From positions 1 through 50,264 of the forward strand of contig JABWBI010000003.1 in NCBI GenBank assembly GCA_013360565.1: a DNA stretch of 50,264 bases, written 5' to 3'. Positions 1-50,264 of the stretch are shown one piece after another; the stretch's first letter is position 1; every line of letters begins with the position of its first letter. The DNA is from Candidatus Sumerlaeia bacterium. GTDB lineage: Bacteria > Sumerlaeota > Sumerlaeia > JABWBI01. A model generated the notes under the pieces. That model had not been told where the DNA came from and ran no database searches. It was given only the letters and a program-made list of their open reading frames with translations. The translations under genes were made by a program, and so were the position numbers.

Positions 1-1
1 G

Positions 2-511
2 CCCGTTGTCACGTCCGATCCGCCGCCCGTGAATCCCGCCCCTGTGGACTCTGGCGCCGCCAGTGCTCAACCGGCGCGCCTGGTCGCCCAGCTCACCGCC
101 CCGATCCATTTCGCGGCCAGCGGCGCGGCCGGCTCCCAGGCGCTCACCGTCCACCTGACGCCGCCCGCGATGGGTCCCGTCGAAGTCAGTGTCGTCGCCG
201 CGCCCGGCACCGCGCGTGCGGTCGATGTCGTGATCCGCGTGGAGAAGCGCGAGACCGGCACGCTGCTGCAGAGCCACCTCCCCCTTCTGCGCGAGTCGCT
301 TCTGAATCAGGGACTCGACGTGCAGGGCCTGTCGCTCGACTTCTCGGCGCGCGAGCAGCCGGCGGAGCGCGGTCCGGCGAACGGCCAAGGGGAGCCCAGC
401 CAGCGCGACAGCCACGAGACGCGAGAGGAGGCCGCTCCACCGCGCGAGCGTCTCGCTCCAGTCCGGCTGGCGCTGATGCCACTCGGCCGGCGCCTGAGCT
501 TGGTCGTCTGA
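2..511 (+). CDS. fliK: Flagellar hook-length control protein FliK, C-terminal part (5' truncated by window)
   Basis: The frame is open from base 2 to the stop at 511, so only the C-terminal part of the gene is present. A GTG at 29 lies in frame but is probably internal. The segment LTVHLTPPAMGPVEVSV, followed by a region running to LLNQGLDVQGLSLDF, matches the FliK C-terminal domain (Flg_hook), which switches the export gate from hook to filament substrates once the hook is long enough. The tail after the domain is short, charged and low in complexity. It lies directly upstream of flgD and flgE, the usual fliK-flgD-flgE order. The family call rests on the domain pattern and the neighbours; the N-terminal ruler region cannot be assessed. 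Confidence 0.85.
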   Translation, partial: PVVTSDPPPVNPAPVDSGAASAQPARLVAQLTAPIHFAASGAAGSQALTVHLTPPAMGPVEVSVVAAPGTARAVDVVIRVEKRETGTLLQSHLPLLRESLLNQGLDVQGLSLDFSAREQPAERGPANGQGEPSQRDSHETREEAAPPRERLAPVRLALMPLGRRLSLVV

Positions 512-530
512 CCCTCACGAGGAGACCCCG

Positions 531-1268
531 ATGGAGATCCGCACCGGTGCCCAGAATCCCTTCGACAGCCTGGGGGCGCTCACGCAGTCGCAGGGCGCGC
601 AATCGTCGAGTGCTCCGAGTGCCGCCGGTGGACAGGCGGGACTGACCAACACGGCCCAGACACTCGGCCAGCAGGATTTTCTGCGGCTTCTGGTCACTCA
701 GCTCCAGGCACAGGATCCGCTGAATCCGCAGGAGCCGACGGAGTTCACGGCCCAGCTCGCGCAGTTCTCGAGCCTTGAGCAGCTGATCAACGTGAACACT
801 TCGATCCAGCAGCTCGCGCAGTTCCAGGCGGCGGTGGCGAACACGGCCGTGGCGAGCTTCATCGGCAACGAGATCACGGCGCATGGCAACAAGATCACGC
901 TGAACGCGGGGCAGGCCGGCGGCGCCGATTTCCGCCTCGCCGCCAATGCCGATGATGTGAAAGTGACCATCCGCAACAGCGCAGGGGCCGTCGTGCGTGT
1001 TCTGTCCCTGGGACCAGCGAGCGAAGGCGTCCACGCCGTCGAGTGGGATGGCCTGAACAGCGGCGGTGTCGCCGCGCCGGACGGGACGTACACGTTCGAG
1101 GTCGAGGCCACGTCCGGCGGCGAGAGGGTCGACGCCGAGACTCTCATGCGCGGTCTGGTCACCGGAATCGACTTCGATGCAACCGGCACCTTCCTGATCA
1201 TGGGCTCGACCCGCATTCCGCTCGGCGATCTGATCGGCGTGCGGCAGCCCGCAGGGGTGTCGGCATGA
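531..1268 (+). CDS. flgD: Flagellar hook assembly protein FlgD
   Basis: A 245-residue scaffold needed to add hook subunits (FlgE) at the growing tip of the hook outside the outer membrane. The N-terminal signature is clear: GQQDFLRLLVTQLQAQDP, then FTAQLAQFSSLEQL. The second half (about residues 110-240) contains a FlgD Ig-like/Tudor-like region with the typical VEWDGLNSGG...PDGTY segment. The ATG at 531 follows the ribosome-binding site GAGGAG after 7 bases. The gene starts 19 bases after the fliK stop, so it is co-transcribed with fliK. Length is within the family range. Confidence 0.95.
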   Translation: MEIRTGAQNPFDSLGALTQSQGAQSSSAPSAAGGQAGLTNTAQTLGQQDFLRLLVTQLQAQDPLNPQEPTEFTAQLAQFSSLEQLINVNTSIQQLAQFQAAVANTAVASFIGNEITAHGNKITLNAGQAGGADFRLAANADDVKVTIRNSAGAVVRVLSLGPASEGVHAVEWDGLNSGGVAAPDGTYTFEVEATSGGERVDAETLMRGLVTGIDFDATGTFLIMGSTRIPLGDLIGVRQPAGVSA

Positions 1269-1325
1269 GAATTGAATCACTCTGAGTCGATGGGAAATCT
1301 TCACCGGGGCTGGACGGAGCCCCGC

Positions 1326-1344
1326 CGCCGGCCGCCCGCCGGCG
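1326..1344 (+). other. GC-rich hairpin in the flgD-flgE spacer
   Basis: CGCCGGC (1326-1332) pairs perfectly with GCCGGCG (1338-1344) around a 5-base loop. No T-run follows, so it is not a standard terminator. The 162-base flgD-flgE spacer holds no other gene. The hairpin could stabilise the flgE message or mark an internal promoter region, but chance in GC-rich DNA cannot be excluded. Confidence 0.3.
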
Positions 1345-1430
1345 CGGCCCGCGGGGGCCGAGTTGGGATGCAGCGGCAGTGCACGGACGACTGATGGGAT
1401 GGAACTCGTGCTGAAACCAGGAGTGGGTTC

Positions 1431-2756
1431 ATGTCCGTCGTCTCCTCTCTCTACACCGGTGTCACCGGCCTTCAGACGCTTGGCAGCGCGATGCAGGTCA
1501 TCGGCAACAACATCTCGAACATCAACACGATCGGCTACAAGGCGAGCCGCGCGGAGTTCTCCGACCTTCTGAGCCAGAATCTGACGGGCTCGGCACTGGG
1601 CTCGCAGATCGGGCGCGGCGTCAAGCTGGCGCAGGTCACGGGGCTGTTCACTCAGGGCTCGTTCCAGACGACCGGCCGGGTGACCGACCTCGCGATCAGC
1701 GGCAATGGCTTCTTCATTGTCAACGACGGCTCGGCGAACTTCTACACCCGGGCGGGCCAGTTCAATCTCAACAGCGACGGTCAGCTCGTCAATGTCGGCA
1801 ACCTCCGCGTCCAGGGCTACGTCTTCGACGCCAACGGCGTGAACACCGGTGTCCTGGGCGACATCAATCTCTCGAACCTGACAGCCGCCCCGCAGGCCAC
1901 GGAGACGGTCAGCGTCTCCGCGAACCTCGACGCCAGCGAGGTCCCGCCCAACCAGCCGGCCGGATTCGACATCACCAACCCGGCGGGCACGTCGAACTTC
2001 TCGACGTCTCTCACGGTGTTCGACTCGCTCGGCAACTCCCGGGTGCTGACCGTCTACTTCGAGAAGTCCGCCGACGCGACAATCCCCGACTTCGTCGCCG
2101 ACCGCTCCTGGAAGTGGCACGCGGTCGTCGACGGCGGTGAAGTCGCGGGCGGCACGGCGGGGACGCCGACCGAGATCTTCTCCGGCACCATGACCTTCAA
2201 CCCCGACGGCTCGCTGCGCACGCTGACCCAGGCGGCGGGGTCGGTCGACTTCGCCAACGGCGCGGCCCCCGGTCAGACGATCGCCTTCAACTTCGGGACG
2301 CCGACCGGCGTCGCCGGGACCGGCGGCACCGGCCTCGACGGGATGACACAGTTCGCGGGGCCGGAGGTCGTCAACTTCCAGAGCCAGGATGGATTCGGCC
2401 CGGGCCAGCTGCAGGCCATCGACATCAATCAGGATGGCATCGTGACGGGTGTGTTCTCCAACGGCGAGGCGCGTGCGGTCGCTCAGATCGCCCTCGCCAA
2501 CTTCCAGAATCAGCAGGGTCTCTTCCGGATTGGCGACAACCTGTTCCAGGAGACCAACTACTCGGGGCTGCCGACTGTCGGCGCTCCCAACACCGGCGCC
2601 TTCGGCTCGGTCGTCTCGTCGAGCCTCGAGCTTTCCAATGTGGACCTCACCGCGGAGTTCGTCTCCATGATCACCAATCAGCGCGGGTTCCAGGCCAACT
2701 CCCGCGTGATCACGGTCGGCGATGAGATGCTCGAGAGTGTCGTGAATCTGACCTGA
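1431..2756 (+). CDS. flgE: Flagellar hook protein FlgE
   Basis: A 441-residue subunit of the flagellar hook. The N-terminal rod-type signature (SLYTGVTGLQ... NNISNINTIGYK) and the C-terminal helix (ITNQRGFQANSRVITVGDEMLE) form the paired coiled-coil D0 domain of axial flagellar proteins. The core has the FlgE-type segment DLAISGNGFFIVN, and the middle holds the beta-rich exposed domain. The ATG at 1431 follows AGGAG after about 7 bases. The protein is secreted by the flagellar export gate, so it lacks a signal peptide. A strong intrinsic terminator begins 31 bases after the stop, closing the fliK-flgD-flgE unit. Confidence 0.96.
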   Translation: MSVVSSLYTGVTGLQTLGSAMQVIGNNISNINTIGYKASRAEFSDLLSQNLTGSALGSQIGRGVKLAQVTGLFTQGSFQTTGRVTDLAISGNGFFIVNDGSANFYTRAGQFNLNSDGQLVNVGNLRVQGYVFDANGVNTGVLGDINLSNLTAAPQATETVSVSANLDASEVPPNQPAGFDITNPAGTSNFSTSLTVFDSLGNSRVLTVYFEKSADATIPDFVADRSWKWHAVVDGGEVAGGTAGTPTEIFSGTMTFNPDGSLRTLTQAAGSVDFANGAAPGQTIAFNFGTPTGVAGTGGTGLDGMTQFAGPEVVNFQSQDGFGPGQLQAIDINQDGIVTGVFSNGEARAVAQIALANFQNQQGLFRIGDNLFQETNYSGLPTVGAPNTGAFGSVVSSSLELSNVDLTAEFVSMITNQRGFQANSRVITVGDEMLESVVNLT

Positions 2757-2787
2757 TGCCGGGCGCACGGTTGGCCCAAGGCAGCAG

Positions 2788-2823
2788 GGGGCGGAGCCAC
2801 GGGGATGGGCTCCGCCCCTTTTT
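2788..2823 (+). terminator. Intrinsic terminator after flgE
   Basis: A perfect 11-bp stem (2788-2798 with 2808-2818, GGGGCGGAGCC/GGCTCCGCCCC), a 9-base loop and TTTTT at 2819-2823. It ends the flagellar transcription unit. Confidence 0.92.
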
Positions 2824-2918
2824 CTCTGCTCTCGCGCGGCCGTGCGCACATCCTCCCTTGACCCTCCCCCCGCATCCGGGGAGAGTGCCCGCTCCGATTG
2901 CCCGGGAGAGATGCAACC

Positions 2919-4562
2919 ATGGCGAAGACCAGGCCCGCGCCCGCCGAGATCGCCCCGCCGGCGTCACCGCCCCCCCTTTGGCTTCTCATGGTCACCGTCA
3001 TCATGACCGGCTCGGCCGTCATCATGATCGAGGTCCTCGGCTCGCGCATCGTCGGCCCCTTCTTCGGGGTCAGCCTGTACATCTGGACGGCGCTGATCTC
3101 GGTGGCGCTGATTGCGCTGAGCGCCGGCTATTTTCTCGGGGGCATCGTCGCCGACCGGTTTCCCCGCGCCACGGGGCTCTACGGCCTGATCGGCGCCGCG
3201 GCCGTGACGACCCTTCTCATTCCGCTCTACGACCGTGAGGTCTGCTTCTGGGCTGCCCATCCCGACCGGTTCGGCATCAAGGCGGGCGTGCTCATCGCCT
3301 CGATCATTCTCTTCCTGCCGCCCCTGACGCTCCTCGGCTTCGTCGCCCCCTACGCGCTTCGACTGGCCCTCCAGGATCTGCAACACGCCGGACGCATTGC
3401 CGGATTGCTCTATGCCGTCTCGACGGTCGGCTCCGTGCTCGGATCGGTGCTCGCGGGCTTCTACCTCGTTCCCCTCTTCGGCGTGACAGTCACGCTGGTC
3501 ATCATCGCCGCAGTCCTCGTCATCCCGTGTGGGCTCTGGGCCATTGTCGCGCGCCGGCCCGGCCGCGGCGCCGCGATCGTGCTCGCTGCCGGTGCCCTGG
3601 CCGTCCTCGGGGTCTGGCGCACCGAGGCGCGCCCCTATGCCAACCAGAGCAATGTCCATCTGCTCTCTGAGCAGGACGGGCTCTACGCCCAGGTCTCCGT
3701 CGCCGACACCCGCATCCAGGACAGCTGGGTCCGGTGGATTCTCATCGACGGCATTCCGCAGACCGGTGTCATCGCCCCGCGCCCTGAGAATCCGGAAGCC
3801 CGCTGGTACGAGAACTGGACGCCGCTCCACGACATCCAATTTCACTTCTATCGGCTGCACCAGCGCCAGCCCCGGAGCGCTCTCGTCATCGGCCTCGGCG
3901 GCGGGGCCGTGCCGATGGCCCTCGCCCGGCAGGGCGTGGAAGTCGAGGTCGTCGACATCGATCCGCTGATCGTCGAGGCCTCCACGCAGTACATGGGCTT
4001 CAATCCCGCCGTCGTCCCGGTCCACATCGCCGATGGCCGGGCTCACATCCGCAACTGCCGGCGCACCTACGACCTCGTCATCTTCGACGTGGCCACCGGT
4101 GGCGCGCAGCCGTTCCACCTCTTCTCTCAGGAGATCTTCCAGGAGACAGCCCGGATCCTGAACCCCGGCGGCGTCGTCGCGATCAACTACATCGGGTTCC
4201 CCCCCGGGGAGCACGATTTCCTCTGCCGCGCGGTCTTCACCACGGTCACATCGGTCTTCCCTGAGTCAGTCACGTACATCTTCCCGCCGCGCCCGGATCA
4301 GGAGACGCTCTGCAACATCATGTTCTTCTTCAGCGAGACGGCGTTTCCCGACGACCGTGCTCTCCGCGACGACCCGTCGACGCCGGCCGAGGATCGCCGC
4401 CTCCTCGAGCGCCAGTTCCTCAACCTGCGCCGCACGATCGAACCCAACGGGGCAATTCTCACCGACAACTGGAACCCCATCGAGGCCCACTCGGTCCGCG
4501 TGAACGAGGTGTGGCGCCGCCAGGTGTTCGAGAACTTCCAGGCGGAGCTCCATCGCCTCTGA
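2919..4562 (+). CDS. Membrane-fused spermidine-synthase-like methyltransferase-fold protein
   Basis: 547 residues. The first ~220 form about six or seven hydrophobic helices of the kind found in fused spermidine synthase/transporter proteins; the rest is a Rossmann-fold aminopropyltransferase-like domain with VIGLGGGAVPMAL (nucleotide-binding loop), EVVDIDPLIVEA (acidic ribose-binding strand end) and an ADGRAHI segment. In true spermidine synthases the catalytic strand reads roughly D-x-x-D-P; here it reads FDVATGGAQ, so the second Asp is missing and classical polyamine synthesis is doubtful. The ATG at 2919 is chosen because GGGAGAG lies 8 bases upstream; an in-frame TTG at 2898 is less likely. 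It follows the flgE terminator and is 11 bases ahead of valS, so the two probably share a transcript. Confidence 0.82.
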   Translation: MAKTRPAPAEIAPPASPPPLWLLMVTVIMTGSAVIMIEVLGSRIVGPFFGVSLYIWTALISVALIALSAGYFLGGIVADRFPRATGLYGLIGAAAVTTLLIPLYDREVCFWAAHPDRFGIKAGVLIASIILFLPPLTLLGFVAPYALRLALQDLQHAGRIAGLLYAVSTVGSVLGSVLAGFYLVPLFGVTVTLVIIAAVLVIPCGLWAIVARRPGRGAAIVLAAGALAVLGVWRTEARPYANQSNVHLLSEQDGLYAQVSVADTRIQDSWVRWILIDGIPQTGVIAPRPENPEARWYENWTPLHDIQFHFYRLHQRQPRSALVIGLGGGAVPMALARQGVEVEVVDIDPLIVEASTQYMGFNPAVVPVHIADGRAHIRNCRRTYDLVIFDVATGGAQPFHLFSQEIFQETARILNPGGVVAINYIGFPPGEHDFLCRAVFTTVTSVFPESVTYIFPPRPDQETLCNIMFFFSETAFPDDRALRDDPSTPAEDRRLLERQFLNLRRTIEPNGAILTDNWNPIEAHSVRVNEVWRRQVFENFQAELHRL

Positions 4563-4573
4563 GTCAGAGACCC

Positions 4574-7330
4574 ATGCGCGAACTCGACAAGCGATACGAC
4601 CCCAAGGCCACCGAGCAGCGGTGGTACAGCTTCTGGGAGTCACGTGGCCTGTTTCAGCCGCGGGGCGATGGCGAGCCCTTCGTCATTGTGATCCCGCCGC
4701 CGAATGTCACCGGCAAGCTCCACATGGGGCATGGGCTTGATGAGACGCTCCAGGATGTCCTCATCCGATGGCACCGGATGGGGGGGCGGCCGGCGCTCTG
4801 GCTGCCGGGGACCGATCACGCGGGCATCGCCACGCAGACGGTCGTCGAGAAGGCGCTCCACGCCGAGGGCCTGCGCCGGCATGATCTCGGACGCGAGAAA
4901 TTCGTCGAGCGCGTCTGGCAGTGGAAGGAGGAGAAGGGCGGCGCGATCCTTGAGCAGCTGCGCCGCCTGGGTTCGTCCGTCGACTGGTCGCGTCTGGCCT
5001 TCACGATGGACGAGCCGCGCTCGCGTGCTGTCCGGCGAGTCTTCAAGATGCTCTTCGATCAGGGGCTGATCTACCGGGGCAAGTACCTCGTCAACTGGGA
5101 TCCCGGGACGCAGACCGCGCTCTCCGATGACGAGGTCGAGTACGAGGAGGAGCAGGGCTCGCTCTGGCACATTCGCTATCCGTACGAGGACGGCAGCGGC
5201 CACGCCGTCGTCGCCACGACGCGCCCCGAGACGATGCTGGGTGACACCGCCGTCGCGGTTCATCCGAAGGACGAGCGCTATTCTCGCCTGCATGGCAAGC
5301 ACTGCGTGCTCCCCCTGATGAACCGTCTCATCCCGATCGTGCCGGACGACTTCGTGGACCGTGAGTTCGGGACGGGCATGGTGAAGGTCACGCCGGCGCA
5401 TGATCCGAACGACTTCGAGTGCGGCCGCCGCAACGGGCTCGAGATGATCAACGTGATGACCGTCGACGGGCGCATCAACGAGAACGGCGGGAAATACGCC
5501 GGGCTCGACATCCACGAGGCGCGCCGGCGTGTCGTCGCCGACCTCGAGGCGCTGGGCCTCATCGAGCGCGTGGAGCCGCACACCCACCGGATCGGCCGCT
5601 CCTATCGCTCGCGGGCGGTGATCGAGCCGCTGCTCTCCGACCAGTGGTTCGTCAAGATGCGCCCGCTGGCCGAGCGCGCCGCCGAGGCCGTCCGCGCGGG
5701 CCGAGTCCGCCTGACGCCGAGGACCTTCGAGGGAGTGTACTTCCACTGGATGGACAACGTCCGTGACTGGTGCATCTCGCGCCAGCTGTGGTGGGGCCAC
5801 CGCATTCCCATCTGGTATCACCGCGAGGATCCCGCGCGCATGATCTGCTGGGACGGTGAGGGTGACCCCACCGAGGTCCGGGCCGACCCCCGCGCCTGGC
5901 AGCAGGACACCGACGTTCTCGACACTTGGTTCTCCTCTTGGCTCTGGCCTCTCTCGACGCTCGGATGGCCCGAGGAGACCGAGGACCTGCGGCGCTTCTA
6001 CCCCACGAGCGTCCTCGTCACGGGTCACGACATTCTGTTCTTCTGGGTCGCGCGCATGATCATGGCCGGGCTCCTCTGCCGGGACGAGGTTCCCTTCCGT
6101 GACGTGTTTATTCACGGCCTGATCTTCGGCAAGTCATATTACCGGATGGTCGAGAACCGCGCGCACTACCTGCCGGAGCACGAGGTCCTGGAGATCGAGC
6201 GGAGCGAGAAGATCCCCAAGGGCGTCAGGTACAAGTGGGAGAAGATGTCGAAGTCCAAGGGCAACGTCATCGATCCCATCGAGATGATCGACGAGTTCGG
6301 CGCGGACGCTGTGCGCTTCACCCTCGTCGCCCTCTGCACACAGGCGCGGCAGCTGGACCTGGAGCGGAGCCGCTTCCTCGGCTATCGCAACTTCATCAAC
6401 AAGATCTGGAATGCCGCGCGGCTCGTCTTCATGAACGCCGCGGATCTCCCGGCGGAGGAGTTCGCACGGGGGCTCACCGGGCGCCCCGGCCTCGCCGTGG
6501 AGGACCGGTGGATTCTGTCATCGCTCCACCGGACGATTGCCGGCGCGGAGCGCTGCCTCGCCGAGTTCGACTTTGCGGGGCTCGCCAACACGGTCTACCA
6601 GTTCTTCTGGCGCCACTACTGCGACTGGTATCTCGAGTACGTCAAGCCGCGCCTCTACGGTGCCGACCCCGCCGCCAAGCGCACCGCTCAGACCGTCATG
6701 CTGCACGTCCTCGAGTCGTCGCTGCGGCTCATGCATCCCCTCATCCCCTTCGTCACCGAGGAGCTCTGGCAGGTGATCCGGGAGGAGATGAACCTGCCCG
6801 ATTCCGCTCTCTGCAGCTCGAGACGGCCTGCGTCCGAGGCGCTGTGGATCGACGACGCCGTCGAGCGGGAGATCGCTCTGGTGCAGGACGCCGTTGAGGC
6901 CGTGCGCAACATGCGGGGTGAGATCGGCCTTGAACCCAGTCAGCCGCTCGACATCCGCATCACGTCACCGAGTGCGGAGAAGGTGCGTCTCCTGCGTGAG
7001 TGCCAGCACCATTTCCATCAGCTGGTGAAGGTGGGCAGCCTCGAAATCGGCGAGGTCGCCGGTGAACACGGTCACGCCGCGACGTCCGTCCTGGCCGACG
7101 TCACGGTCCAGGTCCTTCTCAGCGACGAGGTTCTTCACCGCGAGATCGGACGTCTGGACAAGGCGATCGCGCAGACCTGGGCCAACGCCGAGCGCCTCGA
7201 GAAGAAGCTGTCGAACGCGGAGTTCTCCGCACGCGCGCCGGGGGAGGTGGTCGCCGCCGAGCGCGCCCGCCTCGCCACCGCGAAGGCCGAGCTCGAGGCG
7301 CTGGTCGAGAAGCGTTCACGCCTCGGCTGA
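4574..7330 (+). CDS. valS: Valyl-tRNA synthetase
   Basis: A 918-residue class Ia aminoacyl-tRNA synthetase that charges tRNA-Val. The HIGH-type motif is HMGH (residues 50-53), the KMSKS loop is residues 557-561, and the CP1 editing domain has TTRPETMLGDTAVAVHP, used to hydrolyse mischarged Thr-tRNA-Val. The C-terminus (about 850-918) is the coiled-coil tRNA arm typical of bacterial ValRS. The start is placed at MRELDKRYDP because alignment normally begins there and the extra upstream codons overlap the preceding gene. Length is normal. The gene ends 70 bases before the next gene. Confidence 0.97.
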   Translation: MRELDKRYDPKATEQRWYSFWESRGLFQPRGDGEPFVIVIPPPNVTGKLHMGHGLDETLQDVLIRWHRMGGRPALWLPGTDHAGIATQTVVEKALHAEGLRRHDLGREKFVERVWQWKEEKGGAILEQLRRLGSSVDWSRLAFTMDEPRSRAVRRVFKMLFDQGLIYRGKYLVNWDPGTQTALSDDEVEYEEEQGSLWHIRYPYEDGSGHAVVATTRPETMLGDTAVAVHPKDERYSRLHGKHCVLPLMNRLIPIVPDDFVDREFGTGMVKVTPAHDPNDFECGRRNGLEMINVMTVDGRINENGGKYAGLDIHEARRRVVADLEALGLIERVEPHTHRIGRSYRSRAVIEPLLSDQWFVKMRPLAERAAEAVRAGRVRLTPRTFEGVYFHWMDNVRDWCISRQLWWGHRIPIWYHREDPARMICWDGEGDPTEVRADPRAWQQDTDVLDTWFSSWLWPLSTLGWPEETEDLRRFYPTSVLVTGHDILFFWVARMIMAGLLCRDEVPFRDVFIHGLIFGKSYYRMVENRAHYLPEHEVLEIERSEKIPKGVRYKWEKMSKSKGNVIDPIEMIDEFGADAVRFTLVALCTQARQLDLERSRFLGYRNFINKIWNAARLVFMNAADLPAEEFARGLTGRPGLAVEDRWILSSLHRTIAGAERCLAEFDFAGLANTVYQFFWRHYCDWYLEYVKPRLYGADPAAKRTAQTVMLHVLESSLRLMHPLIPFVTEELWQVIREEMNLPDSALCSSRRPASEALWIDDAVEREIALVQDAVEAVRNMRGEIGLEPSQPLDIRITSPSAEKVRLLRECQHHFHQLVKVGSLEIGEVAGEHGHAATSVLADVTVQVLLSDEVLHREIGRLDKAIAQTWANAERLEKKLSNAEFSARAPGEVVAAERARLATAKAELEALVEKRSRLG

Positions 7331-7400
7331 CTCAATTCCCGCTGGCCAGCGTCCCCGGGGGTGGTGTAGGTTCCCGTCCTTCCGAGGGAGGTGTTCACCC

Positions 7401-8291
7401 ATGCGTCGCCTGATTCTGTCCCTGTTCGCCGCGATGATCCTCACACCGTTCACGGGTGCGCAGCCCGGCTCCTTCACCTATCAGGGGCGGCTACTCGACG
7501 GCTCCGGAGTTCCGGTCACCTCCTCGACCGCCATTCGCATCCGCCTCTACCGCGGGGGCGACGCGAACACGGCCGACTCGGGCACGCTGATCTATCAGGA
7601 GACCGTCTCTGTCACGCCCGACGCGACGGGCATCTTCTCGCACCGGGTCGGCGCCACGCCCGACATCGGCTTCTCGATCTCGGCCCCGATCTTCCAGACG
7701 GCGACACCCATCTATCTCCAGATCAATGTCCCCTTCGACGGCGCCGCGCTGCTGCCTCGCACTCAGCTCCTCAGCGTGCCCTACGCCCAGGTCGCGACTC
7801 AGCTCACGCGTGTGAACGAGGTCCACAACGTGCCCGTTCTCAGCGGACGTTCGCTGCAGAACGCCAATGTCACCGTGAGTGACGACCGGTCCGACGTCTA
7901 CGGCCTCATTCTCCCTCCGGTTGGGACGAGCTTGGCGGTCGGCGATGCCGAGCTCCCCGTGACGTGGAATGCGGGGACGCCGACACTCGAGGTGACGGCG
8001 GAGGTCTATGGGCAAGATCTGCCGATCGATCCGGGAAGCCGCACAGCCGTGCTCTCATTCCGTCTGCGCAATCTCGAAGGCACCGGGGCGATCACCTTCG
8101 AGGGAAGCCACACGTTCACGACGCGGGGGCCCGAGACCTTCACCCTCCCGGTGGCGGCCCAGTCCGGCACATTCTCCGCCGGCGACGCCGCGACATGGTC
8201 CTACGGGCGCCGGGGCGACGTGCCGGCGGACACGCTGAGCGGGGATGTGCTGCTGCTCCACGCGCAGGTGCTGCTGAACGTGGCGCGCTGA
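7401..8291 (+). CDS. Secreted protein with 'YQGRL...VPYA' domain, function unknown
   Basis: 296 residues. Residues 1-20 form a signal peptide (MRRLILSLFAAMILTPFTGA). The mature protein starts with FTYQGRLLDGSG and reaches LLPRTQLLSVPYAQVA near residue 135. This layout recurs in secreted proteins of several environmental phyla, where an extracellular beta-rich module runs from a YQGRL start to a PYA end. The second half (about 150-296) is beta-rich with no family I recognise. The start is supported by GAGGGAGG 9 bases upstream. It converges on the dockerin-like gene with a 9-base gap and no clear terminator. Role unknown; surface or extracellular structural use is a guess. Confidence 0.8.
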   Translation: MRRLILSLFAAMILTPFTGAQPGSFTYQGRLLDGSGVPVTSSTAIRIRLYRGGDANTADSGTLIYQETVSVTPDATGIFSHRVGATPDIGFSISAPIFQTATPIYLQINVPFDGAALLPRTQLLSVPYAQVATQLTRVNEVHNVPVLSGRSLQNANVTVSDDRSDVYGLILPPVGTSLAVGDAELPVTWNAGTPTLEVTAEVYGQDLPIDPGSRTAVLSFRLRNLEGTGAITFEGSHTFTTRGPETFTLPVAAQSGTFSAGDAATWSYGRRGDVPADTLSGDVLLLHAQVLLNVAR

Positions 8292-8300
8292 GCGCGGGGC

Positions 8301-8738
8301 TCACAGGCCGAGGATGCGATCGGCCAGACGCTGAATGTCCGTGGCCGTGACGACTCCATCGACGTTGAGGTCGACGTTGTAGAGGCCGAACACGTTGGTC
8401 GGCTGCGGCAGCGACCCCTGCACCATCCGGTCGACCGTGACGATGTCCGCCGCGTCGATTCGCAGGTCGACGTTCGCATCGCCGGGAAGCGTCTGCGGGT
8501 AGAGCTGGGGGATCAGGCCTGGCTGGACGCGCCCTCCCGCGCTGTTCATCGAGACGGCGGCCGGCAGCGGCGTCACCTGCCCGATCGAGGCGTAGACCAG
8601 CCGGTTGCCAGACGCACTCACACCGCCGCTCGATGCGATCCCCGCGGTCTGAAACCGGACGGTGCCATTCGACGCGGGCTGTGCCGCGGCGCCGAGGGCC
8701 ATGGCCGAGAGTGCAAGTGACAGAGCCGTGAGTCGCAT
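8301..8738 (-). CDS. Secreted protein with C-terminal dockerin-like repeats
   Basis: 145 residues. A signal peptide covers about residues 1-19 (MRLTALSLALSAMALGAAAQ). The middle has an 'SIGQ ... GGRVQPGLIP' pattern seen in secreted proteins of several phyla. Residues 87-108 and 120-144 are two Asp/Asn-rich repeats (GDANVDLRIDAADIVTVDRM and YNVDLNVDGVVTATDIQRLA) with the spacing of type I dockerin calcium-binding loops. In cellulosome organisms dockerins bind cohesins; here no cohesin is visible, so the module may only be a calcium-stabilised C-terminal domain. The internal ATG at 8738 is preferred because a GAGGGAG site lies just upstream and the signal peptide starts there. Confidence 0.8.
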   Translation of the reverse strand: MRLTALSLALSAMALGAAAQPASNGTVRFQTAGIASSGGVSASGNRLVYASIGQVTPLPAAVSMNSAGGRVQPGLIPQLYPQTLPGDANVDLRIDAADIVTVDRMVQGSLPQPTNVFGLYNVDLNVDGVVTATDIQRLADRILGL

Positions 8739-8792
8739 CGGGCAGACTCCCTCTGGGGGTGAGAGCATGGGATCATGGATTCTCGCCGGGTG

Positions 8793-9605
8793 TCAAACCC
8801 CTCCTTCCCGGAGGCGCCGGACCGCTTCCACCGTGGCAGCGACCCGCTCGGGGTCGAGTGGCCGGTCCCACCGCCCCGACTCCTTCAGCCAGGAGCCGAC
8901 GATGAAACCGTCGGCGTGAGGCCAGAGGGATTCCAGATTCTCAGGTGTCGTGCCGGAGCCCGCGAAGACGGGCAGCCGCGTGGCGCGCTTGGCCTCGGCG
9001 GCATCGCCGGGGGAGGTGGCTTGGCCCGTCGCCACGCCTGTCACGACCACGGCATCTGCTCCGAAGAACTCCGCCGCGTGGGCCGTCTCCGCGAGCGAGA
9101 CATCCGCTGTCACGGCGTGGCTCGAGTGCTTCTTCTTGATGTCCGCGAGGACCGCGACCGGCTCAGCGCCGATCATCCGCCGGAAGCGCAGAAGGGCCGC
9201 CGCGTCGGCGTCCATCCAGCCCTCGTCCGCGATGTGTGCGAAGACGAATCCCTCCGCGCGGATGAACTGCAGGCCTGCGGCGAGAGCCACGCTCAGGGCC
9301 TCCCGGTTGGCCCCGGCGAGCACCTGAATTCCGATCGGCACACTGACGGCCCGGCGCAGGGCGCAGGCCACCGCCGTCATGGCCGCCGTGATCTCGGGCC
9401 CGACCTGGCGATTCAGGTAGGGCAAGTCGTGCATGTTCTCGATCAGCACCGCGTCGAACCCCGAAGTGGCCAGCAGCGTCGCCTCCGAGACGGCCTGGTC
9501 GACGATGGACGGCATCGGCAGGCGGTGGCGAGGTGTCCCCGGCAGCGCGGCGACATGCACCATTCCGATGAGGGCCTTTGGCGGAAGAGGCGAGTGTCCA
9601 GACAT
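8793..9605 (-). CDS. BtpA/SgcQ-family protein (TIM-barrel)
   Basis: 270 residues matching the BtpA family: an IGMVHVAALPGTP start, a DAVLIENMHDLPY segment near residues 50-60, and the C-terminal phosphate-binding-like segment LPVFAGSGTTPEN...GFIVGSWLKESG. In cyanobacteria BtpA is needed for stable photosystem I; nothing else in the window is photosynthetic, and non-photosynthetic homologues (such as SgcQ in sugar gene sets) suggest a small-molecule enzyme of unknown reaction. The gene starts 8 bases after the D-aminoacylase stop, so it is the second gene of that operon. Family call firm, function open. Confidence 0.9.
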   Translation of the reverse strand: MSGHSPLPPKALIGMVHVAALPGTPRHRLPMPSIVDQAVSEATLLATSGFDAVLIENMHDLPYLNRQVGPEITAAMTAVACALRRAVSVPIGIQVLAGANREALSVALAAGLQFIRAEGFVFAHIADEGWMDADAAALLRFRRMIGAEPVAVLADIKKKHSSHAVTADVSLAETAHAAEFFGADAVVVTGVATGQATSPGDAAEAKRATRLPVFAGSGTTPENLESLWPHADGFIVGSWLKESGRWDRPLDPERVAATVEAVRRLREGGV

Positions 9606-9613
9606 GGGCGGCC

Positions 9614-11200
9614 TCAGTATCTTTCGAGAAACTGTCCCGGCGTGGCGCCGGTGTGACGGTCATCACGGACCACCGGCACACCGTTGACGACGACGTGGCG
9701 GAACCCCCTGGCCAGGAGCGTGGGCTCTGCGTAGGTGGCGCGGTCCTGGACCTTCGCCAAGTCGAAAACGGCGATGTCGGCCGCGGCGCTCGCTCTCAGC
9801 ACGCCGCGCCCTCTCAGGCCAAACATTTCCGCCGGCAGTGACGTGATCTTGCGAATGGCCTCCTGGATGGTCAGAACCCCCAGCTCGCGGACATAGCGCC
9901 GCAGGTAGAGCGCAAACGATCCATAGCCGCGCGGGTGCTGGCGTCCCTGATTCGTCGGACCGGTGGGTGCTCGCAGCGCGGCGTCGGAACCCACCATGCC
10001 CCAGGGGTGCGTCAGCACCTCGTCCGTCTCCTCCTGACTCTGAGTGAAGGTCACCCGGGAGGCGTTTCCTCCCGAGGCGATGACCAGCCTCAAGAAGAGC
10101 TCGCCCGGGATGTCGCCCGACTGCCGGGCCGCCTCGGCGATGCTGAGGCCCTCGAGCGGACGGAGCTCCTCGCACGCCGCGTCGGCGATCAGCGTGCCTT
10201 CCCAGAGACCGTCGGCCTCCATCGTCTGCTCGACCCAGGCGATGATCTCGCCCCAGCGGGACGAGTCGCGGAGTCTGCGCACGAGATCGCCGCGCGTGCC
10301 GTCCACGGCCCAGGGGGGAAGCAGCGACATGAACGACGTCTGGGACGCCGTGTAGGGATACTTGTCGAAACGCACCCAGCGGCCCTGCTCGTTCGACGCC
10401 TCGATGCGTTCGATGGCGCGGCGCACCTTCCCCCAGTTCCGCGGAGCGCACGCCTTGAGGTGGGAGACCTGCGTGCGGATTCCCGCCCGCTCACCGATCT
10501 CGCAGCACTCGTCGACGGCCTCGAGGAGCGTGTCACCCTCGCCGCGGATGTGGCTGGTGTAGCACGCGCCGCGGCCCCGGAGTCCTTCGGCGAGCGACAC
10601 GAGCTCGTCCGTCGAGGCCCACATCGAGGGAGTGTAGATCAACCCGGAGGAGAGGCCCAGCGCCCCCTGGTCAAGGGCGGCATCCAGCTCACGGCGCTGC
10701 GCGGCCAGCGTGTCGCGGTCCGAGGGCACGTTGCCGAGGCCGCAGGTCACCCCGCGGAGGTTGCCATTGCCGGTGAGGGCCGCGATGTGAAGCGCATGCC
10801 CGCGCTGGGTCAGTCGAGCGCGGTAGGACGCGAGGTCGTCCCAGTCCGGGATGAGACCGAGGGCCTCGATCTCCTGCCGCTCGCGCTCGAGGTACGCACC
10901 GCGGATCGGGAAGGGGGAGAACCCGCAGTTGCCGATGATCTCGGCCGTGACACCCTGATGCACCTTCGAGTCGCAGGTGGGGCACGCGAGCACGGTGTAG
11001 TCGCTGTGGGTGTGGACGTCGATGAAGCCGGGTGTCACGTGGCAGCCGGTGGCATCGAGGGTCTGCCGTGCCTCTGTCTCGGGGGGTAGGGGGCCGAGGG
11101 CCGTGATGCGGTTCCCCTCGATGCCCACGTCGGCGTGGAAGGGTTCGGCGCCCGTGCCGTCAACGACAAGTCCGCCGCGGATGACGAGATCAAAGGCCAT
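9614..11200 (-). CDS. N-acyl-D-amino-acid deacylase / D-aminoacylase (amidohydrolase)
   Basis: 528 residues of the amidohydrolase superfamily, D-aminoacylase group, which hydrolyses N-acyl-D-amino acids to D-amino acid and carboxylate using zinc. Visible ligand motifs are the HTH pair (H63, H65 in FIDVHTHSDY), a conserved Cys (C92 in IGNCGFSPFP), TSHIRGE, VSHLKA and the late GSDAAL aspartate. The start at 11200 (MAFDLVIRGG) is chosen because a GGAGGCG site lies 7 bases upstream; the longer frame has no support. No signal peptide, so probably cytoplasmic. Co-transcribed with the btpA-like gene. Substrate could also be a dipeptide or other N-acyl compound. Confidence 0.88.
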   Translation of the reverse strand: MAFDLVIRGGLVVDGTGAEPFHADVGIEGNRITALGPLPPETEARQTLDATGCHVTPGFIDVHTHSDYTVLACPTCDSKVHQGVTAEIIGNCGFSPFPIRGAYLERERQEIEALGLIPDWDDLASYRARLTQRGHALHIAALTGNGNLRGVTCGLGNVPSDRDTLAAQRRELDAALDQGALGLSSGLIYTPSMWASTDELVSLAEGLRGRGACYTSHIRGEGDTLLEAVDECCEIGERAGIRTQVSHLKACAPRNWGKVRRAIERIEASNEQGRWVRFDKYPYTASQTSFMSLLPPWAVDGTRGDLVRRLRDSSRWGEIIAWVEQTMEADGLWEGTLIADAACEELRPLEGLSIAEAARQSGDIPGELFLRLVIASGGNASRVTFTQSQEETDEVLTHPWGMVGSDAALRAPTGPTNQGRQHPRGYGSFALYLRRYVRELGVLTIQEAIRKITSLPAEMFGLRGRGVLRASAAADIAVFDLAKVQDRATYAEPTLLARGFRHVVVNGVPVVRDDRHTGATPGQFLERY

Positions 11201-11299
11201 GCCGTTCGCCTCCGGAAGGATACTCTGTGGTGACGGTTCCGGGGCCGACAATCAACCTCTGCTTGCCAAGGCGGAGGTGGGGGAGCATCATGGGCCGGG

Positions 11300-12649
11300 A
11301 TGTGTCGAATCGTTCCAACCCTGGTGTTTCTCGCCGTCGCGGTCCCGGCGCCCGCTCAACTCCGCAACCCCCTTCTCGACCCGCGCTATGTTGATTCCGA
11401 GCAGGTCTTCGACTCGACGGAGCTGGCCCGCATCGATCTCACGATGACTGAGGCGGACTACCAGTTCCTCCTGGCGGACCCCGCGGCCCGCATCGAGGTC
11501 CCCGCGGACATGAGATTCCGCAACGCCCATCTCGACGAGACGCTCCAGAGTGTCGGGGTGCGCTTTCGCGGCGGGACCTCCATCAATCTTCGCAAGCACT
11601 CATGGGACATCGACTTCAACCACTTCATCGAGGGGCAGCGGTTTCACGGTCTGCGTCAGTTCAACGTCAACTCCCACCACAACGACCCGTCGATCCTCCG
11701 CGGCCACCTGATGCTCGAGTTCTGCCGCCGCGAGGGCATCCCCGCGCCGCGCAGTCACCTGTGCGATCTTCACCTGCACACGACGGGTCCCGGCGGCATC
11801 ACCGGGCGATTCCTCGGCACCTTCGTCAACACCGAGCAGATCGACGGGACCTTCCTCCGCGCGTGGTACTCGGAGAACGACGGGCCCCTCTACAAGTGCA
11901 CCTTCCCTGCAAACCTCACGGTGATCGGCGAGGGAGCCTCGGAGGACTACGCGGTTCCCCAGTATGAGCTCGCCGATGACAACGACGGCGCCGGGCGCGG
12001 CCCTCTGGCGGCGTTCATTCGCGCTCTCAGCGAGATCCCCGGCAATCAGTTCGAGGCCCAGTTTCCGCTCGTCTTTGATGTCGACACCTACCTCCGCTCG
12101 CTGGCCGTCGAGACGGCGTTCGGCCACTGGGACGGCCACTGGGCCAACCAGAACAACTTCTTCCTGTACCACATCCCGCCGGGGGCCGCTCCGGGCACAG
12201 GGCTGATTCAGTTCATCACCTACGACGTCGACAATGTGATGGAGGTCAACTTCACCGGGACCGACACGGCGACGGTCGCGCCGCTGAACTTCGGTACGCG
12301 GAGCACGTCGAATCGCCCGCTGCCCAACCGGGTCCTCGCCGTGACGGCTTGGCGCAACCGGTACCTTCAGATCCTCTCCGAGTGGTACCGTGACGAGTTC
12401 ACCCCGGTGCGCATGGCCCCGGAGATCGCACGGCTGCGCGACCTGATCGCCCCGTCGATCCTCGCGGACTTGGCCGGCGAGAACCACTACGGCGACCAGT
12501 GGGGATTCGACTTCGACGACTTTCTGGACTCGGTCAACGGCACGGGGGGCGTGGCCTTCTTCGTCCGGCGCGGCGTCTTCGAGTACGTCTCCGTGCGCTC
12601 TCAGTACGAAATACCGTCGGGCCTGTTCCTCTGGGGCCCGGCGCTCTGA
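11300..12649 (+). CDS. Secreted CotH-kinase-family protein, copy 1
   Basis: 449 residues. A signal peptide (MCRIVPTLVFLAVAVPAPAQ) precedes a CotH-like body. CotH proteins are an atypical kinase fold; spore-coat CotH phosphorylates secreted proteins. Family features include GVRFRGGTS, KHSWDIDFNHF, a long RQFNVNSHHNDPS segment, an FVNTEQIDGTFLRAW region and ITYDVDNVME, whose DVD acidic pair sits where metal-binding aspartates are expected. The next gene is a close paralogue with the same layout. The ribosome site is weak: GGAGGTGGGGG lies about 15 bases upstream. It is divergent from the D-aminoacylase operon. Kinase activity is inferred from the family. Confidence 0.85.
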   Translation: MCRIVPTLVFLAVAVPAPAQLRNPLLDPRYVDSEQVFDSTELARIDLTMTEADYQFLLADPAARIEVPADMRFRNAHLDETLQSVGVRFRGGTSINLRKHSWDIDFNHFIEGQRFHGLRQFNVNSHHNDPSILRGHLMLEFCRREGIPAPRSHLCDLHLHTTGPGGITGRFLGTFVNTEQIDGTFLRAWYSENDGPLYKCTFPANLTVIGEGASEDYAVPQYELADDNDGAGRGPLAAFIRALSEIPGNQFEAQFPLVFDVDTYLRSLAVETAFGHWDGHWANQNNFFLYHIPPGAAPGTGLIQFITYDVDNVMEVNFTGTDTATVAPLNFGTRSTSNRPLPNRVLAVTAWRNRYLQILSEWYRDEFTPVRMAPEIARLRDLIAPSILADLAGENHYGDQWGFDFDDFLDSVNGTGGVAFFVRRGVFEYVSVRSQYEIPSGLFLWGPAL

Positions 12650-12719
12650 GCGCGACTCCGAGCTTGCCTGCGGCTTGGCTGAACTCCTACGGTGACCTCT
12701 TCGCAGAGGGGTCATCGCC

Positions 12720-14057
12720 ATGCGTCTGCTTCTCCTGTCTGTCTGGGTGGGAGTGCTGTCGCCATTCGCCGGCGCGCAGCTCCGCGATCCGTTCCTCGAC
12801 CCGAGGTACGTCGACTCCGAGCAGGTGTTCAGCAGCGCGCAGCTCGCCCGCATCGACATCACGATGAGCGAGGCGGACTACCGGGAGCTCCTCGACGAGC
12901 CCGAGGAGCGGGAGGACCAGCCCGCGACGATGCGCTTCCGCAACGCTCTGCTCGACGAGACGCTCACCGGCGTCGGGGTGCGGTTCCGCGGGAACTCGTC
13001 GATCGATCTGTACAAGCACTCGTGGAACATCGACTTCAACCACTTCGTCGAGGGCCAGCGCTTTCACGGTCTGCGGCAGTTCAATCTCAACTCTCACCAC
13101 AACGACCCGTCGATCTTCCGGGGGCATCTGATGCTCGAGTTCTGCCGGCGCCAGCGCATCCCCGCGCCGCGGAGTCACCTGTGCGACCTCTATCTCCACA
13201 CGACGGGACCGGGCGGACGCACGCGGTTCCTGGGGACGTTCGTCAACGCCGAGCAGATCGACGGGACCTTCCTGCGCGCGTGGTACACCGACAACGACGG
13301 CCCGCTGTACAAGTGCGAGGCGCCGGCCGACTTCCGCATCCGGGGGAACGGATCGGCATCGGCCTACGAGGACAGTCAGTACGAGCTCGCCGACGACGAC
13401 CTGGGCTTCGGCTACGCCCCGCTGGCGGCCTTCATCGAGCTCTTGAACACGATCCCGGACTCGGAGTTCGCTGAGCGCTTCCCCGAGTTCTTCGATGTGC
13501 CGGCGTACCTCCGTGTCCTGGCCGTCGAGACGCTCTTCGGGCACTACGACAACCACTGGCACAACCGGAACAACTGCTATCTCTACGTCATCCCGGCCTC
13601 CGGCCGCCCGGGGTCGGGCAAGGTCCAGTTCATCACCTATGATCACGACAACACAATGGGGGTGTGCTTCGACGACGGCTTCAACCCGGCGACCATCGAC
13701 TTCCGGAACTTCGGGCCGCGCAGCCGCTCGACGCGCCCTCTGCCGGCGCGCGTCCTGGCCGTGCCCGCCTGGGAGGCCGAGTATCTGCGCACGCTGGACG
13801 AGTGGATCCGCGGTCCGTTCACGCCGGCGGTGCTCGAGGACGAGATCACGCGCTACCGGGACATGATCGGGCCGTCGATCCAGCAGGACATCAGTGACCG
13901 CAACTACTACGGCGACCAGTGGGGGTACACCTACGACACGTTCCTCCGGTCGATCGACAACGACGGGGCGGTGCGCGGACATGTCAGGCAGGGACTGCGC
14001 CAGTACGTTCGCCTTCGGTCGGGGTACACGATGCCGGAGGGGCTCATCCTGTTCTGA
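12720..14057 (+). CDS. Secreted CotH-kinase-family protein, copy 2 (tandem paralogue)
   Basis: 445 residues with a signal peptide (MRLLLLSVWVGVLSPFAGAQ). The mature start LRDPFLDPRYVDSEQVF and most internal blocks (RHL-free segments such as GQRFHGLRQFN, NSHHNDPSIFRGHLMLEFCR, NAEQIDGTFLRAWYTDNDGP) repeat copy 1 almost word for word, so the pair is a tandem duplication. The acidic site reads ITYDHDNTMG, keeping the DxD pair. The C-termini differ. An AGAGGGG site precedes the ATG. The 70-base spacer from copy 1 suggests one transcript. Likely acts outside the inner membrane, perhaps on a secreted protein or polymer. Confidence 0.86.
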   Translation: MRLLLLSVWVGVLSPFAGAQLRDPFLDPRYVDSEQVFSSAQLARIDITMSEADYRELLDEPEEREDQPATMRFRNALLDETLTGVGVRFRGNSSIDLYKHSWNIDFNHFVEGQRFHGLRQFNLNSHHNDPSIFRGHLMLEFCRRQRIPAPRSHLCDLYLHTTGPGGRTRFLGTFVNAEQIDGTFLRAWYTDNDGPLYKCEAPADFRIRGNGSASAYEDSQYELADDDLGFGYAPLAAFIELLNTIPDSEFAERFPEFFDVPAYLRVLAVETLFGHYDNHWHNRNNCYLYVIPASGRPGSGKVQFITYDHDNTMGVCFDDGFNPATIDFRNFGPRSRSTRPLPARVLAVPAWEAEYLRTLDEWIRGPFTPAVLEDEITRYRDMIGPSIQQDISDRNYYGDQWGYTYDTFLRSIDNDGAVRGHVRQGLRQYVRLRSGYTMPEGLILF

Positions 14058-14128
14058 GAAACTGTGAAATCCGTGGCGGGAGACAGAGGACGCCATCGGC
14101 ATCTGAAGGGCGCATTCAAGATCGGGGC

Positions 14129-14159
14129 TTGACGAGTCGATGGGACTCTGTGAAAGTAT
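14129..14159 (+). promoter_or_regulatory. Possible promoter ahead of the 57-residue Cys/His gene
   Basis: TTGACG (14129-14134) is a near-consensus -35 element. The candidate -10 region GAAAGTAT (14152-14159) is poor. It lies 32 bases upstream of the ATG at 14191. Weak call based on spacing and position. Confidence 0.25.
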
Positions 14160-14190
14160 TCACGGAATCGGGCTCTGGAGGTGCCCACCC

Positions 14191-14364
14191 ATGTCGCTCA
14201 CCATCGAACCCCACCAGTGCCAAGGGGAAGACTGCGAGCACCGCAAGACCGCGCGAAAGGCTCAGGAGATTGAAGATCGGATCCGGGGGTTCCGCACCAC
14301 TTTTGATGAGACCGGCCATGAGATCGATGCCCATGGCGTCTACCTTGAGCACGTGACCGACTGA
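14191..14364 (+). CDS. Small hypothetical protein with Cys/His cluster (57 aa)
   Basis: MSLTIEPHQ start with an excellent ribosome site (GGAGGTG, 7 bases before the ATG at 14191). The protein is hydrophilic, with CQGEDCEH at residues 10-17, then a Lys/Arg-rich helix (RKTARKAQEIEDRIRGF) and an acidic C-terminal part. The C-x5-C-H group could bind a metal, but one cluster is too little for a call. It lies between the CotH pair and the first pseudopilin, 89 bases before the latter. I recognise no family. The strong SD and GC-rich third positions argue that it is real. Confidence 0.6.
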   Translation: MSLTIEPHQCQGEDCEHRKTARKAQEIEDRIRGFRTTFDETGHEIDAHGVYLEHVTD

Positions 14365-14404
14365 CCATTCCTCGGTGAATCTCTCAGTCCGGGTGTCATC
14401 CCCG

Positions 14405-14440
14405 CCTTGGCTTCAACCGTCCCAATCTGAAATGCCAAGG
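14405..14440. promoter_or_regulatory. Inverted repeat ahead of pseudopilin 1
   Basis: CCTTGGC (14405-14411) and GCCAAGG (14434-14440) are perfect complements separated by 22 bases, ending just before the AAAGGATAG ribosome site of the pseudopilin gene. Folded in RNA it would lie beside the SD; as DNA it could be an operator. Function unproven. Confidence 0.3.
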
Positions 14441-14453
14441 AAAGGATAGACAT

Positions 14454-15164
14454 ATGCAGCCGACCTCCCGGGCCGCCTTCACGCTCATCGAGCTTCTGAT
14501 CGTCGTCGCGATCATCGCTATCCTGGCGGCGATCGCGGTTCCGAACTTCCTCGAGGCCCAGACGCGGGCGAAGGTGGCCCGAGCCAAGGCGGACATGCGG
14601 TCGCTCGACCTGGCTCTGGAGGCCTATCACATCGACAACAACGGCTATCCCTACATCGTCGACAGCAACGGGCTCGAGTGGCAGATGCCTGCGGGCTTTC
14701 CTCCGGGGGCGGGCTCCTCGGGCCCGGGAGGGCTGACCACCCCCATCGCCTACATCACCTCGAGTCTCCCGGATCCCTTCGTCCTCAACCAGGCGGAGAA
14801 CCCGGCCATGGGGCCCCAGGGCAAGCCGTCGCTCTACTACGAGCGCCTGGGCTTCGGTTACGACGGCGCCGGGATGCGCTGGGACGACAACGGCTCGGGC
14901 TTCCGGGCGGTCCGTGTGTGCGTCGATGGAAATGGAACGCTCAGTGGCACCGCACCGGACTTCAACACGACGGACATCTCCCTCATCCCCGCCCGGTGGG
15001 TGCTTTTCAGCATCGGCCCCGACCGGTCCCACCGCGTCTACAACCCCGATGGAAGCATCCTTGTCCGCTCGCGCTTCAGTGTCCTCAACCGCTACGACCC
15101 CACCAACGGCACCGTGAGCCAGGGCAACGTGCTGCGCTTGCCCGGTGGCATCTCCTATCCGTGA
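14454..15164 (+). CDS. Type II secretion-like pseudopilin (prepilin N-terminal domain), copy 1
   Basis: 236 residues. The class III leader is short (MQPTSRAA) and is followed by FTLIELLIVVAIIAILAAIAV, the membrane and assembly helix of prepilins. The cleavage site would be Ala8-Phe9 rather than the usual Gly-Phe; the +5 Glu (E13) needed for assembly is present. The mature body has the NFLEAQTRAKVARAKADMRSL segment and ends with RYDPTNGTVSQGNVLRLPGG. Such minor pilins are widespread in environmental phyla and are assembled by T2SS/T4P machinery. A clear SD (AAAGGAT) supports the ATG. pilT lies convergently 6 bases beyond the stop. Confidence 0.92.
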   Translation: MQPTSRAAFTLIELLIVVAIIAILAAIAVPNFLEAQTRAKVARAKADMRSLDLALEAYHIDNNGYPYIVDSNGLEWQMPAGFPPGAGSSGPGGLTTPIAYITSSLPDPFVLNQAENPAMGPQGKPSLYYERLGFGYDGAGMRWDDNGSGFRAVRVCVDGNGTLSGTAPDFNTTDISLIPARWVLFSIGPDRSHRVYNPDGSILVRSRFSVLNRYDPTNGTVSQGNVLRLPGGISYP

Positions 15165-15170
15165 GGGTGG

Positions 15171-16253
15171 TCAGCCCGCCGCGCGGGCAGGCGCCTGCGA
15201 CTGGAAGCGGCCGAACTTCTCGATGAAGTGCGGCCGATCGAAGGCCGCGGCCAGGGCGGCCTCGTAGGAGATGATGCCGGCCTGAAGGCGCTCACCGAGG
15301 CTGTTGTTGAGAGAGAGCATGCCCTCCTCGACGCCGGTCTGAATCGAGGACTGGATCTGGTGGATCTTCCCCTCGCGGATCAGGTTCTTGACGGCCCGGT
15401 TGCAGACGAGCACCTCGAATGCGGCCACGCGGCCCCCCTCGACGCGCGGGACGAGCCGCTGCGCGACCACCCCCTCGAGGCTGACCGCGAGCTGCGCCCG
15501 GATCTGCGCCTGCTGGTGGGGCGAAAAGGCGTCGATGACGCGGTTGATCGTCTGCGCCGCCTCATTCGTGTGAAGGGTCGAGAAGGTCAGATGCCCCGTC
15601 TCCGCCAGCGTGATCGCCGTCTGCATCGACTCGGCGTCGCGCATCTCGCCCAGGAGCACGACGTCCGGGTCCTGGCGGAAGGAGTGACGCAGGGCCGAGT
15701 TGAACGTCTGCGTGTCGAGCCGGACCTCGCGCTGTGTGACGGTGGAGAGCTTCTCCTGGTAGATGTACTCGATGGGGTCCTCGATCGTCAGGATGTGGCA
15801 GCGGCGCGTCGCGTTGATCTCGTTGAGCATCGCGGCGAGCGTCGTGGACTTGCCCGAGCCCGTCGGCCCCGTCACCAGGACGAGCCCGCGTGTCAGCGCC
15901 AGGAACTTGTGCATCACCGGCGGGAGCCTCAGCTCCTCCATCGTCGGAATCTTGTCCGGGATGAGCCGGAGCGCGGCGCAGATCTGCCCCTGCTGGCTGA
16001 AGAGGTTGACGCGGATGCGGCACACCCCCGGCACGGAGGCCGAGAAGTCGAGGTCCCGCTCGCGCTCGAAGGCGCGGAGCTGCTCGGGCGTGAGGAAGCC
16101 CAGGAGGAAGTCGCGGAACTCGCGCTCGGTCAGGTGGGCGCCCTCGACGTCGTAGAGCTCCCCGTCGATGCGCACGCGCGCCACGCCCCCGGCGCGCAGG
16201 TGGATGTCGCTGGCGCCCTCGGCGTGTGCGCGGCGGACGAGCTCATTGAGCAT
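15171..16253 (-). CDS. pilT: Type IV pilus retraction ATPase PilT
   Basis: 360 residues, typical PilT length. Powers pilus retraction (twitching) from the cytoplasmic side of the inner membrane. Walker A is GPTGSGKST (129-137); TIEDPIEYIY carries the Asp box; GEMRDAESM is the Walker B/arginine region; FSTLHTNEAAQTINRVID is the His box. The C-terminal AVKNLIREGK matches the PilT-specific AIRNLIREGK signature and separates it from PilB. The start overlaps the end of the upstream CorC-like gene by 11 bases, so it is the last gene of an operon with two CBS-domain membrane proteins, an unusual partnership. Confidence 0.95.
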   Translation of the reverse strand: MLNELVRRAHAEGASDIHLRAGGVARVRIDGELYDVEGAHLTEREFRDFLLGFLTPEQLRAFERERDLDFSASVPGVCRIRVNLFSQQGQICAALRLIPDKIPTMEELRLPPVMHKFLALTRGLVLVTGPTGSGKSTTLAAMLNEINATRRCHILTIEDPIEYIYQEKLSTVTQREVRLDTQTFNSALRHSFRQDPDVVLLGEMRDAESMQTAITLAETGHLTFSTLHTNEAAQTINRVIDAFSPHQQAQIRAQLAVSLEGVVAQRLVPRVEGGRVAAFEVLVCNRAVKNLIREGKIHQIQSSIQTGVEEGMLSLNNSLGERLQAGIISYEAALAAAFDRPHFIEKFGRFQSQAPARAAG

Positions 16254-17523
16254 CGGGTTCGGCGGGCTCCAGGCGGATGCGGACGATCTGCTGGGCGTTC
16301 ATCTCGACGACGCGCAGCGTGTGGCCGCCGTGGCGGATGGACTCGCCGGCGCGAGGCACGCGGCCCAGGCGCTCGTAGAGGAAGCCGCCGAGAGTGTCGC
16401 AGTGGGTCTTCGGAATCGCCAGCCCAAAGTGGGCATTCAAGTCATCCAGGTCGGTGGCCGCCTCGACGGTGAGCACCCCGTCGGGCCCCACCGTCCACTG
16501 CGGCCGCTCGCGGTCGAACTCATCAGCGATCTGGCCGAAGATCTCCTCGAGGATGTCCTCGCGCGTCACCCAGCCCGAGCACGCCCCGTGCTCGTCGATC
16601 ACGATGGCCGCTCTCAGGCGCTCGCGGAGCATCTCCTGCAGGAGGTCGTCGACCCGCTTCACCTCGGGGACGAAGTGCGGCGGGTGGATCATTGCCCGCA
16701 GCTGCGCCGGCGACTTCGGCTCGCCCGCGAGCGCCTCGTAGATGTCGATGTGCCCGATCACGTTGATGATCATGTCCCGGTACACGGGGAATCGCGAGTG
16801 CCCCGAGCTGCGGGCCAGCTCCGCCAGGCGCTCCTGGCTCAGCTCCTTTTCGGCAATGGCCACCATCCGGATGAGCGGCCGCATGACCTCCCGCGCCAGT
16901 GTGCGGTGGAGGTTGAGGATCCGGTGGATCATCTGCCGCTCGCTGCGCTCGAGGCCGCCCTCGTCTTCGGCCTGTTCGAGCATCTCCAGAACCTGATTCT
17001 TCGAGAGCGGTTCTCCGGCGCTCCAGCGGCGGCCGCCCGCGAGGCGCGCCACCGAGCCGACGAGGGCCGTCGCCGTGTGCTCGAGAGGCCGAACGACCGC
17101 CCACATCCAGCCGAGGGGGCGCGCAATGTGGTGGATTCCGCGGTTCGCGCCGCGCCAGCCCAGGGCCTTCGGGGCCAGGAGTCCGAGTGTCGCGGCCAGC
17201 GAGACGGCGGCACCGGTGCATCCGAGGGCCTTCGCCCCTGGCGATGCCGCCGGCCAGTGAAGGTCCGAGAGGCGCCAGAGCAGGAGGGACATCAGGATCA
17301 GGCACAGGATGTGGCCCGCCCGGGTCATGTGCAGCAGGGGCCCTGTCTCCTCGAGCAGCGTGTCGGCCCGCCGCGCGGCGGGGTCGCCGCGCTCGGCGCG
17401 GAGGCGGAGGGCCTGGCGATCCACCCCTGTGATGATACTCTCGGCCGCCGCGAAGAAGGCCGCGGCGAGGACCGCGAGCCCTGTGAGCGCCCAGAGCTCC
17501 GCGATGAGCCACGCGTCCGTCAT
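16243..17523 (-). CDS. CorC/HlyC (CNNM)-type membrane protein with CBS pair, copy 2
   Basis: 426 residues. The N-terminal DUF21 membrane region (about residues 8-180, FAAAESIITGVD near 25-36) is followed by a CBS pair (VMRPLIRMVAI; the second with AIVIDEHGACSGWVTREDILEEIFG) and a C-terminal transporter-associated domain with THCDTLGGFLYERLG. These CNNM-type proteins are linked to magnesium/cobalt efflux or resistance. The glycine-rich mid part RRWSAGEPLSKNQVLEMLEQAEDEG is the usual DUF21-CBS linker. Overlaps the neighbour upstream by 4 bases (ATGA) and pilT downstream by 11. Ion not known. Confidence 0.87.
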   Translation of the reverse strand: MTDAWLIAELWALTGLAVLAAAFFAAAESIITGVDRQALRLRAERGDPAARRADTLLEETGPLLHMTRAGHILCLILMSLLLWRLSDLHWPAASPGAKALGCTGAAVSLAATLGLLAPKALGWRGANRGIHHIARPLGWMWAVVRPLEHTATALVGSVARLAGGRRWSAGEPLSKNQVLEMLEQAEDEGGLERSERQMIHRILNLHRTLAREVMRPLIRMVAIAEKELSQERLAELARSSGHSRFPVYRDMIINVIGHIDIYEALAGEPKSPAQLRAMIHPPHFVPEVKRVDDLLQEMLRERLRAAIVIDEHGACSGWVTREDILEEIFGQIADEFDRERPQWTVGPDGVLTVEAATDLDDLNAHFGLAIPKTHCDTLGGFLYERLGRVPRAGESIRHGGHTLRVVEMNAQQIVRIRLEPAEPDAQ

Positions 17524-18848
17524 CGCTCCCCCTCCGCAGGAGGCTCCGCCGGTGTCACCCGCTGAAGCAGCAGCTCTTCGATCACGGGGCCTGCCATCTG
17601 GCGGACGGTGAAGCGCCAGCCCTCGGCCACGAGCGACTCGCCCTCCTCTGGGATGTGCCCCAGCGTGTTGATCACGAAGCCGCTCACCGTTCTTGCGCGG
17701 TCGTCGTGCAGCCGGAGCTCAATCTGCTCTTCGATCTCCCAGAGCTCGGTTCTTCCCCGCACGAGCCAGCTTCCCTCGCCGCCGGGGCGGATGGCCTCCT
17801 CGACGGCCTGTCCGGCGGCCTCTTGCTCCGCTGTTTCCATTTCGCCGAAGACGGCCTCGACCAGGTCGTTGAGCGTCACGATTCCCTTGTTGCCGCCGTA
17901 CTCGTCGACGACGACGGCGAGGAACACCTGATTCTTCCGGAACGTCTCCAGCAGATCCGCCAGCCGCGTGTCCGGGGAGACCACGAGCGGCTGCCGGAGC
18001 AACTCGGTCCACGGATGCTCCGGCTGGAGAAGGAAGTCGCGGTAGTGAAGGAAACCGAGAATCTTGTCGGGCGATGTCTCACACACGAGGAGACGCGAGT
18101 GGCCGCCGCGCTCGAAGGCCGCGGCAACCTCGTCGCGCGGGTCGCCGCGCTCGACCCAGTCGAGCTCGGTCCTGGGTGTCATGATGTCCTCTGCCGTGCT
18201 GTTGCCGAAGTCCAGGACCCCCTCGACCATCTCGCGCTCGTCCTCCTCGAGTGTCCCTCCCGGTCCACCCAGCGTGACGAGGTTCTGGAACTCGAGCTCC
18301 GCGACGAGGGGCCCTCTCCATCCCTCCTTTGATCCCATCAGACGCAGCACCACGCTGCTGAACGCCGAGAGCATCAGGCGGAAGGGGAGCAGCGCGAGCG
18401 TCAGCGCATAGACCGGCGGACACAGCCAGAGCAGAGTGCGTTCGCTCAGCCGCGCCGCCACGGCGCGGGGCAGGACTTCTCCGGCGAGGAGGATCAGAGG
18501 TCCGGCCGTCACCAGTGTGAGCAGCGTCTGGCTCGCCGGGGAGAGGCCGGGCAGGACTCGCTGCCAGATCATCACCGCCACGATCGCTGCCCCGAGGTTG
18601 GCGACGAGATCGCCGAGAAGAAGCCCCGCCATCGCCGCCTCGCGGTCGGCCAGCAGCCGTCCGGCGGCGAAGGGGATCGCGCGCCCCTTGTCCCGCAGTG
18701 AGCGCAGGTGGGGGAGACCGAAAATGGCGGTCTCCGCCGCCGACACGAGAGCCGAGAGGAGGAGGAGTGCGACGAAGAGCGCCCCGAGCGCCAAGACGCC
18801 AGGACCGGCCAACATTGGCAAGCTGTGAGAACCGAGAGGATCAGGCAT
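17520..18848 (-). CDS. CorC/HlyC (CNNM)-type membrane protein with CBS pair, copy 1
   Basis: 442 residues from the ATG at 18848 (an in-frame TTG at 18881 is possible). A DUF21 membrane domain (ALVSAAETAIFGLPHL near residues 30-45; several helices to about 150) precedes a CBS pair starting DFGNSTAEDIMTPRTELDWV, with VVVDEYGGNKGIVTLNDLVEAVFGE in the second motif, and a CorC-associated C-terminal domain (RTVSGFVINTLGHIPEEGES). Same family as the next gene and coupled to it by a 4-base overlap. Known members act in divalent cation homeostasis at the inner membrane. Why they precede pilT is not clear from sequence. Confidence 0.88.
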   Translation of the reverse strand: MPDPLGSHSLPMLAGPGVLALGALFVALLLLSALVSAAETAIFGLPHLRSLRDKGRAIPFAAGRLLADREAAMAGLLLGDLVANLGAAIVAVMIWQRVLPGLSPASQTLLTLVTAGPLILLAGEVLPRAVAARLSERTLLWLCPPVYALTLALLPFRLMLSAFSSVVLRLMGSKEGWRGPLVAELEFQNLVTLGGPGGTLEEDEREMVEGVLDFGNSTAEDIMTPRTELDWVERGDPRDEVAAAFERGGHSRLLVCETSPDKILGFLHYRDFLLQPEHPWTELLRQPLVVSPDTRLADLLETFRKNQVFLAVVVDEYGGNKGIVTLNDLVEAVFGEMETAEQEAAGQAVEEAIRPGGEGSWLVRGRTELWEIEEQIELRLHDDRARTVSGFVINTLGHIPEEGESLVAEGWRFTVRQMAGPVIEELLLQRVTPAEPPAEGER

Positions 18849-18979
18849 GGACCAGAGGTCCGTGCCCGGGAAGGCAGGCAAGGCAGTCTTCGGAGTTCAT
18901 GGGCCAGATGAGGAGACCGTAGTGAAACCCCTCGCCCCGCTTCAATCCCTTTCTCGGGTCGCGAGCCGGACGGGTCGCC

Positions 18980-19939
18980 TCAGTCCTCGTCGTCCTCGCC
19001 ATCCTTCGTGCATCCGTCGCACAGCATTCCCTTCACGGCCCCCGTCAGGAATCGGGCGCGGTACTCGCGGTACTTGGGCCCCCGCCAGATGTCCGCAATG
19101 GTGTCTCTGGAGGCATCACCCATCACGCCCACCTGCTCCCAGTCGGCGCAGCACTGCACGAGGCGACCGTCCCAGAGGATGTAGACCTGGTTGAACATCC
19201 GGTTGCACCAGTCGTAGGCGCGGAGTGGGCGCACGGCGATCGCGTCGGACTTGATGTGGCGATGGTGCCCGCGGTTCTCGAGCTGGTTCACGTGGATTTT
19301 CACGCCGCGCTCGGCCCAGAAGGCGCGGATGGCATCGAGCTGGCTGTGGATCTCCGTCGTGTCGAGCATCACGACGCGGATGCGCGTCCTGTACCTGCCC
19401 TCGTCGCGCAGCCGGACCATGCGCTCGACGTTCTCCACCGTCTTGTCGAGCTTGAGGTGCATCACCCGCTCATAGACGGCCGGGTCGATCCCCTGGACCG
19501 AGAAGTTGATGCGGTCGAGGCCCGCGTCGAGGAGGCCCTTGGCCATCCGCTCGTTGCACGCGTTGCCGTGTGAGTTGATCTTCGTGTACTGGTGCGGCTG
19601 CTTGCGCGAGGTGATGTGGGCCACCCGCTCGGGGAGATGCTTGTCGAGCAGCGGCTCGTTCATCAGGTAGGGGGAGATGCGTCGCACCACCGACGCCGCC
19701 GTGACCTCGTCGACGATGCGGCGGAACAGGTCCATATCCATCGGCCGACCCATGGGGATGTCCCGCTCGGTCTTCTGGTTGGGGCAGAAAATGCAGTTGG
19801 CGTTGCAGCCTGAGATCGTCTGGATTTGCACGTTGACGGGGAAGCCGGGCAGGGGCTCGCGCTTGTCGATGTGGCGGAACTTCAGCCGCGTCAGCGGTCC
19901 AGCGAGCTCAGGGACGTAGTACTTGGGCGGCATCCACAT
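18980..19939 (-). CDS. Radical SAM protein with SPASM-like C-terminal domain
   Basis: 319 residues. The radical SAM cluster motif is C45-x3-C49-x2-C52 (SGCNANCIFCPNQ). Mid sequence has INSHGNACNE and INFSVQGIDPAVYERVM, the barrel segments of the SPASM/twitch group. The C-terminus has the cluster-binding cysteines of a SPASM or twitch domain (DWCNRMF, VQCCADWEQ, MLCDGC) and ends in an acidic GEDDED tail. Such enzymes modify peptides or proteins or mature enzyme partners. No short precursor peptide lies next to it. Start codon choice (19939 or 19933) is open. Transcribed away from the CorC operon, 131 bases ahead of it. Confidence 0.85.
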   Translation of the reverse strand: MWMPPKYYVPELAGPLTRLKFRHIDKREPLPGFPVNVQIQTISGCNANCIFCPNQKTERDIPMGRPMDMDLFRRIVDEVTAASVVRRISPYLMNEPLLDKHLPERVAHITSRKQPHQYTKINSHGNACNERMAKGLLDAGLDRINFSVQGIDPAVYERVMHLKLDKTVENVERMVRLRDEGRYRTRIRVVMLDTTEIHSQLDAIRAFWAERGVKIHVNQLENRGHHRHIKSDAIAVRPLRAYDWCNRMFNQVYILWDGRLVQCCADWEQVGVMGDASRDTIADIWRGPKYREYRARFLTGAVKGMLCDGCTKDGEDDED

Positions 19940-20027
19940 GAATTTCCGATGAAGTCCACCGACCCTGGCATTCGCCCTCCGCGGTTGGCAAGGGGAGAAT
20001 CATCGACCGAACGGGGCCGCCGTTCGC

Positions 20028-21272
20028 TCAGTGGTACTGGGCCGCCGTGAAGACGGTCAGCGTCGCAGGGACGGTCGTGTCGCGGATTCGAAGCACGCGG
20101 CCGTTTCCGCTGTCTGCGTAGTGAACGACGTAGAGCTCCCGGTTGACGTCCTCGCCGAAGGACGAGACCAGGAACGTGTTGTCGAGCGCCTCGACGGCGG
20201 ACGAAGACCAGGTGGACGGCCCCGTCGGCGCCAGCGTCCAGATGCGACCCGAGTTGTAGTCGGCGAAGAAATAGTACCCCTGGAGGTTCGGATAGGCCGC
20301 GCCGCGGTAGACGTAGCCCCCGGTGATCGAGAGGTTGCCGTTGGGGTTGGAGGTGTGGGCGTAGACGTGGACGGGGAACGTCGTCCCGCCGATGGCCGGG
20401 CCGAGGACGGGGACGTTGCCCTCGTAATTGCGCCAGCCGAAGTTCAGGCCGGCCGTCGCGGCGGGGACGATGTTGACCTCCTCCCAGAGCCCCTGACCCA
20501 CGTCGGCGATGAAGAACATCCCGGTCGTGAAGTCGAAGGAGTTCCGCCACGGATTGCGCAGGCCGTAGTGGTAGATCTCGTCGGCCCCCGCCACGCCGAT
20601 GAAGGGATTGCCCGGGGGATTCGTGTAGGAGGAGCCGCTGACATCGAGGCGGAGCATGTCGCCGAGGAGATTCGTGGTGTCCTGGGCATTCCCGATCCCG
20701 GCCGTGTGGCCGGTGCCCGAGTCGTTCGAGGCGCCGCCGTCGCCGATGGCCATGTAGAGGTATCCGTCGGGGCCGAACCCGATCCACCCGCCGTTGTGAT
20801 TCGACTGCGGCTGGCTCTGGGTGAGAATCGGTGTCCCCGATGTGTTCGCCGTGTTCGAGCCCACGCTCGGCACGGTGTAGCGTGAGAGCACCGAGGCCCC
20901 GGTGACTCGGTCGGTGTACGACACATAGAACCGCAGGCTCGTGGCGAAGTCGGGCGGGAACGCCAAACCCAGCAGGCCGCGCTCATTCCCCGGCGAGAGC
21001 GGTGTCGAGATCAGGTTGAGGCCGCTCGGGCTCAGATCGAGGAAGTCGGTTCCCAGGACCGTGCCCGAGTTGATGATCCGGATTCGTCCGCGCTGCTCGA
21101 CGACGAAGAGCCGCGTGTCCCCGGCCACGCCGGTGTTGGTCACATAGACCGGCATGCTGAAGCCCGTGGCGATCTGATCCAGCGTGATGGAGATGGCCGC
21201 CGGCGAAGACACGGTGGCTGCCCAGGCGAGTCCGAGGGCCAAGGCCCGGCGACCCGGTGTGCGACGATGCAT
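20028..21272 (-). CDS. Secreted PQQ-type glucose/sorbosone dehydrogenase-like beta-propeller
   Basis: 414 residues with an N-terminal signal peptide (MHRRTPGRRALALGLAWAATVSSPAA). The body matches GSDH/YliI-like six-blade propellers: RLFVVEQRGRIRI, ERGLLGLAFPPDF, QSNHNGGWIGFGPDGYLYMAIGDGG (the His is the catalytic base in PQQ glucose dehydrogenases), GLRNPWRNSFD, VGQGLWEEVN, and GGYVYRG. Related proteins oxidise aldose sugars with PQQ or have lost the activity. The C-terminus TVPATLTVFTAAQYH resembles the end of the CHRD protein (44071-44940). The longer frame upstream has no support; the ATG at 21272 opens the signal peptide. Exported; substrate unknown. Confidence 0.85.
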   Translation of the reverse strand: MHRRTPGRRALALGLAWAATVSSPAAISITLDQIATGFSMPVYVTNTGVAGDTRLFVVEQRGRIRIINSGTVLGTDFLDLSPSGLNLISTPLSPGNERGLLGLAFPPDFATSLRFYVSYTDRVTGASVLSRYTVPSVGSNTANTSGTPILTQSQPQSNHNGGWIGFGPDGYLYMAIGDGGASNDSGTGHTAGIGNAQDTTNLLGDMLRLDVSGSSYTNPPGNPFIGVAGADEIYHYGLRNPWRNSFDFTTGMFFIADVGQGLWEEVNIVPAATAGLNFGWRNYEGNVPVLGPAIGGTTFPVHVYAHTSNPNGNLSITGGYVYRGAAYPNLQGYYFFADYNSGRIWTLAPTGPSTWSSSAVEALDNTFLVSSFGEDVNRELYVVHYADSGNGRVLRIRDTTVPATLTVFTAAQYH

Positions 21273-21466
21273 GGAGTGGAAACCTCGTGACGTGGTGCAG
21301 GGGCGAGAGGGGCGGGGGAGCAGCCACCCTCTGATCGGGAATGAGCCCCACGGACCCTCCCCGGTGTCGAGAGGGGGCTCTGCCAAGGCCTCGCGGGCCC
21401 CGGAAGTCCACGATATTCGGACCGGGCCCCGGCGGGCAAACACTTTTGCGCGGGCCCCCGCCACGG

Positions 21467-21496
21467 TTGACATTCGCGCCTCCCCCCGAGTTGAAT
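21467..21496 (+). promoter_or_regulatory. Possible promoter for the DUF6677-like gene
   Basis: TTGACA (21467-21472), 18-base spacer, TTGAAT (21491-21496). The -35 is perfect and the -10 is partial. The transcript would start within about 10 bases of the ATG at 21513, i.e. almost leaderless, matching the absence of a ribosome site. Confidence 0.3.
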
Positions 21497-21512
21497 GGGC
21501 GGCTCCCGCGCC

Positions 21513-21974
21513 ATGCCCCCTGCCGAGACCAATGCCGCCCCTCTGCCTTCTCGCCCGCTCGGCGAGACTGTCGGCAGCCTTCTCGCCGCGTGGCTGATTC
21601 CCGGTCTTGGCCATATCCTTCACCGGGACGTGCTGCGAGGCATCTTTCAGTTCGTTCTCATCCAGGTGACGTTCGGGCTGGGCCTCCTCCTTCACGGCGC
21701 CGTGCTCTGGCCCGCCTACAACCCCCTGGACTGGGGCGCGAATGCGATGAACATCTTGACGTTCGTGATCCAGCTGGCCAACGGCTTGGCCGCGCTCCTG
21801 TGCCTCGCGGTCAGCCAGGCCTTTCCGGGCTGGGCAGAGGCCACACGGGCCCACGCCCTCTTCGAGCTGGGATCGGTCTACCTCTTGATTTCGGGGGCGA
21901 TGAACAGCTTCACCGTCGGGGCACTCTTCGACCGCCACCTGCGCTGGGGGCGCGCTCCCCTGCCCCCTCTCTGA
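21513..21974 (+). CDS. DUF6677-like small integral membrane protein
   Basis: About 153 residues from the ATG at 21513 (an alternative ATG at 21495 adds 6). The opening LAAWLIPGLGHILHRDVLRGIFQFVLIQ and ending LFELGSVYLLISGAMNSFTVGALFDRHLR match a family of membrane proteins of unknown function that start with 'AWLIPGLGH' and end with 'GxxYxxxAGxxNxxxxxD'. Three or four hydrophobic helices. No clear ribosome site. The next small membrane protein starts 2 bases after the stop, so they are translationally coupled. No function is known to me. Confidence 0.7.
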   Translation: MPPAETNAAPLPSRPLGETVGSLLAAWLIPGLGHILHRDVLRGIFQFVLIQVTFGLGLLLHGAVLWPAYNPLDWGANAMNILTFVIQLANGLAALLCLAVSQAFPGWAEATRAHALFELGSVYLLISGAMNSFTVGALFDRHLRWGRAPLPPL

Positions 21975-21976
21975 CC

Positions 21977-22186
21977 ATGGCTGTCCCTCACGCCCTGCTT
22001 CATATACTGTCGTTGCTGTACTTAGCAACGGTGATCTCGCTTGTCCTGGGCTTGAACGAGCAGGGGACATGGGAGGGAATCCGGCGGGAGTGGCGGCGGC
22101 GGTGGCTCAAGCTTGTCGGGGTCCTGGGGGGGATTGCGGCGGCCACGATGGCCCTGACACTCGCCTCGAGCTGGCTGTCGACGTGA
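21977..22186 (+). CDS. Small two-helix membrane protein (69 aa)
   Basis: MAVPHALLHILSLLYLATVI... Two hydrophobic helices (about residues 6-26 and 46-64) flank a basic cytoplasmic-looking loop (RREWRRRWLK). It starts 2 bases after the stop of the DUF6677-like gene. That spacing and the GC-rich third positions support it despite its size. Function unknown; a partner subunit for the preceding protein is the natural guess. Confidence 0.65.
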   Translation: MAVPHALLHILSLLYLATVISLVLGLNEQGTWEGIRREWRRRWLKLVGVLGGIAAATMALTLASSWLST

Positions 22187-22205
22187 TGATCTGACAGATT
22201 TGGGC

Positions 22206-22233
22206 TTGACAGGCGCTCGTTTCCGGGCTGAAT
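22206..22233 (+). promoter_or_regulatory. Possible promoter of pseudopilin 2
   Basis: TTGACA at 22206-22211 (consensus -35) followed after 16 bases by CTGAAT (22228-22233). The leader to the ATG at 22301 would be about 60 bases. The -10 is poor. Confidence 0.35.
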
Positions 22234-22300
22234 GGAGTGCAAATCTTCCTCGGCAGGCGCCTTGGAAGGATTTGGCCCTAGAAGGGAGGGATTAGTTCAC

Positions 22301-22942
22301 ATGTTCAAGAAAATGCGTGGGTTCACACTGATCGAACTTCTGATCGTTGTGGCCATCATCGCCATCCTGGCAGCCATCGCGGTGCCCAACTTCCTCGAGG
22401 CTCAGGTGCGCGCGAAGGTCTCGCGTGTGCGCTCGGATCTGCGCTCCCTCGCCACGGCGCTGGAGTCCTACTTCATCGATAACAACGCCTATCCGGTGTA
22501 CACGACGGCGCAGATGGGCACGCCCAATGCCAACTTCATGCTTGGCACGGGCGCCAGTCTCCTGCCGACCTTCCGTGTCCGCGTCAGTGGCGCGGCGAAC
22601 GAGCAGTACCAGACGCTGACGACGCCCCAGGCGTACATCACGTCGTACTTCACGGACCCCTTCGCGCTCACCCGCGGTCTCACCTTCTCGTACTACACCG
22701 ACACGGCTGGCTGGATCGTCTGGTCGCTGGGTCCGGACAGCGACGAGAACAACGGTGCTGTCTCGGTTGTCGCCTCCGATCTCGGCCCCGGCCGGGCGTA
22801 CGAGACGGTCTACAACAGCGCCATCTCGCAGCCGTCGCTGACGCTCATCGCCTTCAGCAACACGGGCGGTGGCAATGCGTACACCTACGACCCGACCAAC
22901 GGCACGACCTCCGAGGGCGACGTCTACCGCGTCCGCCAGTGA
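22301..22942 (+). CDS. Type II secretion-like pseudopilin (prepilin N-terminal domain), copy 2
   Basis: 213 residues. Leader MFKKMRG with a classical Gly7-Phe8 cleavage site, then FTLIELLIVVAIIAILAAIA; E12 is the +5 Glu. The body has NFLEAQVRAKVSRVRSDLRSL and WIVWSLGPDSDENN and ends with TYDPTNGTTSEGDVYRVRQ. The C-terminal YDPTNGT block and the S-(I/L)-GPD block are shared with the pseudopilin at 14454-15164. A GGGAGGG site precedes the ATG at 22301, and a strong terminator follows the stop. It is a single-gene unit. Confidence 0.94.
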   Translation: MFKKMRGFTLIELLIVVAIIAILAAIAVPNFLEAQVRAKVSRVRSDLRSLATALESYFIDNNAYPVYTTAQMGTPNANFMLGTGASLLPTFRVRVSGAANEQYQTLTTPQAYITSYFTDPFALTRGLTFSYYTDTAGWIVWSLGPDSDENNGAVSVVASDLGPGRAYETVYNSAISQPSLTLIAFSNTGGGNAYTYDPTNGTTSEGDVYRVRQ

Positions 22943-22971
22943 TTCATCGCTCCTGCTGAAGGAGCAACCCC

Positions 22972-23008
22972 GGGCGAGTGGCTCACCGGCCACTCGCCCT
23001 CTTTTTTT
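22972..23008 (+). terminator. Intrinsic terminator after pseudopilin 2
   Basis: 11-bp perfect stem (22972-22982 with 22989-22999; GGGCGAGTGGC/GCCACTCGCCC), a 6-base loop, then a run of 7 T at 23002-23008. Confidence 0.95.
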
Positions 23009-23076
23009 CTCTCGCCCCCGGCTGGCGAGTCTCACACACTGCGGCGGGCCAGAGCACGCCTCTCTGGATCTCGTCC

Positions 23077-24207
23077 ATGGGCCCCTTTCCTGTCACGCGC
23101 CTCATCACCTGGCTTCCCGTGGGCGGCATCGAGCGCCGCCTTGTCGCTGTCCTGCCCCAGCTCGACCGCACCCTCTTCGCTCCCCGCCTGATCTGCCTCC
23201 GTGAGCGTGGTCCCCTGGCCGATGAGCTCGAGGCCTCTGGCGTGCCCGTGAGCGTGGTTCCCTTCCGGTCCCGGCTCAGCCCTGCGGCGATCTGGCGGCT
23301 TGCCCGGGCGCTCCGCGGGTCGGTCATCGTGCACGCGCACATGTACCGGGCGAATGTGCCGGGGACGATCGCGGCTCGCTTGGCAGGCGTCCCGGTGATT
23401 CTGGGCCAAGTCCACAATGTCGACACGTGGCAGACCGGGCGGCAGCGTCTGATGGACCGGCTGACCGCACGCCGCCGCACCGCCACGATCGCCGTCTCGC
23501 GCCGGGTGCAGGAGGACGTCTGCCGCACGCTTCGACTGCCTCCCGAACGCGTGCCCGTGCTGCACAACGGCATCGACTTGGCGCCCTTCCGTGCCCCGCT
23601 GGACCGCGAGGCGCTCCGGGCCGAGCTCGGACTGCGCTCCGATCAGGTGGCGGTCCTCTGCGCCGCTCGACTTCATCCGCAGAAGAACCACCGCGGCCTT
23701 CTCCAGGCACTCGTGCGCTTGCCCTCTGCGCTTCCGCCCTGGCGATGCCTCGTCGCCGGCGACGGTCCCGAGCGGGCGAATCTCGAACAGCTGGCTGTCG
23801 CCCACGGCCTTCAGCACCGCGTCGTCTTCCTCGGCCAGCGTCACGACGTGCCGCGCCTGATGCGCGCGTGCGACCTCTCGGTCCTGCCCTCGGACAAGGA
23901 GGGCTTCTCAAACACCGTGCTCGAGAGCCTCGCCGCGGGCCTTCCCGTTGTCGCCACTGATGTCGGGGGCAACGCCGAGGCCATTGAGCACGGTGTCAGC
24001 GGCTTCCTCACCGGCCGCGCCGATGTGGAGGATCTGGCCGAGCGTCTCGCGCAGCTGATCGCCGACGCCGGGCTCCGCCGCCGGATGGCCGCCGCTGCGC
24101 TGGCCGCCGCCCCGCGCTTCAGCCTTGAGTCGATGGTGAGTGAGACTCAGAAGCTCTATCTCCGGCTCTTGCGCGAGGCGCGGCCCCGGTGGTCTTCCGC
24201 CTCATGA
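23077..24207 (+). CDS. Glycosyltransferase family 4 (GT-B fold)
   Basis: 376 residues. N-terminal half with the glycine-rich loop LPVGGIERR (donor/acceptor side) and HAHMYRANVPG; C-terminal half VLCAARLHPQKNHRGLLQAL and the EGFSNTVLESLAAGLPVVATD block, the E-x7-E signature of retaining GT4 enzymes. Transfers a sugar from a nucleotide donor to a lipid- or polysaccharide-linked acceptor on the cytoplasmic face. The start at 23077 follows the pseudopilin terminator. The ATG of the next gene overlaps its stop by 4 bases, so the two are coupled. Acceptor unknown. Confidence 0.88.
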   Translation: MGPFPVTRLITWLPVGGIERRLVAVLPQLDRTLFAPRLICLRERGPLADELEASGVPVSVVPFRSRLSPAAIWRLARALRGSVIVHAHMYRANVPGTIAARLAGVPVILGQVHNVDTWQTGRQRLMDRLTARRRTATIAVSRRVQEDVCRTLRLPPERVPVLHNGIDLAPFRAPLDREALRAELGLRSDQVAVLCAARLHPQKNHRGLLQALVRLPSALPPWRCLVAGDGPERANLEQLAVAHGLQHRVVFLGQRHDVPRLMRACDLSVLPSDKEGFSNTVLESLAAGLPVVATDVGGNAEAIEHGVSGFLTGRADVEDLAERLAQLIADAGLRRRMAAAALAAAPRFSLESMVSETQKLYLRLLREARPRWSSAS

Positions 24208-24923
24208 AGCGGACGGCGATGCGAAGGATGGCGGGATGGATGTCAGCCGCCACCGTTGTTTCCATTTCCCTTGTTGCCGCCCAGCCCCACCCGTGCGCCT
24301 TCACCGTGGAGCCAGTGACTGTGGACGGTGTGCTGGACGAGGCGGTCTGGCGCGAGGCGCCGCCGCTCGCCTTCTGGGCGCCGGTGACGCAGGCCACGCC
24401 GCGCTCGAGGGCCTGGGCGCGGATGGCGTGGTCGAGCGACGAGCTCTTCGTCGCCTTCAGCGCCTCGGACGAGCACCTGTGGGCGACCCGGACGGTGCGC
24501 GACACCGACACCTTCCGGGACGACTGCTTCGAGGTCTTCGTGATGCCACGCGAGCCGCGGTTCGGCTACCACGCCTTCGAGACCAATCTGCTCGGAGTCA
24601 CGCACGATGGCTTGGCCGGGGCCGGCGGTGCCCGCTGGGATGGCGAGGGCGTCCGGTTCGCGCCGCGGACGGAGGGAACGGCGAACGTCTCAGAGGACCT
24701 CGACACGGGCTGGGCGATGGAGGTGGCGATACCCTTCCTCTCGCTCGACGCTCTCGGCAGTCAGCGGCCTCGGCCGGGAGACATGTGGCGATTCAATCTG
24801 GCGCGGCGGGACGTCGATCCCCGCTGGCCTGGCGGTTTCGATCTCTCCTGCACGGCGCCCGTCTCCGTGGGGAATTTCCACCACTGGGTCGACTGGGGAC
24901 AGATGGTGTTCACCGCCCCCTGA
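24204..24923 (+). CDS. CBM9-like secreted carbohydrate-binding protein
   Basis: 239 residues with a signal-peptide-like start (MKRTAMRRMAGWMSAATVVSISLVAAQP). The mature part FTVEPVTVDGVLDEAVWREAPPL, DDCFEVFVMPREPRFGYHAFE and GWAMEVAIPFLSLDAL follows the CBM9 (sugar-binding/DOMON-like) layout, and the late FNLARRDVDPRWPGG is also typical. Such modules bind sugar ends or heme-like ligands outside the cell. Coupled to the GT4 gene by ATGA overlap. No catalytic domain is attached, so it may be a bare binding protein. Confidence 0.82.
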   Translation: MKRTAMRRMAGWMSAATVVSISLVAAQPHPCAFTVEPVTVDGVLDEAVWREAPPLAFWAPVTQATPRSRAWARMAWSSDELFVAFSASDEHLWATRTVRDTDTFRDDCFEVFVMPREPRFGYHAFETNLLGVTHDGLAGAGGARWDGEGVRFAPRTEGTANVSEDLDTGWAMEVAIPFLSLDALGSQRPRPGDMWRFNLARRDVDPRWPGGFDLSCTAPVSVGNFHHWVDWGQMVFTAP

Positions 24924-24930
24924 GCGCGCG

Positions 24931-24936
24931 TTGACA
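24931..24936 (+). promoter_or_regulatory. Possible -35 box ahead of the alanine symporter
   Basis: Exact TTGACA, 64 bases before the ATG at 25000. No acceptable -10 at 16-18 bases (CATCTG is the best). Low confidence. Confidence 0.22.
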
Positions 24937-24999
24937 GTTCCACGTCGCGCTGCCATCTGTGAGTCCTGCATCTCATCGACGACCTGCGGGAGCGCGCCC

Positions 25000-26337
25000 A
25001 TGGAACAGATCGGGGTTTGGCTGGGACAGATCAACGGCGTTGTCTGGGGCTGGCCGCTCATCATCCTGCTCTTGGGGACGCACCTCTTCCTCACGGTCCG
25101 GCTGAGATTCATCCAGCGCCACATCGGCAAGGCGATCAGGCTGTCGCTCGCACCGCGGGCCGAGGGGAAAGGCGACATCAGCCACTTCGGCGCCCTGACG
25201 ACGGCCCTCGCCGCCACGATCGGCACGGGCAACATCGTCGGCGTCGCCACCGCCGTCGCCAGTGGCGGCCCTGGCGCCGTTCTGTGGATGTGGCTCACCG
25301 GCGTCTTTGGCATTTCCACGAAGTACGCCGAGGCCGTGCTCGCGCTGAAGTACCGCGTCGTCACGCCGAGCGGGCAGATGGCCGGGGGGCCCATGTACGC
25401 CCTCGAGCGGGGGCTGGGAATGAAGTGGCTCGGGCTGCTCTTCGCTCTCTTCACGGCCCTCGCGGCCTTCGGCATCGGGAACATGGTCCAGGCCAACACG
25501 ATCTCGCGCCAGATGCACTCGAGCTTCGGGATTCCGCTTCCGGCCACCGGCATCGTCCTCACGGTCCTGACCGCCGTGGTGATCCTGGGGGGTATCCGCT
25601 CGATCGCCCGCGTCTGCCAGGCGCTCGTCCCCTTCATGGCGATCTTCTACGTGCTCGGCTGCACGTTCATTCTCATCAGGGGATACGCGACCATTCCCGC
25701 CACGCTGGCGCAGATCTTCCACAGCGCCTTCAGCCCCGACGCCGCGGTCGGCGGTTTCGCCGGCGCCACCATCAAGGACACGATCCGCTACGGTGTTGCC
25801 CGGGGCCTCTTCTCCAACGAGGCCGGGCTCGGAAGCGCTCCCATCGTCGCCGCAGCCGCGCAGACCAGGAATCCCGTGAGGCAGGCTCTCGTCTCCTCGA
25901 CAGGGACGTTCTGGGACACCGTTGTCGTCTGCGCTTTCACGGGCGTTGTGATTGTCAACTCCGGCGTGTGGATGGGCGATCACGACGGAACCCACCTGAC
26001 TCACGCCGCGTTTGGGCAGATTCACACGATTGGCCCCCTCGTGCTCACCGTCGGGCTCCTCACGTTCGTCTTCTCCACCATCCTCGGGTGGTCCTACTAC
26101 GGCGAGAAGGCGGTGGAGTACCTGCTGGGCCCGCGGGCGGTCTTTCCCTACCGGCTGCTCTGGGTGGGCGCGGTGTTCACAGGGTCGCTGGTTCTTCCGC
26201 AGGCGGTGTGGGACTTCGCCGACATCATGAACGGGCTCATGGCCGTTCCCAACCTCATTGCGCTTCTCCTGCTGAGCGGTGTCATCGTGGCCGAGACTCG
26301 CCGGTATCTCTGGGAGGACAGACTGGAGGAGGAGTGA
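25000..26337 (+). CDS. Alanine/glycine:cation symporter (AGCS family)
   Basis: 445 residues, around 10-11 membrane helices. The family core is present: FGALTTALAATIGTGNIVGVATAV (ion/substrate helix), GGPGAVLWMWLTGVFGISTKYAEAVLALKYR, GGPMYALERGLG and GVARGLFSNEAGLGSAPI. These carriers import alanine or glycine with sodium across the inner membrane. GCGGGAG lies about 8 bases before the ATG. It stands alone between the CBM9-like gene and the convergent yifB. Substrate could be another small amino acid. Confidence 0.92.
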   Translation: MEQIGVWLGQINGVVWGWPLIILLLGTHLFLTVRLRFIQRHIGKAIRLSLAPRAEGKGDISHFGALTTALAATIGTGNIVGVATAVASGGPGAVLWMWLTGVFGISTKYAEAVLALKYRVVTPSGQMAGGPMYALERGLGMKWLGLLFALFTALAAFGIGNMVQANTISRQMHSSFGIPLPATGIVLTVLTAVVILGGIRSIARVCQALVPFMAIFYVLGCTFILIRGYATIPATLAQIFHSAFSPDAAVGGFAGATIKDTIRYGVARGLFSNEAGLGSAPIVAAAAQTRNPVRQALVSSTGTFWDTVVVCAFTGVVIVNSGVWMGDHDGTHLTHAAFGQIHTIGPLVLTVGLLTFVFSTILGWSYYGEKAVEYLLGPRAVFPYRLLWVGAVFTGSLVLPQAVWDFADIMNGLMAVPNLIALLLLSGVIVAETRRYLWEDRLEEE

Positions 26338-26356
26338 GGCGTGCCCGCAGTGCCTC

Positions 26357-27892
26357 TCACAGCAGAGCGCGGTCGAGATCCCGGTAGTTGATCGCCTCGG
26401 CGACGTGCACGGGCTCGATGTGAACAGAGCCGGCGAGGTCGGCGACCGTTCGGCTGACCTTGATGACCCGGTCATAGGCCCGCGCGCTCAGACCGAGGCT
26501 CCGGATGGCACGCTCGAGCAGGGCGCGGCACTCGCCCGTGAGAGGGGCGAACTCGCGGAGCATCCGCGATGTCATGTGCGCATTGCAGTGGACGCCGGCG
26601 AACTTGGCGAAGCGCTCGGTCTGGCGCTGCCGGGCCGCCTGGACGCGTTCCCGGACGGCTGCGCTCGACTCCCCGCCGCCGAGAGTCGCGAGCTCCTCGA
26701 TCTTCACCTGCGGCACATCGATGTGCAGGTCGACGCGGTCGAGCAGCGGACCGCTGATCCGCGAGCGATAACGCTGGATCATCGCCGGGGTGCATCGGCA
26801 CTCCTTGACCGGCGAGCCGAGGTATCCGCAGGGGCACGGATTCATCGAGCCGCACAGCGTGAACTGGGCGGGGAAGGAGAGGCTCATCGCGGCACGCGAG
26901 ATTGTGACGCGGCCATCTTCGAGCGGCTGGCGCAGCACCTCCAGAACGCCGCGGGAGAACTCCGGCATCTCGTCGAGAAAGAGCACGCCATTGTGCGCCA
27001 GACTCACCTCTCCCGGGCGAGGGGTCGAGCCGCCGCCGATCAGGGCGATGTCGCTCACGGTGTGGTGCGGCGAGCGAAACGGCCGGTGCGTCAGCAGCCC
27101 CGCGTCACCGGGCACCAGTCCCGCGATCGAGTGGATCTTGGTCGTCTCGAGGGCCTCGGCGAGCGTCATCGGCGGGAGAACGGTCGGGAGGCGCTTGGCG
27201 AGCATGGTCTTTCCGGAGCCCGGCGGACCGACCATGACGACGTTGTGCCCGCCGGCCGCAGCCACCTCGAGGGCGCGCTTGGTGGTCTCCTGGCCTTTGA
27301 CGTCGGCGAAGTCCAGATGGCCGTCGCGTTGCCCCACCGCGAAGAGACCCTCGACGTCGATGGTGTGGGGTGGAATCTCGATGGCCCCATTCAGGAACTC
27401 GATGACCTCGCGCAGTGTGAGCGCCGGGTGAATGCCGAGGCCGGAGACGACGGCCGCCTCATTGGCGTTTGCCTTGGAGACGATCAGGCTCTTCTCGGCC
27501 TCGCGCTTCACATGCACGGCCACCGGCAGCACCCCCGGCACGGGCTTGACCGCGCCGTCCAGCCCGAGCTCGCCGATGAGACAGAATCGCGGCAAGACCT
27601 CGTGTCGCACTCCTCCCGCGGCAGCGATCAGACCGACGGCGATGGGGAGGTCAAGCGACGCCCCCTCCTTGCGGATCTCGGCGGGGGCCAGATTGATCGT
27701 GATCTTCTTGGCCGGGACGTGAAAGCCGCTGTTCTTGACCGCAGCCCAGACGCGGTCACGGCTCTCCTTGACGGAGGCGCTGGGCAGTCCGACGACGTTC
27801 ACGGTCGGCTGTCCCTGGGCGATGTCGACCTCAACTGCGACGTCGTAAGCGTCGAGGCCAAGCACGGCGGCGCTGTGCGCGGTGGCGAGCAT
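26357..27892 (-). CDS. comM: YifB/ComM-family Mg-chelatase-like AAA+ ATPase
   Basis: 511 residues. N-terminal LonC-like domain (LGLDAYDVAVEVDI... GLPSASVKESRDRV... INLAPAEIRKEGASLDLPIAVGL) followed by an AAA+ module with Walker A GPPGSGKT (222-229), Walker B VLFLDEMPEF and the cysteine segment CGSMNPCPCGYLGS. ComM helicases extend heteroduplex during natural transformation; other members have unknown roles. The start at 27892 (MLATAHS) begins the conserved block; the 13 codons upstream lack support. No other competence genes lie nearby, but pilT does occur in the window. Confidence 0.9.
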   Translation of the reverse strand: MLATAHSAAVLGLDAYDVAVEVDIAQGQPTVNVVGLPSASVKESRDRVWAAVKNSGFHVPAKKITINLAPAEIRKEGASLDLPIAVGLIAAAGGVRHEVLPRFCLIGELGLDGAVKPVPGVLPVAVHVKREAEKSLIVSKANANEAAVVSGLGIHPALTLREVIEFLNGAIEIPPHTIDVEGLFAVGQRDGHLDFADVKGQETTKRALEVAAAGGHNVVMVGPPGSGKTMLAKRLPTVLPPMTLAEALETTKIHSIAGLVPGDAGLLTHRPFRSPHHTVSDIALIGGGSTPRPGEVSLAHNGVLFLDEMPEFSRGVLEVLRQPLEDGRVTISRAAMSLSFPAQFTLCGSMNPCPCGYLGSPVKECRCTPAMIQRYRSRISGPLLDRVDLHIDVPQVKIEELATLGGGESSAAVRERVQAARQRQTERFAKFAGVHCNAHMTSRMLREFAPLTGECRALLERAIRSLGLSARAYDRVIKVSRTVADLAGSVHIEPVHVAEAINYRDLDRALL

Positions 27893-27931
27893 GACGGGCG
27901 GACATCTGACAAACCGCGCGGGCTTCGGCAA

Positions 27932-29569
27932 TCAGAAAGCTGACACTTCAGTTTGTCCCGGGGGCGGTTCGATCAGCCAGACACCGATGGCCATCTCCCC
28001 CGGAAATGACGTGACTGGCACCGCGTGGGCGGAGAGCCAGTCCCAGTGATCGGCCGTCCGGGTCGTCGAGCCCCAGAAGCCCGTCAGGAGCCACACGCGC
28101 CTTCCCGCGGCCACCAGGGATTCGAGCTCGTCGACGCGGTCCACGCCGTCGAGGATCACGAAGGGCCTGGGTTGAAGCCGGTCGGCCGCCGCCAGAGCCT
28201 GGGCCAGTGGATGCTGAGGAGCGCTGTCGATGTGATACGTTGTCCAGCCCACGTGTGTGCGGAGCTCATGCTGGAGGCACGCGATCTCGGAGTTGGGGCC
28301 CGGCAGGATGAGGTCGCCGGGAGATGCATGTTCGATGAGCCACTCCGTCGCGCCGCGCCAGTTCGCTTTCTCCGTGAGGCGGCGCTCGAGCAGACGCGGC
28401 GTCACGCCGGAGATGATGAGCGAGGCCAGGACCACCGCGGCAGCTGTGCCGGCGTGAGACGACAGCCGGCGAAGGGTGGCCTCCACGCCCCAGGCGAAGC
28501 AGAGCAGCACGATGGGCTGCAGCCAGAAGAGGTGCCGCGGACCGAGCAAGTGAGACGAGGAGAGAACCGTGATCAGACTCACGGGAGCCAGGCACGATGC
28601 GATCACGAGGACGTTCCACGGCCAACGGCGAAGACAGGCGGCCAGGCCGACGGCGGTCAGGGCGGCAAGCATGGTGACAGCGGACGCGGTGAGCCACCAG
28701 CCGTTGCCCGGGAGCCAGGGCACGGGGCGAATGTCTGCCGCGTCGCGGGCCCATTGGCGAGCCAAGTCTGTCAGAGTGCTCCAGCCCTCGACCGTCGGCC
28801 AGAGTCTCCGTGCTGAGCGATGACCATCGGCCGTGTCGAGGTAGAAGGCCCGTGGAAACCAGGCGACCAGCCAGAGCCCGCCGACTGCCAGATAGGCGAG
28901 CACGGAGCCCCCGCCATGGATGAGCCGCGCGGGGGCGGACGAGATCGCGCCGCGCCGCGTGCCCAGCGACACCGCCAGAGCCAAAGGGCCGAAGGCGAGC
29001 GCCGAGAGGGGTGTGACGAAGAAGGCGACGAGATGGAGCCCGGCCGCACCCCACCACCAGCGCCAGCGCCCCGTCTGCCAGGATTTCCCGGCGAGCCAGA
29101 GGGACGCAGTGACCAGAGCTGTGGCGAGCGCGTAGCCGCGGGCGTCCTGCGCGAAGTTGATCTGCGAGGCCGAGAAGGCCCACACAAGCAGAGCCGTGAG
29201 GCCGGCCCGCCGGTCTTGAACCGCGCTGCGAAGGAGAAGCCACATTGCGACGAGCCCCACGGCTCCGAACACCGCGCTCGGCCAGCGCAGCAGCTGCTCG
29301 TCCGGGCGCACGCGCATGAGCAGCCACTCGGCACCGTAGGCCAGCGGGCCTGGGCCGGTGTCGCCCAAGCAGAAGCCGGCAACGCTGCCATCCCGGGTCA
29401 GCGGCGAGAAGAATGGACGCTGGGCCACTTCGAAGGTGATGACCTCGTCGATCCACAGGCTCTTCGCGCCCAGGCGGTCCACGCGCAGTGCGACGCCGGC
29501 GAGGATGACAAGGAGCGGAGCCAGGAGCCGCCGTCGGCCCAGCGGCGAATCGGAGGTGCCTTCAGCCAC
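27932..29569 (-). CDS. Glycosyltransferase family 39-like integral membrane protein
   Basis: 545 residues. N-terminal LGAKSLWIDEVITFEVAQR resembles the first loop of GT39/PMT- and ArnT-type mannosyl- or aminoarabinosyl-transferases (D-E motif after the first helix). About 9-10 helices follow, with a soluble region near the C-terminus (RLQPRFVILDGVDRVDELESL). These enzymes move a sugar from a polyprenyl phosphate to an acceptor on the outer face of the inner membrane. GTG start, overlapping the upstream DUF167 gene by 8 bases. Acceptor not inferable. Confidence 0.8.
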   Translation of the reverse strand: MAEGTSDSPLGRRRLLAPLLVILAGVALRVDRLGAKSLWIDEVITFEVAQRPFFSPLTRDGSVAGFCLGDTGPGPLAYGAEWLLMRVRPDEQLLRWPSAVFGAVGLVAMWLLLRSAVQDRRAGLTALLVWAFSASQINFAQDARGYALATALVTASLWLAGKSWQTGRWRWWWGAAGLHLVAFFVTPLSALAFGPLALAVSLGTRRGAISSAPARLIHGGGSVLAYLAVGGLWLVAWFPRAFYLDTADGHRSARRLWPTVEGWSTLTDLARQWARDAADIRPVPWLPGNGWWLTASAVTMLAALTAVGLAACLRRWPWNVLVIASCLAPVSLITVLSSSHLLGPRHLFWLQPIVLLCFAWGVEATLRRLSSHAGTAAAVVLASLIISGVTPRLLERRLTEKANWRGATEWLIEHASPGDLILPGPNSEIACLQHELRTHVGWTTYHIDSAPQHPLAQALAAADRLQPRPFVILDGVDRVDELESLVAAGRRVWLLTGFWGSTTRTADHWDWLSAHAVPVTSFPGEMAIGVWLIEPPPGQTEVSAF

Positions 29570-29822
29570 GGATCCGGTCTCGCAGCAGGGCCGCGTTGAC
29601 GCCTTCGATCTCAGCCGTCTTGTCGCGGCTCGTCAGGCCCTGTCTGATTTCGATGTCCGCGCGGCTCACGCCGAGTTCAGCGGCCAGGAAGCGAATCAGC
29701 GCCTCGTTGGCTGCGTTGTCGACGGGCGGTGCCGTGAGCCGGACCTTGAGACGCTCGCCGCACCAGCCCACGATCTCATCGCGCTTGGCGCGCGGCTGGA
29801 CGTGAATCAGGAGACGTCCCAC
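29562..29822 (-). CDS. DUF167/YggU-family protein
   Basis: 86 residues. Starts GRLLIHVQPRAKRDEIVG, then RLKVRLTAPPVDNAANEALIRFLA and a final KTAEIEGV, the complete DUF167 fold. Widespread protein of unknown function. GTG start placed immediately after the sppA stop (TGA-GTG), so translation is coupled. Length normal. Confidence 0.92.
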   Translation of the reverse strand: MGRLLIHVQPRAKRDEIVGWCGERLKVRLTAPPVDNAANEALIRFLAAELGVSRADIEIRQGLTSRDKTAEIEGVNAALLRDRIRG

Positions 29823-30773
29823 TCAGCGCAGCACCGACTCGAACCGGAGCGTCGAGCCCGAGGTCCGGAGCTCATCGCGGAGTGCCGCTCGGACCGAGTC
29901 GGCGGCACTCTCGACCAGAGGGGCGAGCAGGCCGCGCCGAGGTCTCCATTCCTCGACGCGCGGCGTCCCGGAGATGCCAACCAGCGCGGCGGCGTGGTCG
30001 ATGGCATCCTGGAGATTGCCCGCCTCGTCGGCGAAGCCCAGTGCGATGGCCTGCGCCCCCGTGAGAGGGCGACCGTCGGTGTGCGCCGCGAGGACCCGCT
30101 CGATCTCCTGCTCGCTCACCTCCCGGCTCGCGGCCCCGGCCAGCGCGGCCCGGATGGCCTGGCCCCGCCGCTCACGCACGGCGGCGACGAATTGGCCGTG
30201 GACATCGTCGATCAGCTGTTGGAGCAGCGCTCTGTCCTCCTCGGTCAGCGGTGCCCAGACGGCCCCGACGTCCTTGTTCGGGCGGCTGGTGAGGTCGGTC
30301 ACCTCCACGCTGAGGGTCTCCTGAAGGAGGCGCGAGGCGTCGATGTGGGTGAAGAGCACGCCGATCGAGCCTGTGATCGTGCCAGGGTTCGTGAAGATGC
30401 GCCGGCCGCCGAGCGCAATGTAGTAGCCGCCCGAGGCCGCCGCGTTGCCGAAAGAGACGATCACCGGCTTGACCTCGTCGGCCCGGCGAAGCTCCTCATA
30501 GAGCTCTTGGCTGCCGCCGACGGCTCCGCCGCCCGAGTCGATGCGGACGACGATCGCCATCACGTGCGGGTCGTCGCGATACTCGCGGACCAGCTCGACC
30601 TGCCTGCTGGTGTCGCGGATGAACCCCTCGACCCGGACGAGGGCCAGCCGAGGTCCGCCGCCCCAGCCACGCCCGGTCACGGCGCGTGCGACGATGCTCA
30701 GCGCGGCGAGAACGACCAGCCCGAGCAGCGCGAACAGGGCCAGGGCGAAGATGAGTCTCTTGAATCTGTTCAC
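29823..30773 (-). CDS. sppA: Signal peptide peptidase SppA
   Basis: 316 residues, short (single-domain) form as in Bacillus and many non-enteric bacteria. One N-terminal helix (about 8-30) anchors a crotonase-like protease domain facing the periplasm: IDSGGGAVGGSQELYEEL, then the nucleophile Ser114 in NAAASGGYYIAL and the general-base Lys167 in SRPNKDVG. Degrades leftover signal peptides. GTG start with GAGGAGG 5 bases upstream. First gene of a run with DUF167 and the GT39-like gene. Confidence 0.94.
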   Translation of the reverse strand: MNRFKRLIFALALFALLGLVVLAALSIVARAVTGRGWGGGPRLALVRVEGFIRDTSRQVELVREYRDDPHVMAIVVRIDSGGGAVGGSQELYEELRRADEVKPVIVSFGNAAASGGYYIALGGRRIFTNPGTITGSIGVLFTHIDASRLLQETLSVEVTDLTSRPNKDVGAVWAPLTEEDRALLQQLIDDVHGQFVAAVRERRGQAIRAALAGAASREVSEQEIERVLAAHTDGRPLTGAQAIALGFADEAGNLQDAIDHAAALVGISGTPRVEEWRPRRGLLAPLVESAADSVRAALRDELRTSGSTLRFESVLR

Positions 30774-30865
30774 GGGCTCCTCCTCGGCCGGGTCACCGCT
30801 GATGCATCGGCATCATGGGCATGCCGCAGAGCGAGGTCAATGCGAGAGCATGGCCCGGCCGCGGG

Positions 30866-31813
30866 TCATCCCGCCGCCGGCGGCGACGTCATCCGGCGAA
30901 TCAGTGACTCGTTGAAGGCCCTCGCGGGATTGATCCCGTGGTTCTTCAGCCTCTGGTGCAGGGCGGCGACCTCGATCAGGACCGCGAGGTTGCGCCCCGG
31001 CTCGACGGGGAGGATGTACTCGGGGACTTCGACATCGAAAATCGCGTAGGTCCGCTCCTCCAGGCCGAGGCGCTCGTACTGCTTCGATGCCTCCCACTTC
31101 TCCAGCCGGACGATCAGGCTGATCTCCCTCTCCAGCGCGATCGAGTTGACCCCGTAGAGGGACTCGATGTCGATCACGCCGAGACCCCGGATCTCCATGT
31201 GGTAACGCAGAATGTCCGTCGAGCGGCCGATCAGCTGGTCCTTGCCCATTCGCTGGACGACGACGATGTCGTCGGCGACGAGGCGGTGGCCGCGCTCGAC
31301 GAGCTCGAGGGCGCACTCGCTCTTGCCCACGCCGCTCCGGCCCAAGAGCAGAACACCGAGTCCGTGCACATCGACGAGCACGCCGTGGATGTGCGTCTCC
31401 GGTGCCAGCTGGCGCTCGAGGAAGGCGGCGATGCGCAGCGCCGAGCGCGAGGTCGGCACGTCCGTCGCCAGCACGGGCGTGGCCGTCCGCTCGGCGAGTT
31501 CGAGGAAGACCGGCGGGGCCGTGTTCCCCGAGGTCAGGAAGATGCACGGGATCGGGTACTCGAAGAACGTCTCGATCCGCCGGCGGGCCTCGTCCTCCGG
31601 CAGGCCGTGGAGGTAGGCGGTCTCGGTGTTGCCCAGCACCTGGACTCGCCGGTTGGCGAAGTACTCGAAGAAGCCACACAGGGCGAGCCCGGGCCGGTTG
31701 AGCTCGCTTGTGTTGATCTGATTGCCCAGGCCCTGCGCTCCGGCGACGAGGCGGACATCGAGTGGAGAGCGGACGCCTTCGACCAGCTGCTGAACACTCA
31801 GACTGTCCGCCAC
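30866..31813 (-). CDS. hprK: HPr kinase/phosphorylase
   Basis: 315 residues. Phosphorylates HPr on a serine and removes it, controlling carbon use. Domain 1 covers about residues 1-130; the ATP site is GRSGVGKSECALELVERGH (Walker A 158-165), followed by VADDIVVV and MEIRGLGVIDI (206-216), the HprK-specific loop. GTG start with an AGGGAG site. It follows hpf by 13 bases. No HPr (ptsH) gene lies directly downstream, where it often sits. Length is normal. Confidence 0.95.
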   Translation of the reverse strand: MADSLSVQQLVEGVRSPLDVRLVAGAQGLGNQINTSELNRPGLALCGFFEYFANRRVQVLGNTETAYLHGLPEDEARRRIETFFEYPIPCIFLTSGNTAPPVFLELAERTATPVLATDVPTSRSALRIAAFLERQLAPETHIHGVLVDVHGLGVLLLGRSGVGKSECALELVERGHRLVADDIVVVQRMGKDQLIGRSTDILRYHMEIRGLGVIDIESLYGVNSIALEREISLIVRLEKWEASKQYERLGLEERTYAIFDVEVPEYILPVEPGRNLAVLIEVAALHQRLKNHGINPARAFNESLIRRMTSPPAAG

Positions 31814-31826
31814 GCGTCTGCTCCCT

Positions 31827-32384
31827 TCAGTCGACGACCGGCTCGATCAGACCGCAGTGTCCGTCGGAGCGGTGGTAGATCACGTTGATTCCATGGTTCT
31901 CGACATTCAGGAAGACCAGGAAGGGCTCGCCGGAGAGGTCGAGGTGCATCGCGGCCTCGCCGGGGGTGAGCGCGAGGAGCTCGCGCTCCTCGACGTCGAT
32001 GACGTGGTGCCCCGGCTCGGGCTTGTCGTCGTCCTCCGGCGGCACCCGCATGACCGAGACCGTGGCGTTCATCGTCTTCCGTGCGGAGCCCCGCCGGCGG
32101 CCGTCGATCAGCCGGCGCTTGTACTTCTTGATCTGGCGTTCGACCTTCTCGAAGACCCGGTCCAGGGCCGTGAGGAGCTCCTCGTTGGCCTCCTGGGCCT
32201 TCACCTTCACCCCGTCGCAGTGGAGCACGACCTCAACGATCTGCTGGAACTTCTCCTGAGAGAGAATCACATCGACCTGCTGGATGCGGTCGAAGTACCG
32301 CCGGAGCTTGTCCGCTTTGCCCTCGATGCGCTCGCGCGTCGGGTGATCGACGTCGATGTGCCGCGTGGTGATCTGCAGTGACAT
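31827..32384 (-). CDS. hpf: Long ribosome hibernation promoting factor
   Basis: 185 residues: an N-terminal YfiA-like domain (MSLQITTRHIDVDHPTRERIEGKADKL, KKYKRRL near residue 90) plus a C-terminal dimerisation domain (ALTPGEAAMHLDLSGEPFLVFLNVENHGINVIYHRSDGHCGLIEP). The long form makes inactive 100S ribosomes by itself, without RMF. Good AAGGAG site before the ATG. Lies between lptB and hprK. Confidence 0.96.
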   Translation of the reverse strand: MSLQITTRHIDVDHPTRERIEGKADKLRRYFDRIQQVDVILSQEKFQQIVEVVLHCDGVKVKAQEANEELLTALDRVFEKVERQIKKYKRRLIDGRRRGSARKTMNATVSVMRVPPEDDDKPEPGHHVIDVEERELLALTPGEAAMHLDLSGEPFLVFLNVENHGINVIYHRSDGHCGLIEPVVD

Positions 32385-32399
32385 GGCTCACACTCCTTC

Positions 32400-33230
32400 T
32401 CAGGTCTGGGAGCCCGGGGGGGGCTCGGCGCCGGAGGGGCTCGCCGCCGCGCCCGCCGTGGGCAGCTGCATGTAGAATTTCTCCCCGAGGTAGAGCTTCC
32501 GCGCCTTCGGGTCATTGATCAGGGTCTCGGCGTCTCCTTCCACGACGACCTTGCCGTTCGAGATGAGATAGGCCCGGTCGGTCACCTCCAGCGTCTCGCG
32601 CACCGAGTGGTCGGTGATCAGGATGCCGATGCCCTGGGCGCGGAGGCGATGAATGAGCTTCTGGAGCTCCGCCACTGCGATCGGGTCCACTCCGCTGAAT
32701 GGTTCGTCGAGCAGAATGAAATCGGGTGTCCGGACAAGGGCACGGGCGATCTCGACGCGGCGGCGCTCGCCGCCGGAGATCTCCGTCGCCAGGTTCTTGG
32801 CGACGTAGGCGATGTTGTACTCCTCGAGGAGCGCCTGCAGCCGCTGGCGCTGCTCGCTCTTCGAGAGGCCGGGCAGGGTCTCGATGATGGACAGCAGATT
32901 CTGCTCGACGGTGAAGCGGCGGAAGATTGACGTGTCCTGGGCGAGATAGGCCAGGCCGCGGCGGGCCCGCATGTGCATCGGCAGACCGGAGATGTCCTCG
33001 CCGTTGAGCTGGACGTGGCCCTCCGTCGGGCGGACGAGGCCGACGATCATGTTGAAGGTCGTCGTCTTCCCGGCTCCGTTGGGCCCCAGGAGCCCGACGA
33101 TCTCACCCTTGTGGAGCTTGACCGACACCTCGTCGACGACGCGCCGGGAGACGCCCTTCTGCTTGTAGATTTTGACGAGGTTGTGCGTCTCGAGGCATTT
33201 CTGGCCATTGGTGACCGACGACAGATTCAC
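32400..33230 (-). CDS. lptB: LPS export ABC transporter ATPase LptB
   Basis: 276 residues from the GTG at 33230 (VNLSSVTNGQKCLETHNLVKIY). Walker A GPNGAGKTT (49-57), Q-loop LAQDTSIF, signature ISGGERRRVEIARAL (about 151-165), Walker B ILLDEPFSGVD. LptB powers LPS extraction by LptFG at the inner membrane. A Pro/Ala-rich tail of about 30 residues follows the core. A longer in-frame start exists at 33437, but that stretch is not LptB-like. The start is uncertain because no clear SD is present. In many genomes rpoN follows lptB; here hpf follows directly, 15 bases away. Confidence 0.9.
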   Translation of the reverse strand: MNLSSVTNGQKCLETHNLVKIYKQKGVSRRVVDEVSVKLHKGEIVGLLGPNGAGKTTTFNMIVGLVRPTEGHVQLNGEDISGLPMHMRARRGLAYLAQDTSIFRRFTVEQNLLSIIETLPGLSKSEQRQRLQALLEEYNIAYVAKNLATEISGGERRRVEIARALVRTPDFILLDEPFSGVDPIAVAELQKLIHRLRAQGIGILITDHSVRETLEVTDRAYLISNGKVVVEGDAETLINDPKARKLYLGEKFYMQLPTAGAAASPSGAEPPPGSQT

Positions 33231-33393
33231 GGCGGGGATCAGTCCTTTGGCAAAGTCAGGGGAGCCCGCACCTCGTGGCGGGTCATCGCGTCTGCCAACC
33301 CGGAACGGCCGCCGGAGAGCGGCGGCGAAGAGGCAGCCGGCAGAGGTGGAGCGGATGCCATCGGCCCCTGTGTCGCACCGAACCTCTCGGGAG

Positions 33394-34299
33394 TCAAGCC
33401 GAAGCCGAGGGCTGCGCGGAGGGTCGCATGACGGCAATGAGTCCGAGAAGGCCCAGGTTGACGAGCAGCAGCGGAGCCATCACCGGGGCGTGGCTGACGA
33501 GACGCTCCAGGCTGATCTCCCCGCGGCCCGTCAGATTCGCGTCGAGGTGCATGGCGAAGCCCAGGACACCGACGCCCATCAGCGCCACGTTGGTCCAGAA
33601 GTGAACGGAGTCGTCCGCCGGAGTGGGTTTGCGGTTGGACGCCCGCCCCAGGGTGACCGCGGTCGCGAAGGCGCCCGCCAGGACCGCGATCCACGTCGTC
33701 GGGTGAACGAACCCGCTCCGGGCATGGTCCAGCGCGCTGCTGAGCGTCGCCCCGGCGTAGCCGAGGCCCACGAGCCAGAGGAGCTGCTGGGTCTTGGTCA
33801 GGGGCGCCCGGAACTGGACCAGACCCCAGAGGTCCATTTGGCCCGAGTCGCGGGGCACTTCGTGAAGCGCGGCGAGAAGTCCGATCAGGGCGACCCCCAT
33901 GAACGCGGACGGTCCCGCGGCCGGTGGCGCGAAGATCAGCCACTCCAGGAAGCTCCCCGACGTGCCTCCCCGGACGAGCATGGCGCGCTGCCAGTGGAAC
34001 GCCGTGCCCATCAGCCCCACGGCGAGGGAGGATGCCAGCGCGAGGAGGAGCAGGACGACCTCCCCCCGCGAGGGGCGAGGCCGGAAGACGACCCAGAGCA
34101 CGACGAGACCTGCGAGGGGGCCGTGAAACACGGGAATCCACTCGTAGGCCCGGATCACGCCGTCGATGACGTGGCCGAGGAAGGTGTCCAGGCCAAGGAA
34201 GAGCAGATTCACGCCGACGAAGAAAAGCAGCGTGCGTGAGCGCGAGAGAGGGAAGCGCAGCGCCGCGACGCCGGGCAGCTCGTAGTGAAGTGCGCTCAT
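33394..34299 (-). CDS. His-rich polytopic membrane protein, partner of octaheme cytochrome
   Basis: 301 residues with about 7-8 hydrophobic helices. Histidines sit in or beside helices: H43 (FLGHVIDG), H59 (IPVFHGPLAG), H102 (GTAFHWQRA), H192 and H199, H233, H251 (FAMHLDAN) and H270. That pattern would suit a b-type heme or quinone protein, but I recognise no family and there is no CxxCH. Its ATG overlaps the end of the cytochrome gene by 4 bases, so the two are coupled and probably form one complex: the membrane protein would pass electrons between the quinone pool and the anchored cytochrome. That role is inference. Confidence 0.75.
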   Translation of the reverse strand: MSALHYELPGVAALRFPLSRSRTLLFFVGVNLLFLGLDTFLGHVIDGVIRAYEWIPVFHGPLAGLVVLWVVFRPRPSRGEVVLLLLALASSLAVGLMGTAFHWQRAMLVRGGTSGSFLEWLIFAPPAAGPSAFMGVALIGLLAALHEVPRDSGQMDLWGLVQFRAPLTKTQQLLWLVGLGYAGATLSSALDHARSGFVHPTTWIAVLAGAFATAVTLGRASNRKPTPADDSVHFWTNVALMGVGVLGFAMHLDANLTGRGEISLERLVSHAPVMAPLLLVNLGLLGLIAVMRPSAQPSASA

Positions 34300-35579
34300 C
34301 GCATCGCCTCGCCGGAGGCCGCTGCGGGGGCATGGTGGCCGCGGAGCTCCGTCGCCGCCTCGACCAGGTGCGCGGCCGAGCGGATCATCTCATAGACGCC
34401 GTGCCACTGCGTGTAGTCCGGTCCCTGCATCCAGGCGCCGAACTTCGCCGTCCGGCCCCAGTGGTGCCAGAGCTCGAAGTACTCGAAGTCGATGATCTGA
34501 TCGAAGGGCTCGGGCGTCAGATGCCCCTCCTCTTGGAGTTCGGCCATGAGCGTCTGGCTCTCCTCCACCATCTCGTTGATCCGGACGGTGAGGATGTCGG
34601 CGTCGCGGTAGAAGTCCGAGACGAAGCGCTGGCTGTGGCACTCGTGACAGACCTGCTGCATTCGCATGGCGTTCTCCTGCCACCCGGGCCGGCGCTCGCT
34701 GATCTCCGAGTGCAGGAACCACGAGAGCCGCTCGCCGACGTCATGCGTGGTCCCCTGGCGTCCGAAGCCGCTGATGTGGCAGATCGCACAGGTCGCCGCG
34801 GGGAAGTCGCTGACGGTCAGCGTGCCCGGCTCCGCCTCCCAGTGCCACGTGTGGCCCATCGTCGCGTAGGCGATGCCGTGCGGCGACTCCTCGTAGATCT
34901 CGAACTGCGGATGATCGGGCCCGATGTGGCACGCGTTGCAGGTCTCGGGCTTTCGCGCCTGCTCCAGGCTGTACTCGTGCCGCAGATGGCACGAGGTGCA
35001 ATTGCCCACCGATCCATCCGGATTGGGGCGCCCGATGCCGTGGCACTCCGCGCAGGCGAACCGCGTGATCTCGGGCCCCTCCATGGCGAAGAGCGAGTTG
35101 CGCACCGGGTCGAGGATTCCGCGCTCCTCCACCTGCTCATAGAGCGCCATGAACTCGGGGGAGTTCTCGAGGGCCTCGACGCCGGTCATCGCCACCCAGG
35201 CCGGCAGCGCGTGGCGGCTGCGCAGGAACTGATTGACCTCCGTGAGATGGCACTGGGCGCATGTCGCCGAGGTGGGCGTGGTGGCGACGAAGGTCCCGTA
35301 ATGCTCGACGGCGGCGAAGTGGTCCTCGCGGACCTCGTGGCAGTCCTGGCAGGTGACCCCTTCGACGGCGTGGGCGCTGCGCGCGTGCTGCTCGACGATG
35401 CCCGGGGACGTCCGTGCGTGGCACTCGACGCAGGCGCCGCCACCCCCCGTGAAGGCGATCCGCGTGCCCGCCGGGCCACGCTGGAAACCCTCGGGGCGCA
35501 GCTGCAGGGCCCCGATCAGAAAGACGACGCTCAGCGCGGCCGCAAACAACCCCAGCCAGAGGAGCCGTGAGGTGAACAT
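34296..35579 (-). CDS. Octaheme c-type cytochrome, hydroxylamine-oxidoreductase-like
   Basis: 427 residues from the ATG at 35579, which is preceded by a strong GGAGGAGG. One N-terminal helix (about 5-25) anchors or exports the protein; the rest is periplasmic. Eight CxxCH heme sites: C50, C77, C107, C176, C194, C214, C264 and C311 (first Cys of each). Count, spacing and the late WHHWGRTAKFGAWMQGPDY...WHG segment fit the octaheme HAO family, which oxidises hydroxylamine or hydrazine, or reduces nitrite in the epsilonproteobacterial type. In HAO a Tyr near the C-terminus crosslinks the catalytic P460 heme; Y389 or Y396 are candidates, but this cannot be settled without alignment. Confidence 0.88.
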   Translation of the reverse strand: MFTSRLLWLGLFAAALSVVFLIGALQLRPEGFQRGPAGTRIAFTGGGGACVECHARTSPGIVEQHARSAHAVEGVTCQDCHEVREDHFAAVEHYGTFVATTPTSATCAQCHLTEVNQFLRSRHALPAWVAMTGVEALENSPEFMALYEQVEERGILDPVRNSLFAMEGPEITRFACAECHGIGRPNPDGSVGNCTSCHLRHEYSLEQARKPETCNACHIGPDHPQFEIYEESPHGIAYATMGHTWHWEAEPGTLTVSDFPAATCAICHISGFGRQGTTHDVGERLSWFLHSEISERRPGWQENAMRMQQVCHECHSQRFVSDFYRDADILTVRINEMVEESQTLMAELQEEGHLTPEPFDQIIDFEYFELWHHWGRTAKFGAWMQGPDYTQWHGVYEMIRSAAHLVEAATELRGHHAPAAASGEAMR

Positions 35580-35611
35580 GGCCCGAGACCTCCTCCAAGT
35601 GTCCTGGGCCG

Positions 35612-35640
35612 GAGAAACCACGGGGCAGAGATACTGTCAA
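35612..35640 (-). promoter_or_regulatory. Possible promoter for the octaheme cytochrome operon
   Basis: On the reverse strand TTGACA (35640-35635), a 17-base spacer and TTTCTC (35617-35612). The leader is short and carries the strong GGAGGAGG site. The -10 is weak. Confidence 0.35.
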
Positions 35641-35646
35641 TCACCA

Positions 35647-35664
35647 ACGCATGTGCGTATCGCA
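35647..35664. promoter_or_regulatory. Overlapping inverted repeats just upstream of the cytochrome -35 box
   Basis: ACGCA-TG-TGCGT (35647-35658) overlaps TGCG-TAT-CGCA (35654-35664), six bases upstream of the -35 box of the cytochrome operon. The position suits an activator site. No known regulator motif is recognised. Confidence 0.3.
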
Positions 35665-35685
35665 TTACGGCCCGGTCCCGCAGAT

Positions 35686-36360
35686 TCAGGCCGGTCCGGC
35701 ATAGGCACGCCGGGCCGGCACCTGGATCAGCCGCCTTTCGGGCAGCACCAGCGCCGTCAGGTGGCCGCCGGTCACGCACCCGGTGTCAAGGCCGAGGGCC
35801 CACCGCGACACAAGCGGTGAGGGCATCGGCGTGTGACCGAAGACGACCACCGGCGGGCCCGTGTGCAGCTCCCACCAGGGCTTCGACAGGGTCACCGGGC
35901 AGGAGCCCTGGCGCCCCTTCACTCGCCGGATGTGCAGGAGGTCATATGCCGTCTGATCCTCCAGCCGTCTTCCGGGCCGAAGGCCGGCGTGAACGCACAG
36001 GTGCTCGACCTCGCTGTGCCAGAGCGGCCACCGGCGCATGGCCTCGCGCAGGCGGGGCCACTCGCGGCCGAAGGACTCCAGCGTCTCACGCAGCGCTTCA
36101 GGCAGTGTGTGAAGGCAGTCCTCGCGGTCCGCCTGCAAGAGGCGCCATTCCATGTTGCCGAGGAGGCATGTTGTCCGGGGGCGAGTGAGCAGGAACTCAA
36201 GGACCCCTCGGGAGTCCGGTCCTTTCGAGATCGTGTCTCCGAGAGTGACGAGGTGGTCCTCTGGTCTCAGGGCCACGGCACTGAGCAGGTCCCGGAGCTC
36301 GTCAATGCAGCCGTGGATGTCCCCGACAATGATGGTCCGCGCAGGCGGAGACGTGGGCAT
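35686..36360 (-). CDS. Metallophosphoesterase (PPP-like) with altered metal motif
   Basis: 224 residues. VGDIHGCIDEL (G13-D14-x-H16-G) and TLGDTISKGPDSRG (G41-D42) are the first two motifs of calcineurin-like phosphatases. The third motif, normally GNH(D/E), reads GNME at residues 68-71, so the catalytic His is a Met. The later HxG-type motif FGHTPMP is present. It starts one base after the pheT stop on the same strand, hence part of the pheST operon. Possible substrates are nucleotides (ApaH-like), phosphoproteins, or none if the His loss abolishes activity. Confidence 0.82.
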   Translation of the reverse strand: MPTSPPARTIIVGDIHGCIDELRDLLSAVALRPEDHLVTLGDTISKGPDSRGVLEFLLTRPRTTCLLGNMEWRLLQADREDCLHTLPEALRETLESFGREWPRLREAMRRWPLWHSEVEHLCVHAGLRPGRRLEDQTAYDLLHIRRVKGRQGSCPVTLSKPWWELHTGPPVVVFGHTPMPSPLVSRWALGLDTGCVTGGHLTALVLPERRLIQVPARRAYAGPA

Positions 36361-36361
36361 G

Positions 36362-38737
36362 TCAGCTGCGGAGGGTGGCTCCGTGAGCCTCGGCCACCGC
36401 GTGGAGGATCGCCTCGATGGCGGTCTGCACCTCGTCGTCCCGCAGCGTTCGGTCCGCCGCGCCGAAGGTGAGCGCAAAGGCGAGCGACCGCTTGCCGGCG
36501 GGCAGGTTTTCCCCACGGTAGAGGTCGAAGAGCCGCGCCCGCTCGAAGAGCTCTCCGCCGGCCTTTTCGATCGTGGCCTGCAAGTCGCCCGCGGGCACGG
36601 CCTCATCGGCCACCAGCGCGATGTCACGCTCCACGCGGGGGAAACGGGGAATCTCCATGAACCGCCGCCGGGCGCGCGCCCGCTCGCTCAGGGGCGCGAC
36701 GGCCATCTCCACGGCGCAGACGCGGACATCCTCGATGTCGAGCGACTCGAGAAGGCCGGGGTGGAGCTCGCCGAATCGCACGAGCTCCGCGGATCCCTGC
36801 ATCAGGGCGGCCGCGCGCTTGGGGTGGTACCGCGGGTCCGTGAGGGGGGCGATCTGCCACTGCGTGATACCCACGGTCGTGAGGGCACGCTCCGCGAGGC
36901 CCTTGGCGGTGTAGAAGTCGATTGGGTGAGCTGGTCGATCCCAACTCCCGCCGAGCGACCCGGTCAAGACCACGGCGGCTTCGAGGGACTCACGCACCGC
37001 GCCCGCCCCGTCGGCGGCAAAGGCGTTGCCGATCTCGAAGAGACGGATGTCCCGGGCGCCATGGCGAAGGTTGTGAGCGGCGTTCGCCAAGAGCGAGACG
37101 AGCACCGACGGACGCAGAGTGTCGTATTCCCGGTTGAGGGGATTCCGCACCGACACCGGGGGAACGGGCAACAGGCCCGCCTTGCGCAGGGTGTCCGAGG
37201 AGACGAAGCCGAAGTTCACCGCCTCGTGCAGGCCCTCGGCGACGAACGCCTCCCGCAGGCGTTCGACCGCCAGGGCATTCGCGGGCCCCCGGCGGGGCTG
37301 GCCGACAACGGCGGGGAGACTGCGCGGGATCTTGTCATATCCGTGCAGGCGGGCGATCTCCTCGATGAGGTCGGCCTCGCGGCCCAGGTCCACGCGGTAC
37401 GAGGGGGGATTGACAAAGAACTGCTCGCGCTCGGCCCGGACGATTTCACAGCCGAGGTGCACGAGGATGTCGGCGATCTCGGTCTGAGCGATCTCGGCGC
37501 CGAGCAGACGCCTGACGCGCGCGAGCCGGAGCTGAACGGGCGTCTTGGTCTCGGTGATCGTGGGCTGAACGTCGATCACGCCCTTGGCGACCTCCCCGCC
37601 CGCGAGCTCGCGGATGAGCTGAGTCGCCCGGTTGAGGGCGACCGGCGCCATGTCGCGGTCCGCCCCGCGCTCGAAGCGCTGCGAGGAGTCGGTGGAGAAC
37701 CCGTGCCGGGAGGCCGCACGCCGGATGCATGTCGGATCGAAGTGTGCCGACTCGAGGGCGACGACGTTGGTCGTCTCCGTGACCTCGGAGTTGGCGCCTC
37801 CCATGATCCCGGCGAGGGCGATGGGACGGCGCGAGTCGCAGATGAGAAGGTCATCGGGGTGGAGCGAGACCTTGGTGTCGTCCAGGGTCTTCATCTCCTC
37901 GCCGGGCTGAGCGCAGCGGACGGTGATCTGGCGATCGGCGATCATCTCGGCGTCGAAGGCGTGCAGCGGATGGCCGAGTTCGAGGAGGACGAAGTTGGTC
38001 ACGTCGACGACGTTGTTGATGCTGCGCAGGCCGGCGCTCTCGAGGGCGCGCACCATCCAGAGGGGCGAGGGCCCGACCTTCACGTTCCGGATCAGGCGCG
38101 CGCAGTAGCGGGTGCACAGCTGGCGCTCCTTCACGGAGACGTGGAGCAGCTGCTCGATGTGCTCGAGCTGCTCCTGCACGCGGGGGGCGTGGAGATAGAT
38201 CTTCTTGCGGTGGGCGGCGGCGATGTCCCGGGCCAGGCCGAAGATCGACATGCAGTCCGGCCGGTTGGAGGTGATGCTGACCTCGGCGAGGAAATCGAAC
38301 GGCTCGCCGGTCTTGAACTCGGGCGGCAGGATCAGGATGCCCGAGTCGTCTTGGCTCCAGGCGATCTCGGTGGGTGAACACAGCATGCCCTCGCTGGCCA
38401 CGCCGCGGATCTCGGTCCGCCGGAGTGTCAGGCCGTTGGGCAGGGTCATGCCGGGCAGCGCGACCGGGACCTTGTCTCCGGCGCGGTGATTGGCCGCCCC
38501 GCAGACGATCGTCAATGGCCGCTCGCCCCCGGTGTCGACCTGGCAGACGGTCAACTTGTCCGCCTTGGGGTGCTTCTCGACCGACTGGAGATGGCCCACG
38601 ACGAGGAGCCCGGACTTCATGCCGAGGTCGAACGTCTCTTCGACCTCCATGCCGATGCGCATGAGGCAGTCCACGAGAGCGTCAGGCTCGATCTTGAAGT
38701 TGAGATGTTGACGCAGCCAGCGCAGCGAGACTCTCAT
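36362..38737 (-). CDS. pheT: Phenylalanyl-tRNA synthetase beta subunit
   Basis: 791 residues. Begins MRVSLRWLRQHLNFKIEPDAL; the N-terminal OB-like tRNA-binding domain (about 40-150) contains VGHLQSVEKHPKADKLTVCQVDTG; B3/B4 carries out editing of misacylated Tyr; B5 and the C-terminal anticodon-binding domain (ending ERDIALVADEAVPAGDLQ...) complete it. Pairs with PheS to charge tRNA-Phe. Starts 2 bases after the pheS stop. Length is in the family range. Confidence 0.97.
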   Translation of the reverse strand: MRVSLRWLRQHLNFKIEPDALVDCLMRIGMEVEETFDLGMKSGLLVVGHLQSVEKHPKADKLTVCQVDTGGERPLTIVCGAANHRAGDKVPVALPGMTLPNGLTLRRTEIRGVASEGMLCSPTEIAWSQDDSGILILPPEFKTGEPFDFLAEVSITSNRPDCMSIFGLARDIAAAHRKKIYLHAPRVQEQLEHIEQLLHVSVKERQLCTRYCARLIRNVKVGPSPLWMVRALESAGLRSINNVVDVTNFVLLELGHPLHAFDAEMIADRQITVRCAQPGEEMKTLDDTKVSLHPDDLLICDSRRPIALAGIMGGANSEVTETTNVVALESAHFDPTCIRRAASRHGFSTDSSQRFERGADRDMAPVALNRATQLIRELAGGEVAKGVIDVQPTITETKTPVQLRLARVRRLLGAEIAQTEIADILVHLGCEIVRAEREQFFVNPPSYRVDLGREADLIEEIARLHGYDKIPRSLPAVVGQPRRGPANALAVERLREAFVAEGLHEAVNFGFVSSDTLRKAGLLPVPPVSVRNPLNREYDTLRPSVLVSLLANAAHNLRHGARDIRLFEIGNAFAADGAGAVRESLEAAVVLTGSLGGSWDRPAHPIDFYTAKGLAERALTTVGITQWQIAPLTDPRYHPKRAAALMQGSAELVRFGELHPGLLESLDIEDVRVCAVEMAVAPLSERARARRRFMEIPRFPRVERDIALVADEAVPAGDLQATIEKAGGELFERARLFDLYRGENLPAGKRSLAFALTFGAADRTLRDDEVQTAIEAILHAVAEAHGATLRS

Positions 38738-38739
38738 GG

Positions 38740-39816
38740 TCAGCCCAGTTGACTCAGGAAGCGGATGTCGTTCTCGAAGAAGAGGCGGATGTCCGTGATG
38801 CCCGAGCGGATCATCGCCAGGCGCTCGACGCCCATGCCGAAGGCGAAGCCCGTCCAGACTTCAGGATCGTAGCCCACCGCCTTGAACACTTCGGGGTCGA
38901 CCATGCCGCAACCCATGATCTCCGTCCAGGCCTCGGACTCGCTCACCCGGTCGCCCTCGCGCTTGACCACGCGCCGGAGCATGTCCACCTCCGCCGAGGG
39001 TTCGGTGAAAGGAAAGAACGACGGGCGAAAGCGCACGGGGATGTCCGGCCCGAAGAAGGCGTGGATGAACTCCTCGATGACGCCCATGAGGTGGCTGAAG
39101 GCCACGTCCTTGCCGACGAGGAGGCCCTCGATCTGGTGAAACATCGCGGAGTGCGTCGCGTCGATCTGGTCGCGCCGATAGGTCTTGCCGGGGCAGATGA
39201 TGGCCAGCGGCGGCGGCTGGCTCATCATCGCGCGGATCTGCACGGGCGACGTGTGAGTCCGGAGCAGCAGGGGGCTGCCGGCCAGGTAGAGCGTGTCGTG
39301 CATGTCCCGGGCCGGGTGATCGGCGGGGATGTTGAGCGCCTCGAAGTTGTGCCAGTCGTCCTCGACCTCGGGCCCCTCGGCGACGCTGAAGCCCAGGCCC
39401 CGGAAGATGTGCGAGACCTCCTGGATCGTGCGCGTGATGGGGTGAATGGAACCGAGCGGGCGCGGCGTTCCGGGGAGGGTGATGTCGATGAACTCGGCCT
39501 CGAGCCGCGCGGCGCGCTCGGACTTCGCGAGCGTGGCCCGGCGGGCGGCGAGGGCCTCGGTGATCGCGTCGCGGACGGCATTGGCCCGCTCGCCGACGGC
39601 GGGCCGCTCGTCCGAGCCGAGTTTCCCCATCAGCTTCATCACATCTTGGATCGGCCCCTTCTTGGCCAAGTAGCGGATGCGGACTTCGTCGCACGCGCTG
39701 ACAGACCCCGCGGCCTCCACCGCCGCCAGCGCTTCGGAGCGGATGGAGTCGAGCTGCGTGAGCAGGTCGCCCGGCGGCTCGCCGTTGCCGCTGCTCTGAG
39801 TCCTCCTCACCGCCAT
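38740..39816 (-). CDS. pheS: Phenylalanyl-tRNA synthetase alpha subunit
   Basis: 358 residues. Class II catalytic core: HPITRTIQEVSHIFRGLGF, EVEDDWHNFEALNIPADHPARD (motif 1 region), LLLRTHTSPVQIRAMM, KTYRRDQIDATHSAMFHQIEGLL (motif 2) and GFAFGMGVERLAMI (motif 3). An N-terminal coiled coil (about residues 15-100) binds tRNA. The operon order infC-rpmI-rplT-pheS-pheT is the classical bacterial one. Confidence 0.98.
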   Translation of the reverse strand: MAVRRTQSSGNGEPPGDLLTQLDSIRSEALAAVEAAGSVSACDEVRIRYLAKKGPIQDVMKLMGKLGSDERPAVGERANAVRDAITEALAARRATLAKSERAARLEAEFIDITLPGTPRPLGSIHPITRTIQEVSHIFRGLGFSVAEGPEVEDDWHNFEALNIPADHPARDMHDTLYLAGSPLLLRTHTSPVQIRAMMSQPPPLAIICPGKTYRRDQIDATHSAMFHQIEGLLVGKDVAFSHLMGVIEEFIHAFFGPDIPVRFRPSFFPFTEPSAEVDMLRRVVKREGDRVSESEAWTEIMGCGMVDPEVFKAVGYDPEVWTGFAFGMGVERLAMIRSGITDIRLFFENDIRFLSQLG

Positions 39817-39846
39817 CGCCGCCTTCCCTTGCCCGCGGAGGTCATG

Positions 39847-40218
39847 TCACCGGGCGGCCGGCGGCGCGAGAGATTCCTTGGCGATCGAGACGCACTTGGC
39901 AAAGGCCGCCTGGTCGCGCACCGCGAGATCGGCCAGCACCTTGCGGTCGACCTCGACGCCCGCGGCCTTGAGCCCCTGAATGAAGCGGCTGTAGGGGATC
40001 CCCGCCTCGCGGCACGCGGCGTTGATCCGGGTGATCCAGAGGCTGCGGAAGTTGCGCTTCTTGGTCTTGCGGTCGCGGTAGGCGAACTGGCCAGCGCGGC
40101 GCAGGGTCTCCTTGGCCGACTCGAAGAGCCGGCTCCTGGCGCCCTGATAGCCGGACGCCCGCTTGAGGACCCGCTTGCGGCGTTTGCGCGAGGCGACGTT
40201 GTTCGTGGTGCGAGGCAT
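39847..40218 (-). CDS. rplT: 50S ribosomal protein L20
   Basis: 123 residues, very basic. Core [43 protein letters not shown] and [24 protein letters not shown] are L20-specific. The C-terminal extension after the core is short. ATG with AGGAGGG upstream. L20 often represses its own operon by binding the leader RNA; no such site could be proven here. Confidence 0.98.
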
Positions 40219-40291
40219 GGCTCATTCCCTCCTGGGGACTCGGAATGCTCTTGGCGGGGCCCGGCGGCCGCAGTCCTGCGGCGGGCTCCGG

Positions 40292-40486
40292 TCACTTCAC
40301 CAGCAGGCGCTTGACCCGTGGCGTGTCGGGGTCGCTCACCAGCGCCCAGTCGCGCAGGTGACGCTTCCGCTTGGTCTCTTTCTTGGTGAGAATGTGGCGC
40401 ATGTTGGCGTGGCGGCGCTTGACCTTGCCTTTGGCGGTCACGCGGAAGCGCTTCTTGGCGCCGGAGTTGGTCTTCATCTTGGGCAC
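40292..40486 (-). CDS. rpmI: 50S ribosomal protein L35
   Basis: 64 residues, basic: [18 protein letters not shown]..., with [12 protein letters not shown] near the end. The start codon is GTG (40486), with AAGGAG upstream. Normal L35 length. Confidence 0.97.
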
Positions 40487-40514
40487 GGGATGGACTCCTT
40501 GCCTGGAATTCTGC

Positions 40515-41090
40515 TCATGAGGCGGCCTCGGACTTGCGGGACGGCGAGGCGGGGCGAGGGGAGACGATCACCGACCGGCTGCGGCCCACTTGGCGTGTGT
40601 TGGTGTCGACGTCGGCCACCTGGGAGATCTCCGAAACCATCCGGTTGTAGATCTCGTTGACGATCTCATAGTTCACCCGGCGGTTGCCGCGGATCTCGAC
40701 CGTCAGCTTGATCTTGTGGCCTTCTTCCAGCAGCTCGCGCGCGTGCCGCATCTTGATCTCGTAGTCGTGAGGCCCGATCCGGGGCTTCATCTTGATCTCT
40801 TTGATCTCGTTCGCGCGCTGCGCCTTCTTCGCCTCCTTCTGCTTGCGCTTCAACTCGTAGAGGATCTTCGAGTTGTCGGTGATGCGGCAGACAGGCGGCT
40901 GAGCCTGGGGGGCCACCTCGACCAGGTCCAGCCCGGCCTCCGTGGCCCTCTGCAGAGCGAGGTGAATCGGGACCACCCCTGCCTTCTGGCCGTCGGCGTC
41001 GATCAGCAGCACTTCACGCGCGGTGATCTGATCATTGATGCGATGGGCCGAAACCACTTCGGGGGGCATCGGCCGTCCGCGGACCCTCAT
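40515..41090 (-). CDS. infC: Translation initiation factor IF-3
   Basis: 191 residues. N-terminal domain [15 protein letters not shown], linker helix rich in Lys ([14 protein letters not shown]), C-terminal domain [36 protein letters not shown]. Binds the 30S P site to select initiator tRNA and start codon. The start at 41090 (MRVRG) is ATG with CAGGAG upstream, not the unusual AUU of enteric infC, so that autoregulation type is absent. Heads the operon. Confidence 0.96.
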
Positions 41091-41230
41091 GGACACTCCT
41101 GAAAAGAGATCGGCGGAGGCAGAGCCTGCCACCGCCGACGTCAACTCCTCTCGAACCAACCCTGGCCGCCGTCACACCGGAGCCGGGAGGTGAGAGACCT
41201 CGTCGAGGGGCCTCTGCTTGCCGGGACGCC

Positions 41231-41246
41231 ACCGCCCCAGGGCGGT
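41231..41246. promoter_or_regulatory. Dyad in the infC leader
   Basis: ACCGCCC and GGGCGGT flank CA, a 16-base dyad in the 284-base space between infC and tatD, about 140 bases upstream of infC. Could be a regulator site or part of leader RNA folding. Weak evidence; GC-rich dyads arise by chance. No gene is seen in 41091-41374. Confidence 0.22.
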
Positions 41247-41374
41247 TACGGCGTCCAACACGGGGCCGAGTGGACCAACTTGACCCCGCCGCTGTCAACC
41301 ACAGATTTGGCCGGGCCTGCCCGGGGACATGTCCCGGTGGACACACTTCCCGCCGTCCGGTACACGGGATCCCG

Positions 41375-42175
41375 ATGATCGTCGACACGCATGCCCACCT
41401 CACCCATGGCAAGTTCGCCGGCGATCTCTCGCAGGTTCTCGATCGGGCCATGGCAAGTGGCGTGAATGCAGTGATCAGCATCGGCGACACCGTGGCGAGC
41501 AGTGAGCGTGCGGTGGAGCAATCTCTGGCGGATTCCCGCCTCTTCTCGACTGCCGGGATCCACCCCCATCACGCCAAGGAGTGGGGACCCGAGGCGCAGA
41601 CGGTGCTGCGGCGGCTGATCACCTCCCATCGTCCACCCGGCCAACCCGTGAACCGGCTTGTGGCCGTCGGGGAGATCGGGCTGGATTATCACTACGACTT
41701 GGCTCCCCGTGAGGCGCAGGTCGAGGCGTTCCGCGCGCAGATCGCTCTCGCTCTCGAAGTTGACCTGCCGATCGTCGTCCACTGCCGCAAGTCCAAGGAC
41801 GACATTGTCCACACGCTCGAACAGATGCAGAGCGGACGCCTCCGGGGCGTCGTTCACTGCTTCACGGAGGATCTCGCGACGGCCCAGCGCCTTGTCGATC
41901 TGGGGTTCCACCTGGGCTTCGGGGGAATCGTCACGCACCGGGCCAGCGAGTCCCTCCGCGCCGTGCTGCGCGCGATCGGCCTCGCCCGGGTCATCCTGGA
42001 GACCGATGCCCCCTATTTGGCCCCGCTTCCTCACCGCGGCAAGCGCAACGAACCGGCTTTCACGCGGGACACCGCGGCCTTCATTGCGGAGCTGCTCGGC
42101 CTGTCCCTCGAGGATGTCGCGCGGGCGACGACCCGGAACGCCATCGAGCTGTTCCGGTTGCCCATCGCCGCATGA
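41375..42175 (+). CDS. tatD: TatD-family metal-dependent hydrolase (3'-5' exonuclease)
   Basis: 266 residues. Metal ligands in order: DTHAH (residues 4-8), GEIGLDYHYD, VVHCRKS, GVVHCFTE and ETDAPYLAP. This is the complete TatD/YcfH set. TatD enzymes are cytoplasmic DNases or deacylases for damaged nucleic acids. The start at 41375 (MIVDTHAHL) opens the conserved block; the longer frame upstream has no homology. Divergent from infC and 40 bases ahead of pgi. Confidence 0.95.
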   Translation: MIVDTHAHLTHGKFAGDLSQVLDRAMASGVNAVISIGDTVASSERAVEQSLADSRLFSTAGIHPHHAKEWGPEAQTVLRRLITSHRPPGQPVNRLVAVGEIGLDYHYDLAPREAQVEAFRAQIALALEVDLPIVVHCRKSKDDIVHTLEQMQSGRLRGVVHCFTEDLATAQRLVDLGFHLGFGGIVTHRASESLRAVLRAIGLARVILETDAPYLAPLPHRGKRNEPAFTRDTAAFIAELLGLSLEDVARATTRNAIELFRLPIAA

Positions 42176-42215
42176 TGCGCTCTCATCCCCGCCATCGCGC
42201 CCGAGGATACACCCC

Positions 42216-43616
42216 ATGTCCCTCACTCTCGACTTCACCAATCTGCTGAGCAGCGCGGTCGGCGCCGACCACGGCCTCTCCGAGGCCGCCATCGACAATC
42301 AGGCCGGCCGGACCAGGCGCATCCACGCGGAGCTCCAGGCGAGACGCGACTCGGGAGAGCTGGGCTTCTACGATCTCCCCGGTGACACGCGGGCCGCCGC
42401 GGAGATCCGCGCCGCGGCGCAGCGGGTCCGTGACCACTTCGAAAACTTCGTCGTGCTCGGCATCGGCGGATCGGCCCTCGGGGTCATCGCGACGCAGACG
42501 GCACTCGGCCACGCCTTCCACAACCTGCTCCCGGCGGACAGGCGCAGCGGGCCGCGCCTGTTTGTGCCTGACAACCCCGACCCCGAGCTGACCGCGGACC
42601 TTCTGGAGGTCCTCGATCCGAAGACCACCTGCTTCAACGTCATCACGAAGAGCGGCTCGACATCCGAGACGATGGCACACTATCTCGCCGTCCGCGATCT
42701 TCTCGCACGGACAGTGGGGCCTTCGAAGGTGAAAGACCACCTGGTGATCACGACCGACCCGGCGAAGGGCGCGCTCCGCAAGATCGCCGCAGCCGAGGGG
42801 ATTCCCTCGCTCCCGGTTCCGCCGAACGTCGGGGGCCGGTTCTCCGTGCTCTGTGCCGTTGGGCTCTTCCCCGCGGCCGTCGTGGGGGTCGACATCGACG
42901 CGCTCCTCGCGGGCGCGGGCGCGATGGAGCGGCGGTGCGCGAGTGACGATCTCTGGTCCAACCCCGCGTACCTCCACAGCACGGCGCACTTCCTCTTCGA
43001 CCGGGAGCGGCGCAAGAACATTGCGGTGATGATGCCCTATGCCTCCGCGCTGCGCGACTTGGCCGACTGGTATCGCCAGCTCCTCGCCGAGAGCCTCGGC
43101 AAGCGGCTCGATGTCGAGGGGCGCGAGGTCCACTGTGGCCAGACGCCGGTGAAGGCGCTGGGCGCGACCGACCAGCACAGCCAGGTGCAGCTGTATGTGG
43201 AGGGGCCGCACGACAAGGTCTTCACGCTCCTCGCCACGGAGCGCTGGCGCCGTGAGACGCCGATTCCTCCGGCTCACCCGGAAGAGGACGCGCTCTCGTT
43301 CCTCGGCGGCCGCACCCTGGGCGAGCTCCTGAGCGCCGAACAGCGCGCGACGGAGTACGCCCTGACCAAGGCCGGCCGGCCCAACTGCCGCCTGATCTTC
43401 CCGCAGATCGACGCGGAGCACGTCGGCGAGTTCTACATGCTGTTCGAGATCGCCACGGCCCACGGGGGAGGCCTGTACCGCGTCAACGCCTTCGACCAGC
43501 CCGGAGTCGAGGAGGGCAAGGACGCCACCTACGCGCTCATGGGCAAGCGCGGGTTCGAGGCGAAGCGCGCCGAGCTCGAAGCGGCCTTCGCCAAGACCAA
43601 GCCTCGCCGCGTCTGA
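42216..43616 (+). CDS. pgi: Glucose-6-phosphate isomerase
   Basis: 466 residues, short bacterial PGI type. LGIGGSALGVIAT (82-86 GIGGS) binds the phosphate; ITKSGSTSETM and the region GATDQHSQVQLYVEGPHDKVFTLL carry PGI signature 2-like residues. Interconverts glucose-6-P and fructose-6-P in glycolysis and gluconeogenesis. The start at 42216 (MSLTLDFTNLL) is chosen by homology; the ORF before it is a shadow of tatD. Probably co-transcribed with tatD. Confidence 0.96.
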   Translation: MSLTLDFTNLLSSAVGADHGLSEAAIDNQAGRTRRIHAELQARRDSGELGFYDLPGDTRAAAEIRAAAQRVRDHFENFVVLGIGGSALGVIATQTALGHAFHNLLPADRRSGPRLFVPDNPDPELTADLLEVLDPKTTCFNVITKSGSTSETMAHYLAVRDLLARTVGPSKVKDHLVITTDPAKGALRKIAAAEGIPSLPVPPNVGGRFSVLCAVGLFPAAVVGVDIDALLAGAGAMERRCASDDLWSNPAYLHSTAHFLFDRERRKNIAVMMPYASALRDLADWYRQLLAESLGKRLDVEGREVHCGQTPVKALGATDQHSQVQLYVEGPHDKVFTLLATERWRRETPIPPAHPEEDALSFLGGRTLGELLSAEQRATEYALTKAGRPNCRLIFPQIDAEHVGEFYMLFEIATAHGGGLYRVNAFDQPGVEEGKDATYALMGKRGFEAKRAELEAAFAKTKPRRV

Positions 43617-43637
43617 GCGGCAGGCCTCAGGACGGAC

Positions 43638-43868
43638 TCACATTTCCATGCCCGGCTCGAACCGCTCGTTGAATGGCACCACCAGCCGTCCTCCCATCTG
43701 CAGGATCTGATTGGGGGACTTGCTCACGCACCGCTGGATGGGGAGATCGTCCGGCAGATCGAACTCGTGGGCCTCGGCGACACCGCGGAGGTCGGCATTG
43801 TCCCGGGTGCCCACGCAGCGAGACGCATTCATCCCCGTGCCCACGAAGTACAGTTTGACGACTGGCAT
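43638..43868 (-). CDS. Small hypothetical protein (76 aa)
   Basis: MPVVKLYFVGTGMNASRCVG... C-terminal part ILQMGGRLVVPFNERFEPG. Mixed hydrophobic and acidic sequence, no signal peptide. Codon third positions are strongly GC-biased like the real genes. An AGGAGG site is 14 bases before the ATG (a little far) and a promoter-like pair lies further upstream (43905-43934). It is the only reverse-strand gene in this stretch. No recognised family. Confidence 0.5.
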   Translation of the reverse strand: MPVVKLYFVGTGMNASRCVGTRDNADLRGVAEAHEFDLPDDLPIQRCVSKSPNQILQMGGRLVVPFNERFEPGMEM

Positions 43869-43904
43869 TCCCGAACGCTTCGCCTCCTGACGGCGATCGG
43901 TGAC

Positions 43905-43934
43905 AGGGTAGCAGCCTCAGGCGGTCTCGTTCAA
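43905..43934 (-). promoter_or_regulatory. Promoter candidate for the 76-residue gene
   Basis: Reverse strand TTGAAC (43934-43929), 18-base spacer, TACCCT (43910-43905). Both boxes match at 5 of 6 and 4 of 6 positions, and the transcript would start about 30 bases before the ATG. Confidence 0.45.
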
Positions 43935-44070
43935 GGACAGGAATCCCGCTGCCAGGCGTTCACGTTTGGCCGGCTCGTGCGTCATGGTTCACAGAGACCA
44001 GGAGGACCGGGGAGTGGGGGGGACCGCTCTCTCAGGGCGCCTGTCTCGACCACGTGCGGGAGGATCTGCC

Positions 44071-44940
44071 ATGTGTCCTGTTGAGAAGTCTTTGCTTGCC
44101 GCCCTTGGGGGCGCTCTGGCCCTCGGCGTCCCGCCGCAGGCCCCGGCCGTCATCCACGCCTTCGGCGCCATTTCGGTCAATGTGGCCGAGGAGACCCCTC
44201 CACCGGTCGGCGGAGCCTCGGGGAGTGGTGTCTTCAATGCCGTCTACGATGATGTTTCCAACCAGCTGACGTTCCATGTGAGCTGGACGGGGCTCACCAC
44301 AAATGCCACCGCGGGGCACCTGCATGGACCGGCCGGCCCTGGCGTCCCTGCCGGTGTTCAGGTCGATCTCAGCATCTCCGGCGGCACCTCGGGCTCTCAC
44401 ACCGCCACGGTATCGCTCTCCCCGGCGCAGGAGACGATGCTGCTCGGCGGCCTCATGTACATCAACATTCACACGGTCACGAACGGCGGGGGCGAGATCC
44501 GCGGCCAGATCATTGAGGACGCGGCGACCCATTCATTTGCCGACATCTCTCTCAACACGGCCGAAGAGGTGCCTGCACCCGTCGGCGCTCCGACGAGCAC
44601 GGGTTCGCTCGATGTGGCCTACAACTCCACGACCCAGCAGCTCACCTACGGCGTGTCCTGGTCGGGGATGAGCTCGGCGGTCAATGCGATGCACTTCCAC
44701 AGCCCCGCCGCGCCAGGATTCTCCTCGCCACCCGCCGTGGGGATCACGGGACATCCCACGGGGACCGCCGGCACGATGGCGGGCTCGGCCACCCTGACCC
44801 CCTCGCAGGGGACCGATCTCCTGAACGGGCTCATGTATTTCAACATCCACACCGTCAACAACGCGCCCGGCGAGATCCGGGGGCAGCTCGTGGGCGGCGT
44901 GACGGTCCCCGCTGAGCTCTCGGTCTTCCAGGCGAACTGA
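44071..44940 (+). CDS. Secreted protein with two CHRD domains
   Basis: 289 residues. Signal peptide about 1-27 (MCPVEKSLLAALGGALALGVPPQAPA). Two CHRD (chordin-like) repeats: the first with LTFHVSWTGLTTNATAGHLHGPA ... LMYINIHTVTNGGGEIRGQI, the second with LTYGVSWSGMSSAVNAMHFHSPA ... LMYFNIHTVNNAPGEIRGQL. CHRD modules are extracellular beta domains of unknown bacterial use. It ends TVPAELSVFQAN. ATG with GGGAGG upstream. A large hairpin follows 26 bases after the stop. Confidence 0.88.
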   Translation: MCPVEKSLLAALGGALALGVPPQAPAVIHAFGAISVNVAEETPPPVGGASGSGVFNAVYDDVSNQLTFHVSWTGLTTNATAGHLHGPAGPGVPAGVQVDLSISGGTSGSHTATVSLSPAQETMLLGGLMYINIHTVTNGGGEIRGQIIEDAATHSFADISLNTAEEVPAPVGAPTSTGSLDVAYNSTTQQLTYGVSWSGMSSAVNAMHFHSPAAPGFSSPPAVGITGHPTGTAGTMAGSATLTPSQGTDLLNGLMYFNIHTVNNAPGEIRGQLVGGVTVPAELSVFQAN

Positions 44941-44966
44941 GAACCTCCCCGACACGGTCCCAACGA

Positions 44967-45002
44967 GAGGCCGGCGGCGCAGACCAGTGCGCCGCCGGCC
45001 TC
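44967..45002 (+). terminator. Very stable hairpin after CHRD gene (no T-run)
   Basis: A 14-bp perfect stem (44967-44980 with 44989-45002, GAGGCCGGCGGCGC), extendable by one A-T pair, and a 6-8 base loop. It lacks a T-run, so it may be a GC-type terminator or a 3'-end protector. Confidence 0.5.
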
Positions 45003-45010
45003 GCTCCGTG

Positions 45011-45040
45011 TTGACGCCCCGCCTCCGATGCTGCTTGAGT
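45011..45040 (+). promoter_or_regulatory. Possible promoter of mtnA and the downstream genes
   Basis: TTGACG (45011-45016), an 18-base spacer and TTGAGT (45035-45040). Follows the hairpin at 44967 directly. Weak -10. Confidence 0.28.
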
Positions 45041-45078
45041 GCGGTCTCACTCTGACCGACCGGAGCCGGCGCGAGCAC

Positions 45079-46155
45079 ATGCCCATCGAGACCATCACCT
45101 GGACCGGCGAGAAGGTCCGCCTGATCGACCAGACCCTGCTCCCGGCGGAGGAGCGTCACCTCGAGCTCGGGTCGGTCGAGGAGATCTGGGAGGCGATCAA
45201 GATGCTGCGCGTGCGCGGCGCACCCGCCATCGGCGTCGCCGCGGCGCTTGGGCTGTGCGCCGGCATCCGAGGCTCGAGGGCCACCTCATGGGCGGAATTC
45301 GAGCCGGAGCTCAAACGCGCGGCCGGGTATCTGGCCTCGGCGCGGCCGACCGCCGTCAATCTCTCCTGGGCTCTCGAGCGCATGGTTCGCCTCGCCGAGA
45401 CGGTGAGAGACCAGCCTGTCGCTGCGATCAAAGAGCGTCTGCTCGCCGAGGCCACAGCGATGATCGAGGAGGACCACCGCATCTGCCGGGCGATGGGCGA
45501 GCACGGCGCGGCGCTGCTCACCGACGGCCAGGGGGTGCTGACTCACTGCAACACCGGCGGTCTTGCCACCGCGGGCCTTGGGACCGCGCTGAATGTGGTC
45601 TTCACGGCTCACCGGCAGGGCAAGCGGGTTCACGTGTTCGCCGACGAGACACGACCGCTGCTCCAGGGCGCGCGCCTCACGGCCTGGGAGTGCCTCCGCG
45701 AGGGGGTCCCATGCACGCTCATCTGCGACTCGATGGCCGCAGTCGTGATGCGCCAGGGCAAGGTGAAGAGCGTGCTCGTGGGAGCTGATCGCATCGCGGC
45801 CAATGGCGACACCGCGAACAAGATCGGGACCTACATGCTCGCTGTCCTGGCCAAGGAACACGGCATCGGCTTCTACGTCGTCGCCCCGCTCTCGACGATC
45901 GACCGGGCCATTGCCTCCGGCGACGAGATCCCGATCGAGGAGCGCGGCGCGGAGGAGATCATCCGGGGCTTCGGCCGGCAGACCGCACCGAGCGGTGTGC
46001 AGGTCTTCAATCCGGCCTTCGATGTGACGCCCCACCGTCTCATCGCCGGCATTGTCACCGAGCGGGGAGTCGCCGGGCCCCCGTACACGGAGAGCCTGCG
46101 CGCGATGTTCGAGGAGAGTGCCATGCGACCGCACCGGCCAGTCAAGCGAGGCTGA
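45079..46155 (+). CDS. mtnA: S-methyl-5-thioribose-1-phosphate isomerase
   Basis: 358 residues. eIF-2B-alpha-like fold: MLRVRGAPAIGVAAALGL, LTHCNTGGLATAGLGTAL (catalytic Cys), VFADETRPLLQGARLTAWE and VGADRIAANGDTANKIGTY (catalytic Asp). Isomerises MTR-1-P to MTRu-1-P in methionine salvage. The start at 45079 (MPIETITW) is the usual beginning; the 17 codons upstream are not conserved and the SD is weak. No other salvage gene (mtnK, mtnB, mtnD) lies in the window. Confidence 0.94.
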   Translation: MPIETITWTGEKVRLIDQTLLPAEERHLELGSVEEIWEAIKMLRVRGAPAIGVAAALGLCAGIRGSRATSWAEFEPELKRAAGYLASARPTAVNLSWALERMVRLAETVRDQPVAAIKERLLAEATAMIEEDHRICRAMGEHGAALLTDGQGVLTHCNTGGLATAGLGTALNVVFTAHRQGKRVHVFADETRPLLQGARLTAWECLREGVPCTLICDSMAAVVMRQGKVKSVLVGADRIAANGDTANKIGTYMLAVLAKEHGIGFYVVAPLSTIDRAIASGDEIPIEERGAEEIIRGFGRQTAPSGVQVFNPAFDVTPHRLIAGIVTERGVAGPPYTESLRAMFEESAMRPHRPVKRG

Positions 46156-46217
46156 TACGGCGACCCGGCAGTTGAAATCAGGCCGGGGCAGATGCACCGT
46201 CAAGGAGCCGAGCCGCC

Positions 46218-46442
46218 ATGCCGACCATCGATGTCACCGACCAGGTCTGCCCGCTGAGCTTCGTCAAGGCCAAGCTCGCGATGGAGGATCTCGCGATCGG
46301 TGAGCGGCTGGAGGTGAGACTGCGCGCCGGCGAGGCGCTGGCCAACGTCACGCGCTCCTTCGAGATGGAGGGCCAGCGCGTCGTCGGCCGCGAGCAGGAG
46401 AGCCCCGAGGTCTGGCGAGTGGTCGTCGAGAGGCAGGTCTGA
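46218..46442 (+). CDS. TusA-family sulfur carrier with a CPLS motif
   Basis: 74 residues. IDVTDQVCPLSFVKAKLAMEDL matches the TusA core: C11-P12 starts the sulfur-carrying motif, but the usual CPxP reads CPLS. Later LEVRLRAGEALANV and a C-terminal beta strand complete it. TusA proteins carry persulfide sulfur from cysteine desulfurase to tRNA modification, molybdenum cofactor or sulfur oxidation routes. AAGGAG upstream of the ATG. Three bases before the ThiF-like gene, so surely one unit. Relatives reading CPMTFV are known to me beside ThiF-like genes; the two versions are alike at the second Pro. Confidence 0.82.
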   Translation: MPTIDVTDQVCPLSFVKAKLAMEDLAIGERLEVRLRAGEALANVTRSFEMEGQRVVGREQESPEVWRVVVERQV

Positions 46443-46445
46443 CGC

Positions 46446-47252
46446 ATGCCGCAGTTCACTCAGGAGCAGATGGAGCGCTACTCGCGCCACATCCTGATCC
46501 CCGGCTTCGGCGGAGTGGGGCAGCAGCGTCTGCTGGACGCGAAGGTCCTTGTGCTGGGGGCCGGAGGCCTCGGCTCGCCCGCGCTGCTGTACCTCGCCGC
46601 GGCCGGGATCGGAACGATCGGCATCGTCGACGGTGACTGCGTTGACCTCTCGAATCTCCAGCGGCAGATCATCCACAGGACGGCGGACATCGGCCGGCCG
46701 AAAGCCCTCTCGGCGCAGGAGACGCTCACCGCGCTGAACCCCGGCGTCCGGATCATCGTCCACTCCGAGCGGATGACCGGAGAGAATGCCGCCGCGCTGA
46801 TCGCGCCGTACGATGCCGTCGTCGACGGCACTGACAACTTCCCGACTCGCTTCCTCGCCAATGATGCGTGCTTCTTTGCCCGCCGGCCGCTGTTCACCGC
46901 GGCCGTCTTCCGCTTCGAGGGCCAGCTGACATCCTTCCTGATGCAGGGTTCAGGGCCCTGCTATCGCTGCCTCTTCCCCGAGCCGCCTCCCCCGGGTCTG
47001 ATTCCCACGTGTCAGGAGGCGGGAATTCTCGGCTCGGTCACCGGCGTCCTCGGAACGCTCCTCGCCACCGAGGTCATCAAGCACTTCGCTCAGACCGGGG
47101 AGGGCTTGGAGGGGACGCTGCTGCTCTGCGACCTGCTGACGGCCACCTTCCGCCGGGTGCGCTTCAAGCGCAATCCGGCCTGCCCCCTGTGCGGGGATGC
47201 GCCGGCGATCACCCGAGTCACCGGGCATTCCCCGGTGTGTGGCACGAGATGA
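46446..47252 (+). CDS. ThiF/MoeB/HesA-type E1-like adenylyltransferase
   Basis: 268 residues, complete E1-like domain: RYSRHILIPGFG start, GAGGLGSP nucleotide loop (38-45), DGDCVDLSNLQRQIIH (R73 region), GTDNFPTR (D130), a catalytic Cys in PTCQEAG (C189) and zinc cysteines C172/C175 and C246/C249. Activates the C-terminal glycine of a ThiS- or MoaD-like carrier with ATP. No rhodanese domain. No Gly-Gly carrier lies here; the TusA-like protein ends RQV and cannot be adenylated in the classical way. Its true partner is elsewhere or unusual. Confidence 0.9.
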   Translation: MPQFTQEQMERYSRHILIPGFGGVGQQRLLDAKVLVLGAGGLGSPALLYLAAAGIGTIGIVDGDCVDLSNLQRQIIHRTADIGRPKALSAQETLTALNPGVRIIVHSERMTGENAAALIAPYDAVVDGTDNFPTRFLANDACFFARRPLFTAAVFRFEGQLTSFLMQGSGPCYRCLFPEPPPPGLIPTCQEAGILGSVTGVLGTLLATEVIKHFAQTGEGLEGTLLLCDLLTATFRRVRFKRNPACPLCGDAPAITRVTGHSPVCGTR

Positions 47253-47327
47253 GTTGCGGCGGATCGAAGTTGCCCGCCTGATCTCGCTCCTGCTACTCAT
47301 CGTGGACCTCACCGGCACGGAGCTCCC

Positions 47328-48497
47328 ATGACCTCCGGGCACTCGCTCGGCGAAGTCGCCTTCCATCTCCTCTGCCACGGAGCGGCCCTCGATGCCCAGG
47401 ACGCGTGGATCGAGGGAGCCGTGCAGCGGTGGGGGCCGGGCGAGCGGCTTCTGGAGCTCGAGCTCAATCCGCACTGGCATCTCCAAGTGGCGGTGGCGAC
47501 CGGCCGCGCCGAGGCCGTGAAGATGCGTGTGCGGGAGGAGTCGGTCGCGATCGACTATGCGGGGGAGACGTTCCCCGCGCGCATCGAATGCCGGCCAGAG
47601 TTCCTCGACCAGACGGCCCCCTCCGGGGTCCCTCGTTCGGCTCTCGCCCGGACGTTCTACAACTACCTGATGTTTCATCCGCTCTCACTTCATGCCGAGG
47701 GTGCCGAGCGCCGGGTGATGATCACACCGCCGGGCGCGGAGCCCATCCCCCTGGAGTTTGACGATGTCCTCGATGTCACCGGGGCGGCTCTGCGGGCGGA
47801 GCGGATCGACGGCGTCTCGCTCCGGTGGGCCTTGCGCGTGACGCCCGGGGAGGTGGATGTCGCTCTCGGACCGCTGCTCCGGGCCATCCGCCGGAACTTC
47901 GACGTCGTCATCGCCGCCGAGTGCCCGCCTCCGCGCGACGCGGGGGCGCTGGATCTCCTCTACGGCGAAGGGGCCGACGCGATCAGTCTGCCGATCCTCG
48001 GCATGACGGCCGACGCTCCCCGGGGCGCCACGCTCGCCGAGGCCCTGCACGCCCTGCAGCGGGCGGTGGTCGTCTTCCCGCGGGGCACCGTGCTCGCGCC
48101 GCTGCTCCTCGGGTGCGAGTCGCCGGCCGCCACGCGTGAGACGGTCTCGCGTCTCGCCTCGATGGGGGCCTGCGCGGCACTGGACACGCGCCTCCTCGGC
48201 GAGCATTGGGAGAAGCATCGGCGGGTGTGGACCTCGGCCGAGATCGCGCATCTCTGGCAGCATCTCGAGGAGGAGATCGCCCGTGCGCGTCTGGCGCGGC
48301 CGTGGACGCCGCACCCCATGACCGAGTCCCTGGCCATCCCCGCGTGGTCGTTTGACCCGGCGGCTCCCTGCGAGCCTCTGCGCGGCGGCTTTTGGCAGTC
48401 GCGGCCCGGCCAGATGGTCGTGAAGAATCTCATCCGTCTGCGCCGCCGCCTGCGGGTTCGCCGGGTGGACCAGAGCCTGGAGTCGTCGGAGCTCTGA
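47328..48497 (+). CDS. Unknown protein, radical-SAM-like barrel without FeS cysteines (inference)
   Basis: 389 residues, no signal peptide, no membrane helix. Residues 92-101 (FLDQTAPSGVP) resemble the FYDxTxxDGVP lead-in of some radical SAM/biotin-synthase-like proteins (the MSMEG_0568 type, from memory). The C-terminal half has ADAISLPILG, FPRGTVLAPLLLGCESPAATRETVSRLASMGA, a strand-helix pattern seen in barrel ends of that superfamily. The CxxxCxxC cluster motif expected near residues 105-140 is absent; the six cysteines (16, 88, 199, 263, 282 and about 356) are scattered. Function unknown. It is 1 base ahead of the SLC13-like gene and in the same unit as the tusA/thiF-like pair. Confidence 0.7.
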   Translation: MTSGHSLGEVAFHLLCHGAALDAQDAWIEGAVQRWGPGERLLELELNPHWHLQVAVATGRAEAVKMRVREESVAIDYAGETFPARIECRPEFLDQTAPSGVPRSALARTFYNYLMFHPLSLHAEGAERRVMITPPGAEPIPLEFDDVLDVTGAALRAERIDGVSLRWALRVTPGEVDVALGPLLRAIRRNFDVVIAAECPPPRDAGALDLLYGEGADAISLPILGMTADAPRGATLAEALHALQRAVVVFPRGTVLAPLLLGCESPAATRETVSRLASMGACAALDTRLLGEHWEKHRRVWTSAEIAHLWQHLEEEIARARLARPWTPHPMTESLAIPAWSFDPAAPCEPLRGGFWQSRPGQMVVKNLIRLRRRLRVRRVDQSLESSEL

Positions 48498-48498
48498 C

Positions 48499-49968
48499 AT
48501 GACCTCCCCCCCCGCGTCTCCTCGCCTCGTGATCGACACGCGTCCGCTGTGGCGTGTGCTCTTCAGCCGCACATCGCATTGGCTTGCGATGCTCCTCGCG
48601 CTGGCCGTCTTCGCTTCGATTCTCGCGGCCCCGCTCCAGGGCATCACGCCGCCGGCCCAGCGGACGCTCGCGATCTTCGCGCTGTGCGCCATGTGCTGGG
48701 CCACGCAGGCCATCCCGCTCAGCGCAACGGGCCTCCTCGTGCTGGCGCTCCTGCCGATCTGCGGGGTCATGTCGCCCGAGGAGACGTTCTCGCTCTTCGG
48801 GAGCCGGGCGGTCTTCTTCATCCTGGGCGCCTTCATCATCGCCGCCGCGGTGATGCAGTCGGGCCTCTCGAGCCGGTTCGCGATGATCATCCTCAGCCGG
48901 TTCGGCCGCACTCCCACCGGCCTCATGCTGAGCATCACGGTGCTGGCTGCGGCGCTCTCCCATCTGATGCCCGAGCACGCGGTCGCCGCGATGCTCTTGC
49001 CGATCGTCATCGAGATCTCGCGCGCGCTCCGGCTCCGGCCCGGCGCGAGCCGGATGGGATCGGGGATGTTCCTCGGGCTCGCCTGGGGGGCGATCATCGG
49101 CGGCATCGCCACGTTCCTCGGCGGCGCGCGCAATGTCCTCGCCGTCGAGATCCTCCAGCGCACGACCGGCCAGTCGATCGGGTTTCTCGAGTTCTGGCGC
49201 GCCTCGTTCCCCGTCGTGCTGCTGATGCTCGGGGCCCTCATCGGGATCCTGCTCACGATGTTCCGGCCGGAGATCGTGTCGACCGGGCCTGCTCAGGAGG
49301 TGCTCCGCGCGCGCCTGCGTCAGATGGGGCGGATGTCGCTCGAGGAGCGGATGACAGGGGTGGTGCTGGCCGTGACGGTCATCGGCTGGGTGGTGAGCGA
49401 GCACGTCCACCTCGACATCGCGGTCGTGGCGCTCGCGGGAGCTGTGTCGCTCTTCGCCCTCCGCGTCATCTCCTGGCAGGACGTCGAGCGCCACGTGAAC
49501 TGGGGCATCATTCTCATGTACGGAGGGGCCATCGCGCTCGGTCAGGCGATGGACTCCGAGCACACCGGGGCGGCCGAGTGGCTCGCCCGCTCGGTCCTCA
49601 GTGACTCCCTCTTCGCCCACTCGATTCTCACGGTGATCACGCTCGCGGCCATGGCGCTGCTCCTCACCGAGGGGCTCAGCAACGCGGCCGTGGTGGCGAT
49701 GATCATGCCGATCGCGCTCGATGTCGCCCTGCGGCTGGACGTCGATCCCGCGCTGATGGTCTACGCGGTGGCGCTCCCCGCTGGTCTCGCCTTCACGCTC
49801 CCCATCGCCTCTCCGCCCAACGCGCTCGTCCACTCGACGGGCCATGTGCGCATGCGCCACTTCCTCACCGCGGGGCCGCTCATCAATGTCATCTCGCTGG
49901 TGGCCGTCACGCTGGTGGCCATCTTCCACTGGGGCTCGATCCTGGGCCTCTTCGAGGCAACGCCATGA
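48499..49968 (+). CDS. SLC13/DASS-type anion:sodium symporter-like protein
   Basis: 489 residues, about 11-12 helices. Core features: ATQAIPLSATGLLVLALLPICGVMSPEETFSLFGSRAVFFILGAFIIA, the half-repeat hairpin and SEGLSNAAVVAMIMPIAL near residue 395. DASS carriers move sulfate, dicarboxylates or citrate with sodium. The second SNT-type motif reads SNA; the first position reads PEH (LSHLMPEHAVAAMLLPI), so a binding residue set is changed. Coupled by a 4-base overlap to the Usp-like gene and 1 base after the unknown gene. Substrate open; sulfur anion is attractive given the neighbours. Confidence 0.8.
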   Translation: MTSPPASPRLVIDTRPLWRVLFSRTSHWLAMLLALAVFASILAAPLQGITPPAQRTLAIFALCAMCWATQAIPLSATGLLVLALLPICGVMSPEETFSLFGSRAVFFILGAFIIAAAVMQSGLSSRFAMIILSRFGRTPTGLMLSITVLAAALSHLMPEHAVAAMLLPIVIEISRALRLRPGASRMGSGMFLGLAWGAIIGGIATFLGGARNVLAVEILQRTTGQSIGFLEFWRASFPVVLLMLGALIGILLTMFRPEIVSTGPAQEVLRARLRQMGRMSLEERMTGVVLAVTVIGWVVSEHVHLDIAVVALAGAVSLFALRVISWQDVERHVNWGIILMYGGAIALGQAMDSEHTGAAEWLARSVLSDSLFAHSILTVITLAAMALLLTEGLSNAAVVAMIMPIALDVALRLDVDPALMVYAVALPAGLAFTLPIASPPNALVHSTGHVRMRHFLTAGPLINVISLVAVTLVAIFHWGSILGLFEATP

Positions 49969-50264
49969 GACCTGTCCTGCTTCTGCTCTCGACAACCGAT
50001 CTTCCTCACTCTGCGGCGGAGAGGGCCCTCGACCTCTGCACCGGGATGGGGGTCCCCCTCATCGCAGCGCACATCCACGACGCCCGCGCCGCCGAGCGAT
50101 CCGAGCGGCGGGCGCTCGACGCCGGGTTCTTGGGCGAAGGGGTCGGGGAGATCATCCACCAGGCCATTGTCGAAGATGAGCAGCTGCGTGTGGACGAGGT
50201 GCTTCAGGCCGTCAGCGCCGCCGCCGCGTCGCGTGGCGTCGCCTGCACGGTGAAGCGGGCCGAG
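49965..50264 (+). CDS. Universal-stress-protein-like (UspA), N-terminal part, runs off window
   Basis: 100 codons visible. MRPVLLLLSTTDLPHSAAERALDLCTGMG resembles the first strand-helix of UspA-like nucleotide-binding domains, followed by a helix-rich insertion and VDEVLQAVSAAAASRGV. The open frame continues past the end of the window. The ATG overlaps the SLC13 stop (ATGA). Usp proteins often sit beside transporters and may sense ATP or regulate them. Moderate certainty because the C-terminal binding loop is outside the window. Confidence 0.6.
   Translation, partial: MRPVLLLLSTTDLPHSAAERALDLCTGMGVPLIAAHIHDARAAERSERRALDAGFLGEGVGEIIHQAIVEDEQLRVDEVLQAVSAAAASRGVACTVKRAE

Follow-up and report, generated by a model that had tools for sequence, protein, structure and literature searches.

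In the genome of a Candidatus Sumerlaeia bacterium, a membrane-anchored octaheme cytochrome of the HAO family (P0001) is encoded together with an eight-helix membrane protein of no known family (P0002), and this pairing is conserved within one clade of octahemes. HAO-family octahemes occur in many uncultured lineages, and the question addressed here is the respiratory link of those without NapC/NrfH. We consider it fairly probable that the pair represents a quinol:octaheme reductase, in which P0002 would be the membrane electron-transfer subunit feeding an octaheme N-oxide reductase.

Organization of the gene pair

Both genes lie at positions 33394-35579 of the window, i.e. the whole 50,264-nucleotide stretch of DNA analysed, and all features described below are on the (-) strand. 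The octaheme c-type cytochrome gene P0001 (34296..35579, 427 aa), predicted to encode a nitrite/hydroxylamine-type reductase, is preceded by a strong Shine-Dalgarno sequence, GGAGGAGGT, located 8 nt ahead of its ATG. Its TGA stop codon shares four bases (ATGA, 34296..34299) with the ATG of the membrane protein gene P0002 (33394..34299, 301 aa), in agreement with the overlap that an earlier, sequence-only reading of this DNA had described. That reading had also proposed an anchored protein of 427 residues with eight CxxCH sites and a partner of 7-8 helices. Both descriptions hold, as P0001 contains exactly eight such motifs and one hydrophobic N-terminal helix, and the AlphaFold2 model of P0002 (mean pLDDT 91.8) displays eight long and two short helices.

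A second, divergent octaheme/membrane pair is present on contig C48 of the same genome, with 45% identity between the octahemes and 33% between the membrane proteins; the membrane gene of this copy is cut by the contig end. Neighbours of the C48 pair (L005, G000:C48, 663-6911) are genes for a thioredoxin-like protein and two multiheme proteins, one of them large and with multiple CxxCH motifs. In the nearest genome, G001 of the same family, the pair occupies the equivalent place, beside matching ABC-ATPase and ribosome-hibernation-factor-like genes.

The octaheme cytochrome P0001

The N-terminal membrane anchor of P0001 comprises residues 2-26 (35502..35576), as judged from the hydrophobic sequence and the AlphaFold2 helix over the same residues. 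The CxxCH motifs start at residues 50, 77, 107, 176, 194, 214, 264 and 311, corresponding to heme 1 (C50-H54, 35418..35432), heme 2 (C77-H81, 35337..35351), heme 3 (C107-H111, 35247..35261), heme 4 (C176-H180, 35040..35054), heme 5 (C194-H198, 34986..35000), heme 6 (C214-H218, 34926..34940), heme 7 (C264-H268, 34776..34790) and heme 8 (C311-H315, 34635..34649). Residue 70 is His in P0001, and most Chloroflexota homologues carry Met there, within a STMAAA-like stretch, possibly reflecting an altered heme ligand.

The assignment to the HAO family, suggested already by the sequence-only reading, is confirmed by several comparisons. P0001 matches the Pfam model Multi-haem_cyto (PF13447) with an E of 1.3e-27 and HAO-family chains in the PDB from E 9e-33, the best being IhOCC of Ignicoccus (1.8e-47 with the family profile); the match to the NCBIfam HDH model falls far under the curated cut-off. 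Likewise, a Foldseek search with the AlphaFold2 model returned 4qo5 first (E 3.4e-12), followed by Kuenenia Kustc0457/0458, the HAO of Nitrosomonas europaea (NeHAO) and other HAO/HDH structures. The model itself is of moderate confidence (pLDDT 79), and only moderate where heme packing matters.

The active-site region was compared with that of NeHAO by alignment. The heme 4 motif of P0001 aligns with the motif of heme 4 in NeHAO (P460, the active site), and D222-H223 (34911..34916) is the equivalent of the catalytic Asp267-His268. The cross-linking tyrosine was located via the haoB-linked HAO of Ruegeria pomeroyi, whose alignment with NeHAO extends over almost the entire length; a short fragment of Kustc0458 used as query for the HAO C-terminus matched only itself, and the alignment obtained with a cytochrome-b-linked octaheme fell short of the NeHAO C-terminus. 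Tyr467 of NeHAO (by residue count in the printed chain) lies in the stretch NPGGWTYTEGW, which is aligned with QGPDYTQWHGV in P0001, so that Tyr467 is paired with Q391 (34407..34409) and Trp465 with Y389. The sequence-only reading had put forward Y389 as a candidate cross-link tyrosine. This residue must be dismissed, since it occupies the place of the tryptophan; Q391, invariant in 82 homologues, holds the tyrosine position, and the cross-link is absent. As Tyr467 is replaced by Q391, P0001 is predicted, on the strength of the alignment, to be a reductive enzyme.

The membrane protein P0002

P0002 contains no CxxCH motif. The ten histidines pointed out by the sequence-only reading are indeed present, but only four of them are conserved: H43 (34171..34173), H102 (33994..33996) and H192 (33724..33726), each in 77/77 homologues, and H251 (33547..33549), in 74/74 ungapped sequences. 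The two halves of the protein, a first four-helix, two-histidine unit at about residues 15-152 (33844..34257) and a second at about residues 160-296 (33412..33822), are homologous to each other by hhalign (probability 99%, E about 1e-17), and the alignment places H43 over H192 and H102 over H251. By this comparison, P0002 consists of a four-helix unit duplicated in tandem, with H192 and H251 the repeat-equivalents of H43 and H102. Positive charges are concentrated in the loops that, following the positive-inside rule, set the four conserved histidines on the periplasmic side, and this is their predicted location.

The sequence-only reading had named membership of a known quinol or permease family as evidence against its proposal. 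P0002 falls in none: searches of Pfam, NCBIfam and the PDB gave no family match, the weak and scattered matches of single members disagreeing with each other, and a Foldseek comparison of the model with the PDB gave insignificant matches only, with GPCRs on top. Profile comparisons speak against a bc-type cytochrome b (no Pfam match, hhalign probability 0.3%), CtaA/Cox15 (hhalign probability <3% against 12 CtaA-family sequences) and NrfD/PsrC (23 sequences, no significant match, probability 16% or less). No match to NnrS was found by hhalign, with an NnrS profile of two sequences only, and a search of plasmids with P0002 gave no match. Beyond the histidines, no heme or quinone signature was recognisable in P0002. 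In our preferred reading, which draws on these histidines and on the genomic context, P0002 would probably bind heme b and/or quinone.

Conservation of the pair

Searched with the octaheme alignment, 84,980 species genomes yielded 211 relatives, of which the best 80 were kept. Most of these come from Anaerolineae and other Chloroflexota; the labels Sumerlaeota, Tectomicrobia, Verrucomicrobia, Gemmatimonadetes, Actinomycetota, Planctomycetota and others apply to one member each. All eight CxxCH motifs are present in every octaheme locus. A P0002 homologue lies directly downstream and on the same strand in 79/80 of these best octaheme relatives (best 80 of 211), the lone exception, L009, being a locus that runs up to a contig edge; the intergenic gap is -4 to +15 nt in 70/78 relatives. 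Together with the second pair on C48, this frequency implies that the pairing is not due to chance. The co-occurrence of the two genes across genomes, which the sequence-only reading had proposed to examine, is thus evident within one clade, as the 80 loci are the closest relatives of P0001.

Beyond that clade, 386 genomes were searched with both the octaheme and the membrane profile. The pair was found in six of them, five being the strongest octaheme matches; in the sixth (G211), the octaheme is cut by a contig end. In a reciprocal search of 400 Chloroflexota genomes with the membrane profile, three close P0002 matches were obtained, all three beside an octaheme. Most of the genomes are incomplete MAGs. 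In G211 (L119/L135, G211:C171, 624-2696), the membrane protein is fused in-frame to a C-terminal NnrS domain (1.5e-32), a single case; NnrS is linked to NO metabolism.

A maximum-likelihood tree of 54 octahemes places the P0002-partnered sequences, 18/18, in one clade (support 100/99), which requires one change of partner, a distribution reached in 0/500 shuffles. Octahemes located beside NapC/NrfH, diheme cytochrome b or Amt are placed elsewhere in this tree.

Reuse of the membrane module beside a flavin dehydrogenase

Distant P0002 homologues were detected with the membrane profile in 29 of the 400 Chloroflexota genomes. Most of them contain two four-helix units in one frame and a few consist of two adjacent frames, and both histidines of each unit are kept (51-52 units aligned). 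In 26/27 Chloroflexota loci inspected (L232-L258), a Gluconate_2-dh3 gene lies directly 3' of the membrane gene, and a GMC flavoprotein gene is also visible in 20 of the 27 short loci. The order membrane gene, subunit 3, GMC was seen in eight wider regions (L259-L266), and these regions (6-14 kb) contain no CxxCH gene. Gluconate-type dehydrogenases usually reach quinone via a membrane cytochrome c subunit. Compared with the gluconate/fructose dehydrogenase complexes, composed of GMC, subunit 3 and this membrane cytochrome c, the Chloroflexota loci have a P0002-like gene directly upstream of subunit 3 and GMC, whereas the usual cytochrome c subunit gene is not seen. Judged from gene order, a P0002-like protein thus appears to take the place expected of a c-type membrane cytochrome, beside two unrelated redox enzymes, and no other observation argues more strongly for electron transfer by P0002 than this reuse with octaheme and GMC dehydrogenase alike. 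The duplicated four-helix, two-histidine proteins may form a so far unnamed class of membrane electron-transfer subunits. Octaheme reductases and GMC flavin dehydrogenases, periplasmic redox enzymes unrelated to each other, would both use such a subunit instead of the c-type cytochromes that normally lead to the quinone pool. We see the scales as evenly balanced for and against this generalization.

Single-unit relatives of about 140 aa, with four helices and two histidines, both kept, were also found in other genomes (L123-L128, L176-L181); at L126 they form two adjacent genes. Neither cytochrome nor dehydrogenase genes were seen near them; their neighbours are uninformative, and these proteins were set aside as a clue to the cofactor.

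Other membrane partners of HAO-family octahemes

The sampled relatives outside the P0002 clade include HAO-family octahemes encoded directly beside a bc-type (diheme) cytochrome b gene (L136, L139, L140, L151-L154, L158, L162, L165, L168). Such pairs are apparently another non-NapC membrane link, comparable in gene arrangement to P0001/P0002, but their cytochrome b is recognisably of the bc type and unrelated to P0002 by profile comparison. Small Cys/His-rich proteins are encoded beside octahemes at L140:8165-8548, L143:5572-5967 and L164:1007-1492; we take them to resemble the NO-responsive YgbA family.

In three sampled relatives (L134, L147, L149), the octaheme is directly beside an Amt gene, which shows that transporters, too, occur as membrane neighbours of octahemes. 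P0002 could by analogy be a channel or transporter for substrate or product (ammonium, hydroxylamine, nitrite), with a soluble cytochrome or bc complex as the electron donor of the octaheme; Amt-type proteins carry hydroxylamine in the scheme drawn for Nautilia (PMC3701875), and some loci have a gene for a bc-type cytochrome b or for a cytochrome c within a few kb. We regard such a function as improbable. P0002 lacks any consistent similarity to a transporter family. A redox module, rather than a channel for nitrogen compounds, is also the better match for four invariant histidines in duplicated helices and for a second use next to GMC dehydrogenases, whose substrate is quite different.

Genomic surroundings

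NapC/NrfH (PF03264) gave no match in the source genome of P0001/P0002 (82% complete) or in five other pair-bearing genomes, and the matches found in 12/28 pair-bearing genomes are without exception partial, reaching at most position 105 of the 174 in the profile. For NrfA (PF02335), no full-length match was found among the 28 genomes, one strong partial match occurring in G386. The incompleteness of the MAGs limits these absences, as well as those of Hcp. The latter (hydroxylamine reductase) was considered as an obligate companion and rejected, being present in 8/28 genomes only, the source genome included; NnrS exceeded the cut-off in 2/28 genomes and is likewise not a general companion. Nitrogen genes do not systematically adjoin the pair, and no haoB-like neighbour of P0001 was recognised.

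The commonest neighbours of the pair, CcmE/CcmF genes and Crp/Fnr-type regulators, are each present at a minority of the loci. The occurrence of CcmE, CcmF and CcmB/CcmA genes near some pairs raises the alternative that P0002 acts in maturation or assembly, e.g. in heme handling or membrane insertion, rather than as a subunit. The di-heme protein CtaA/Cox15, a heme A synthase, likewise consists of two copies of a four-helix unit, each with two histidines. The likeness is one of architecture alone: in CtaA the histidines are in helices 2 and 4 of each unit, in P0002 they are in helices 1 and 3, and the two families share no profile similarity. Moreover, an assembly factor would have to be specific to each octaheme clade, and the GMC enzymes next to the distant homologues have no heme c gene nearby, so that a heme c factor would be unneeded there. 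We therefore consider this role unlikely, and retain the electron-transfer subunit as the preferred reading of P0002.

Discussion

The sequence-only reading had suggested that an unrelated polytopic protein replaces the NapC/NrfH link between the octaheme and the quinone pool. The pairing, the lack of a known family, the fact that no full-length NapC/NrfH was found in the genomes checked and the reuse beside a flavin dehydrogenase all agree with this suggestion; heme or quinone binding by P0002, its contact with the octaheme, the direction and the substrate are the parts that we infer. The results speak neither for nor against the sulfur-type chemistry that the sequence-only reading had also raised. 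In the mechanism we propose, P0001 and P0002 would together make up a two-subunit respiratory complex bound to the membrane, with P0002 taking over the role held elsewhere by NapC/NrfH or cytochrome b. The four conserved histidines would ligate the redox cofactors of P0002, one or two in number and most likely bis-His heme b, next to a putative quinol site. Electrons would pass from the (mena)quinol pool via P0002 to the anchored periplasmic octaheme, where an N-oxide (nitrite, hydroxylamine or NO) would be reduced at heme 4 to ammonia or a partly reduced compound. Reduction of an N-oxide is proposed because P0001 lacks the HAO cross-link.

The complex might conversely run oxidatively, with hydroxylamine or some other reduced compound as donor and quinone as acceptor, as in canonical HAO with its quinone link. 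The active-site Asp/His of HAO is kept in P0001, and the module beside the GMC dehydrogenases presumably runs towards quinone. Still, the tyrosine that marks oxidative HAO/HDH is absent, as is any recognised haoB-like neighbour, and tyrosine-less relatives have been proposed or described as reductive, namely HaoA of Nautilia (PMC3701875) and a Kuenenia octaheme without the cross-link (Ferousi et al. 2021, as characterized in the citing papers PMC10732223 and PMC12758564). An oxidative direction is hence very unlikely in our view.

NeHAO and Kuenenia HDH share with P0001 the family, the eight hemes, the heme 4 site and the catalytic Asp-His, but P0001 has no equivalent of Tyr467, so that no P460 cross-link is expected, and no haoB neighbour was recognised. 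The best match by both sequence and fold is IhOCC of Ignicoccus hospitalis (PDB 4qo5), a membrane-associated HAO-family octaheme that also lacks the cross-link tyrosine, with T at this position in the printed alignment. IhOCC is longer (521 versus 427 residues), and the dedicated P0002 partner is on the side of P0001; solvent extraction of Ignicoccus found no quinones (PMC4429474). Another parallel is the epsilon-Hao or reverse HURM system of Nautilia (HaoA and CycB), where a HAO-family octaheme without the critical tyrosine is proposed to reduce nitrite with quinol electrons supplied by a NapC-type quinol oxidase (PMC3701875). The sampled NapC-partnered octahemes and P0001 share the C-terminal motif WHHxGR...GPDYxxWHG. 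However, the NapC-partnered sequences are separate from the P0001 clade in the tree, and the Nautilia quinol partner is a tetraheme cytochrome of the NapC/NrfH type, whereas that of P0001 is an eight-helix protein without CxxCH.

Quinone-linked HAO-family modules are thus already known from NapC/NrfH systems, and octahemes beside cytochrome b were seen here too. No description of a P0002-type membrane subunit family was found in the open-access literature searched, and the family appears to be unnamed in the libraries searched. Its gene adjoins virtually all complete members of one octaheme clade, which spans Chloroflexota, Sumerlaeota, Planctomycetota, Gemmatimonadota and others; in the genomes concerned, as far as checked, full-length NrfA and NapC/NrfH were undetected. 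If the proposed function is correct, P0002 would provide a gene marker for an octaheme reductase route independent of NapC/NrfH, and would represent a new family of membrane subunits that serves flavin dehydrogenases as well.

Follow-up and report, generated by a model that had tools for sequence, protein, structure and literature searches.

A radical SAM-related protein without cluster motif, encoded beside DASS transporters in sulfur operons and conserved in Nitrospinota

The locus and its protein

The window (the whole stretch of DNA analyzed, 50,264 nucleotides of contig JABWBI010000003.1 from a Candidatus Sumerlaeia bacterium) ends in a run of forward-strand genes in which the gene for a protein here called X (P0001 in the window) lies between those for an E1-type adenylyltransferase and a DASS/SLC13 anion symporter (Table 1). 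The MtnA/IF-2B family gene, which we take to encode a methylthioribose-1-phosphate isomerase, is also found upstream in G001 (locus L032), a genome from the family to which that of the window also belongs. Further upstream, a protein encoded at 43966-44940 contains two CHRD-domain stretches. The sulfur carrier preceding the E1 gene is TusA-like in the window, and a MoaD match lies near position 9942 of L032 in G001. The last gene of the run is similar in tblastn searches to genes located 3′ of DASS in L187 (where Pfam identifies Usp), L032, and L189, and Usp matches after DASS were also seen in G001, G285, and G402.

Table 1. Genes and protein features at the X locus of the window
Feature	Position	Strand	Basis
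MtnA/IF-2B family gene	45028..46155	+	Pfam PF01008, 302.5 bits
TusA-like sulfur-carrier gene, 74 aa	46218..46442	+	PF01206, 59.9 bits (cutoff 28.6)
MoeB/ThiF-type E1 adenylyltransferase	46446..47252	+	PF00899, 267.3 bits; NF004281 MoeB, 294.8 bits (cutoff 266)
Protein X (P0001), cluster-less radical-SAM-like barrel	47328..48497	+	Open from ATG to stop, 389 aa
Residues 118-134 of P0001, PLSLHAEGAERRVMITP, site of the cousins' cluster loop	47679..47729	+	Alignments, secondary structure
Residues 219-238 of P0001, site of the cousins' Glu and PG[KR] loop	47982..48041	+	Shortened, without the motif
Residues 240-284 of P0001, barrel-end stretch, still variant_rSAM-like	48045..48179	+	NCBIfam match
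C-terminal signature LRRRLRV...SLESSEL, residues 371-389 of P0001	48438..48494	+	LRRxLRV-like pattern
DASS/SLC13 anion symporter	48499..49968	+	TIGR00785, 264.2 bits (cutoff 198.6); starts 1 nt past the X stop
Universal stress protein (Usp)-like gene, runs off the contig	49965..50264	+	Overlaps the DASS stop codon

The six cysteines of P0001 (positions 16, 88, 199, 263, 282, and 348) form no CxxxCxxC, as a first, sequence-only reading of this DNA had stated. That reading had also pointed to two stretches as traces of a radical SAM barrel. The motif FxDxTxxSGVP is present as FLDQTAPSGVP and spans residues 92 to 102 rather than 92 to 101. Although it stands before barrel strand 1 and does not belong to the classical radical SAM motifs, it aligns with a motif in other, cysteine-bearing proteins of the variant_rSAM family, hereafter the cousins (e.g., RPAFYAQRTSSGKLM and RPRFFGETTSSGIPM), which identifies it as a true family motif. 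The second stretch, the barrel-end segment FPRGTVLAPLLL...SPAATRETVSRLASMGA, is likewise present and starts at residue 250. Residues 118 to 134, where the cousins carry their cluster loop, are predicted to form a beta-hairpin free of cysteines.

Descent from radical SAM enzymes and loss of the cluster motif

Radical SAM proteins are mostly recognized by their cysteine motif, so relatives lacking it escape annotation. P0001 is an example, with nothing significant in a Pfam search or in a sequence search of the PDB; its weak matches to DUF4248, cytochrome c, and mercuric reductase were taken as chance. Against NCBIfam, P0001 matched NF045502 (variant_rSAM) with an E-value of 8e-5 (21.8 bits, residues 240 to 284) and TIGR04043 (MSMEG_0568 radical SAM) with an E-value of 3.7e-4 (19.6 bits, residues 182 to 280). 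The former match covers the barrel-end segment, at which a radical SAM likeness had been suspected. Both scores are far below the curated cutoffs (125 bits for NF045502 and 303.7 bits for TIGR04043), and since it falls below every family cutoff, P0001 is a relative rather than a member. NF045502 was matched by 20 of 20 X family members (best E-value, 8.9e-14) and TIGR04043 by 19 of the 20. The X protein of G203 scores 106.6 bits against NF045502 (E-value, 1.3e-30; residues 4 to 297), below the cutoff of 125, and the cysteine-bearing X protein of G285 scores 202 bits, above it.

An AlphaFold2 model of P0001, built on 44 relatives, reached a pLDDT of 80.3 and a pTM of 0.81. In line with the scaffold proposed from the sequence, its closest PDB structure is human lipoyl synthase, LIAS (Foldseek E-value, 1.2e-6; VIA-align Z, 14.0; rmsd, 3.8; 237 aligned residues). 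Rows 1 to 40 of the VIA-align results are all radical SAM proteins, in which HydG, biotin synthase, HydE, and others follow the lipoyl synthases, and the first other chain has a Z of 10.0. A separate model of the Nitrospina X protein (pLDDT, 85.0; pTM, 0.86) also has LIAS on top by Z (15.0; rmsd, 4.1; 230 aligned residues); by Foldseek E-value, dihydropteroate synthases rank ahead of LIAS. The profile matches in all 20 members and the fold matches establish that the resemblance is real and rule out chance, which the sequence-only reading had kept among its options. The X family almost certainly descends from radical SAM enzymes of the "variant" type represented by NF045502.

The variant_rSAM family is common, scoring above its cutoff in 38 of 386 genomes. 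For the tree and the motif counts, 21 X proteins, 12 of them from Nitrospinota, were compared with 25 cousins (L141, L132 to L135, and L138, which is the same gene as the G285 X, were left out of this set). The cluster motif C-x6-12-C-x-[FY]-C after strand 1 is present in all 25 cousins, in 2 of the 21 X proteins, and not in P0001. The same counts hold for PG[KR] in the loop after strand 4, which together with a Glu residue we take to contact SAM in this superfamily. Cluster motif and SAM-contact loop are both lost in 18 of the 21 X proteins, including that of the window. A larger alignment (A6) comprises 44 X proteins, 40 from Nitrospinota; among the proteins left out of it are L024, with one internal stop, a truncated copy from G155, and a C-terminal fragment from G118. 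Neither CxxxCxxC nor C-x4-20-CxxC was found in any of the 44. Radical SAM enzymes contact SAM through a Gly pair after strand 2, a Glu or Asn at the ribose, and a barrel-end GxIxGxxE; the strand-2 and Glu/PG[KR] motifs are absent from P0001, and only the barrel-end LLLGCES remains.

The X family retains intermediates of this loss. The G285 protein keeps three cysteines (CEFFNMNIECRYC) and the PG[KR] loop, and the G418 protein keeps three cysteines (CGFFGERLACAFC) and the loop, with Asp replacing Glu. Only the first and third cysteines persist in the G203 protein (PLSCCPSLGWRTYC), whose loop is altered to HPER, and one cysteine is left at the cluster-loop site of the G402 protein. The site reads PLSLHAEGAERR in the window and PLHVEAEGAERR in G001, without cluster cysteines, and in Nitrospinota the cluster loop is deleted. 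The cysteines were thus lost stepwise, with three, two, one, and none all seen among X proteins, and there is little doubt that the cluster and the usual SAM site are gone from the window's lineage. Five cysteine columns of A6 (65, 156, 161, 222, and 402) are conserved in Nitrospinota X. The DGYC cysteine (e.g., residue 115 of L035) is present by column in 42 of the 44 proteins and not in the two from Sumerlaeota; its identification as the third cluster cysteine was dropped when better alignments and the Nitrospina model placed it where barrel strand 1 begins.

Distribution and genomic setting

X was found in 2 of 40 Sumerlaeota genomes (the G001 protein shares 50% identity with P0001), in 2 of the 3 genomes of the small phylum of G067, and in about 56 of 77 Nitrospinota genomes, where 57 were matched and the match in G100 is a cysteine-bearing cousin. 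A search with a wider profile matched 29 of 386 genomes, 12 of which were taken as X and 17 as cousins, and added the X proteins of G203, G285, G418, G402, and G421. No relative turned up in a scan of viral contigs. Purifying selection on X is strong in Nitrospinota, with dN/dS of 0.036 to 0.141 in 21 pairs of about 80% identity or more. Across the 44 X proteins, the barrel residues G18, F92, P182, Y212, G215, D217, L243, F250, G253, L259, W326, R372, and R373 are invariant. The LRRxLRV-like C-terminal arm is present in all 21 X proteins, with or without cysteines, and in 1 of the 25 cousins; the G421 protein (263 residues) is missing the N-terminal domain and has kept the arm. In the tree, the 18 cluster-less X proteins other than that of G203 form one group (84/94) and those of G203, G285, and G418 form another (93/84). 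The branch parting X from the cousins is weak (64/54), and the inner order of the X tree is unsure because of long branches.

Outside Nitrospinota, a DASS gene lies directly downstream of X at 9 of 9 loci (the window's included, and with two pairs of near relatives, window/G001 and G067/G175) and at none of the 37 cousin loci compared (29 have flanks of at most 1.5 kb, some of them truncated where a contig ends; the other 8 are wider, and 6 of these repeat genes already among the 29). Cysteine-bearing homologs adjoining SLC13-like genes, whose existence the sequence-only reading had left as a question, are found in G285 and G418. X and DASS are separated by +1 nt in the window, +3 in G001, +2 in G285, 0 in G421, +9 in G402, and +194 in G203, and they overlap by 4 nt in G418, 8 nt in G067, and 14 nt in G175. 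These junctions lie within -14 to +9 nt at 8 of the 9 loci, and the two genes are probably translationally coupled.

Sulfate-assimilation or sulfur-carrier genes are present in addition to DASS at 8 of the 9 loci; at the ninth, in G402, where X is 1.3 kb from the contig end, only Usp was found. The longest of the gene orders given here is that of G285: ThrC, sulfite reductase, ThiS/MoaD, CysM, JAMM protease, E1, X, DASS, and Usp, followed by CysC, a further protein, CysH, and Sat. G418 has ThrC, CysM, JAMM, MoaD, E1, a DsrE-like and a second small protein, X, DASS, CysH, and a DsrE-like protein. X and DASS are preceded by an Rrf2 regulator, sulfite reductase, and APS reductase in G203 and by ThrC and MoaD in G067 and G175, and in G421 they stand between CysM-like and sulfite/nitrite reductase-like genes on one side and CysH, CysD, and CysN on the other. 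The window shares the order E1-X-DASS-Usp with G285, with TusA preceding E1. The synteny shows X to be a regular component of operons for sulfate assimilation and sulfur-carrier cysteine synthesis, and we are confident that it sits in a sulfur-assimilation context; judging from this context, the window's DASS would carry sulfate.

DASS transporters usually carry an SNT-type motif at the first motif site. The X-linked DASS proteins (48499-49968 of the window, L032, L033, L187 to L190, and L155) have in common an LGGAR stretch at that site and mostly SNAA or SNSA as the second SNT-type motif, and may form a sulfate-type subgroup. Among the cousins, the cysteine-bearing variant_rSAM gene at L124 (G297) has no DASS and a CysM-like match directly downstream, and L154 (G379) holds two tandem variant_rSAM genes at 4773-7296, each with an added C-terminal CLGC.GC.

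In Nitrospinota, X lies between a gene that we take to encode an Mpl-type ligase and a gene for a canonical radical SAM protein, c4, which adjoins X in 13 of 16 loci examined. A DASS gene beside X was sought in 16 Nitrospinota loci and found in none. The c4 protein is about 290 to 310 aa long and scores 63.1 bits against Pfam Radical_SAM. It represents an unnamed canonical radical SAM family with extra C-terminal cysteines (L088/L119, G000:C90:4453-5298; 13 of L035 to L050), and its best NCBIfam match, to the Rv1681 family (4.9e-26), is below the cutoff. Full-length c4 was found in 2 of 40 Sumerlaeota genomes (E-values, 3.8e-79 and 1.8e-75; next best, 3.5e-14), the same two that encode X, on a different contig from X. 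X occurs without c4 in G107, and in G067 and G175 the c4 matches are partial. Passages of the respective papers report SulP or CysZ as the sulfate transporters of Nitrospinota (PMC10839748) and the presence of all sulfate-assimilation genes in the N. gracilis genome (PMC3578206). Since X is nearly universal in Nitrospinota, has no DASS beside it there, and coexists with the reported SulP or CysZ, it is not simply a DASS subunit.

Possible function, alternatives, and known systems

Without cluster ligands and the usual SAM loop, P0001 should, on anatomical grounds, not make radicals from SAM, and a nonradical function of X is very likely. Because P0001 has the same operon place and the same C-terminal arm as the cysteine-bearing X proteins, it probably serves the same pathway. 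That a radical SAM enzyme of the sulfate-assimilation operon was converted into a cluster-free, SAM-free protein is well supported, and its present job would be, we infer, that of an accessory or regulatory protein. Our preferred reading as a whole, to which we assign a probability of roughly 0.45, is that X is a nonradical accessory protein tying sulfate uptake or use to the need for reduced sulfur. In the window's lineage the cluster cysteines were lost, a predicted cysteine-free hairpin took the place of the cluster loop, and the Glu and PG[KR] loop disappeared as well, which would have ended the usual SAM cleavage. The old barrel may now hold a ligand or partner of the sulfur pathway, and the conserved C-terminal arm may contact an operon partner, either the importer (DASS) or MoeB/ThiF together with the sulfur carrier, with the outcome that sulfate uptake or use would follow the cell's need for reduced sulfur. 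That X regulates uptake or sulfur transfer, or serves them as an adaptor, is a tentative proposal. More doubtful is the specific version in which X is a metabolite sensor and a cytosolic gate or adaptor, coupling the cell's sulfur state to sulfate import through DASS or to thiolation of the sulfur carrier, with the barrel re-used in Nitrospinota together with a second, canonical radical SAM protein. A SAM-sensor role was given less weight, as proteins that lost the cluster lost the SAM loop too, and so was a pure DASS-subunit role, as Nitrospinota have X without DASS beside it.

The sequence-only reading had considered a degenerate partner or a new enzyme on the radical SAM scaffold besides chance; chance has fallen away, and a partner or regulator and a nonradical enzyme are both kept. 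The main rival to the accessory protein is a new nonradical enzyme with the old barrel and a rebuilt mouth, for which a sulfur-carrier thiocarboxylate, activated serine or homoserine, or a sulfonate may be proposed as substrates. Strong purifying selection and the invariant barrel residues in 44 proteins would suit an enzyme, and so would the dihydropteroate synthase-type barrels that Foldseek finds for the Nitrospina model and the Pfam Pterin_bind matches touching 2 of 20 members (best E-value, 0.17). However, none of the Pterin_bind scores reaches significance, there is no evident new catalytic motif common to all X proteins, and those of the window, G067, and Nitrospinota have strongly divergent ligand loops; we consider this enzyme rather unlikely. 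A noncatalytic partnership with c4, in which the two proteins form a heterodimer, is attractive for Nitrospinota, where the genes mostly adjoin, and the co-occurrence of full-length c4 and X in the same two Sumerlaeota genomes argues in the same direction. Yet the Sumerlaeota c4 is on another contig, X occurs without c4 in G107 and with partial matches in G067 and G175, and the two Sumerlaeota belong to one family, so their co-occurrence perhaps reflects one event; as an account of X in general the heterodimer is improbable.

It is far less probable that X has remained a radical SAM enzyme, with a cluster that sits on other cysteines or is shared between subunits. Several cysteines are conserved in Nitrospinota members, but the best kept of them, DGYC, starts barrel strand 1 instead of following it, the two Sumerlaeota proteins have no cysteine in those columns, and the SAM loop was lost together with the cluster. 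A decaying gene or a chance resemblance, for which the long branches of the cysteine-less proteins might speak, is rejected in view of the open frames, the low dN/dS, the presence in most Nitrospinota, the fixed synteny, and the profile and fold matches.

A cysteine-less branch of the superfamily is conserved in most Nitrospinota, marine nitrite oxidizers among them, and X recurs in the sulfate-assimilation operons of several other lineages, in which cysteine-bearing, half-lost, and cysteine-less versions share one operon position. The family offers a testable case in which members of an enzyme superfamily have given up the cofactor without leaving the pathway they served, and it suggests that sulfate uptake or the synthesis of cysteine via sulfur carriers involves a protein so far unrecognized. 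Literature searches on radical SAM pseudoenzymes, sulfur-carrier operons, and sulfur metabolism in Nitrospina and Sumerlaeota returned no paper recognized as treating the X family. The term "radical SAM" does not occur in the main text of PMC3578206, PMC10839748, and PMC8092238. A link to the isethionate radical SAM protein IsrB was also considered, but passages on IsrB describe it as similar to BciD and contain nothing on the X family (PMC11423573). X is a pseudo-radical-SAM family in which intermediates of the loss survive, and the papers searched place no such family in this pathway.

Several known systems resemble X in part. The operons of G285 and G418, with ThiS/MoaD, a CysM-type synthase, a JAMM protease, and an E1, presumably resemble the CysO-CysM-Mec+ and HcyS/HcyF/HcyD sulfur-carrier pathways; to our knowledge, neither pathway has been described as including X or DASS. 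TIGR04347 (pseudo-SAM/SPASM, pseudo_SAM_Halo) is, by its NCBIfam name, also a radical-SAM-derived "pseudo" family, and it matched c4, the neighbor of X, and not X itself, so it represents another branch of the superfamily. Lipoyl synthase (LipA/LIAS), which carries a second, auxiliary cysteine motif besides CxxxCxxC, is the closest solved fold (Z, 14.0 to 15.0), but identity in the structural alignments is about 12 to 15%, and P0001 has neither the radical SAM cysteines nor the second cysteine cluster. The variant_rSAM and MSMEG_0568 families (NF045502 and TIGR04043) share with X the homologous barrel, an N-terminal RPxF..T.SG.P, and a GLEP-type barrel-end segment. They differ from P0001 in the cluster motif and PG[KR] loop, which every cousin in the comparison set carries and P0001 lacks, and whereas none of the NF045502 cousin loci adjoins DASS, X does so at every locus outside Nitrospinota.
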